NCBI GenBank assembly: GCA_900316995.1
Contig: ONEZ01000022.1
Span: 1-35,601 of the forward strand
Length of the DNA: 35,601 nt
Direction: 5' to 3'
From: an uncultured Bacteroidales bacterium
GTDB lineage: Bacteria > Bacteroidota > Bacteroidia > Bacteroidales > Paludibacteraceae
Part shown: piece after piece, positions 1 to 35,601 of the stretch
Position numbering within the stretch: position 1 is the stretch's first letter
Layout: the number at the start of each line of letters is the position of its first letter
Position numbers and translations under genes: made by a program
Notes under the pieces: model-generated
Database searches by the model: none
What the model was told of the DNA's origin: nothing
What the model saw: only the letters and a program-made list of their open reading frames with translations

Positions 1-1
1 A

Positions 2-70
2 AAATACTGTAACATTGTTACCAAAGTGACAGATGCTTGTCTTCTTGAAATACTGTACTCTTATTACCAA
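2..70. repeat. Imperfect 23-bp direct repeat downstream of the first gene
   Basis: Two 23-base units at 2-24 and 48-70 both begin AAATACTGTA and end TTACCAA, with a different 6-base middle. Start-to-start spacing is 46 bases. They lie just downstream of the leftward gene ending at 105, at the window edge. They could be paired protein-binding sites for a gene outside the window or remnants of a longer repeat. No function can be assigned from sequence alone. Confidence 0.45.
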
Positions 71-104
71 TTTTACTGCATTTTAAGTTACCGATAACAA
101 GTGT

Positions 105-701
105 TTAGCTGACCCTGTCAACGCCAAGTATTGAGGTTAGTCCGCTTATCATCCCCACTGCGTATGATTTAGTGCACTCACCGCTCTCGGTGGTAAGGTT
201 ATCCACATACAGCGGCTCACCCAATGTGAAGTGTAGGCAGTAGAACTTGTCTCCCACTCTCCACGATGCGTTCTCCACAGCCTCAATACGGAACTGCAAA
301 TCTCCTAAATAGAGCAGCGTGGTGGTTCTGTCAGGAAACCACGATATCGTGAGTCTGTCTCCTGCCTGAAGCTCCGTGACGTTCACTGTAAACTTGTCAA
401 TCTCACCAGACTCCTTCTTAGCCAATGTTTTCTCATGCTCCAAAAAGCTGCCAAAATCAGGATAGCCAAGATACTTTGACAGTACGTCAAGGGTGCTCTT
501 GTGTATTGATTTATAGCGGTTAACATACCCCCATAACCTCATAAGGGTGTGCTCATTGATAAAACATCCATCAGACTTACTGATAACAGTAGCAAGTGTA
601 ACAAAATCTGACGGTGCCTTAGGTCTCACCCCTGAAGTCTCTTCTATTCTTCTCTTAATAAGATCCAGTTCCGGTCTATCTTTTAATATCGATGTTTTCA
701 T
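105..701 (-). CDS. HTH-like hypothetical protein, Bacteroidota type
   Basis: This 198-residue protein has no predicted signal peptide or membrane helix. Residues about 1-85 resemble a helical N-terminal region common in uncharacterised Bacteroidota proteins, with the hallmark HTLMRLWGY followed by a stretch like LDVLSKYLGYPDFGSF, suggestive of a winged-helix or HTH-like DNA-binding fold. The rest (about 95-198) is predicted mostly beta-strand and I do not recognise it. The ATG at 701 is chosen over one 12 codons upstream because that longer start would overlap the end of prmA; from 701 the gap to the prmA stop is 5 bases. It is probably co-transcribed with prmA. The role is unknown; a transcription regulator is only an inference from the N-terminal pattern. 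Confidence 0.75.
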   Translation of the reverse strand: MKTSILKDRPELDLIKRRIEETSGVRPKAPSDFVTLATVISKSDGCFINEHTLMRLWGYVNRYKSIHKSTLDVLSKYLGYPDFGSFLEHEKTLAKKESGEIDKFTVNVTELQAGDRLTISWFPDRTTTLLYLGDLQFRIEAVENASWRVGDKFYCLHFTLGEPLYVDNLTTESGECTKSYAVGMISGLTSILGVDRVS

Positions 702-706
702 AATTT

Positions 707-1537
707 CTATAGTTTCATAAACTTTGCAGCCACCCAATCTTCATTTTCTATGCTGCCAAGGTACTCAAGGCCAAGGCGTTTGGCACGGCGGCTGAGCTGG
801 GGAAGGTCTGAGGTGTAGAAACCGCTCATGTAGAGCACGCCTTTGGGCTCTAAGACGGCGCAGTAGGTCTCCATGTCACGCAGCAGGATGTTGAGGTTTA
901 TATTGGCGAATATGGCGTTGTAGGTCTTGCCTTGCGATGCAAGAAGCGCAGCATCGCCGAGCGATATATTCATATTCACACCGCTAAGAGCACAGTTCTC
1001 ACGGGCATTACGCACACTCCACTCGTCTATGTCTATACCGTCAACCTCTGATGCGCCACGCATTGAGGCAAGTATGCCAAGCACAGCGGTGCCGCAGCCC
1101 ATGTCAAGCACCCGCTTGCCCTGGAAATTGTCACGCAGCAGCCAGCGCAGCATTGAGGCGGTGGTCTGGTGGTGGCCTGAGCCAAACGACATTTTAGGGT
1201 TAATGGTTATGCGGTACTCGGCATCGGGGACATCAGTGTGATTAGAGCCGCAGATTACACATCGGTTGTCTATGACTATAGGGGTGAAACCGCTCTTCTC
1301 CCACTCCTCGTTCCAATCTTTGTCCTCCATATCCTCCACTGAACAGGCGTAGCCGTCAAGCACTTCATTTAAACTTTGCGGATTATAAATGGTCTTACTG
1401 ATGTAAGCGTAAAGCATTGAGGCGCTTTCATCTGTTTCAAAACTGTCACAACCAGCCTCTGAAAGGTAGTAAATTAGCGTATCACGCTCTAATTCTGAGC
1501 AATTTGGCAGAGAAACGGAAATTTTAACGTATTGCAT
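707..1537 (-). CDS. prmA: Ribosomal protein L11 methyltransferase PrmA
   Basis: This 276-residue cytosolic SAM-dependent methyltransferase is expected to trimethylate ribosomal protein L11. It has the PrmA layout: an N-terminal substrate-recognition domain (about 1-105), then the PrmA hallmark NPKMSFGSGHHQTT at about 113-126, SAM motif I VLDMGCGTAVLGILA at 143-157, and the catalytic-site motif FANINLNIL at about 210-218. Length fits the Bacteroidota form, which is slightly shorter than the E. coli protein. It is the first gene of a two-gene leftward unit, with a TAnnTTTG box at 1577-1584 that would give a leader of about 35 bases. Confidence 0.95.
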   Translation of the reverse strand: MQYVKISVSLPNCSELERDTLIYYLSEAGCDSFETDESASMLYAYISKTIYNPQSLNEVLDGYACSVEDMEDKDWNEEWEKSGFTPIVIDNRCVICGSNHTDVPDAEYRITINPKMSFGSGHHQTTASMLRWLLRDNFQGKRVLDMGCGTAVLGILASMRGASEVDGIDIDEWSVRNARENCALSGVNMNISLGDAALLASQGKTYNAIFANINLNILLRDMETYCAVLEPKGVLYMSGFYTSDLPQLSRRAKRLGLEYLGSIENEDWVAAKFMKL

Positions 1538-1561
1538 TTTTTAGACTAAGAAAAAAATATT

Positions 1562-1569
1562 TACCTTTG
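1562..1569 (+). promoter_or_regulatory. Predicted -7 box for the Gly-rich secreted protein gene
   Basis: TACCTTTG matches the Bacteroidota -7 consensus TAnnTTTG. It predicts a start near 1574 and a leader of about 35 bases before the ATG at 1609. No good TTG lies at the expected -33 position. It interlocks with the opposite-strand box at 1577-1584. Confidence 0.55.
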
Positions 1570-1576
1570 TGAGTTG

Positions 1577-1584
1577 CAAAAGTA
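1577..1584 (-). promoter_or_regulatory. Predicted -7 box for prmA
   Basis: On the minus strand the sequence reads TACTTTTG, an exact TAnnTTTG match. It predicts a start near 1572, about 35 bases before prmA. The box lies inside the footprint expected for the rightward promoter at 1562-1569. Confidence 0.55.
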
Positions 1585-1608
1585 AAAAAAATTACTTGAT
1601 TTTGCCGT

Positions 1609-2700
1609 ATGAAACGTATCAAGAACATTATTTTGCTATTGGGTGTTACGCTTACAGCGTTCGCCCAGAATTATTATGACGACATTTATTACACAGCTCC
1701 TGTGTCTAAAAAGGCCACTATAGTGGAGCCCGTCAAGACCAAGACCACCACTACAACCACAAGTACCACCACCACCACAAGCAGTACCACTGCAAGCAGC
1801 ACCACTGCCAGCAGTGCGTCAAAAACCACACGTGATGTTGATGAGTATAACCGTTACTATTCTAACTCCGATGCAAACCGCACTGCAGAGGCGCAGCCGC
1901 AGATGGAGGATTACACATACACGGGGCGTATTGCCAAATTCTATGACCCTGAGGTGGCCACATACAAGACCATTGATGACAATGATTACACCACCACCTA
2001 CACCACAACCACCACTGAAACCACATACGTTACAGTGGTTCCTACCACCACATGGGCGCTAAGCTGGGGGTGGGGTGTCTGGTACAGACCTTGGTACAGC
2101 GCAGTGTGGTACGATCCTTGGTATGACCCATGGTACCGCCCTTGGTATGACCCGTACTGGCGCAGACCTGCACCATACCGCCCATATTATCCGTATTACA
2201 GACCAGCACCCAGACCAAGACCTTATCCAGGTCCAGGCTATGGTCCAGGACGCAATCCTGGCAGAGGCTACTCAAGCGGACACACTCGTAGCTCACAAGG
2301 TGGTTACTCAGGCGGTGGCAGAAGCGGAGGCTATTCAGGCGGAGGAAGTTACTCAGGCGGAGGAAGAGGCTATTCTGGAGGCGGAAGCTACTCTGGAGCC
2401 AGTGGAAACCATACCCGTAGCAATTCAGCAGGCTCCACACGTTCCAGCAGTCCGACACGGCCTCTGAACCCAGGCTCAAGCTCGTCATACAGCACTCCAA
2501 CACATAGTACGCCAACACACAGCACATCTACGCATAGCAGCGGCTACTCTGGAACTGGCACACGTTCAGGTGGTTCTACCAGCTTTGGAGGCGGCAGTTC
2601 TGCAGGACGTTCAGGCGGTGGTTTTAGTGGAGGCGGACGTTCAGGCGGCGGTTTTAGCGGAGGCGGACGCTCTGGCGGATTCAGCGGAGGTCGTCACTAA
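1609..2700 (+). CDS. Secreted Thr/Ser-, Tyr/Trp/Pro- and Gly-rich low-complexity protein
   Basis: This 363-residue protein has a Sec signal peptide at 1-19 (hydrophobic core IILLLGVTLTAFAQ). Four compositional zones follow: a Thr/Ser tract at about 45-75; an acidic/Thr stretch to about 145; a Trp/Tyr/Pro/Asp block at about 148-200 with repeated DPWY/RPWY units; and a Gly/Ser/Arg C-terminus from about 215 with many YSGGG and RSGGGFSGG units. The last part is encoded by a 30-bp tandem DNA repeat (2605-2694). It has no lipobox, and no enzyme domain is visible. It precedes an OmpP1-type gene by 35 bases with no terminator between, so the two are likely co-transcribed. It is most likely an envelope-associated disordered or adhesive protein, which is inference. 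The length could vary between strains through the repeats. Confidence 0.8.
   Translation: MKRIKNIILLLGVTLTAFAQNYYDDIYYTAPVSKKATIVEPVKTKTTTTTTSTTTTTSSTTASSTTASSASKTTRDVDEYNRYYSNSDANRTAEAQPQMEDYTYTGRIAKFYDPEVATYKTIDDNDYTTTYTTTTTETTYVTVVPTTTWALSWGWGVWYRPWYSAVWYDPWYDPWYRPWYDPYWRRPAPYRPYYPYYRPAPRPRPYPGPGYGPGRNPGRGYSSGHTRSSQGGYSGGGRSGGYSGGGSYSGGGRGYSGGGSYSGASGNHTRSNSAGSTRSSSPTRPLNPGSSSSYSTPTHSTPTHSTSTHSSGYSGTGTRSGGSTSFGGGSSAGRSGGGFSGGGRSGGGFSGGGRSGGFSGGRH
2605..2694 (+). repeat. 30-bp tandem coding repeat
   Basis: Three consecutive 30-base units begin GGACGTTCAGG or GGACGCTCTGG at 2605, 2635 and 2665. The first two are nearly identical; the third is diverged and a little shortened. Each encodes about ten residues of the GRSGGGFSGG type. 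The unit is a multiple of three, so copy-number change would keep the frame. Confidence 0.75.
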
Positions 2701-2735
2701 CATAAGTTGATAAAAATTAAGCATAACGCACAGAT

Positions 2736-4283
2736 ATGAACCTAAAAAAGATTTTTACAGTATTTGCATGCAGCACAGCCTCAGCATTAGCTATGGCACA
2801 ATTCCCTTTGCTCACAAACTATGACACTGCACTGTTTGGGCAGAGTGAGTTGAACGGTACAGCCAGATTTGTGGGAGTGGGCGGAGCCATGGGTGCTCTT
2901 GGCGGCGATGCCACCACCATTTTCTACAATCCAGCCGGTATAGGCATATACCGCACATCAGAGATTACAGCGTCACTCAATGTACACTGGACAAACACCA
3001 CCATGAGTGATAACAACTACACTGGCCCGCAAGAGAGGAAAGTAGCAGCAAACCTTGCTAACATAGCATACATTGGCCACTGGGATATAGGAGCTGCTAC
3101 GGGAAAAGAAAAGGGGCTGATAGGAATAAGCTTTGGCGCAGCCTATAACCGCAAGAAGAATTTTGACCGTGTAGGCAGTTACAGCACCACCAAGAACTAC
3201 TCCAAAACCCAGTTCTATGCATACGATGCCTTTGGTCAGGAGAGCCAGTATCTGACTGTCAGAAACTTTGGAAATGAAGCGGTGGGATGGCGTGCCATAA
3301 CAGGTTATGAGACCTTTATGTTTGATGAGAAGACCCCAGGGTCAAATGATTATATCTCATATTTTGACAAACTCACAGGCGGTAGCGGCAATGTGCAGGA
3401 TAGAGTCTCTTTTTCTGAGACTGGCGGCACCAATATGTTTGCAGTGAGCCTTGCAGGTAACGTAAGTAACATATTCTACCTTGGAATGAGCTTTGAGTGT
3501 GACTACACCCGTTACCAGCGTTCAGACAACTATTCAGAGCAAATGCCTAACGGGCGTACATTGAACACCACCAGTTATCTCTATCTGGCAGGTACAGCAT
3601 TCACCTACAAGGTGGGCTTTATAATCCGCCCCACTAACTGGCTTAGGATAGGTGGTGCATACCACACTCCTTCATACTACTATGTAAACAGCCAGAACTA
3701 CGCCACAGCAAATTCTAACCTTGACGGCAAGTTTGGCTCAGTGGAGACTCCTACAAACAACCAGCGTGCTAAGATTGACGCTCCTATGCAGGCTATCGCA
3801 AGCCTTGGATTTGTGCTGGGCAAGTTTGGTTTTGTGGGCATTGACTACCAGTGGTCAAACGAGTCTGGTACCAAGCTAATGAACGCATCGGGGTTGGCAC
3901 ACAACACTATAAATGACATCACTAAGCAAGATGTTGTGGATACTCACACAGTTAGAGTAGGCTTTGAGATAAAGCCGTTTGACGCCCTCTCACTGCGTAT
4001 AGGTGGAGGTTACCGCACAGCCGCAAACAAAAAGGACGCAAGCCGTTACTACTATACAGCTGACACTCGTACAGACACCCATTATATCAATGACAAGGGA
4101 GCATACAATATTACAGCTGGCTTAGGCTACCGTGTAGGCCGCCACTCACTTGATATAGCATACGTATGGCAGGTTACTAACGGAGATTACTATGAGTTCA
4201 ACACCCCTGAACTCAACGTACAGCCAATGAACATAAGAAGCGTCAGGAATCAGATTGTGTTCTCATACGGAGTACGTTTCTAA
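2736..4283 (+). CDS. OmpP1/FadL/TodX-family outer membrane protein
   Basis: This 515-residue outer membrane beta-barrel has a signal peptide ending in ALAMAQ at about residue 22. The mature N-terminus carries the family hallmark: GTARFVGVGGAMGALGGDAT followed by FYNPAGIGIY (about 42-73), as in FadL-type hydrophobic-compound transporters where this region forms the hatch. Many alternating aromatic and hydrophobic strands follow. The C-terminus ends in VRF, a typical terminal aromatic for barrel assembly. The substrate is unknown; Bacteroidota members are often labelled hemin receptor or fatty acid transporter without proof. Its 3' end overlaps the convergent lpxB by 41 bases. Confidence 0.85.
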   Translation: MNLKKIFTVFACSTASALAMAQFPLLTNYDTALFGQSELNGTARFVGVGGAMGALGGDATTIFYNPAGIGIYRTSEITASLNVHWTNTTMSDNNYTGPQERKVAANLANIAYIGHWDIGAATGKEKGLIGISFGAAYNRKKNFDRVGSYSTTKNYSKTQFYAYDAFGQESQYLTVRNFGNEAVGWRAITGYETFMFDEKTPGSNDYISYFDKLTGGSGNVQDRVSFSETGGTNMFAVSLAGNVSNIFYLGMSFECDYTRYQRSDNYSEQMPNGRTLNTTSYLYLAGTAFTYKVGFIIRPTNWLRIGGAYHTPSYYYVNSQNYATANSNLDGKFGSVETPTNNQRAKIDAPMQAIASLGFVLGKFGFVGIDYQWSNESGTKLMNASGLAHNTINDITKQDVVDTHTVRVGFEIKPFDALSLRIGGGYRTAANKKDASRYYYTADTRTDTHYINDKGAYNITAGLGYRVGRHSLDIAYVWQVTNGDYYEFNTPELNVQPMNIRSVRNQIVFSYGVRF

Positions 4284-5391
4284 TATCATCAGCCACCATA
4301 TCTGACGAGACATTGTCTCCAAGTGTGGTGGCTATTTTTTCATAGCCGCTGAGCACGGCATCTCTCCGCTCTTCATTATAAACAAGTTCCTTAAGGTATT
4401 TAATAACGCTTGACGCCTTGGCTTCATGCGCCACAAGCTCTTTAACAGTCTCCTCGCCCGATATAATGTTCACAAGCGATATGTAAGGCAGTTTCATTAT
4501 ATACTTTCTGCCCACATAGTATAGCAGGCGCGGTATAAATACAGGATAAACCACTACTTGGGGCACACGGAACAGGGCAGCCTCAAGCGTAGCAGTACCA
4601 GAGTTCACCACAGCCGCCGATGCTAAAGAAAGCAGCGGATATGTCTGGTCAAACACTATATGAATATCCCTGTCCACTTTATTATAGAGTTTGTGGTCAA
4701 CCGCACTTGTGCCTGCAAGCACAAACTGGCAGTCTGAGAACTCTGTGCGGTCAATATCGTTAAAGAGAGAAATGGTGCGCTCCACCTCCTGCTTTCTGCT
4801 GCCAGGCAGCAGCGCAATAATCTTCTTTCTTGTATCTAATTCATTAACAAGGTAAAAGTCTTCAGCTTTTACTTTATATGCGCTTGAAACACTCTGTACG
4901 CAAGGATTACCTACGTACTCCACCTTGTCATATCCATGTTTTTTGTAAAAGTCAACCTCAAACGGGAATATGCAATACACCTTGTCAATGTACTTCTTTA
5001 TCTGCTCCACCCTCCCTGGTTTCCACGCCCATATTTTAGGCGGAATGTAGTAGATTACGGTAAGGTTAAGTACCGTTTTGGCATACTTGGCAATTTCAAG
5101 ATTAAAGCCAGGGTAATCTATAAGTATAAGGATATCTGGAGCGTATGAGGCTATATCCTCCTTGCAGTCATTCATATTACGGAGTATCTTACTGGCGTTT
5201 AGAGCCACGTTAAGAAAACCCATTATGGCTGTGTCACGGTAGTGCTGCACTAAACTGCCGCCTGCCACAAGCATCTTGTCTCCGCCATAATAACGGAACT
5301 CCGCATTCTCATCAACTTTTATAATAGACTTTATCAGGTTGCTTCCGTGCAAATCTCCGGAGGCCTCGCCTGCAATTAAGTAATACTTCAT
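4243..5391 (-). CDS. lpxB: Lipid-A-disaccharide synthase LpxB
   Basis: This 382-residue GT19 glycosyltransferase condenses UDP-2,3-diacylglucosamine with lipid X to form the lipid A disaccharide at the inner membrane face. The N-terminus YYLIAGEASGDLHGSNLI is diagnostic. Further family regions are IPPKIWAWKPGR (about 136-147), LLPGSRKQEV (about 194-203) and the nucleotide-sugar site NSGTATLEAALFRVPQVV (about 263-280). The length is normal. It is the last gene of the leftward paaK-ACT-surE-small membrane protein-lpxB run. The leader directly abutting the ATG is built of octamer tandem repeats (5391-5454), which is odd. The 3' end overlaps the convergent OmpP1-family gene. Confidence 0.96.
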   Translation of the reverse strand: MKYYLIAGEASGDLHGSNLIKSIIKVDENAEFRYYGGDKMLVAGGSLVQHYRDTAIMGFLNVALNASKILRNMNDCKEDIASYAPDILILIDYPGFNLEIAKYAKTVLNLTVIYYIPPKIWAWKPGRVEQIKKYIDKVYCIFPFEVDFYKKHGYDKVEYVGNPCVQSVSSAYKVKAEDFYLVNELDTRKKIIALLPGSRKQEVERTISLFNDIDRTEFSDCQFVLAGTSAVDHKLYNKVDRDIHIVFDQTYPLLSLASAAVVNSGTATLEAALFRVPQVVVYPVFIPRLLYYVGRKYIMKLPYISLVNIISGEETVKELVAHEAKASSVIKYLKELVYNEERRDAVLSGYEKIATTLGDNVSSDMVADDIRNVLRMRTQSDS

Positions 5392-5454
5392 GGTGAACTG
5401 GTGAACTGGTGAACCGTTTAATCGAATAAACGATTAACCGATTAACCGATTAAA
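5391..5454. repeat. Two octamer tandem arrays flanking a short palindrome, in the lpxB leader
   Basis: Three perfect copies of TGGTGAAC (5391-5414) are followed by an imperfect palindrome with arms CGTTTA at 5415-5420 and TAAACG at 5427-5432. Then come three copies of CGATTAAC (5431-5454, the last with one change). Read along lpxB, the octamer GTTCACCA is repeated so that the final copy supplies the A of the ATG. The block fills the 58-base gap between the small membrane-protein gene and lpxB. Confidence 0.9.
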
Positions 5455-5731
5455 CAAATAAGTAAATTAGCAACATCAAATACGGCACAATCCCAAGTAT
5501 CCCCCCCTTGCAAACTCTCCAACGCTCTGTCTTGTAGCCCCAGAAGAGTACAAGTGAGCTGGGCAGCTGACACATTATAACATAATTGAGAAACACCGGC
5601 TGATGCAGCCATATAGTTATCTCTGAGAATGTTGACTGTGAGACAGCCTCCCATGTGAAGGCAAAAATCACAAAAGGGAGTATTATACAAACGGAAAAAC
5701 CAAGCAAAAAATTGTCAAACTTCTTCTGCAT
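5450..5731 (-). CDS. Small hypothetical membrane protein between surE and lpxB
   Basis: This 93-residue protein has three predicted hydrophobic segments (about 8-27, 44-65 and 75-93). There is no recognised catalytic motif. It starts 17 bases inside the 3' end of surE, a coupling that favours translation from this ATG rather than from a shorter out-of-frame ORF in the same place. A small uncharacterised membrane protein at this place (surE-x-lpxB) is, from memory, common in Bacteroidota, which suggests an envelope role without proving it. Confidence 0.75.
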   Translation of the reverse strand: MQKKFDNFLLGFSVCIILPFVIFAFTWEAVSQSTFSEITIWLHQPVFLNYVIMCQLPSSLVLFWGYKTERWRVCKGGILGIVPYLMLLIYLFV

Positions 5732-6497
5732 CGTAACTGAAAGATGACATTTGTTTTAGGTAAGTGTAGTCTGTAACATCAAGATGACATGGTGTTACTG
5801 AGCCGTAACCTGCCGCTATAACCGCCTCATCTGTATCTGTGGCGTCCGGTTCCATGTTAAGGAACTCACCTGTAAGCCATGAATATTTTCTGCCAAGCGG
5901 ATCCACCCTCTCTTCAAAACGCTCAAGCCACCGTCCTCTGCACTGCCTGGCAACCCTCAGTCCACGTAGCTGTGGAATATAGGGAAAATTTACGTTTAGG
6001 CATACATCATGCGGCAAGCCCTCTCTAAGCACCTTCTCCACTATTGGCACAGAGTACTTCAGCGCCTCTGTAAAATCTGCGTCAGGGTCATGGGAGCATA
6101 AGGAGAGGCCTATTGAGTCTATACCCATCATACAGCCGTCAAATGCAGCTCCCATAGTTCCTGAATAAATTACGTTTACTGATGTGTTTGAGCCGTGGTT
6201 GATACCTGACACCAGCAGGTCAGGACACTTTTTCATAATAGAGTGAGCACCTACTTTCACACAGTCGCTCGGCGTGCCATTACAGCGGTACGCCACCACC
6301 CCAGGCTCTTCATACTGTTTCCAGTAGCGCAGAGGGTCATGCACGGTAATGGCGTTTGACTGAGCTGAACGCGGTCCGTCTGGAGCCACTACTGTAATAT
6401 CGCCCAAGTGCTTTATGGCCTGCACAAGGCAGTTTATACCTTTGGCGGTAATGCCGTCATCGTTGGTTACAAGTATCTGCGGTCTCATTAAAATCAC
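5715..6497 (-). CDS. surE: 5'/3'-nucleotidase SurE
   Basis: This 260-residue metal-dependent nucleoside-5'/3'-monophosphatase has the diagnostic N-terminal metal site ILVTNDDGITAKG (about 8-20, the paired Asp residues binding the divalent cation). Other family regions are APDGPRSAQSNAIT (about 38-51), NGTPSDCVKVG (about 73-83) and VSGINHGSNTSVNVIYSGTM (about 96-115). The ATG at 6497 leaves five residues before the conserved PxILV, similar to Bacteroides homologues; an internal ATG at 6488 is also possible. It lies 9 bases after the ACT-domain gene and overlaps the next gene by 17 bases, consistent with one operon. Confidence 0.94.
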   Translation of the reverse strand: MILMRPQILVTNDDGITAKGINCLVQAIKHLGDITVVAPDGPRSAQSNAITVHDPLRYWKQYEEPGVVAYRCNGTPSDCVKVGAHSIMKKCPDLLVSGINHGSNTSVNVIYSGTMGAAFDGCMMGIDSIGLSLCSHDPDADFTEALKYSVPIVEKVLREGLPHDVCLNVNFPYIPQLRGLRVARQCRGRWLERFEERVDPLGRKYSWLTGEFLNMEPDATDTDEAVIAAGYGSVTPCHLDVTDYTYLKQMSSFSYDAEEV

Positions 6498-6506
6498 TGA
6501 ATTATA

Positions 6507-6908
6507 CTAAATCATCTCAACTCCGTTCTTTGAAAGCGTGTCAAGAGCGGCGTTCATATCATCTGGCTTGATAGCCACGCTCGCCTTCTCACCGTCTGAG
6601 AATGCGTACATGTACTCAATATATACCTTGGCTTGTGCAAGCTGGTCAAGAATCTTGTCAAGCGTACCCACAGTGTTTGATATGTTAAGGGCTATGACAT
6701 CGGTGGTGGAAACGGCAAAACCGTTCTCCTTCAGCACCTGCTTGGCCTTTTCTGTATCATCAACCAAAAGGCGCAGTATTCCAAAATCAGAGTTATCTGC
6801 AACAGAGAAGGCACGCATGTTAACACCTGCCTTGCTTAGCACCTTGGTCACATCATTAAGACGTCCTGTCTTGTTCTCAAGAAATATTGATAATTGGATT
6901 GTTGTCAT
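6507..6908 (-). CDS. Tandem ACT-domain amino-acid-binding protein
   Basis: This 133-residue protein consists of two ACT domains (about 3-68 and 70-133). The first has the ligand-loop pattern FLENKTGRLNDVTKVLSKAGVNMRAF, quoted here only as its core ENKTGRLNDV and AGVNMRA. The second begins at about NTVGTLDKILDQLAQ. No enzyme domain is attached, so it is a stand-alone regulatory ACT protein. It lies 11 bases after paaK, a pairing seen in many Bacteroidota and other anaerobes, where it is thought to sense an aromatic amino acid or related ligand. That role is inference. Confidence 0.9.
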   Translation of the reverse strand: MTTIQLSIFLENKTGRLNDVTKVLSKAGVNMRAFSVADNSDFGILRLLVDDTEKAKQVLKENGFAVSTTDVIALNISNTVGTLDKILDQLAQAKVYIEYMYAFSDGEKASVAIKPDDMNAALDTLSKNGVEMI

Positions 6909-6919
6909 GATAATAGGTT

Positions 6920-8227
6920 TTAGTCATTCTTAAATATACGTTTGTCAAGTACACGTTTCTGCTTGCCCTCACTGCGCTTGAGTGAACGAGGCTCCACTAT
7001 ACGTATTGTAGGCTGAATGCCAAGCACGCTCTGAAGCTTGTGGGCAAGAGATTTCTGAAGTTTAATCATACCGTTAATATCGCTGGTGTAGTACTGCTCC
7101 TTAACCTCCACCTGTATCTCAAATGTATCTGTATTGTTAACACGGTCAACGGTGATGAAGAAATGAGGCTCAAACTCCTCTGTGTCACATATTACAGACT
7201 CTACTTGCGATGGGAAGACGTTAACGCCACGGATGATTAGCATATCGTCACAACGTCCCATAATCTTCTCCATGCGCACAGACGTACGGCCGCACTCACA
7301 CTTGTCATAAATGAGGCGTGTAAGGTCATGTGTGCGGAAACGGATAAGAGGCATACCCTCTTTTGTTAGGGTTGTGAACACAAGCTCACCAGGCTGTCCG
7401 GGTGCTACAGGCTCACCTGTCTCAGGGTTCACAATCTCAGGGAAGAAGTGGTCTTCATGCAGGTGGGTGCCGCACTGGAACTCACACTCATGGCCTACGC
7501 CAGGACCGCATATCTCTGTAAGTCCATATATATCGTAAGCCTTTATGCCAAGCTTCTTCTCTATTTCACGGCGCATCTCATTTGTCCAAGGCTCAGCTCC
7601 AAACACTCCCACGCGCAGCTTGAACTCCTCTTTTGGAATACCGGATTTCTCAATGCTTTCTGCCAAATAGAGTGCGTATGAAGGAGTGCAACAAAGAGCT
7701 TTAACACCCATGTCATGTAGCATAAGAATCTGTTTCTCTGTGTTTCCAGCTGATATAGGCACCACGGTTCCGCCTATTGTCTCCACTGCTCCGTGAGCGC
7801 CCAAACCTCCAGTGAACAGTCCGTAACCGTAAGAAACTTGCACCACATCATTCTTTCCAAGACCGTAGGCGGTAAGGCAACGCGCCCCCACCTCATTCCA
7901 TATAGCAAGGTCATTTCTAGTATATCCAACCACTATCGGTTTTCCTGTGGTGCCTGACGATGCGTGAACGCGCACAATTTCAGACATCGGGGAGGATAGA
8001 AGACCGAACGGATAATAGTCTCTGAGGTCTTGCTTACAGGTGAACGGCAGTTTTACAATATCTTCTATAGAGTTAATATCGGCAGGGGTTATGCCGGCTT
8101 TCTGCATACGGTCTCGATAAGGCTCACAATTATAGTAAACTCTCTCTACAACCTTCCTCAATCTCTTGCTTTGCAGTTCCATGCGCTCATCACGGCTCAT
8201 GCACTCTGCTGTTTTGTTCCAAATCAT
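6920..8227 (-). CDS. paaK: Phenylacetate-CoA ligase (AMP-forming)
   Basis: This 435-residue ANL-superfamily enzyme activates aryl-acetic acids to CoA thioesters through an acyl-adenylate. Visible motifs are the P-loop-like SSGTTGKPIVVGYT (about 90-103), YGYGLFTGGLG (about 133-143), the adenylation motif YDIYGLTEICGPG (about 232-244) and a cysteine pair in CECGRT (about 311-316). The C-terminal AMP-binding domain ends with an RSEGKQKRVLDKR stretch containing a lysine-rich A10-like region. In Bacteroidota the paaK-ACT pair is often found near indolepyruvate:ferredoxin oxidoreductase genes; none is in this window. A near-consensus promoter lies just upstream (8235-8266), giving a leader of only a few bases. 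Confidence 0.93.
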   Translation of the reverse strand: MIWNKTAECMSRDERMELQSKRLRKVVERVYYNCEPYRDRMQKAGITPADINSIEDIVKLPFTCKQDLRDYYPFGLLSSPMSEIVRVHASSGTTGKPIVVGYTRNDLAIWNEVGARCLTAYGLGKNDVVQVSYGYGLFTGGLGAHGAVETIGGTVVPISAGNTEKQILMLHDMGVKALCCTPSYALYLAESIEKSGIPKEEFKLRVGVFGAEPWTNEMRREIEKKLGIKAYDIYGLTEICGPGVGHECEFQCGTHLHEDHFFPEIVNPETGEPVAPGQPGELVFTTLTKEGMPLIRFRTHDLTRLIYDKCECGRTSVRMEKIMGRCDDMLIIRGVNVFPSQVESVICDTEEFEPHFFITVDRVNNTDTFEIQVEVKEQYYTSDINGMIKLQKSLAHKLQSVLGIQPTIRIVEPRSLKRSEGKQKRVLDKRIFKND

Positions 8228-8234
8228 AAGATAT

Positions 8235-8266
8235 AAAAATTAAATGATATTCGCTAATTTTTCAAA
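8235..8266 (-). promoter_or_regulatory. Predicted promoter for paaK
   Basis: On the minus strand, TTTG (8263-8266), 20 bases, then TAATTTTT (8235-8242), which is one mismatch from TAnnTTTG. It overlaps the 3' end of the upstream lipoprotein gene. The predicted start is near 8230, only about 3 bases before the ATG at 8227. Confidence 0.5.
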
Positions 8267-9738
8267 CAACGCACGCTAATAGGATCACTTTTATAACCTT
8301 CATTATTAATTCCGGGATTATCAGTATCATGGTACAAGTTAAAAGAGGTGGCGCAACCAGGCTTCTCACTATGGGGAGTGGCAGACCAAAAATACTCGGA
8401 TTTCCCCACATAAAACATATACCCTTGACCGTTAACAAGACGACCTACCGGCAACGCCGCAAAAGAATAGCTATCTGTGCCACTGCCTTTACCATGCCAC
8501 CCTGACTCATTCTTTAGTTTTTTCCCGGCTCCCGTACCTATGAAGTTTTTCAGCTGACTGAATTCCGCCTCTGTAGGTATATGCCATCCGTTAGGACATA
8601 TACCCTGACGATGACCTGTAAACGGAGTGGTACGACTCGTGTTTTCTGAAAGTCCGACTGCCGCATTCCAGCTATATACATAACCAAACTTAGCCTCGTG
8701 CTCAGACTTTATATTCTCAGCATATTCATTTGTAATCCAAGGTCTCAATAATGGATCCTGACATATATAATTAGTCGCTTTTACAGGATCTGGCAGTTCT
8801 CCTGACATTTCACTGTTAGTGTCATATTTATAGCATTTAAGATTTTCCGCCATCCAAGTCTGGTTCCCAATCTTTGTGGTACGGTATATGTTTCCTTGAC
8901 AATCCTTTACAGCCTCATACGCCACCACTGTACATGTAGATTTCACTCCATCGGCTGTAGCTGTAATAGTGGCTTCTCCATAAGAGACACATTTCACCAA
9001 ACCATTCTCCACCGATGCTATAAGGTTGTTTGACGACTCCCATTTTACATCGGGGTAGGAGGCATTATCAGGTTTAACAGTTGCTGAAAGCTGCTTTTTG
9101 TCACCTAAAGTTATAAATGATATTTCTGTTTCAGACAGCGTTACTTCTGACACCGGAACCTTTTTAACTGAAACATTACAAGTGCTGATGACATCATCAC
9201 CTTTAACTGTAATTGTGGCGCCACCCTCTTTCAAGCCTTTAACCGAACCCTTCTTATCTACAGAGGCTATATTCTCATTGCTTATTGACCAGTTCAGGCG
9301 CTCCGGATTTATACCTCCAGGTATGATGGTCATAAATTCTTCAGCATTTACTGTGCCGTTTATGTTCACCGTAAAATCCTTTAGGGTGATTTCTTCTATG
9401 GGCACGTTTGTTATTGTCACATTGCAGTTTGCACTCTTATCCTCAATGGTGGCGGTAATTTTAACATCGCCTGCACGTTTGGGTACAAGGAAAGCTCCGC
9501 TCATCTCTGCAACATTCTCATCATTTACATTCCATTGTATTTTAGCGGTTTTATTTAAACCCGCAGGTACAGTTTCAAGCTCATTCCTGAGATTTATATC
9601 CTGATTCTCTGCTATGGTATAGGTTGCACTTTTGAACCTTATACTCTCCAACTGCCCTGGCTTGCTCTCCTTTTTGCAACCTGCAAAAAACATCAGTGAC
9701 ACGATGCAGAACAAGGTCATTATTTCACATTTCTTCAT
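8254..9738 (-). CDS. Lipoprotein with three Big_2-like domains and a FISUMP domain
   Basis: This 494-residue protein has a type II signal peptide with lipobox FAGC (cysteine about 21). Three Ig-like Big_2 repeats follow (about 30-111, 112-193, 194-273), each ending in a pattern such as GxATITVKGDDVISTCNVSV. From about 275 to the end it matches the Fibrobacter succinogenes major paralogous domain: GNIYRTTKIGNQTWMAENLK near 279-298, then GICPNGWHIPTEAEF and a VRCLKN end. Such proteins are probably cell-surface adhesins or carbohydrate-facing lipoproteins; the ligand is unknown. A TAnnTTTG box at 9779-9786 would serve it. Only 26 bases separate it from paaK with no terminator, so some read-through is likely. 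Confidence 0.88.
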   Translation of the reverse strand: MKKCEIMTLFCIVSLMFFAGCKKESKPGQLESIRFKSATYTIAENQDINLRNELETVPAGLNKTAKIQWNVNDENVAEMSGAFLVPKRAGDVKITATIEDKSANCNVTITNVPIEEITLKDFTVNINGTVNAEEFMTIIPGGINPERLNWSISNENIASVDKKGSVKGLKEGGATITVKGDDVISTCNVSVKKVPVSEVTLSETEISFITLGDKKQLSATVKPDNASYPDVKWESSNNLIASVENGLVKCVSYGEATITATADGVKSTCTVVAYEAVKDCQGNIYRTTKIGNQTWMAENLKCYKYDTNSEMSGELPDPVKATNYICQDPLLRPWITNEYAENIKSEHEAKFGYVYSWNAAVGLSENTSRTTPFTGHRQGICPNGWHIPTEAEFSQLKNFIGTGAGKKLKNESGWHGKGSGTDSYSFAALPVGRLVNGQGYMFYVGKSEYFWSATPHSEKPGCATSFNLYHDTDNPGINNEGYKSDPISVRCLKN

Positions 9739-9778
9739 AGTAATGTAATACTTTTACGTTGTTATATTAAGTTCCGCA

Positions 9779-9786
9779 CAAAATTA
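9779..9786 (-). promoter_or_regulatory. Predicted -7 box for the FISUMP lipoprotein gene
   Basis: On the minus strand it reads TAATTTTG, an exact TAnnTTTG match. The predicted start is near 9774 and the leader about 35 bases. No clear TTG lies 19-21 bases upstream. Confidence 0.5.
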
Positions 9787-9809
9787 CACACAATTTTTAA
9801 TTTTATTAT

Positions 9810-9817
9810 TACTTTTG
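9810..9817 (+). promoter_or_regulatory. Predicted -7 box for pspC-like gene and uvrB
   Basis: TACTTTTG, an exact TAnnTTTG match. The predicted start is near 9822, about 23 bases before the ATG at 9845. It is divergent from the box at 9779-9786. Confidence 0.55.
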
Positions 9818-9844
9818 CGCCTGAAAACAAACTTTTTTAATGAA

Positions 9845-10027
9845 ATGTCACAGTTAAAACTATCTTCAAACAAAGTGATTGCCGGTGTATGCGGCGGTTA
9901 TGCAGAGTTTTTTGGTCTTGACGCCACTCTGGTACGTATTATTTTTGTTGTGCTCGCTGTTCTTGGTTCAGCAGGTCTTTGGATCTACCTGATTTCATGG
10001 CTTGTAATGGCTCTTAGCAACAAGTAA
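9845..10027 (+). CDS. PspC-domain small membrane protein
   Basis: This 60-residue protein consists of one PspC domain. It opens LKLSSNKVIAGVCGGYAEFF, followed by GLDATLVRIIF and a long hydrophobic segment (about 30-56). PspC-type proteins respond to or buffer membrane stress; stand-alone short versions are common in Bacteroidota. The ATG at 9845 is preferred over an upstream TTG at 9815, which lies inside the predicted -7 box. It is followed by uvrB after 20 bases and probably shares its transcript. Confidence 0.88.
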   Translation: MSQLKLSSNKVIAGVCGGYAEFFGLDATLVRIIFVVLAVLGSAGLWIYLISWLVMALSNK

Positions 10028-10047
10028 TAATACTCAAAGACTAAGTA

Positions 10048-12066
10048 ATGGGAAAGGATTTTTGTCTTGAATCAGAGTACAAACCCACAGGAGACCAAGT
10101 TGAGGCCATAGAGCAGCTCACAGAAGGTGTACTGCGTGGAGATGCGCACCAAACCCTGCTTGGGGTTACTGGTTCAGGCAAAACTTTCACCATTGCAAAT
10201 GTCATCAAAAATGTAAACCGCCCTACTCTTGTACTGAGCCATAACAAAACATTGGCGGCTCAGCTGTACAGTGAGTTCAAGGCGTTCTTCCCGAACAATG
10301 CTGTGGAGTATTTTGTCTCCTACTATGACTACTACCAGCCGGAGGCGTACATTCCCACCACAGACACCTACATAGAGAAAGACCTTGCCATAAATGAGGA
10401 GATAGACCGCTTGCGCCTCTCCGCCACACAGGCATTGCTATCTGGCAGAAGAGATATAATAGTGGTTTCATCGGTGAGCTGCATATATGGAATTGGCAAT
10501 CCTGAGGATTTCACCAAGAACATAATAGAGGTGCGCCGTGGCATGAAGATTGAGCGTGACGAACTGCTGCGCTGCCTTGTGCGGGCCATGTACACCCGCA
10601 ATGAGATAGAGTTCCAGCGCGGATGTTTCCGTGTAAAGGGTGACACTGTTGATGTCTGGCTTTCATACGTAGATGAGATAGTGCGTATAATTTTCTGGGA
10701 CGATGAGATAGACTCCATAGAGATGCTTGACTGCTACTCTCTTGCCACCACAGAGGTGCTGGAGCAGTATAACATAGCCCCTGCCAATATATTTGTAACC
10801 ACCAAGGATAACACAAACCGTGCCATAGGCGAGATAGAGATTGACCTTGGCAAGCAGGTGGAGTATCTGAAATCTATTGGCAAGGATTACGAGGCAAAGC
10901 GTCTTTATGAACGCACCACCTACGATGTGGAGATGATACGTGAACTTGGTTACTGCTCAGGCATTGAGAACTACTCCCGCTACTTTGACGGCCGTGAGCC
11001 TGGCACACCGCCTTTCTGCCTTATGGACTTCTTTCCAAAAGATTTTCTGATGGTTATAGATGAAAGTCACGTTACCGTGCCTCAGATACACGCCATGTAC
11101 GGAGGTGACCGCGCCCGCAAAAAGAACCTTGTGGAGTACGGATTCCGCCTGCCTGCCGCCATGGACAACCGTCCATTGAAGTTTGAGGAGTTTGAGGCAA
11201 AGCAGAAACAGACCATCTACGTGAGCGCCACCCCTGATGACTATGAGCTTGAGAAGTGCGGCGGCGTGGTAGTGGAACAAGTGATTCGCCCTACAGGTCT
11301 GCTTGACCCTGAAATAGTGGTAAAGCCCAGCAAGAACCAGATAGATGACCTTCTTGAGGAGATAACCATGCGAGCTGAGAAAGAGGAGCGTGTGCTTGTA
11401 ACCACGCTCACCAAGCGCATGGCTGAGGAGCTTACAGACTACCTTCTTAAAAACGGAGTGCGCTGCACCTACATTCACTCAGACATTGACACATTGGAGC
11501 GTGTACAGATACTTAATGACCTAAGAGCCGGAATGTATGACGTGCTTATAGGCGTGAACCTGCTGCGTGAAGGTTTAGACCTGCCTCAGGTATCTTTAGT
11601 GGCAATCCTTGATGCAGATAAGGAAGGTTTCCTGCGCTCCCACCGTTCTCTTACACAAACGGCAGGCCGTGCAGCCCGTAATGTTAACGGCAAGGTTATC
11701 ATGTACGCCGATACTATCACAGCCAGCATGGCCAAAACTATTGATGAAACAAATCGCCGCAGAGCCAAACAACAGGCGTACAATAAAGAGCACGGCATAA
11801 CACCTAAGTCAGCCTACAGTAACGGCGCATCGCCGCTGGCAAGCGCACGTAGTGACGCCCATAAGGATGTCTATTTTGAACCAGACACCTACTCCATTCC
11901 TATGGCGGCTGACCCTGTGCTTGAATCAATGAGCAAGGAGCAGATACAAAAGGCTATTGATCACGTGAAAAAGCAAATGCTTGACGCATCAAAGAAGATG
12001 GAGTTCCTGCAAGCCGCCCAGTACCGTGATGAGATGATAAGACTGCAACAGTTAATCTCAAAATAG
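10048..12066 (+). CDS. uvrB: Excinuclease ABC subunit UvrB
   Basis: This 672-residue damage-recognition helicase of nucleotide excision repair works with UvrA and UvrC. Visible features are Walker A GVTGSGKT (39-46), the DNA-clamping beta-hairpin YYDYYQPEAYIP (92-103), the DESH helicase motif near residue 338, helicase motif VI with QTAGRAARN near residue 540, and a C-terminal UVR motif (about 630-670, ending AAQYRDEMIRLQQLI) for UvrC contact. The length is normal and the gene intact. It ends only 9 bases from the convergent transporter gene, with no intrinsic terminator between them. Confidence 0.97.
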   Translation: MGKDFCLESEYKPTGDQVEAIEQLTEGVLRGDAHQTLLGVTGSGKTFTIANVIKNVNRPTLVLSHNKTLAAQLYSEFKAFFPNNAVEYFVSYYDYYQPEAYIPTTDTYIEKDLAINEEIDRLRLSATQALLSGRRDIIVVSSVSCIYGIGNPEDFTKNIIEVRRGMKIERDELLRCLVRAMYTRNEIEFQRGCFRVKGDTVDVWLSYVDEIVRIIFWDDEIDSIEMLDCYSLATTEVLEQYNIAPANIFVTTKDNTNRAIGEIEIDLGKQVEYLKSIGKDYEAKRLYERTTYDVEMIRELGYCSGIENYSRYFDGREPGTPPFCLMDFFPKDFLMVIDESHVTVPQIHAMYGGDRARKKNLVEYGFRLPAAMDNRPLKFEEFEAKQKQTIYVSATPDDYELEKCGGVVVEQVIRPTGLLDPEIVVKPSKNQIDDLLEEITMRAEKEERVLVTTLTKRMAEELTDYLLKNGVRCTYIHSDIDTLERVQILNDLRAGMYDVLIGVNLLREGLDLPQVSLVAILDADKEGFLRSHRSLTQTAGRAARNVNGKVIMYADTITASMAKTIDETNRRRAKQQAYNKEHGITPKSAYSNGASPLASARSDAHKDVYFEPDTYSIPMAADPVLESMSKEQIQKAIDHVKKQMLDASKKMEFLQAAQYRDEMIRLQQLISK

Positions 12067-12075
12067 CACAAACCC

Positions 12076-13749
12076 TCAACTCACCATAATAAGTATCAGC
12101 AGCTGAGCTATCACTATGCGCAGGAACATTGTAAGAGGATATACCGTGGAGTATGCCACGGCAGGAGTGTCATTACCAGCCGTCTGATTAGCATACGCCA
12201 GTGCAGAAGGGTTAGTGGTTGAACCGGCTATAAGTCCCATAATAGTACCATAATTCAGCTTGCGGAACTTACGTGCCACCACAGTTATTATAACTGCAGG
12301 TATCATGGTAATAATGGCACCGTAGCCTACCCATAGCAAGCCGTCGCCATGCACAATAGTATCCAGGAACTGGCCTCCGGCACTAATGCCCACACTTGCA
12401 AGGAAAAGGCTTATACCCATTTCACGCAGCATAAGGTTTGCGCTGTGAGTGGTGTATGATATAAGTTTGGCCTTGTAGCCAAAACGTCCTATAAGTATTG
12501 AAATAATAAGCGGGCCTCCAGCCATACCCAACTTTGCTGGCATTGGCATATTTGGCAGATAAATAGGAATTGACCCTAAAATAACACCCGCCAGAATGCC
12601 TAAGAAGAGAGAGATTATATGAGGATAGCGAAGTTTCTTCAATGTGTTGCCCAGCATTTTCTCAGCCTTGTTCACTGCTTCAATTGGACCCACAACCATA
12701 ACCTTATCACCTACCTGCAATGTAAGATCAGGCGATGCCACAAGATCCACGCCTGAACGGTTCACACGGGTGATGTTAACACCGTAAACGCTTCTCAGTT
12801 TAAGATTGCGGATGCGCTTGCCATTCACCTCATCACGTGTTATAACAATCCTGCGTGAAACAAGAGATGATTCATCATCCTTCCATACAAAGTTTTTATC
12901 CTCCTCTCCAAGGAAGGCAAGCACAGCCTCCTCGTCGGCCTTTGCGGTAACCACTAACACATAGTCGCCTGCGTGAATTACTGTATCAGCGGCCGGAACT
13001 ATAAGAGAGCCATTGTCATAGATGCGGGAAACTACATATTTTCTTCCAATCAGCTTAACACAGTGTCCCACCGTCTTTCCATCAAGAGAACGGTTGGTTA
13101 CCTTGATAGTCATCTTTGAAATATCCTCTGCCGCCTCTTCCGCCTGACGCTTCAGCGCCTCGTTCTCCTTTTCAAGGTCGATGCGGAATATGAACTTAAA
13201 AATAATAAAACACAGCAGTATTCCTATTATACCAAACGGATAAGCCACAGCATAACCTAAACCAATGGGTAAACCGTTGTAATTCACTTGATTCAATGCC
13301 TCAACAGCAGCACCAAGACCAGGGGTGTTAGTAACAGCACCCTGCATAACGCCAACCATCATAGGTATTTCCACTCTCCCACCAGATATATAATATATAC
13401 CCAAAGTAGTCGCCACTGTTAATGTTATCAACCCCACAGACAATCCGTTAAGCATCATTCCACCATGCTTAAATGTAGAGAAAAAACTGGGTCCCACCTG
13501 TAAACCTATGGTATATACAAAAAGCACTAATCCAAACTCCTTGATAAAGTTCATAGTAACAGGCTCTATCTTAACGCCCAAATGACCCATCAGCAACCCT
13601 ACAAACAGAACAAATGTCACTCCAAGCGATATACCGTAAACCTTAAACTTACCTAAATAATTACCAATAGCTATTACAAAGGCGTACACAGCTATTACAT
13701 GGGGTATAGAGCCTTCACTACCAAAGAACAGATTAGAGAACCATTCCAT
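12076..13749 (-). CDS. AspT/YidE/YbjL-family antiporter with two RCK_C (TrkA_C) domains
   Basis: This 557-residue inner-membrane transporter has two homologous membrane halves (about 1-190 and 385-557) made of the Asp-Al_Ex repeat. The first half contains the signature GLVLFVYTIGLQVGPSFF (about 72-89) and the second GISLFLASVGISAGGQFL. Two cytoplasmic TrkA_C domains (about 205-285 and 295-375) lie between them. The layout matches the aspartate:alanine exchanger family. The substrate in Bacteroidota members is unknown; dicarboxylate or amino-acid exchange is only a family-level inference. Its promoter (13769-13798) overlaps the T-tract of the preceding operon's terminator. Confidence 0.9.
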   Translation of the reverse strand: MEWFSNLFFGSEGSIPHVIAVYAFVIAIGNYLGKFKVYGISLGVTFVLFVGLLMGHLGVKIEPVTMNFIKEFGLVLFVYTIGLQVGPSFFSTFKHGGMMLNGLSVGLITLTVATTLGIYYISGGRVEIPMMVGVMQGAVTNTPGLGAAVEALNQVNYNGLPIGLGYAVAYPFGIIGILLCFIIFKFIFRIDLEKENEALKRQAEEAAEDISKMTIKVTNRSLDGKTVGHCVKLIGRKYVVSRIYDNGSLIVPAADTVIHAGDYVLVVTAKADEEAVLAFLGEEDKNFVWKDDESSLVSRRIVITRDEVNGKRIRNLKLRSVYGVNITRVNRSGVDLVASPDLTLQVGDKVMVVGPIEAVNKAEKMLGNTLKKLRYPHIISLFLGILAGVILGSIPIYLPNMPMPAKLGMAGGPLIISILIGRFGYKAKLISYTTHSANLMLREMGISLFLASVGISAGGQFLDTIVHGDGLLWVGYGAIITMIPAVIITVVARKFRKLNYGTIMGLIAGSTTNPSALAYANQTAGNDTPAVAYSTVYPLTMFLRIVIAQLLILIMVS

Positions 13750-13768
13750 AAAAGCATAATTGAGGGTG

Positions 13769-13798
13769 CAAAATTACAAATAATTGGCGATATGCCAA
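13769..13798 (-). promoter_or_regulatory. Predicted promoter for the AspT/YidE-type transporter
   Basis: On the minus strand, TTG (13796-13798), 19 bases, then TAATTTTG (13769-13776), a full TAnnTTTG match. The predicted start is near 13764 and the leader about 14 bases. The -33 element sits at the end of the U-tract of the terminator at 13797-13835. Confidence 0.6.
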
Positions 13799-13835
13799 AA
13801 TAAAAAGCGTGGTTTGATTTTCACCAAACCACGCT
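13797..13835 (-). terminator. Intrinsic terminator of the methylmalonyl-CoA decarboxylase operon
   Basis: A perfect 11-bp stem (AGCGTGGTTTG at 13806-13816 and its complement at 13825-13835) has an 8-base loop. On the minus strand it is followed by TTTTATTTT. The orientation fits termination of the leftward operon, whose last codon is 22 bases upstream. Confidence 0.88.
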
Positions 13836-13857
13836 AACTAAATATCATAAATCTTAT

Positions 13858-15192
13858 TTATCCAAGCATTGAAAGCAGGATACCAGCGGCAACAGCACTA
13901 CCTATAACACCTGCCACATTAGGGCCCATAGCGTGCATTAGCAGGAAGTTACCAGGATTCTCCTCCTGACCTACCGTTTGAGAGACACGTGCCGCCATAG
14001 GCACAGCTGAAACGCCGGCGCTACCTATAAGCGGATTAATCTTCTCCTTAACAAATAGATTCATCAGTTTAGCAAGCAGAACACCACCTGCAGTACCCAG
14101 GCCAAAAGCAACAATACCCACGCCAAGTATTATAAGAGTCTTGACGTTGAGGAAGTTTGCCGCAGTAGCTGTGGCACCTACCGTAATACCAAGGAATATT
14201 GTAACAATATTCATAAGTTCATTCTGTACTGTCTTGCTAAGACGTTCCACTACACCACACTCTTTCATAAGGTTACCAAGCATCAGGCAGCCAATAAGAG
14301 TGGCGGCATCTGGAAGAAGCAGAGATACTATTATAGCAACTACAATAGGGAAAATAATCTTCTCTGTCTTAGATACTACACGCAGCTGCTTCATTACTAT
14401 TGCACGTTCGCTCTTAGTGGTTAGCAGACGCATGATAGGCGGCTGGATAACTGGAACCAGAGCCATGTATGAGTATGCAGCCACGGCTATAGGGCCAAGC
14501 AGATGAGGTGCAAGCCTTGATGTAAGGAATATGGCTGTAGGACCGTCTGCACCACCTATGATACCTATTGAAGCTGCTTCCTGAGGAGTGAAACCAAACG
14601 CTATTGTTGTAAGATACGTGGCAAAGATACCTATTTGTGCGGCAGCACCTAAAAGAAGGCTTTTGGGGTTGGCAATAAGCGGGCCGAAATCTGTCATGGC
14701 ACCAACGCCTATAAATATCAGACATGGATATATACCAAGTTTAACTCCCAAATACAGGTAGTCAAGCAGACCCGCACCATTCTTAAAATCAGCCCAGTGT
14801 ACATGACCGTCAGCAAAAAGATTTGCGTTATACAGTCCTGCGCCAGGCAGATTAGTGAGAATCATACCAAAAGCAATAGGCAGGAGCAGAAGAGGCTCAT
14901 ACTTCTTGACAATGGCAAGATACAGGAGCAGGCAGCCTATGGCTATCATAACTAGGTTCTTCCATCCGTCACCTTGGAACAGCTTCACTATTCCCATAGA
15001 ACTCACAAACTCCTCTATGCTTGAGCCTATCTCAAGGTCAGCCTCAGCAGCCTCCTCCACAGCAGGAGCCTCTGCTATAAAACCGCTCTCCTCCACTATA
15101 AGAACAACACTCCCCTCCTGCGGTTCCTGAGCAAACACAGATACACTTAGTGCAGCTGTAAAAGCAAGAATAAGATATTTAACTCTTTTCAT
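13858..15192 (-). CDS. Na+-translocating decarboxylase beta subunit (MmdB/OadB type)
   Basis: This 444-residue integral membrane subunit decarboxylates carboxybiotin while exporting Na+. It has about nine to eleven hydrophobic segments. Conserved functional regions include [17 protein letters not shown] (about 214-230), carrying the Asp of the Na+-binding region, and [20 protein letters not shown] (about 388-407). Unusually, the family-like part starts near residue 66; before it are a Sec-type signal peptide (1-21, ending VFAQ) and a Glu/Ala-rich linker (about 22-65). The gene is last in the mce-mmdA-gamma-biotin carrier-beta order and is followed by a strong terminator. The neighbouring alpha subunit and epimerase favour methylmalonyl-CoA over oxaloacetate as substrate. 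Confidence 0.93.
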
Positions 15193-15202
15193 GGCCTGTA
15201 TC

Positions 15203-15931
15203 TTATTCTAAGTCAAACAATGGCTCTCCCTGCATAACGCTCTGACCTGGCTGAACATGGATAGTCTTAACCACACCGTCACGCTCTGCCATAATATTGT
15301 TCTCCATCTTCATTGACTCCATAGTAAGCACTGTATCGCCACGCTTAACAGCAGCGCCAGCCTTTACCAGAACCTTGATAATGCTACCTGGAAGCGGAGC
15401 GGCTACTGATGCTGCGCCCGCAGGTTTTGGAGCTGGTTTTGGAGCTGGAGCAGCCTTTTGAGCCTCTGCCTTCTTCTCTGCTGCCTTAGGAGCAGGAGCT
15501 GGTTCTGGATCTCCCACAGACTCAAGGTCAACAAGTGCGTCGCCCTGCATAACACTCTGTCCCTGCTGTACAAGTATGGCTTTAACCACACCGTCTTTCT
15601 CTGCCTTAATATTGTTCTCCATCTTCATTGACTCCATAGTGAGCAATGTATCGCCACGCTTAACAGCCTGGCCCACAGACACCATTATTTTGATAATGCT
15701 ACCAGGTAGTGGAGATGTCACTGTTCCTGGCACAGATTTTGACGCAGGAGCGGCAGCCGCAGCAGAAGTAGCCGGACGAGGAGCAGCAGCTATAAATGTA
15801 GGTTTCTCCTTCTTCTCGATATTAACGGCATACTTCTTCCCATTAACATCAACGGTTGCCATATTCTTACCAGTCTCCTCTATGGAAACCTCGTATGACT
15901 TACCTTCTATTGAAAATTTAAATTCTTTCAT
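15203..15931 (-). CDS. Biotin carrier subunit with two tandem biotinyl domains (MmdC type)
   Basis: This 242-residue soluble carrier ferries the carboxyl group from the alpha subunit to the membrane beta subunit. Residues 1-40 form a small beta-rich head, an Ala/Pro linker runs from about 48 to 68, biotinyl domain 1 covers about 70-137, a second Ala/Pro/Lys linker about 140-175, and biotinyl domain 2 about 176-242. Each domain has an intact ESMKMEN motif, with target lysines 103 and 208. By eye, the domains share about 51 of 67 residues. The usual partner has one domain and about 130-145 residues, so this is a duplicated form. The encoding DNA contains a 62-bp near-identical direct repeat (15291-15352 and 15606-15667). 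Confidence 0.94.
15291..15352. repeat. 62-bp direct repeat, copy in biotinyl domain 2
   Basis: This stretch differs from 15606-15667 at three positions by eye. It spans the codons around the biotinylation site of the second domain. The two copies are 315 bases apart, exactly 105 codons. Confidence 0.9.
15606..15667. repeat. 62-bp direct repeat, copy in biotinyl domain 1
   Basis: Partner of 15291-15352. It covers the codons around the biotinylation site of the first domain. Confidence 0.9.
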
Positions 15932-15933
15932 TG

Positions 15934-16281
15934 TTATCTGTCTAAATTGTTAATACCGTAAATTTTGGAGTTCCAAGCTGTTGGTCTGCCCTTAAACGTA
16001 AGTTTGCCAGCAGTCTCGGTTTCATCAAGCCCATCAGCATACAGCAGACTGATAGCCATTGCAATAGCAGCCATTTCTGCCTCTGAAGCCTCCTCTATAG
16101 GAGCTGTCTCCACCGCAGAAGTCTGAGACTTCTCAGCACTCTTCTCAGGCTCTTTCTTAGCCTTCATAATAACGCCAAAAAGCATTAGAATGAACACCAG
16201 CAGAACCAGCAGGAAGAAAACCAGCGAGAAACCAAGCAAGGTGACAATAAGGGCGTTACTCCAATTTATTAATCCTATCAT
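15934..16281 (-). CDS. Decarboxylase sodium pump gamma/delta subunit (OadG type)
   Basis: This 115-residue protein has one N-terminal membrane helix (about 11-38, rich in Leu/Phe/Val), a charged Lys/Glu linker, then a short soluble tail. The OadG/MmdD family anchors and assembles the alpha and biotin-carrier subunits on the membrane beta subunit. It ends 2 bases before the biotin carrier start and begins 14 bases after mmdA, so translation is probably coupled. The sequence is poorly conserved, as usual for this subunit; context carries most of the assignment. Confidence 0.85.
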   Translation of the reverse strand: MIGLINWSNALIVTLLGFSLVFFLLVLLVFILMLFGVIMKAKKEPEKSAEKSQTSAVETAPIEEASEAEMAAIAMAISLLYADGLDETETAGKLTFKGRPTAWNSKIYGINNLDR

Positions 16282-16295
16282 AGTAGTTTCATGTT

Positions 16296-17855
16296 TTAAA
16301 GAGGAATATTAGAGTGTTTCTTTAGAGGATTTGAAAGTTTTTTGGTTGCAAGACTCTCAAACGCTCTGATGATGCGGAAACGAGTATTACGCGGATCTAT
16401 CACATCATCTATATAACCCATAGAGGCAGCCTTGTACGGATTAGAGAACGCCTCGCTGTATGCGGCGGTCTTCTCATCTATGAACTTCTGCTTCTCCTCC
16501 TTGTCTGTGAACTCTTTAAGAGCCTTGGCTTCAAGAACCTCAATAGCACCCGACGCTCCCATTACGGCAATCTCAGCTGAAGGCCAAGCATAGTTGAAGT
16601 CGCCACGCAGCTGCTTGCAGCTCATAACTATATGAGAACCACCGTAAGACTTACGTATAGTAACAGTTACCTTAGGCACAGTTGCCTCGCCGTAAGCAAA
16701 CATAAGTTTGGCACCGTGAACAATGATACCGGCATACTCCTGACCTGTACCAGGCAGGAATCCTGGAACGTCAACAAGAGTAAGAATAGGAATATTGAAC
16801 GCATCGCAGAAGCGTACAAAACGTGCAGCCTTACGAGAAGCGTCACAATCAAGCACACCAGCAAGATAACTTGGCTGGTTAGCTATAATACCAGTTGATT
16901 TGCCGTTGAAGCGAGCAAAACAGCAGATAATGTTCTTAGCGTAGTTTGGCTGAATCTCCAGAATCTCACCATTATCCACAATACGGGTTATAATCTCCTT
17001 CATGTCGTATGGCTTGTTAGGATTATCAGGAACAATATCCTTAAGAGCCTCGTCCACACGGTTCACAGGGTCTGTACACTCCACTGCAGGAACATCCTCC
17101 ATATTGTTTTGAGGAATATAAGAGATAAGTTTCTTTATGGTGTCAATACCCTCCTGCTCATCAGCGCAGGCAAAGTGTGTAACACCTGATTTTGTAGAGT
17201 GGACACCTGCACCGCCAAGCTGGTCAACTGACACATCCTCACCTGTAACAGATTTAACCACCTTAGGACCGGTAATGAACATATAGCTGTTCTGCTCTGT
17301 CATAAGGATAAAGTCTGTAAGAGCTGGAGAATACACAGCACCACCGGCACAAGGACCGTATATAAGTGAAATCTGTGGCACCACGCCCGATGCCAAAATG
17401 TTACGCTCAAAAATCTCAGCATAACCGGCAAGCGCATTAGGACCCTCCTGAATACGTGCGCCACCTGAATCATTTATACCAATGATAGGTGCGCCCATCT
17501 TCATTGCCAAGTCCATCACGTGGCATATCTTCTGTGACATAGTCTCAGAGAGAGCTCCACCATAAACAGTGAAATCCTGAGCAAAAACATAAACCAGACG
17601 GCCGTTTATTGTACCCTGGCCTACTACCACGCCGTCACCAAGAGGATGCTCCTTATCCATGCCAAAGTTAACACAACGATGTGTTACAAACATATCAAGC
17701 TCCTCAAAGCTACCCTCGTCAAGCAGCATGTCAATACGCTCACGAGCGGTATATTTACCCTTGCTGTGCTGGGCGTCTATTCTCTTCTGACCTCCGCCAA
17801 GCTTTGCCTTGTCTCTAAGCTCGTGGAGTTTCTTAATATTATCAGACTGACTCAT
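16296..17855 (-). CDS. mmdA: Methylmalonyl-CoA decarboxylase alpha subunit (carboxyltransferase)
   Basis: This 519-residue acyl-CoA carboxyltransferase transfers the carboxyl group from (S)-methylmalonyl-CoA to biotin, yielding propionyl-CoA. It has the two crotonase-like halves of the family. The N-terminal half has GINDSGGARIQEGPNALAGY (about 129-148) and IYGPCAGGAVYSPALTDF (about 169-186); the C-terminal half has VDVPGFLPGTGQEYAGII (about 373-390) and YGGSHIVMSCKQLRGD (about 416-431). The same fold serves propionyl-CoA carboxylase beta, but with membrane beta and gamma subunits following and an epimerase preceding, the decarboxylase direction is favoured. The length is typical. Confidence 0.93.
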   Translation of the reverse strand: MSQSDNIKKLHELRDKAKLGGGQKRIDAQHSKGKYTARERIDMLLDEGSFEELDMFVTHRCVNFGMDKEHPLGDGVVVGQGTINGRLVYVFAQDFTVYGGALSETMSQKICHVMDLAMKMGAPIIGINDSGGARIQEGPNALAGYAEIFERNILASGVVPQISLIYGPCAGGAVYSPALTDFILMTEQNSYMFITGPKVVKSVTGEDVSVDQLGGAGVHSTKSGVTHFACADEQEGIDTIKKLISYIPQNNMEDVPAVECTDPVNRVDEALKDIVPDNPNKPYDMKEIITRIVDNGEILEIQPNYAKNIICCFARFNGKSTGIIANQPSYLAGVLDCDASRKAARFVRFCDAFNIPILTLVDVPGFLPGTGQEYAGIIVHGAKLMFAYGEATVPKVTVTIRKSYGGSHIVMSCKQLRGDFNYAWPSAEIAVMGASGAIEVLEAKALKEFTDKEEKQKFIDEKTAAYSEAFSNPYKAASMGYIDDVIDPRNTRFRIIRAFESLATKKLSNPLKKHSNIPL

Positions 17856-17879
17856 TTCAAATAAAATTTAGTGTTTTTC

Positions 17880-18290
17880 TTATTTTTTCTCGCAGAACTC
17901 TGTAAGAACTCCTGCTGTTGATTTTGGGTGAAGGAATGCAATAGTCATGCCGTCAGCGCCTGCACGTGGAGCCTTGTCAATAAGCTGTACGCCCTTGGCC
18001 TCAACCTCGGCAAGCTTCTCCTCAATGTTAGCAACTTTGTATGCAATGTGGTGAATACCGCCACGACCGCCGTTCTTCTCAATGAATTTAGCCACGGTGC
18101 TCTCTGGGCATGTAGGCTCAAGAAGTTCAATCTTAACCTCTCCCACTTTAAGGAAAGCTGTCTTTACCTTCTGGTCTGCAACCTCCTCAATTTTATAACA
18201 CTTCATACCTAATACGCCCTCATAATAAGGAAGAGCAGCCTCAATACTTGGTACTGCTATACCAAGATGTTCAATTTGTTCTGGAATCAT
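17880..18290 (-). CDS. mce: Methylmalonyl-CoA epimerase
   Basis: This 136-residue protein of the vicinal oxygen chelate (glyoxalase) fold interconverts (R)- and (S)-methylmalonyl-CoA, linking the B12 mutase to the decarboxylase. It shows two beta-alpha-beta-beta-beta modules: EHLGIAVPSIEAALPYYEGVLG near 7-28 and GGIHHIAYKVANIEEKL near 76-92. Candidate metal ligands are His8, Glu55, His80 and a C-terminal Glu in LTEFCEKK. It is the first gene of the operon, with 24 bases before mmdA. No TAnnTTTG box is visible in its leader, which instead contains a heptamer tandem repeat (18330-18361). The mutase genes are not in this window. Confidence 0.94.
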   Translation of the reverse strand: MIPEQIEHLGIAVPSIEAALPYYEGVLGMKCYKIEEVADQKVKTAFLKVGEVKIELLEPTCPESTVAKFIEKNGGRGGIHHIAYKVANIEEKLAEVEAKGVQLIDKAPRAGADGMTIAFLHPKSTAGVLTEFCEKK

Positions 18291-18329
18291 AATTTTAATA
18301 TTTTTATAATATTGATTAAATAATTATTT

Positions 18330-18361
18330 AGTTGATAGTTGACAGTTGACAGTTGACAGTT
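18330..18361. repeat. AGTTGAC heptamer tandem repeat upstream of mce
   Basis: Four heptamers plus a partial unit: one AGTTGAT, three AGTTGAC, then AGTT. Read along mce the unit is AACTGTC, one base different from the AACTTTC unit before mutS2. It sits 40 bases upstream of the mce start codon, within the 79-base gap to the preceding gene. Confidence 0.92.
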
Positions 18362-18369
18362 ATAAAATC

Positions 18370-19461
18370 TTATTTAGAAACATTTTTAGCGGAATGTTTC
18401 CTCTTTCTCGTCAGCACAGTCTTCACTGTGGTACTATTTTCACCACGGTAACTGAGCAGGTGACCTCCCATTTTTTTACGCTTTACAAGCAGGTAAATGA
18501 CACACAGCACTGCAAACACAGGCCATAGTATGCAGTTCTGCAACCATACAGGCATCTCATAAATGTTCATAACAAACAGAATCATGCCAAACCCAAACTG
18601 TATGCCGGCATAAATACTGCTCACAAGCCTGTGAGACTTGTAGTACTCATTACAGAAGAGCTGGAACAAGTGTATTCTGTGAGGGGCGAAGATATTGTCA
18701 CCGGCAAACAGACGCTGCATCACTGTAAGACCCGCCTCAATAAGCACCGCACTGAAAAGCAGGAAGTACGCCACATTACCAGTCTTAACCACAAGAGAGA
18801 ACACAAAATAGACCATCATGTAGCCAAGCACTATAGAGCCCACATCGCCGGAGAAGCACTTTGGCTGCGCTCTGAAATTAAAGAAAAGGAACACCACTGT
18901 AGCCGCTATAGTCAGCCCTATCAGTTCCACATCCGCAAAATTTCTGGCGTCAAACACAAAAAGGTCTATAAGTAGCAGCGGCACAGACATACTCAGCGCA
19001 AGACCGCCAAGCATACCGTTAAGACCGTCCATGAAATTATATAGGTTAAAAAGGCCCACCGCCACTATAAGCATCATTATAGCAGCTGCCCACTGGCTCA
19101 CAGAAGCCGTCATTGCTATTCCTGTATCATGGCCTATCTGGAGTAGCAGCAACGATGCCGCCACAGTCTGAGCCACAAGCCTTATAAGGAACCATACATC
19201 CTTGAGGTCATCTATAAAACTGACTATGGCAAGTATTGTCAACCCCACAAACCACGCCCACATCAGCTGTTTGCCACTCACCAGACAATCAATCATATAG
19301 ATAAAATAAGAGAGGTAAAAGATGAATCCTGCGGCAGTAATAACAGGTTTCTTATGAGAACTACGATTGTTAACACCTGCAAGAAGGCCGTACTTCCTTG
19401 CCACGGGGAAATAGATATACAATGATAGTAACAATACTATTACAGTAATGAAATAAATCAT
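18370..19461 (-). CDS. WecA/MraY-family undecaprenyl-phosphate glycosyl-1-phosphate transferase
   Basis: This 363-residue polytopic inner-membrane enzyme moves a sugar-1-phosphate from a UDP-sugar to undecaprenyl phosphate to start polysaccharide assembly. Visible motifs are FIDDLKD (82-88, the Mg2+-binding Asp pair), NLYNFMDGLNG (139-149), FSGDVGS (203-209) and the cytoplasmic loop APHRIHLFQ (about 259-267). About ten membrane helices are apparent. The C-terminal tail is basic. The absence of murein genes nearby and the motif variants favour a WecA-like O-antigen or capsule initiator over MraY itself. It lies 79 bases upstream of mce with no terminator, so read-through is possible. It has a good promoter at 19487-19517. 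Confidence 0.9.
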   Translation of the reverse strand: MIYFITVIVLLLSLYIYFPVARKYGLLAGVNNRSSHKKPVITAAGFIFYLSYFIYMIDCLVSGKQLMWAWFVGLTILAIVSFIDDLKDVWFLIRLVAQTVAASLLLLQIGHDTGIAMTASVSQWAAAIMMLIVAVGLFNLYNFMDGLNGMLGGLALSMSVPLLLIDLFVFDARNFADVELIGLTIAATVVFLFFNFRAQPKCFSGDVGSIVLGYMMVYFVFSLVVKTGNVAYFLLFSAVLIEAGLTVMQRLFAGDNIFAPHRIHLFQLFCNEYYKSHRLVSSIYAGIQFGFGMILFVMNIYEMPVWLQNCILWPVFAVLCVIYLLVKRKKMGGHLLSYRGENSTTVKTVLTRKRKHSAKNVSK

Positions 19462-19486
19462 AAGTCCTCAGAAGTGTAATGAACCA

Positions 19487-19517
19487 CAAAATTAGGCATT
19501 TTATCAAAAGTTTCCAA
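19487..19517 (-). promoter_or_regulatory. Predicted promoter for the WecA-like gene
   Basis: On the minus strand, TTG (19515-19517), 20 bases, then TAATTTTG (19487-19494). Both elements match the Bacteroidota consensus. The predicted start is near 19482 and the leader about 20 bases. Confidence 0.65.
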
Positions 19518-19576
19518 TTAAAAACAACTTTTTTTAATTTTATTAAATCACACTTTTTCAATTTACCATAATTTAT

Positions 19577-19584
19577 TACCTTTG
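19577..19584 (+). promoter_or_regulatory. Predicted -7 box for the yip1-like/smpB/trk operon
   Basis: TACCTTTG, an exact TAnnTTTG match. It ends 8 bases before the ATG at 19593, so the transcript would have a leader of only about 3-5 bases. No TTG is visible at the expected -33 position. Confidence 0.55.
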
Positions 19585-19592
19585 CCGTTTGT

Positions 19593-20150
19593 ATGCTATC
19601 AATATTTCCGAGTATATTAGCCACTCCTGAAAAGGGTTGGGAGCACGCATCCACCGTAACATCAAAGAAAGCCGCGCTCCTGCGTTATGCGCTACCGCTC
19701 ATAACAATAGCCTCTGCATGTGCATTTGCAGGCTCCTTTCTTGTGAGTGAGAATGTGCACTGGGTTACTGGCGTGTGGCGGTTTATGGTTATGTTCATAT
19801 CGCTGTTCACAGGAGTCTATTTTGCTGATTTCTGCATACGTGTGTCATATAGGCAGATTTTTAAGGTGAGACCAGACTTCTCACGCACTCTTATATTCAC
19901 CATATTCTCATTCTCCGGAGTTATAGCAGTGATTATTCTTGATGAGCTTGTGGAGGATATGTTCTTTATTTCAGCATTCTACCTCTACACGTTCTACATT
20001 GTGTATGAGGGGTGCAACAAATTCTGGCAAATGGAGAATGTTCAATCTGACAAAAAGAACATATTTGTGCTAATTGCCTCATTGTCAGTAATAGCATGGC
20101 CGGAGCTTATACGCAGGCTGCTGTTTGTGGCTATGCCCGGACTAAAATAA
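19593..20150 (+). CDS. Yip1-family integral membrane protein
   Basis: This 185-residue protein has about five hydrophobic segments (near 30-48, 60-80, 98-118, 122-140 and 154-172). The N-terminal pattern ILATPEKGWEHAS, with an amphipathic start before the first membrane helix, is typical of bacterial Yip1-domain proteins. The function is unknown; the eukaryotic relatives act in vesicle traffic, but no such role is implied. It starts 6 bases upstream of the smpB gap boundary and leads the rightward operon. The start matches the family N-terminus although the promoter box is almost adjacent to it. Confidence 0.78.
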   Translation: MLSIFPSILATPEKGWEHASTVTSKKAALLRYALPLITIASACAFAGSFLVSENVHWVTGVWRFMVMFISLFTGVYFADFCIRVSYRQIFKVRPDFSRTLIFTIFSFSGVIAVIILDELVEDMFFISAFYLYTFYIVYEGCNKFWQMENVQSDKKNIFVLIASLSVIAWPELIRRLLFVAMPGLK

Positions 20151-20156
20151 TACTAT

Positions 20157-20612
20157 ATGCAGACTAATGTTTACATAAAGAATAAGAAAGCGTCATTTGA
20201 CTATGCCCTTCTTGACAAATACACGGCGGGCATAGTACTCACCGGCACAGAAATTAAGTCTCTGCGTGGAGGGCGTGCATCGCTGGTTGACGCATTCTGC
20301 TACTTTAACGGAGGGGAGCTTTGGATTAAGAGCATGAACATACCTGTTTATTTCTACGGCACCTACAGCAATCACGTTCCTATGCGTGACCGTAAGCTGC
20401 TGCTCACTAAGAAAGAGCTGCGCAAACTCCAGCAGAAAGTTAAAGAACCCGGATATTCAATAATACCCACGGCTGTATTCATTAATGACAGAGGACTCGC
20501 CAAGGTTGACATAGCGCTGGCAAAAGGCAAGAAAGAGTTTGACAAACGCCAGTCAATCAAGGATGCCGAGGACAGACGTTCAATGGACAGAGCACGTAAA
20601 AATTTCAAGTAG
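20157..20612 (+). CDS. smpB: SsrA-binding protein SmpB
   Basis: This 151-residue tmRNA partner is required for trans-translation rescue of stalled ribosomes. Family signatures are [19 protein letters not shown] near 8-26, [20 protein letters not shown] near 29-48, the RNA-binding [10 protein letters not shown] region and the C-terminal tail [20 protein letters not shown] that inserts in the decoding centre. The length is normal for Bacteroidota. Its stop codon directly abuts the trkA ATG. The ssrA (tmRNA) gene is not visible in this window. Confidence 0.96.
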
Positions 20613-21944
20613 ATGAAAATAGTAATAGCAGGCGCCGGCGATGTTGGGACTCATTTGGCAAAGATGCTCTCAAAAGAGAACCACACCATTATCCTTCTTG
20701 ATCAAAAGACTGAGAAGATCAAGGCTCTTGAAGCCAACTATGACATTCTTAGCGTGGTGGGAAGTCCCACATCACTTAAAGACCTTATGGAGGCTCAGGT
20801 CTCATCAGCAGACCTGTTTGTGGCGGTGACACCTATTGAGAGTACAAACATAACCGCCTGTATGTTAGCTACTAACCTTGGAGCCAAGAAGACCCTTGCC
20901 AGGATAGACAATCAGGAGTATCTCCAGCCCAAGAACAAGGAGTTTTTCAAAAGCATGGGCATTGACTCTCTTATATATCCAGAGAAACTTGCGGCTGAAG
21001 AGATTGTAAACAACCTTAAGAAAGGGTGGGTGCGCCAGTATGTGGAGCTTTCAGGAGGTGCGCTTACCGTTATAGCCACCAAGATACGTACGTCATCACC
21101 ACTATGTGACATTCCGCTTGAAAAAGCATTTGCAGGTAACGGCAAAATACGTATAGTGGTTATAAAGAGGGGCGACGCCACCATAATTCCATCTGGTAAA
21201 GACCGTGTGATAGACGGTGACATAGTGTATTTCATAACCACACGAGACGGTGTGGAGGATGTGCGCATACAATCAGGCAAGGAGAATTATGACATAAACA
21301 ACATTATGTTCCTTGGAGCAAGCCGCATCTGCATAAAAACCATACAGAGCCTGCCACGCAGCAAGGACATCAAGGTTATAGAGCAGGATATGGAGAAGAC
21401 CTACCGCATTATAGAGCAGACCGACAATGTTCTTGTCATTAACGGCGATGGACGAGACACCACCCTTCTCAAAGATGAGAGCATAGAGTCATACGATGCC
21501 TTTGTGGCCCTTTCAGGCAGTGCTGAGACCAACATCATGGCATGTATGGTGGCAAAGAGCATGGGAGTGAACCGCACAGTGGCGGAAGTTGAGAACATGG
21601 ACTACATAACCATGGCTGAGCAGATGGGCATAGGCGCCATCATAAACAAGAAGATTATTGCGGCAAGCCATATTTACCAGCTTATCCTTGGCGGCGATGT
21701 ATCAGTAAAGATGCTCACATTTGCCGATGTGGATGTAGTGGAGCTCAAGGCGGAGAATGACTCCCCTATAACCAAGGGGCCTCTATACACTCTTAAACTG
21801 CCTAAGAGCACCATAATAGGCGGTATTGTGAGAGACGGCGTAGGCATGGTGGCTGTGGGCGGCACAGTGATACAGCCAGGTGATAACGTAACCGTATTCT
21901 GTCGCAAGGAGTCTCTTGAGCAACTGGAGAAGCTATTCAAATAA
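20613..21944 (+). CDS. trkA: Trk system K+ uptake regulatory protein TrkA
   Basis: This 443-residue peripheral membrane protein gates the TrkH channel in response to nucleotides. It contains RCK_N-RCK_C twice. The first Rossmann motif is intact (AGAGDVGTHLAKML, about 5-18), followed by an acidic residue at the end of strand two (LLDQ). In the second half the glycine-rich turn reads FLGASRICIKTI (about 232-243), lacking the second and third glycines, so nucleotide binding there may be weak or lost. The gene abuts smpB with no gap and is followed by trkH after 8 bases, forming one K+ uptake unit. Confidence 0.94.
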   Translation: MKIVIAGAGDVGTHLAKMLSKENHTIILLDQKTEKIKALEANYDILSVVGSPTSLKDLMEAQVSSADLFVAVTPIESTNITACMLATNLGAKKTLARIDNQEYLQPKNKEFFKSMGIDSLIYPEKLAAEEIVNNLKKGWVRQYVELSGGALTVIATKIRTSSPLCDIPLEKAFAGNGKIRIVVIKRGDATIIPSGKDRVIDGDIVYFITTRDGVEDVRIQSGKENYDINNIMFLGASRICIKTIQSLPRSKDIKVIEQDMEKTYRIIEQTDNVLVINGDGRDTTLLKDESIESYDAFVALSGSAETNIMACMVAKSMGVNRTVAEVENMDYITMAEQMGIGAIINKKIIAASHIYQLILGGDVSVKMLTFADVDVVELKAENDSPITKGPLYTLKLPKSTIIGGIVRDGVGMVAVGGTVIQPGDNVTVFCRKESLEQLEKLFK

Positions 21945-21952
21945 TATAAGCA

Positions 21953-23416
21953 GTGAAAAAAGTAGAGATAAAAATACTTGTACGGGTATTCAGCATTCTG
22001 CTCCAGTTTGAAGCCTTTTTTCTGCTAATCTCCATGATAGTTTCACTTGTCTATGGAGAGAAGGAGTATATATACTTTCTTATTGCAGCAGGAGCCACGC
22101 TTGCAGTGAGCATTCCGGGCATTATCTTCACACGCGGAATGAGGGGCATTGGCATGGGCAAGCGTGAAGGCTTTCTCATTGTATCCCTTATTTGGATAGT
22201 ATTTACTATATTTGGAATGTTGCCGTTCTATCTGAGCGGAAGCATACCCAAGTTAGAGGACGCCTTTTTTGAGACCATGAGCGGCTTCACCACCACAGGC
22301 GCCACCATTCTCACCGATATTGACAATATGCCGGCCGGAATGTTATTCTGGCGAAGCATAACCCAGTGGCTTGGAGGCATGGGAATAATTGTGCTCTCCA
22401 TGTCAATACTTCCACTTCTCGGAGTTAGCGGTGCATCGCTGTTTGCGGCAGAAGTTCCAGGTCCTACAAAAGACAAGATTCACGCCCGCATAAGCACCAC
22501 AGCCATGATACTATGGGGCATTTACACAGTCATAACCATATTTGAGAGTTTCATACTGTGGTTGTTAGGCATGGACTACTTTGATGCTATATGCCACTCA
22601 TTCACCACCATGGCATCTGGCGGATTCTCCACCAAGGGTGCCAGCATAGCGTTCTGGGACTCACCTCTTCTGGAGTATGTGATAATTGTGTTCATGCTGA
22701 TGTCCGGCATAAACTTCACACTCTACTACCATATTATCAGAGGGCGTTTAGACAAGGTTAAAAGCAATGAGGAGCTAAAGTTCTACTTTGCCTTCATAGC
22801 CCTTTTCACACTCTCAGTGATGACAAGTCTGCTGCTGCACCACAATAATATCATGGATTTGGAGGAGGCGTTCCGCTACTCTCTGTTTAATGTAGTGGCG
22901 CTTATAACCACCACTGGTTTTGCAAACAGCGACTACACCACATGGACACCGTTTGTGTGGACCATTCTGCTTATGCTTATGGCGTTTGGCTCATGTACAG
23001 GCTCCACATCGGGTGGTATTAAGACCGTAAGAATTTCACTGCTTTTGAAGAACACCTATTGTGAGTTCCGCAGGCTCATACACCCAAGCGCAGTGGTGCC
23101 GGTAAGATTTAACGGGCAGGTTATCAAGCCAAAACTGATTGACAATGTGCAGGCTTTTGTATTCCTGTATCTGGTAATAATAGTAATTAGCCTTCTGTTC
23201 TTTACATCGTGCGGCCTCACACTTGACAATGCACTGGGAGCCGCCATATCATCAGTAAGCAATGTAGGCCCTGGAATTGGCGCATACGGCCCTATGGACA
23301 ACTACTCATCACTGCCAGTGGCGTGCAAATGGTACATGTCGTTTATGATGCTTGCAGGCCGTCTGGAACTGTTCACCGTATTTATGATATTCACACCTGC
23401 GCTCTGGAAAAAATAG
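21953..23416 (+). CDS. trkH: Trk system K+ uptake channel protein TrkH
   Basis: This 487-residue inner-membrane protein has four pore-loop repeats. The selectivity-filter stretches are visible as TTTGATILTD, TMASGGFSTKG, TTTGFANSDYT and SVSNVGPGIG, one per repeat. The start is GTG; it fits the N-terminal helix and leaves an 8-base gap after trkA. It forms the channel partner of TrkA. The stop codon overlaps the start of the next gene by one base (TAGTG). Confidence 0.94.
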   Translation: MKKVEIKILVRVFSILLQFEAFFLLISMIVSLVYGEKEYIYFLIAAGATLAVSIPGIIFTRGMRGIGMGKREGFLIVSLIWIVFTIFGMLPFYLSGSIPKLEDAFFETMSGFTTTGATILTDIDNMPAGMLFWRSITQWLGGMGIIVLSMSILPLLGVSGASLFAAEVPGPTKDKIHARISTTAMILWGIYTVITIFESFILWLLGMDYFDAICHSFTTMASGGFSTKGASIAFWDSPLLEYVIIVFMLMSGINFTLYYHIIRGRLDKVKSNEELKFYFAFIALFTLSVMTSLLLHHNNIMDLEEAFRYSLFNVVALITTTGFANSDYTTWTPFVWTILLMLMAFGSCTGSTSGGIKTVRISLLLKNTYCEFRRLIHPSAVVPVRFNGQVIKPKLIDNVQAFVFLYLVIIVISLLFFTSCGLTLDNALGAAISSVSNVGPGIGAYGPMDNYSSLPVACKWYMSFMMLAGRLELFTVFMIFTPALWKK

Positions 23417-24477
23417 TGAAAATATTTGACAAATTTCCGTTCCTAAAAAAGATTGCCACATTTCAGGCACCCCCAGGCCTCTCTTTAGAGCAGGCTTCAG
23501 GAGAGAGTGCCGCTCTATTCAAAGCGCAGGTAATAGAAAGTACTCTTGGTGTAAAACAGTTCACCACTGCCGATATGACAGGCGGCATGGGTATTGACAC
23601 TCTTTTTATAAGCGCATTTGGGAGCAGACCAGCCACCTACATAGAGCGTAGCGCAGAGCTTTGCCGTATAGCCACAGATAATTTCAAAGCCGCTTGCGGC
23701 GATGCGCACCACATTAGCGTAGTGAACGCAGATAGCGTTGAGTACCTTCTCAATAGGTCAGACCACTACGATGTCATCTTTGCAGACCCTGCACGTCGTT
23801 CAGTATCAGGCAGGAAACTGGTGAGCATATCAGACTGCGAACCAAACCTGCTGCCACACATTGGAACCCTTATGAGCAAATGCCGGCTGCTTGCAGTAAA
23901 ATTATCACCCATGCTTGACATCAGCGTGGCGTTACAAGAGCTTAAGCACGTAACAGACCTTTATGTGGTGGGGGCTGACGGAGAGTGCAAGGAGCTGCTC
24001 GCACTGCTCTCTGACGCAGGCACAGGATGCCAGACTAAAATACATTGTGTCACTCTGCCACAAAACAACATGCCATTTACATTCACACTTGAAGGCGAAC
24101 GCAGCGCCACAGTGAAGTATTCCATGCCGCAGCATTACCTCTATGAACCATCACCGGCGTTGCTCAAAGCAGGAGCTTTCAAAAGCATAGGAGAGCGATA
24201 CGGGTTAGGTAAGCTCCACCCAAACAGCCACCTCTACACATCAGAGACGTTTGTGGAGAATTTCCCAGGCAGGACATTTGAAATAACAGATATAAGAAAA
24301 GTCCATAAACCACAGTTCAAAGACATAGAAAGGGCCAACCTCACCATCCGAAACTTCCCCACCTCAGTGGCTGAGATACGCAGGAACATTGGAGTAAAGG
24401 AGGGCGGAGACACCTATCTCTTTGCAACTACATTTATGGATAACTCCAAAAGAATTATTGTATGCAAGAGAATATAG
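23416..24477 (+). CDS. PG_1098-type class I SAM methyltransferase with THUMP-like domain
   Basis: This 353-residue protein belongs to a largely Bacteroidota family typified by Porphyromonas PG_1098. It has an N-terminal helical part, a Rossmann methyltransferase core with TADMTGGMGIDTLFIS (about 51-66) as SAM motif I and FADPARRSVSGRK (about 116-128) as an N/DPPY-like motif, then a ferredoxin-like segment and a C-terminal THUMP-like domain (from about 280). An RNA substrate is likely but unproven. The GTG at 23416 overlaps the trkH stop by one base and is preferred to an upstream ATG at 23323 lying inside trkH. The last two codons and stop lie in the left arm of the structured element at 24467-24606. 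Confidence 0.85.
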   Translation: MKIFDKFPFLKKIATFQAPPGLSLEQASGESAALFKAQVIESTLGVKQFTTADMTGGMGIDTLFISAFGSRPATYIERSAELCRIATDNFKAACGDAHHISVVNADSVEYLLNRSDHYDVIFADPARRSVSGRKLVSISDCEPNLLPHIGTLMSKCRLLAVKLSPMLDISVALQELKHVTDLYVVGADGECKELLALLSDAGTGCQTKIHCVTLPQNNMPFTFTLEGERSATVKYSMPQHYLYEPSPALLKAGAFKSIGERYGLGKLHPNSHLYTSETFVENFPGRTFEITDIRKVHKPQFKDIERANLTIRNFPTSVAEIRRNIGVKEGGDTYLFATTFMDNSKRIIVCKRI

Positions 24478-24606
24478 ACTACATCGTAAGGCTCAGCCCC
24501 TTTGTAAGGGGCTTCGTCCCTCCCATACGGGTCTGTGACCCTATGGGTCCCTCCCGCTATACGTCTCCGCGGGTGGAGACGCTTACTCATGCAGTCTATA
24601 TTCTCT
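24467..24606. other. 140-bp multi-stem palindromic element with terminal inverted repeats
   Basis: Perfect 14-bp terminal inverted repeats (AGAGAATATAGACT at 24467-24480 and its complement at 24593-24606) enclose three hairpins. Stem 1 is 24496-24502 with 24506-24512 (7 bp, loop TGT). Stem 2 is 24522-24533 with 24537-24547 (11 bp with one bulged C, loop TGT). Stem 3 is 24562-24568 with 24575-24581 (7 bp, 6-base loop). GTCCCTCCC occurs at 24516-24524 and again at 24547-24555, between the stems. The layout is cloverleaf-like. No coding ORF, tRNA T-loop or transposase is present. Possible identities are a non-autonomous mobile palindrome, a structured untranslated RNA or a processing/termination site. 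The left arm contains the stop codon of the upstream gene. Confidence 0.8.
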
Positions 24607-24645
24607 AACTTTCAATTTTCAACTTTCAACTTTCAATTTTCAACT
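24607..24645 (+). repeat. AACTTTC heptamer tandem repeat in the mutS2 leader
   Basis: Five heptamers (AACTTTC or AATTTTC) plus AACT run without interruption from the end of the palindromic element to 5 bases before the mutS2 ATG. The region has no Shine-Dalgarno motif. The unit is one base different from that before mce. Confidence 0.92.
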
Positions 24646-24650
24646 AATAT

Positions 24651-27071
24651 ATGTTATACCCAATAAATACAATTGAAAGTAAGCTCGGCTTCACGCAGGT
24701 ACGGGAGCTGCTGAAACAGCACTGCCTCAGCACACTTGGGCGCAGCGTGGTTGATGCCATGCAGTTCTCCACGTCAAGAGCCGACATAGTGAAACGCTTA
24801 GGGCAGACCAGTGAGTTTATGCGGCTTATGGAGGAGAATGACAACTTTCCACGTGACTACTGGTTTGACACTCGTGAGTACCTGCGTCGCATAACGCCAG
24901 AAGGAACGTTCCTTACTGAAAGTGAATTGTTTGAAATACGCCGCTCACTCGGCGCCATAGCCGCCATAGTAACATTTATGAGCGTAAAAAGTGAGGACAG
25001 CTACCCTCATCTTAAAGCATTGGCAGAGAGAGTTGAGCCGTCAGAGCCTATATGCCGCCATATTGACACAATACTTAACAAGTTCGGCCGAATAAAAGAT
25101 GACGCTACCGCTGAACTGCTACGCATACGGCGCAGCAAAGCGGCAGAAACATCGGCAGCCTCAAAACTTCTCACACAGATACTTGCCTCAGCCAAGGAGA
25201 ACGCCTACGTGGAGAAGGACGTAACCCCCACCCTGCGTGAAGGACGCCTTGTTATTCCAGTATCGCCGGCATTCAAGCGCAAGATAGGAGGAATAGTGCA
25301 TGATGAGTCAGCATCGGGGAAGACAGTGTATATAGAGCCTACACAAGTGGTGGAGGCTAACAACCGCATAAGGGAACTGGAGATTGACGAGCAGCATGAG
25401 GTTATGCGCATACTAAAGAACTGCTCAGACTTTATCCGCCCCAGCATACCTCAGCTTGAAAAATCTTACCGTTTCCTTGGCATTATTGACTTTATACAGG
25501 CCAAAAGCCGTTTTGCTTCTGAGATAGGCGCACATTGCCATATACCATCAGAGAGACCGCAGATGGAGTGGTACAATGCAGTTCACCCTCTGCTGCTTCT
25601 ACAACTTAAACCGCAAAATAAAGACGTGGTTCCACTTAACATAAAACTTACGGCAGAGAACCGCATACTTATTATTTCAGGTCCTAACGCAGGCGGCAAA
25701 TCAGTATGTCTTAAAACAGTGGGGCTGGTGCAATATATGATTCAGTGCGGAATGCCTGTAATAATGCAGGACGGGAGCCGTACAGGCATATTTGAGAGCA
25801 TATTCATTGACATAGGCGACGAGCAGTCAATAGAGAATGACCTGAGCACCTACAGTTCACACCTTACAAACATGAAATACTTCCTGAAATATTCAGGAGA
25901 ACGTTCTCTTATTCTTATAGATGAGTTTGGCACTGGCACTGAGCCAAATATAGGAGGCGCCATAGCAGAGGCGGAACTTGAAGTGCTTAACGCCAAAAAA
26001 AGCTACGGGGTTATAACCACCCACTACACAAACCTCAAACATCTTGCAGGCCAGACACCGGGGCTTGTGAACGGAGCCATGCTCTATGACCGACACCGCA
26101 TGGAGCCTCTCTTCCAGCTTGAGATAGGCAGCCCTGGCAGCTCATTTGCAATAGAGATAGCCAAGAAAATAGGTCTGCCGGCAGAGATAATAGAGAGCGC
26201 CACACGCAAGGTGGGGGCAGAGCATATAGACTATGACAAGAACCTGCAGGACGCTGCACGTGACAAACGCTACTGGGAGAACAAGCGTGAGCAGATACGA
26301 ATAAAGGAGAAGAAGACAGATGAGGCACTGGCACAGCTGCAAAAGCAGCTTGAGGGTATAAACGCAGAGCGCAAGGAGATACTGCGCCGTGCTAAAGAAG
26401 AGGCAAAAGAGCTGCTTAGCCAGACCAACGCCACCATAGAGAATACAATACGTGAGATCAAGGAGGCACATGCAGAGAAAGAGCGCACCCGTGAAATACG
26501 CCGTGAATTCAATGAGCAGCAGAAAGAGTTAAAGAAAGAGGACACAGACACAATACGCATCAAGGGCATACGAACATCATCAGCTCATCAAAAAGCTGAA
26601 ACAGAAAGCTTTGCCGTGGGAGATTACGTAAAATACGGCAGCAGCATAGGTCAGGTTATTGAAGTAAAAGGCAAAAAACTCATTATAGCCATAGGGCAAA
26701 TGGAAGCCACCGTTGATGCAGGCAAAGTGGAGAAATCAAGCCGCAAGCTCTTCAAAGAGAGCATCAAGGGCACCTCAACCTACATAAGCAAGGAGACCGC
26801 CGATAACATACGCCAGCGTAAACTGAACTTTAAGAGCGATATTGACGTACGCGGAATGAGGGCGCAGGAGGCTGTTGAAACCATAGCCTACTTTATAGAC
26901 GACGCCATTATAGTGGGGGCAAGCCAAGTGCGTATTCTGCACGGTACCGGCACAGGAGCACTCAAGCAGTACATACGTGAATACCTTGACACCATAAGCA
27001 TGGTACGCTCCTACCGCAATGAGCATATACAGCTTGGCGGCGCAGGAATTACAATAGTGGAGTTTAGGTAA
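24651..27071 (+). CDS. mutS2: MutS2-family ATPase/endonuclease
   Basis: This 806-residue protein has the MutS core and ATPase without the mismatch-recognition domain. Visible are Walker A GPNAGGKS (344-351), the Walker B region LILIDEFGTGTEPNIGG (about 422-438), ITTHYTNLKHLAG, a long charged coiled coil (about 520-645), a KOW-like segment and a C-terminal Smr nuclease domain (about 730-806) with DVRGMRAQEAVE and HGTGTGALK. Family members suppress recombination or split collided ribosomes; which applies here cannot be read from sequence. The length is normal. The leader is unusual (heptamer repeat preceded by the structured element). Confidence 0.95.
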   Translation: MLYPINTIESKLGFTQVRELLKQHCLSTLGRSVVDAMQFSTSRADIVKRLGQTSEFMRLMEENDNFPRDYWFDTREYLRRITPEGTFLTESELFEIRRSLGAIAAIVTFMSVKSEDSYPHLKALAERVEPSEPICRHIDTILNKFGRIKDDATAELLRIRRSKAAETSAASKLLTQILASAKENAYVEKDVTPTLREGRLVIPVSPAFKRKIGGIVHDESASGKTVYIEPTQVVEANNRIRELEIDEQHEVMRILKNCSDFIRPSIPQLEKSYRFLGIIDFIQAKSRFASEIGAHCHIPSERPQMEWYNAVHPLLLLQLKPQNKDVVPLNIKLTAENRILIISGPNAGGKSVCLKTVGLVQYMIQCGMPVIMQDGSRTGIFESIFIDIGDEQSIENDLSTYSSHLTNMKYFLKYSGERSLILIDEFGTGTEPNIGGAIAEAELEVLNAKKSYGVITTHYTNLKHLAGQTPGLVNGAMLYDRHRMEPLFQLEIGSPGSSFAIEIAKKIGLPAEIIESATRKVGAEHIDYDKNLQDAARDKRYWENKREQIRIKEKKTDEALAQLQKQLEGINAERKEILRRAKEEAKELLSQTNATIENTIREIKEAHAEKERTREIRREFNEQQKELKKEDTDTIRIKGIRTSSAHQKAETESFAVGDYVKYGSSIGQVIEVKGKKLIIAIGQMEATVDAGKVEKSSRKLFKESIKGTSTYISKETADNIRQRKLNFKSDIDVRGMRAQEAVETIAYFIDDAIIVGASQVRILHGTGTGALKQYIREYLDTISMVRSYRNEHIQLGGAGITIVEFR

Positions 27072-27076
27072 AACAG

Positions 27077-27262
27077 ACGTCATTCTATAAAAAACGTCAT
27101 TCTGTAAAAAACGTCATTCTGAGCGCAGCGAAGACGTGTTGATGAACACGTAGTGTGAATAATCTCATAATCATTTCGAGATCCTTCGTTTCACTCAGGA
27201 TGACGCTGTATTAATTATACACTCAGGATGACGTTACTTATTAATAATACACCCAGAATGAC
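27077..27262. repeat. Clustered palindromic intergenic repeat between convergent genes
   Basis: The left side has three direct copies of ACGTCATTCT at 27077, 27094 and 27111 (period 17). The right side has three inverted counterparts (AGGATGACG at 27197, AGGATGACGT at 27225, AGAATGAC at 27255; spacing 28 and 30). The central pair forms the widespread motif type CATTCTGAGCG...GAAG...CTC paired with GAG...CTTCG...CTCAGGATG. A separate perfect hairpin (ACGTGTT at 27134-27140, loop GATG, AACACGT at 27145-27151) sits inside. It fills most of the 207-base gap between the ends of mutS2 and the leftward barrel gene, so it may also act as a bidirectional terminator. Confidence 0.85.
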
Positions 27263-27278
27263 TGACGTTGCGTACTAA

Positions 27279-28229
27279 TTAGAAGTAGTAGTTTAGAGAA
27301 AGAGTACAACCAAGGTTCTCTGTACCATAGAGCAGATACATGCTACCCGGGCTGATAAGCTGGTTGTATTTCTCTACAGCACCGCTGAACTTATTATAGC
27401 CCTCATACTGAACGTATGTCTGTGGCTGCCATGCAACCATGAGAGGGGTGATGTCAAGTGTGGCGCCAAGAGAAACACGTGGAATAAAGAACCACTCAAT
27501 TCCTAATTGTGCGTAAAGACCTATACCCTGATTAACACCCACGTTATACTGCTTAACAGGACGTGCGTAGTCCATTTGAACCACTGCAGATGGGTCAAAG
27601 TTATTGTGATCCTCTATCTTGTCCATGCAAGAAGGTTTCTGGTTTGCGGAAGTAATAAGGTTACCATACTTCATCTTGGCAGAACCGCCTCCAAAAGCGT
27701 ACATAAGACCAAAACCGCCTACAAACTTCAAAGAGCCTTTGCCTGCGTTCCACTCCATACCAGCTGTAATGTTACCACCGGCATAGCTTAAATCCATCTC
27801 ATCCCAAACCTTCTTCTCTGAAAGAGGATTGAGGGCTACGGCAAGATCATCCTTAACATACTCACGGTATGCAGTATAACCGCCGCTGAAACCTACAGAC
27901 CCCTTGAATGTCATAGATTTGGTGATTTTATACTTAACAGCTATAGACACCATTGGACGCTGAGCAAGGAAGAACATCTGGCTTGGATAATTCAAGCAGG
28001 TGTCAACCTGATCTCTATATATGAAACTACCTACGCTTGAAAGAGCGCTTGCACTGCCACCCTTGGCGGCAGCCACTGGGTTGAACTCCAAGCCCACTGA
28101 CACAGAGCCAGCCTCTGGAACGTTCTTTGACCAGTCTTTCTTTGATGTTGACGCCTCCTGAGCAAACAGAGTAGATGTTGCAGCCATTGCAAGCGCCAAA
28201 GCCAAAGCCTTTGTTATATATCTTTTCAT
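27279..28229 (-). CDS. Putative outer membrane beta-barrel protein
   Basis: This 316-residue protein has a signal peptide ending STLFAQ at about residue 24. Amphipathic beta-strands run through the mature part, and the C-terminus LNYYF ends in the aromatic residue typical of barrels. A loop near residues 192-215 contains a lone Cys. No specific family is recognised. It follows the small lipoprotein gene by 30 bases without its own TAnnTTTG box, so the two are probably co-transcribed and may act together in the outer membrane (inference). Confidence 0.75.
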   Translation of the reverse strand: MKRYITKALALALAMAATSTLFAQEASTSKKDWSKNVPEAGSVSVGLEFNPVAAAKGGSASALSSVGSFIYRDQVDTCLNYPSQMFFLAQRPMVSIAVKYKITKSMTFKGSVGFSGGYTAYREYVKDDLAVALNPLSEKKVWDEMDLSYAGGNITAGMEWNAGKGSLKFVGGFGLMYAFGGGSAKMKYGNLITSANQKPSCMDKIEDHNNFDPSAVVQMDYARPVKQYNVGVNQGIGLYAQLGIEWFFIPRVSLGATLDITPLMVAWQPQTYVQYEGYNKFSGAVEKYNQLISPGSMYLLYGTENLGCTLSLNYYF

Positions 28230-28259
28230 AACCTTAAGTCTTTTGTTTGTAAAACATTA

Positions 28260-28835
28260 CTACTCTTTTGGTGTACCACTATCAGCTCCTACACCATTTG
28301 TACTTTGCGCCTCAAAACCATTAGGTTTAGCGTCAAGATTGGCCACAAATATCTGTCCGTATGCCACATCAAATTTCTTTTCAGCTTTATATTTTACAAC
28401 ACCTTTTGCAGCTTTTGTAATCAGCCCATCTCCGTTAGCCTCAAACTCGCATCTCACCTCCACCTCGTATGTCTTACCAGGTGCTATTGGAAGATTAGCC
28501 TCATACATCTTATCCACAACAGGCACTTGCTGAACAGATGCTATAGTCTCCTCTATCTTTTTAGTCTCCTTACCGTCTGGCACCTCTATGAAGTTACCAG
28601 TTTTAATTTTGGTGGTAACAGTAACAAACACGCCATCCTGTGTAACAGCCTTGTACTCTGTACCAGCTTCACCAGTAGTCTTATTTGGCAAATATGCTAC
28701 AGTACCCTTTATTACAGTTGCCGTTGTAGATGCCACTGTTAACTCTGTAGGCTGAACTTTCTTGCAAGAAGAGAGAGCAATAGCTGCCAAAGAAACGGCA
28801 AACAAAGTTGCCAATGTTTTTGTAAATGTCTTCAT
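28260..28835 (-). CDS. Hypothetical lipoprotein
   Basis: This 191-residue protein has a type II signal peptide with lipobox LSSC (cysteine about 24) followed by KK. The mature part is rich in Thr, Val and Lys, predicted as beta-sandwich, with a VYV-like strand pattern and no motif I recognise. It is preceded by a TAnnTTTG box at 28873-28880 and followed by the beta-barrel gene 30 bases on. A surface or periplasmic partner of that barrel is plausible but unproven. Confidence 0.75.
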   Translation of the reverse strand: MKTFTKTLATLFAVSLAAIALSSCKKVQPTELTVASTTATVIKGTVAYLPNKTTGEAGTEYKAVTQDGVFVTVTTKIKTGNFIEVPDGKETKKIEETIASVQQVPVVDKMYEANLPIAPGKTYEVEVRCEFEANGDGLITKAAKGVVKYKAEKKFDVAYGQIFVANLDAKPNGFEAQSTNGVGADSGTPKE

Positions 28836-28872
28836 AGTTATTAAAATTAGTTAATAAATAAATTACACGTTG

Positions 28873-28880
28873 CAAATATA
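28873..28880 (-). promoter_or_regulatory. Predicted -7 box for the lipoprotein/barrel pair
   Basis: On the minus strand it reads TATATTTG, an exact TAnnTTTG match. The predicted start is near 28868 and the leader about 33 bases. No TTG is visible at -33. Confidence 0.5.
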
Positions 28881-28900
28881 GCAAAAAAATTTCTTAAATA

Positions 28901-30322
28901 TTAGAATGCTGCCACATTATGTAGTGGTGTACTCTTAGCGCAGTTGAACGTGAGCAGAATACCTGCTTGCAAGTTAAGCCTCTGAGAGCGGTACGGAATA
29001 CCCTCTGCTGAATAATATAGAGGCATATAGTCTGTAACCACATAGAAATTGAAAGGCGGCAGACGCAGATTCAAGCCCAAGCCTAATGTGCTGAAACCAC
29101 CGCTAATAAACGAGTAGCTCGCTGACATTGAGAACCAGTAGCAAGGACGCAGATTGTAAGCAAGGGTAATCTCCTCACTTAGCCTGCCAGCGTTCAGCTC
29201 TGTGCGTGAAAGAAGACCCACACTCATCATATCCTTAAGGAATGAGTACTCCACAGCTGCATACATTTTGGCGTTCATATCTGTAACGTAAGGTTTGCCT
29301 GCAGCCACAGCATCATAGCGGTAAGAACTTTTAAGTACATTAAGCAGGGAGTCTCCGTAGTTTACGTTCTTGCTACTCGGGCTGTATTCCAAGCCGCTGA
29401 AGGTATAGTCCACATTTGCTGTAGCAGTATTGGAGTTTTCCCACACCATAAAGCCCATATCCTTAAGAGAAAGAGATATGCTCAAATCTTTTATAGGTCT
29501 GTAAACGCCACCTAAATCAAGGGCGGCACCCATGCAAGGCTTGTAGTTCTTGATATAATCATTGAATGTGGACGGGAAATTAAAACCGTTTATCTTTCCC
29601 TGTGCATCGGTGGTTACAGTGGTACCAGGAAAAGACATCTGTGCCACACCTGTTCCCCTGATAACCCATTTCTGACCACTGGCGTCAACTGTAAGACTGT
29701 TAAAAGAAGCCTCAGCGTTTGCCAGTCCAAACAACAGGTGCAAACGGCCGCCAACGCTCCACTTATCATTTATACGATATGAGTAACCACCGTTAAAATC
29801 AATGTAAGCATTTGCAGACACCTTTGTGCCTGTGATGTCATAGTGGTTTCCAAGTGAGTCTGGTGTTCCAAAAAGAGCTAAAGAGAAGAGGTCTTTAGGC
29901 AGATAGGCCGTAAGGTCCTGACGCAGGCTCATGTTAATGGAAAGATAGCCACGCTTTCTCAGCTTGAATCCAAAACCAAAGAGAGATATGTTTGTCTCCT
30001 CTTTAACTATATTATTCATGCTCAGCTTTCTAAAGAGGGCGTCACGCTCTGCAGTGCCAAAATCAGGATGCAGGAATGTAACCATCTTACCGTTGCTGTT
30101 CTTAATAATGTCATTAACTGACAGTGCGCCAGCGTTAACATCCACACCTATGGTTGAGATAACAGGGAGCTCCACGTATGTGTCACAGTTACTCTGGAAC
30201 GCCGGGTTCATGTATATCTTATAAGGCAGATAGTTCATGAAATGAAGTGTACTCACTTCTGCGTATGACATGGTGCCAAACGCCAATATGGTTGCAACTA
30301 ATGCTGTATATAATCTTTTCAT
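28901..30322 (-). CDS. DUF5723-like outer membrane protein
   Basis: This 473-residue protein has a signal peptide ending GTMSYAE at about residue 22. The start of the mature protein, LHFMNYLPYKIYMNPAFQSN, followed by strands such as GGYSYRINDKWSVGGRLHLL, resembles the DUF5723 group of Bacteroidota outer membrane barrels with PorV/FadL-like N-termini. The function is unknown. Its ATG overlaps the stop of the large upstream lipoprotein by 4 bases (ATGA), a strong sign of translational coupling and a functional pair. Confidence 0.78.
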   Translation of the reverse strand: MKRLYTALVATILAFGTMSYAEVSTLHFMNYLPYKIYMNPAFQSNCDTYVELPVISTIGVDVNAGALSVNDIIKNSNGKMVTFLHPDFGTAERDALFRKLSMNNIVKEETNISLFGFGFKLRKRGYLSINMSLRQDLTAYLPKDLFSLALFGTPDSLGNHYDITGTKVSANAYIDFNGGYSYRINDKWSVGGRLHLLFGLANAEASFNSLTVDASGQKWVIRGTGVAQMSFPGTTVTTDAQGKINGFNFPSTFNDYIKNYKPCMGAALDLGGVYRPIKDLSISLSLKDMGFMVWENSNTATANVDYTFSGLEYSPSSKNVNYGDSLLNVLKSSYRYDAVAAGKPYVTDMNAKMYAAVEYSFLKDMMSVGLLSRTELNAGRLSEEITLAYNLRPCYWFSMSASYSFISGGFSTLGLGLNLRLPPFNFYVVTDYMPLYYSAEGIPYRSQRLNLQAGILLTFNCAKSTPLHNVAAF

Positions 30323-32070
30323 TTCTTTTCCTCCTTATTTGCCTTAGGGTTATAAGTTACGTATCCTTTCGCCCACAATTCCGCATTGGCTTCAAGCCAG
30401 TCGTTTCTCTTAAACCAAATGTCCTTTAAATCCTTGTTAATAACTTTATATTTGAATATTATGCCTTTGCACTTGTCATTAAGCTCTTTCCACTGTTTGT
30501 ATGTGAGCTTTATGTAAGCAAAGCTCTCCTTGGAGTCTGCTGTCACAAGGCCGTTTGCATCGCTTGGGGCGGCAGGTATGGTAAGCTGTCCTCTGAGTTC
30601 CGGCAGTACCTCCTGATTCTTTTCATCGTAGAACCAGTAGTCTGCATTTGCATCCACAGGCAGATGGTTCACAAAGCGTATTTTTATACGAGCCATTATG
30701 CCGTCAGAGAGCGTAACACCACTTGTCTCACCCACTCTGAGCTCATCAAAGTTTATTTTCAGTGTGTCATAACGGTCAATGTTGAAGTTCTTATCGGCAT
30801 TATTCTTGTCACCTTCAAACTTACATACAAGCTTGGTGTCAAAAATCATATCAATATCAGAGTCGTCAAAGAAGTATGACACGCCCACGCCTTTTGTATC
30901 AAGAGGTCTTATCTTATAGTGATACTCAAGGTAATCTCCCTTTATCTTGAAAAGACGGTCTGTATGGCCATACTCCCTGTTAAGTTCAAAGTCTGTGTTC
31001 TTTTGCAATGATTTGGTGTCATAAGATTGCAACTCAGAGAATGTCAGGCCCTTTAATTCATCTATAAGCGGATAGTTCAGTGTGAATGAAGTGCTCTTGC
31101 TTCCATTAAACTCAGCATAAACCTCTTCTCCTGTAAGAGAGTTCTCAAGTTTAACGTAGTCAAGTTCATAGCTGGCTGGTATGCCAATAGTGTTTCTGCC
31201 CCTCAGGAATATCTGCGGATTATAGAAAGGAAGGAAGTAGTCTCCGCCCTCCAAATCCTTGGTGTAGGCGAATTTGATTTTCTCGGTTTTCTCGTAAATA
31301 ATGCGCTCAGGGCCAAGGTATCCGTATGTTACACGAGGCTGGAGGCTGTTCAGATTTACATCAACATAGACTTTTGCCTTGGCAGGTATGTCCTCTGTTG
31401 CCACAACGCTACCGGCAACCCTTATTGCAAAACCTTTGGTGCCTTTAAATTTAATCATGGCGTTACCAAGGTCAAGGTTTACATCTACAGGGGCGCCCTT
31501 TAAGCTGACACGCTGTTTGTTATCTGGATACAGTTCCGGATTAAGCACCGCATCCTTCTTCTCAAATGAGAGTTCGGCGTACGAGCCTTCAAGTAGCTGT
31601 CCCTTGCAATCTGATGAAACATGCAGAGATACGTTGTTGCCGTTTTTGAGCAGGATGGAATCCAAGCGCTCATTAGGATTTGTGTTTATGTCATCAAACA
31701 CAAAATCATAGACCACGTCAAAAGTACCTCTTTTCTTATCAGCAGTATTAATATCAAGATCCGCCTCTACCAGGAACTGACCCTTAGGAAGCATCTTCAA
31801 ATGTCCTATAATCTCATTCCCAAGATACTCACTGTCCTGCTTTGCAAGATAGACATCCTCCCCATCATACTTGAATGAGAACGAGTGGAAACTGTCTGGC
31901 AGAACCTCAAAAAGTTTGGTTTTGGTGTGACCTATCGGACCTACAAGGGTCATGTCAGAACCAATTGTTGTGTCAATCTCACCAAGAAGTCTGTACTCTT
32001 TGTTGACACACGATGTCACCGCAAGAGCAGCAATAACAAACAAAGGTAAAAAGTGTGAAAATTTACGCAT
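30319..32070 (-). CDS. Large hypothetical lipoprotein coupled to the DUF5723-like protein
   Basis: This 583-residue protein has a type II signal peptide with lipobox VTSC (cysteine about 21). The mature part appears to be several beta-sandwich modules; repeated patterns of the kind GAPVDVNLDLGNAMIKFKGT suggest an LEA- or BPI-like beta architecture, but I do not recognise the family. The C-terminus is Lys/Glu-rich. It is followed by the DUF5723-like gene with a 4-base overlap. A -7 box at 32096-32103 overlaps the stop codon of the upstream helicase gene. Confidence 0.75.
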   Translation of the reverse strand: MRKFSHFLPLFVIAALAVTSCVNKEYRLLGEIDTTIGSDMTLVGPIGHTKTKLFEVLPDSFHSFSFKYDGEDVYLAKQDSEYLGNEIIGHLKMLPKGQFLVEADLDINTADKKRGTFDVVYDFVFDDINTNPNERLDSILLKNGNNVSLHVSSDCKGQLLEGSYAELSFEKKDAVLNPELYPDNKQRVSLKGAPVDVNLDLGNAMIKFKGTKGFAIRVAGSVVATEDIPAKAKVYVDVNLNSLQPRVTYGYLGPERIIYEKTEKIKFAYTKDLEGGDYFLPFYNPQIFLRGRNTIGIPASYELDYVKLENSLTGEEVYAEFNGSKSTSFTLNYPLIDELKGLTFSELQSYDTKSLQKNTDFELNREYGHTDRLFKIKGDYLEYHYKIRPLDTKGVGVSYFFDDSDIDMIFDTKLVCKFEGDKNNADKNFNIDRYDTLKINFDELRVGETSGVTLSDGIMARIKIRFVNHLPVDANADYWFYDEKNQEVLPELRGQLTIPAAPSDANGLVTADSKESFAYIKLTYKQWKELNDKCKGIIFKYKVINKDLKDIWFKRNDWLEANAELWAKGYVTYNPKANKEEKK

Positions 32071-32095
32071 AGTATTACTATTTTATAACGAACTA

Positions 32096-32103
32096 CAAAA
32101 TTA
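32096..32103 (-). promoter_or_regulatory. Predicted -7 box for the lipoprotein/DUF5723 pair
   Basis: On the minus strand it reads TAATTTTG, an exact TAnnTTTG match. It overlaps the stop codon of the helicase gene. The predicted start is near 32091 and the leader about 20 bases. Confidence 0.55.
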
Positions 32104-33498
32104 AACATTATTTTTGAATAAACCATCATTAAAATTAACAAGATGCAGTTTTTCTTTTGCACGGGTCACCGCAGTGTATAGCCAGCGGAGCGTAGATGCA
32201 TCAATTTCAGAGGGTTGTATATTTCCCATATCCACATAAACATGACACCACCCTCCACCCTGCGCCTTATGGCAGGTTACTGAATAGGCACTACGTACCA
32301 CTAATGCGTTAAGATACTTATCTTCACGCATCTTCTTGTAACGCTCCCGACGGTTCTTAATATATTCATAATCAGCCTCTACCGCCCTATACAACCTCTC
32401 TTGCAGCTCTGAAAGCTCAGCAGGAGTCTTGCATTTGAGGCCGTCACGCAGTATCAGCATATCCACCTCTGTCCCGTAATCAGAGAAGTCAAGGGTTACA
32501 TCGGCGAACTCCATACCATACAGTTCTGTAACCCCTCGCTGGCGCACCACACGTGCTATGTCACCATTTGCCACAAACTCAATGCCATACTCCTTAGGCA
32601 GAGAGTAGTTGTTTTTTACCACCATGAGCATGTCCCCGTTTGTGAGCAGCTCCTCACGGTAGAGGATACGGCTGCGTATGCCGTCAGCATACATGAACGC
32701 ACGGTTGTTTGAGCGGGTTATGACAAGGGTCTCATCCTCCCCTACCTCTCTATATGATTGTTCAATGCAGTCTGTAAAATTTGTTCCATCAACACGTACC
32801 ACATCTTTATCTGTGGAGAACATAACCTCGGACTCTCCGTCAAGCGCCTGACGCAGCATGGTGGCGTTACGCAATATGCCGCTCATGGAGCTTTGGCGCA
32901 CGACCTCCTTAAGCAGGAACTCCTCCACTCCAAAACCGTAGCCACGTAGGAAATCAGCGTTAAGAGCCACACTCTCCTCCTGCATTACAGGCGGCAGCTG
33001 GGCGTCATCGCCAAGCATAAGCAGCTTGCAGCCTCCGGCGCCGGAAAACACATATTGGAGCAGGTCATCAAGCAGGCATCCTGAGCCAAACACGGAATCT
33101 CCGCTGTTTGATATCATGGAGCACTCATCCACTATAAAGAGGGCGTTTGAGAGACGGTTAAAGCCAAGTTCAAACCTTGTTTCAGCCGCCGATGTGCGCT
33201 GCCTGTATATTAATTTATGTATAGTGTAAGCCTGATGCTCCGCATACTGGCTCAGGACCTTGGCTGCACGGCCTGTGGGTGCAGCAAGCACAATGGGAAC
33301 ATTCATAGAGGTAAAGCACTTTACAAGAGCCCCCACCACACTGGTCTTGCCGGTGCCGGCGTACCCCTTTAGCAGGAATATGTCACCCTGGCTCTCCCTG
33401 CCCAGGAAAAAGGAGAGCTTGTTTAGCAACGCCGCCTGACCCGCAGTGGGTTCATACGGGAAAAACGATAGTATCTTTTGCCTAAGTGAATCTGCCAC
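32101..33498 (-). CDS. RecD/Dda-like superfamily 1B DNA helicase
   Basis: This 465-residue ATP-dependent 5'-3' helicase-type protein has Walker A GYAGTGKTS (45-53), LAAPTGRAAK (motif Ia), Walker B FIVDECSM, motif III MLGDDAQLPPV and a UvrD_C_2 end with SVTCHKAQGGGWCHVYVD and LYTAVTRAKEKL. It lacks the long N-terminal domain of RecD2. I place the start at the GTG at 33498: an upstream ATG at 33543 would add an atypical Phe/Tyr/Cys-rich segment and lies upstream of the -7 box at 33503-33510. From 33498 the N-terminus ADSLRQKILSFFPYEPT fits Bacteroides homologues. With this start the mRNA would be leaderless. Confidence 0.88.
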   Translation of the reverse strand: MADSLRQKILSFFPYEPTAGQAALLNKLSFFLGRESQGDIFLLKGYAGTGKTSVVGALVKCFTSMNVPIVLAAPTGRAAKVLSQYAEHQAYTIHKLIYRQRTSAAETRFELGFNRLSNALFIVDECSMISNSGDSVFGSGCLLDDLLQYVFSGAGGCKLLMLGDDAQLPPVMQEESVALNADFLRGYGFGVEEFLLKEVVRQSSMSGILRNATMLRQALDGESEVMFSTDKDVVRVDGTNFTDCIEQSYREVGEDETLVITRSNNRAFMYADGIRSRILYREELLTNGDMLMVVKNNYSLPKEYGIEFVANGDIARVVRQRGVTELYGMEFADVTLDFSDYGTEVDMLILRDGLKCKTPAELSELQERLYRAVEADYEYIKNRRERYKKMREDKYLNALVVRSAYSVTCHKAQGGGWCHVYVDMGNIQPSEIDASTLRWLYTAVTRAKEKLHLVNFNDGLFKNNV

Positions 33499-33502
33499 GC
33501 CA

Positions 33503-33510
33503 CAAAAGTA
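33503..33510 (-). promoter_or_regulatory. Predicted -7 box for the helicase gene
   Basis: On the minus strand it reads TACTTTTG, an exact TAnnTTTG match, with only 4 bases before the GTG. The expected transcription start coincides with the start codon. Confidence 0.5.
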
Positions 33511-33519
33511 ACAAAAAAA

Positions 33520-33550
33520 TTGTATGAATAAATAAAAATACATATATTTG
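33520..33550 (+). promoter_or_regulatory. Predicted promoter for the DUF3822/rsmD operon
   Basis: TTG (33520-33522), exactly 20 bases, then TATATTTG (33543-33550), one of the three full two-box matches in the window. The predicted start is near 33555, with a leader of about 60 bases before the ATG at 33616. It is divergent from the helicase promoter. Confidence 0.65.
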
Positions 33551-33615
33551 CAAACAAATACGGCCTACCGTATAAGTCACACAACCGGAATATAAATCAA
33601 ATCATAAAATCCAAA

Positions 33616-34311
33616 ATGAACAACGTATTTAAAATCCTATTAGCAGCAGCTGCACTATGCCTGCTATGGCTATGCTATGACAGTATAACCACTCCTATCA
33701 AGTTTAATGACCAGAGAGATTTCAGAGAGAAAGAGGTTATAGCACGTCTTGTTGAAATCCGTAAGGCTGAGAATGAGTACCGTATTACAAAGGGCTGTTA
33801 CGCAGCTAACTTTGACACACTTATGTACTTCCTCCACAATGAGAAGGCAAAGCGTGTGCTTAAAGTGGGCGAACTTACAGACAAGCAGCTTGAGAGCGGT
33901 CTTACAGAGAAAAAGGCTCTAAAGATTTTAGCAGCAGGCGGCAAAGAGGACAAGGCTGTATATCAAGAGCTTGTAGCAATGGGATTCAAGCGTGACACTA
34001 CATTTGTGAGCATGATGGAGGCTGTTTACGGTGAGAACTATGACGCCAGCCTTATAGACTCAATGCGCTACATTCCTTATTCTCACCCACGTCAGGAGTT
34101 TGCTCTTGACACCGCCACCATCACCACTGGTTCAGCTGGTATAAAAGTTAAAGTAATGGAGTGCAAGGCTGAGTACAACACATATCTTAAAGACCTTGAC
34201 AAGCAGCAGCTTATAAATCTTGTAGAGACCCAGACCAAACTTGAGAAATTTCCAGGCCTTAAGTTCGGCGATGTAGAGAATGCAAATAACAATGCAGGAA
34301 ACTGGGAGTAA
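33616..34311 (+). CDS. Membrane-anchored hypothetical protein upstream of DUF3822/rsmD
   Basis: This 231-residue protein has one N-terminal hydrophobic helix (about 5-22, FKILLAAAALCLLWLCY) with no signal-peptidase site, so it is probably a bitopic anchor with a periplasmic body. The body has a helical stretch IARLVEIRKAENEYRITKG (quoted core residues about 42-60), charged helices to about 115 and a beta-rich end. This pattern, a pilin-like helix followed by a KGCY turn, recalls type II pseudopilin N-termini only loosely. The function is unknown. The gene overlaps the DUF3822 start by 20-32 bases. Confidence 0.8.
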   Translation: MNNVFKILLAAAALCLLWLCYDSITTPIKFNDQRDFREKEVIARLVEIRKAENEYRITKGCYAANFDTLMYFLHNEKAKRVLKVGELTDKQLESGLTEKKALKILAAGGKEDKAVYQELVAMGFKRDTTFVSMMEAVYGENYDASLIDSMRYIPYSHPRQEFALDTATITTGSAGIKVKVMECKAEYNTYLKDLDKQQLINLVETQTKLEKFPGLKFGDVENANNNAGNWE

Positions 34312-34999
34312 CAGTAACGGCAACCAACTATCCATCCGCTTCTCTGCGGATGGATTTTATTTTTGCTCCGGCAGCAACAGTAAGAGCGTCAAGTTTGACA
34401 AGACTGACAAAAGTTTCCGCCGCTCTATGGCTGTGTGCCTGTGCGAAAGTGATATTTGGGAGAGTCACGCATCAGTGAAGATTCTTATTGATGATGACAT
34501 CACCTCCTTTATCCCCTCCTCTATCTTCTCCGATGCTGAATGTCAGGACATAATGAAATTCAGCTATCCCGGGCTTGACTTCTCAAAGTGTAACATGCAT
34601 ACAGATTATCTTGAGGGTTTTGACATCTCTAACGTATATGCAATAAACGGCGAGCTTGACAAATTCATAGAAGAGAACTTCCCCTACGCAGAGACCACAC
34701 ATATATTTTCTCTTTTGGTGCAGGAGGCGTTACGCAGTTCACGCTCTAATGACAACCGTGAGCTATGGCTCAACATTTCCGGCAGCACCATGTATGCTGC
34801 TGTAACCAAGGGAGGCACGCTTCTTATGGCAAACAGGTACCCAATCAGTTCAGCAGGAGACGTGCTCTACTGGACCGGTTCCATCTACAACCACTACAAC
34901 CTATCGCAGCAGACTGTGCCGCTCTGGATTAGCGGAGACAACCGCTATACAGAAGCGCTAAAGGAGCGCATCTCTGTTTGCAACACCCTTTCAATATGA
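34280..34999 (+). CDS. DUF3822-family protein
   Basis: This protein, 239 residues from the first ATG, belongs to the Bacteroidota DUF3822 family, usually found just before rsmD. Visible features are an actin/ASKHA-like first strand region QLSIRFSADGFYFCSGS and a later repeat of the theme WLNISGSTMYAAVTKGGTLLM (about 169-189, quoted in part), suggesting two similar halves of an RNase H-like fold. An ATP-binding role is possible but unproven. The ATG at 34292 (overlap 20 bases, A-rich leader) is an alternative start. It is coupled to rsmD by a 4-base ATGA overlap. Confidence 0.85.
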   Translation: MQITMQETGSNSNGNQLSIRFSADGFYFCSGSNSKSVKFDKTDKSFRRSMAVCLCESDIWESHASVKILIDDDITSFIPSSIFSDAECQDIMKFSYPGLDFSKCNMHTDYLEGFDISNVYAINGELDKFIEENFPYAETTHIFSLLVQEALRSSRSNDNRELWLNISGSTMYAAVTKGGTLLMANRYPISSAGDVLYWTGSIYNHYNLSQQTVPLWISGDNRYTEALKERISVCNTLSI

Positions 35000-35538
35000 G
35001 GATTATCAGCGGTACACATAAGGCACGCAGGTTCAATCCGCCAGCCTCACTAAAGGCGCGCCCTACCACCGACTTTGCAAAAGAGGGGCTTTTCAACGTG
35101 CTTGACAACCTCATCTCATTTGACGGCATTAGTGTGCTTGACCTCTTCTCAGGCACTGGCAGCATAAGCTATGAGTGCGCTTCACGTGGCGCTGGCAGCA
35201 TCTATAGCATAGAGCTTGACTTCCAGAACAGCCGCTACATCAAGAAAACCAGCGAGGAGCTTGGGCTTAATGCCATACGGGTTATTAAAGGAGACGCTTT
35301 CAAGTTTGTATCAGCGTGCGGAATGAAGTTTAACTTTATATTTGCAGACCCACCTTACGCCCTTGAAACGCTTGCCACCATACCAGACAAGGTTTTTGCA
35401 GCAGGTGTGCTTGCCGCAGACGGTCTGTTTGTGCTGGAACACGGACGTACAAACTCATTTACAGAGCATCCTAACTTTGTGGAGGAGAGGAGCTACGGCA
35501 ATGTTCATTTCTCTCTGTTCAGAAACAAGTCAATGTAG
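34996..35538 (+). CDS. rsmD: 16S rRNA (guanine966-N2)-methyltransferase RsmD
   Basis: This 180-residue SAM enzyme methylates G966 (E. coli numbering) of 16S rRNA during 30S assembly. It shows the family N-terminus MRIISGTHKARRFNPP, the conserved RPTTDFAKEGLFNVL, SAM motif I VLDLFSGTGSISYECASRGA (about 50-69) and the catalytic FADPPYAL (about 121-128). The ATG at 34996 overlaps the DUF3822 stop; an earlier ATG at 34978 would add six residues not seen in homologues. Its 3' end overlaps the convergent gene at 35505 by 34 bases. Confidence 0.94.
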   Translation: MRIISGTHKARRFNPPASLKARPTTDFAKEGLFNVLDNLISFDGISVLDLFSGTGSISYECASRGAGSIYSIELDFQNSRYIKKTSEELGLNAIRVIKGDAFKFVSACGMKFNFIFADPPYALETLATIPDKVFAAGVLAADGLFVLEHGRTNSFTEHPNFVEERSYGNVHFSLFRNKSM

Positions 35539-35601
35539 ATGGGCAGGTGGTCTGAGTAGCCGCCTATATATCTTCTGCCGTTAAATGTGCGCATAGGCTT
35601 G
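35505..35601 (-). CDS. Endonuclease/exonuclease/phosphatase-family protein, C-terminal fragment
   Basis: The window ends inside this gene; the last 31 codons are visible on the minus strand, ending in TGA at 35505-35507. They encode KPMRTFNGRRYIGGYSDHLP and continue IYIDLFLNREK. GGYSDHLPIYIDL is the C-terminal catalytic motif of the EEP (DNase I/Mg2+-dependent phosphatase) superfamily, with the conserved SDH. The 5' part lies beyond the window. It overlaps rsmD tail to tail by 34 bases. Confidence 0.82.
   Translation of the reverse strand, partial: KPMRTFNGRRYIGGYSDHLPIYIDLFLNREK

Follow-up and report, generated by a model that had tools for sequence, protein, structure and literature searches.

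Results

A palindromic element at a gene end

The window, by which we mean the whole 35,601-nucleotide stretch of DNA analysed here, contains an element of 140 bases (24467..24606) near the 3' end of ORF 23323-24477, flanked by the genes of a PG_1098/THUMP-like methyltransferase-type protein and a MutS2-type protein (Table 1). An earlier note, made from the sequence alone, had described perfect 14-bp terminal inverted repeats, the left one containing the stop codon of the methyltransferase gene, enclosing three hairpins, two with the same TGT loop, and a nine-base repeat between the stems. We confirmed the terminal repeats, the stop codon, both TGT-loop hairpins and the repeat, but the supposed third hairpin resolved into two interleaved pairings, S1 and S2, both of which covary. 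The core of about 95 bases is a cloverleaf of two TGT-loop hairpins and these two interleaved helices, and a small internal loop lies between the inner stem (GTAAG/CTTAC) and the outer arms. With one base between S1' and S2', a strict H-type pseudoknot would be cramped, and S1 and S2 may form as alternative hairpins instead of pairing at the same time as a pseudoknot.

None of 200 shuffles matched the fold of this sequence, either as RNA (24460-24615, z -7.1) or as DNA (24467-24606, z -8.7). A terminator scan found no terminator-like site in 24300-24800, and a TTTT tract comes after the right arm in just 7 of 57 copies of the family; we rejected a terminator reading on these grounds. A repeat of the AACTTTCAATTTTCAACTTTCAA type adjoins the element (window 24604-24643); it occurs at many places in the genus in either orientation and is inverted at the orthologous site in G012 (genomes are denoted here by G, contigs by C, and copies or their sites by L numbers).

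Table 1. Features of the element in the window
Feature	Position	Strand	Remarks
Left outer arm AGAGAATATAGACT	24467..24480	+	Pairs with right arm; private by arm test; contains TAG stop of ORF 23323-24477
Inner stem, 5' side GTAAG	24486..24490	+	5/5 pairs changed on both sides; 81.8% of cells paired
Hairpin 1, TGT loop	24495..24513	+	7/8 pairs changed on both sides; 96.0% paired
Spacer GTCCCTCCC, first copy	24516..24524	+	Read directly; CCxTCCC columns invariant or nearly so across aligned copies
Hairpin 2, TGT loop	24522..24547	+	5/11 pairs changed on both sides; 94.8% paired
Spacer GTCCCTCCC, second copy	24547..24555	+	Read directly from the sequence
Interleaved helix S1, CCCGC (24553-24557) with GCGGG (24569-24573)	24553..24573	+	100% of cells paired; 1/5 pairs varies
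Interleaved helix S2, CGTCTCC (24562-24568) with GGAGACG (24575-24581)	24562..24581	+	5/7 pairs changed on both sides; 91.5% paired; pseudoknot-type with S1
Inner stem, 3' side CTTAC	24582..24586	+	Partner of GTAAG 24486-24490; from covariation alignment
Right outer arm AGTCTATATTCTCT	24593..24606	+	Exact inverted copy of left arm; site palindrome-free in G012, which lacks the element

A dispersed family with covarying stems

Searching with blastn for other copies, as had been proposed, revealed 24 matches at about 22 loci in the element's own genome, two of the loci giving two stretches each where a copy is interrupted. Among 61 genomes searched (its own, 15 congeners and 45 others), copies were present in 6 of the 16 belonging to the genus and in none of the 45 outside it; the genomes compared are mostly many-contig drafts, the carriers 78-96% complete and the element's own assembly 83% complete. 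An exact pattern scan of named genomes matched 11 stretches, in uncultured Bacteroidales RUG163 (9) and RUG12191 (1) and in Paludibacteraceae Horse_feces165 (1). Viral contigs had no match to an exact 29-base pattern and plasmids and phages none to the 98-base core by blastn, and our searches of open-licence PMC papers turned up no description of this element family.

Copies sit between genes or at gene ends. Among 71 fetched matches (L023 counted twice, neighbouring genes taken from a simple ORF script), 66 had neighbours on both sides, with 53 lying between co-directional genes, 8 between divergent and 5 between convergent ones; the co-directional placements comprise 32 against the direction of the genes and 21 along it. 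The element is a dispersed, non-coding, intergenic palindromic DNA family confined to one genus within the genomes searched. The proposal of a non-autonomous mobile palindrome was borne out as far as a dispersed repeat is concerned, with near-identical cores at unrelated loci and differences in presence and absence among relatives.

Of the 71 matches we aligned the 57 with near-complete cores, dropping interrupted and truncated copies before the covariation and arm counts. The named structure pairs in 93.3% of cells, and 23 of its 36 pairs show double changes; double-change cells number 303 against 85 in shuffles, a count reached by none of 500, and controls with the structure slid gave at most 52, while further pair types did not rise above shuffles (286 of 500). 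S1 pairs in every lettered cell, and its variable pair occurs as GC (23), AU (21), CG (11) and UA (1) across 56 distinct rows. The idea that the element might be a one-off, with no second copy and no covariation, fails on both counts. The TGT loop of hairpin 1 is invariant and the CCCTCCC spacers are conserved across the 57 cores.

Stem covariation is usually read as selection on RNA. The non-Watson-Crick cells here comprise 22 G·T, 36 A·C and 98 others, G·T and A·C being alike rare, and, since selection on a plus-strand RNA should put G·T well above A·C, the pairing looks DNA-level. Rfam gave no match in the window at gathering score, and at E up to 5 only four sub-threshold matches (E 0.99-4.3), none of them credible.

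Outer arms match themselves and are often locus-specific

Complementarity between the two 38-base flanks was 15-24 in all 57 copies, against a maximum of 14 over 1140 shuffles. Paired with the arms of other copies it averaged 8.2, and in 48 of 57 copies no other right arm paired better than the copy's own; for the copy in the window, one of 300 shuffles of its 60-base flanks scored as high as the arms themselves (18). Private arms, like those of no other copy, were found in 17 of 57 copies; the remaining 40 failed this strict test and many plainly share arms, with two large groups of the GGAATATCTGTTRCAA and TATATATACCC types. Since so many copies have arms in common, the arms must also travel with the element, and every subfamily seen has a short element-borne inner stem next to the core. 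In eight TCGG-type copies of G000 and G012, picked by eye, mean identity was 0.89 in the core and 0.36 in the outer arm; in these copies the two arms change together and at a much higher rate than the core. Two pairs of copies, L012/L064 and L069/L068b, are alike by eye in the inner part of the arm only.

A check for target-site duplications was negative: flush direct repeats were no longer than in permutations (mean 1.21 against 1.22; 101 of 200), the arm ends being fuzzy. The most perfect arms belong to L025 (~1031-1242, G000:C32), with 29 bp exact and 31/32 in the extended arm, and this is perhaps the youngest copy. Palindromes that have the arms and lack the core occur at G012:C28:13678-13716, C33:93513-93546 and C51:55218-55243 and at G000:C14:76379, and are either deletion products or a simpler repeat.

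Element-free sites and apparently native arms

Empty sites, which the earlier note had suggested looking for, were found in relatives. At five of them complementarity across the site lay within the range of shuffles (reached by 275, 39, 86, 291 and 33 of 300), and at the eight filled sites compared it was 17-30, reached by 0 of 300 shuffles at each except the window (1 of 300). In 26 site-by-relative comparisons with a movable split, 19 showed no inverted repeat beyond 60 shuffles and seven showed other inverted repeats above all 60 (L018 in G003; L081 in G002; L088 in G002 and G000; L084 in G000, G001 and G010). The 25-base arms of the filled copy were absent from all 11 element-free sites tested, namely these seven and four more, which hold other sequence. 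The L018 site in G003 (L166) is element-free and has a different inverted repeat, AAACCTTG...CAAGGTTT, in place.

At roughly five sites one arm appears, by eye, to be native and the other its inverted copy. In the window, about 9 bases of the left arm overlap the K-R-I end of the gene (R-K-I in G012, by eye). By codons compared by eye, the expectation that the inserted element had supplied a new gene end is borne out in part: the gene stops here after K R I, and in the element-free G012 it continues (...R K I E S stop). The last codons common to both, however, fall within the left arm or next to it, and the gene itself probably contributed some of that arm. The left arm of L068b extends into V-K-G-D-R-stop (V-K-G-N-R in G010), with its inverted copy beyond the core; the left arm of L070 and the right arm of L013 lie, by eye, within gene 3' ends that relatives also have. 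The outer part of the left arm of L081 aligns to G001, in an alignment that ends 14 bases short of the core; on their own, the inner 25 bases do no better than shuffles in G001, the right side of G001 is unrelated, and the arm is absent in G002. At the L099 site the element-free G010 reads TAA-AAATCTGTGTAT and has a 6-bp palindrome as well; in G001 the element is preceded by TAA-TATACAGATTT, which is almost an inverted copy.

Neither arm of L064, L086, L084 or L088 was recognised in the relatives' sites. The comparison sites for L066, L084, L086 (G002, G010) and L088 (G002, G000) hold other sequence and are uninformative on a native arm, as is the rearranged L025 site in G012. The element is itself present at the L018 site of G001 and the L068a site of G010, and the L020 site of G012 retains a scrap resembling an element end, making it no clean empty site.

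Core orientation differs between orthologous sites

Between orthologous flanks the core lies in opposite orientation at eight sites (L009/L061; L014/L070; L023 against L076, L087 and L096; L021 and L060 against L100; L073 against L090 and L103; L078 against L075 and L098; L092/L102; L068a/L153) and in the same orientation at nine (L018/L093, L021/L060, L065/L074, L068b/L099, L075/L098, L076/L087/L096, L083/L095, L090/L103, L091/L101), some sites being in both lists through different pairs. The same-site survey, which included the interrupted or truncated L021, L023 and L100 and in which L018/L093 aligned on one side only, gave 13 same and 13 opposite pairs, of which 11 pairs at nine sites and 12 pairs at seven sites were kept; L009/L069 (47 bases aligned) and two pairs with L090_1785 (neighbouring flank) were set aside, and the L068a/L153 flip comes from a separate comparison outside these 26 pairs. 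The closest flipped pairs are L078/L098 (flanks 92% identical) and L092/L102 (89%), with the caveat that draft assemblies could join a repeated core in the wrong orientation. In L092/L102 the inner stem flipped together with the core and the outer arms differ concertedly. Both arms changed together at L092/L102, L073/L103 and L075/L098, which is also compatible with independent re-insertion, and the palindrome of L061 extends by eye further into the flank than that of L009 at the same site.

Discussion

Origin of the arms

We lean towards the view that template switching during replication redraws the arms of this dispersed non-coding palindrome and sometimes flips its core. After the element lands, a polymerase switching templates across the hairpin would copy one flank to the other side, which would create, extend and homogenise the arms, and such switching would sometimes invert the core. 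A single process would cover the concerted arms, the inverted copies of flanks, the extension of palindromes and the flipping of cores. Published accounts describe template switching between inverted repeats that yields both arm homogenisation and spacer inversion (PMC8604942) and that makes or mends hairpin stems in a single event (PMC8794818), although the yeast spacer inversions in the former alter 2-5 bases (PMC8604942), against the roughly 100 needed here. Template switching leaves the dispersal of the element and its conserved unpaired bases unexplained, and both point to a further mover or binding factor.

Two other accounts place the origin of the arms elsewhere, and we regard each as unlikely. 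The first has insertion itself make the arms: single-stranded DNA of the element is attached to a nicked target, the 3' end of this DNA turns back onto the short inner stem, and the flank is copied by polymerase before rejoining, such that the folded element would prime synthesis on its own flank and insertion would leave an inverted rather than a direct target duplication, building site-specific arms. This accounts for the same arms in one step and is favoured by the short inner stem beside the core in all subfamilies seen, by a native arm with its inverted copy at roughly five sites (by eye), by the lack of direct target duplication, and by copies alike in the inner arm only (L012/L064 and L069/L068b, by eye); it is opposed by the four sites without a native arm, by the arms common to many copies, and by our finding no candidate enzyme. 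The second holds, with a similarly small chance in our judgement, that elements inserted independently at a few permissive intergenic spots, each lineage inheriting its arms with neither template switching nor inversion. Other repeats do occupy the same spots (an element with a GIY-YIG ORF at the L068a site in G001, other sequence at the L086 site in G002 and G010), two large groups have arms in common, and at four sites the arms are absent in relatives, yet native arms with inverted copies and private arms on near-identical cores are left unexplained. Same-site copies that differ in arms or orientation could be independent insertions, and some of the same-site observations are accounted for by re-insertion of this kind at permissive spots.

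A functional structured RNA, such as a 3' UTR element or small RNA with its stems under selection, was one of the possibilities first raised, and we now consider it quite improbable. The strong covariation, including a pseudoknot-type pair, the invariant TGT loop of hairpin 1 and the conserved CCCTCCC spacers would suit such an RNA, but G-T cells are not in excess of A-C, where G-U should be favoured on the plus strand, copies lie in both orientations relative to genes, core orientation differs between orthologous sites, and there is no Rfam match. Least probable of all is entry of the element into the loops of pre-existing hairpins such as terminators, the arms being the target's own palindrome: coreless palindromes with the same arm sequence in G012 and G000, the seven element-free comparisons with inverted repeats above all shuffles and the 6-bp palindrome of G010 at the L099 site could be cited for it, but the element-free site tests disfavour insertion into ready-made palindromes, with no palindrome beyond shuffles at five of five sites or in 19 of the 26 wider comparisons and with the filled copy's arms absent in 11 of 11, the seven palindromic ones included, and TTTT is scarce after the right arm and 24300-24800 contains no terminator-like site.

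Relation to known repeats and candidate movers

What is ordinary about the family is a dispersed intergenic palindrome; what is unusual is a covarying interleaved core combined with self-matching, often locus-specific arms, and by the features compared none of the Rfam, REP or MITE families, a match to which the earlier note had said would make it described, takes it in. REP/BIME sequences, associated with RAYT, IS200/IS605-like transposases, are likewise short, palindromic, multicopy, intergenic and non-coding, but REPs are 20-40 bp with a GTAG or CGTC tag at one end (PMC3733652), whereas the present element is about 140 bp and multi-helix with variable arms, and by eye 4 of the 57 rows have GTAG immediately next to the core. 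A RAYT/Y1 transposase (PF01797) was found in none of the six carrier drafts (78-96% complete), an absence that is provisional, and in 2 of 10 non-carriers of the genus. Stand-alone GIY-YIG proteins, matched by frames of about 100 aa, were found among the six carriers in G001 and G003 only, with none in G010; G000, G002 and G012 have one GIY-YIG match each, of 605-626 aa and UvrC-like by size. We rejected RAYT and stand-alone GIY-YIG proteins as movers, as the assembly of the element's own genome (83% complete) holds neither.

MITEs are also short, non-coding and dispersed, with inverted-repeat ends; their terminal repeats are kept family-wide, and they usually have target-site duplications. 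In the present family, by contrast, outer arms vary between copies (17 of 57 private, others in common) and direct duplication is absent. Modular palindromic repeats such as pneumococcal BOX, ERIC, Bacillus bcr1 and Rickettsia RPE are likewise stem-loop repeats of about 100-200 bp, sometimes modular or nested, but to our knowledge neither complementary arms specific to a locus nor interleaved helices that covary have been described for them. Mitochondrial double-hairpin elements are likewise mobile palindromes, but organellar. As far as is known they are simpler than the element here, and we know of no transposase for them. Template-switch (quasipalindrome) mutation also yields inverted copies, arm homogenisation and spacer inversion (PMC8604942, PMC8794818), but it is a mutational process and not a repeat family, and in the present case it would have to operate on many copies of one element and invert a core of about 100 bp.

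As the arms of this family pair almost perfectly, are partly locus-specific and are partly copies of host flanks, replication may be what makes the pairing, a caution for covariation-based RNA discovery. The many copies across related genomes offer a natural experiment in the birth, lengthening and flipping of bacterial palindromes and, if the arms arise at insertion, an insertion signature that we do not know from any described element.

Repeats within and beside the element

Hairpin modules of about 60-80 bp, often GGCATAATC...GCTTCTGC, lie inside L016, L019, L021, L024-L027, L077 and L100, located between or within the core hairpins; L077 and L082 give the sequences after and before such an insertion, and in L025 the module follows hairpin 1. 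With L025 as the query, 10 of 15 genomes of the genus gave short matches to such a module. In G001 (L161 ~2700-3097; G001:C20 ~8083-8480) a small GIY-YIG ORF lies between GTCATTCTGAGCGAAGCG-type inverted repeats, at the intergenic spot that holds the element in G012 and G010, and a stand-alone GIY-YIG match lies beside the same genes at G003:C11 ~30955. A second cloverleaf-like repeat, with a CCCCACCTTCGTGGGTCCCCTCCC core and GTTGATGC/GCATCAAC arms, follows a GGAATATCTGTTACAACGTAAGG arm at L192 ~1500-1680 (G012:C75:4484).
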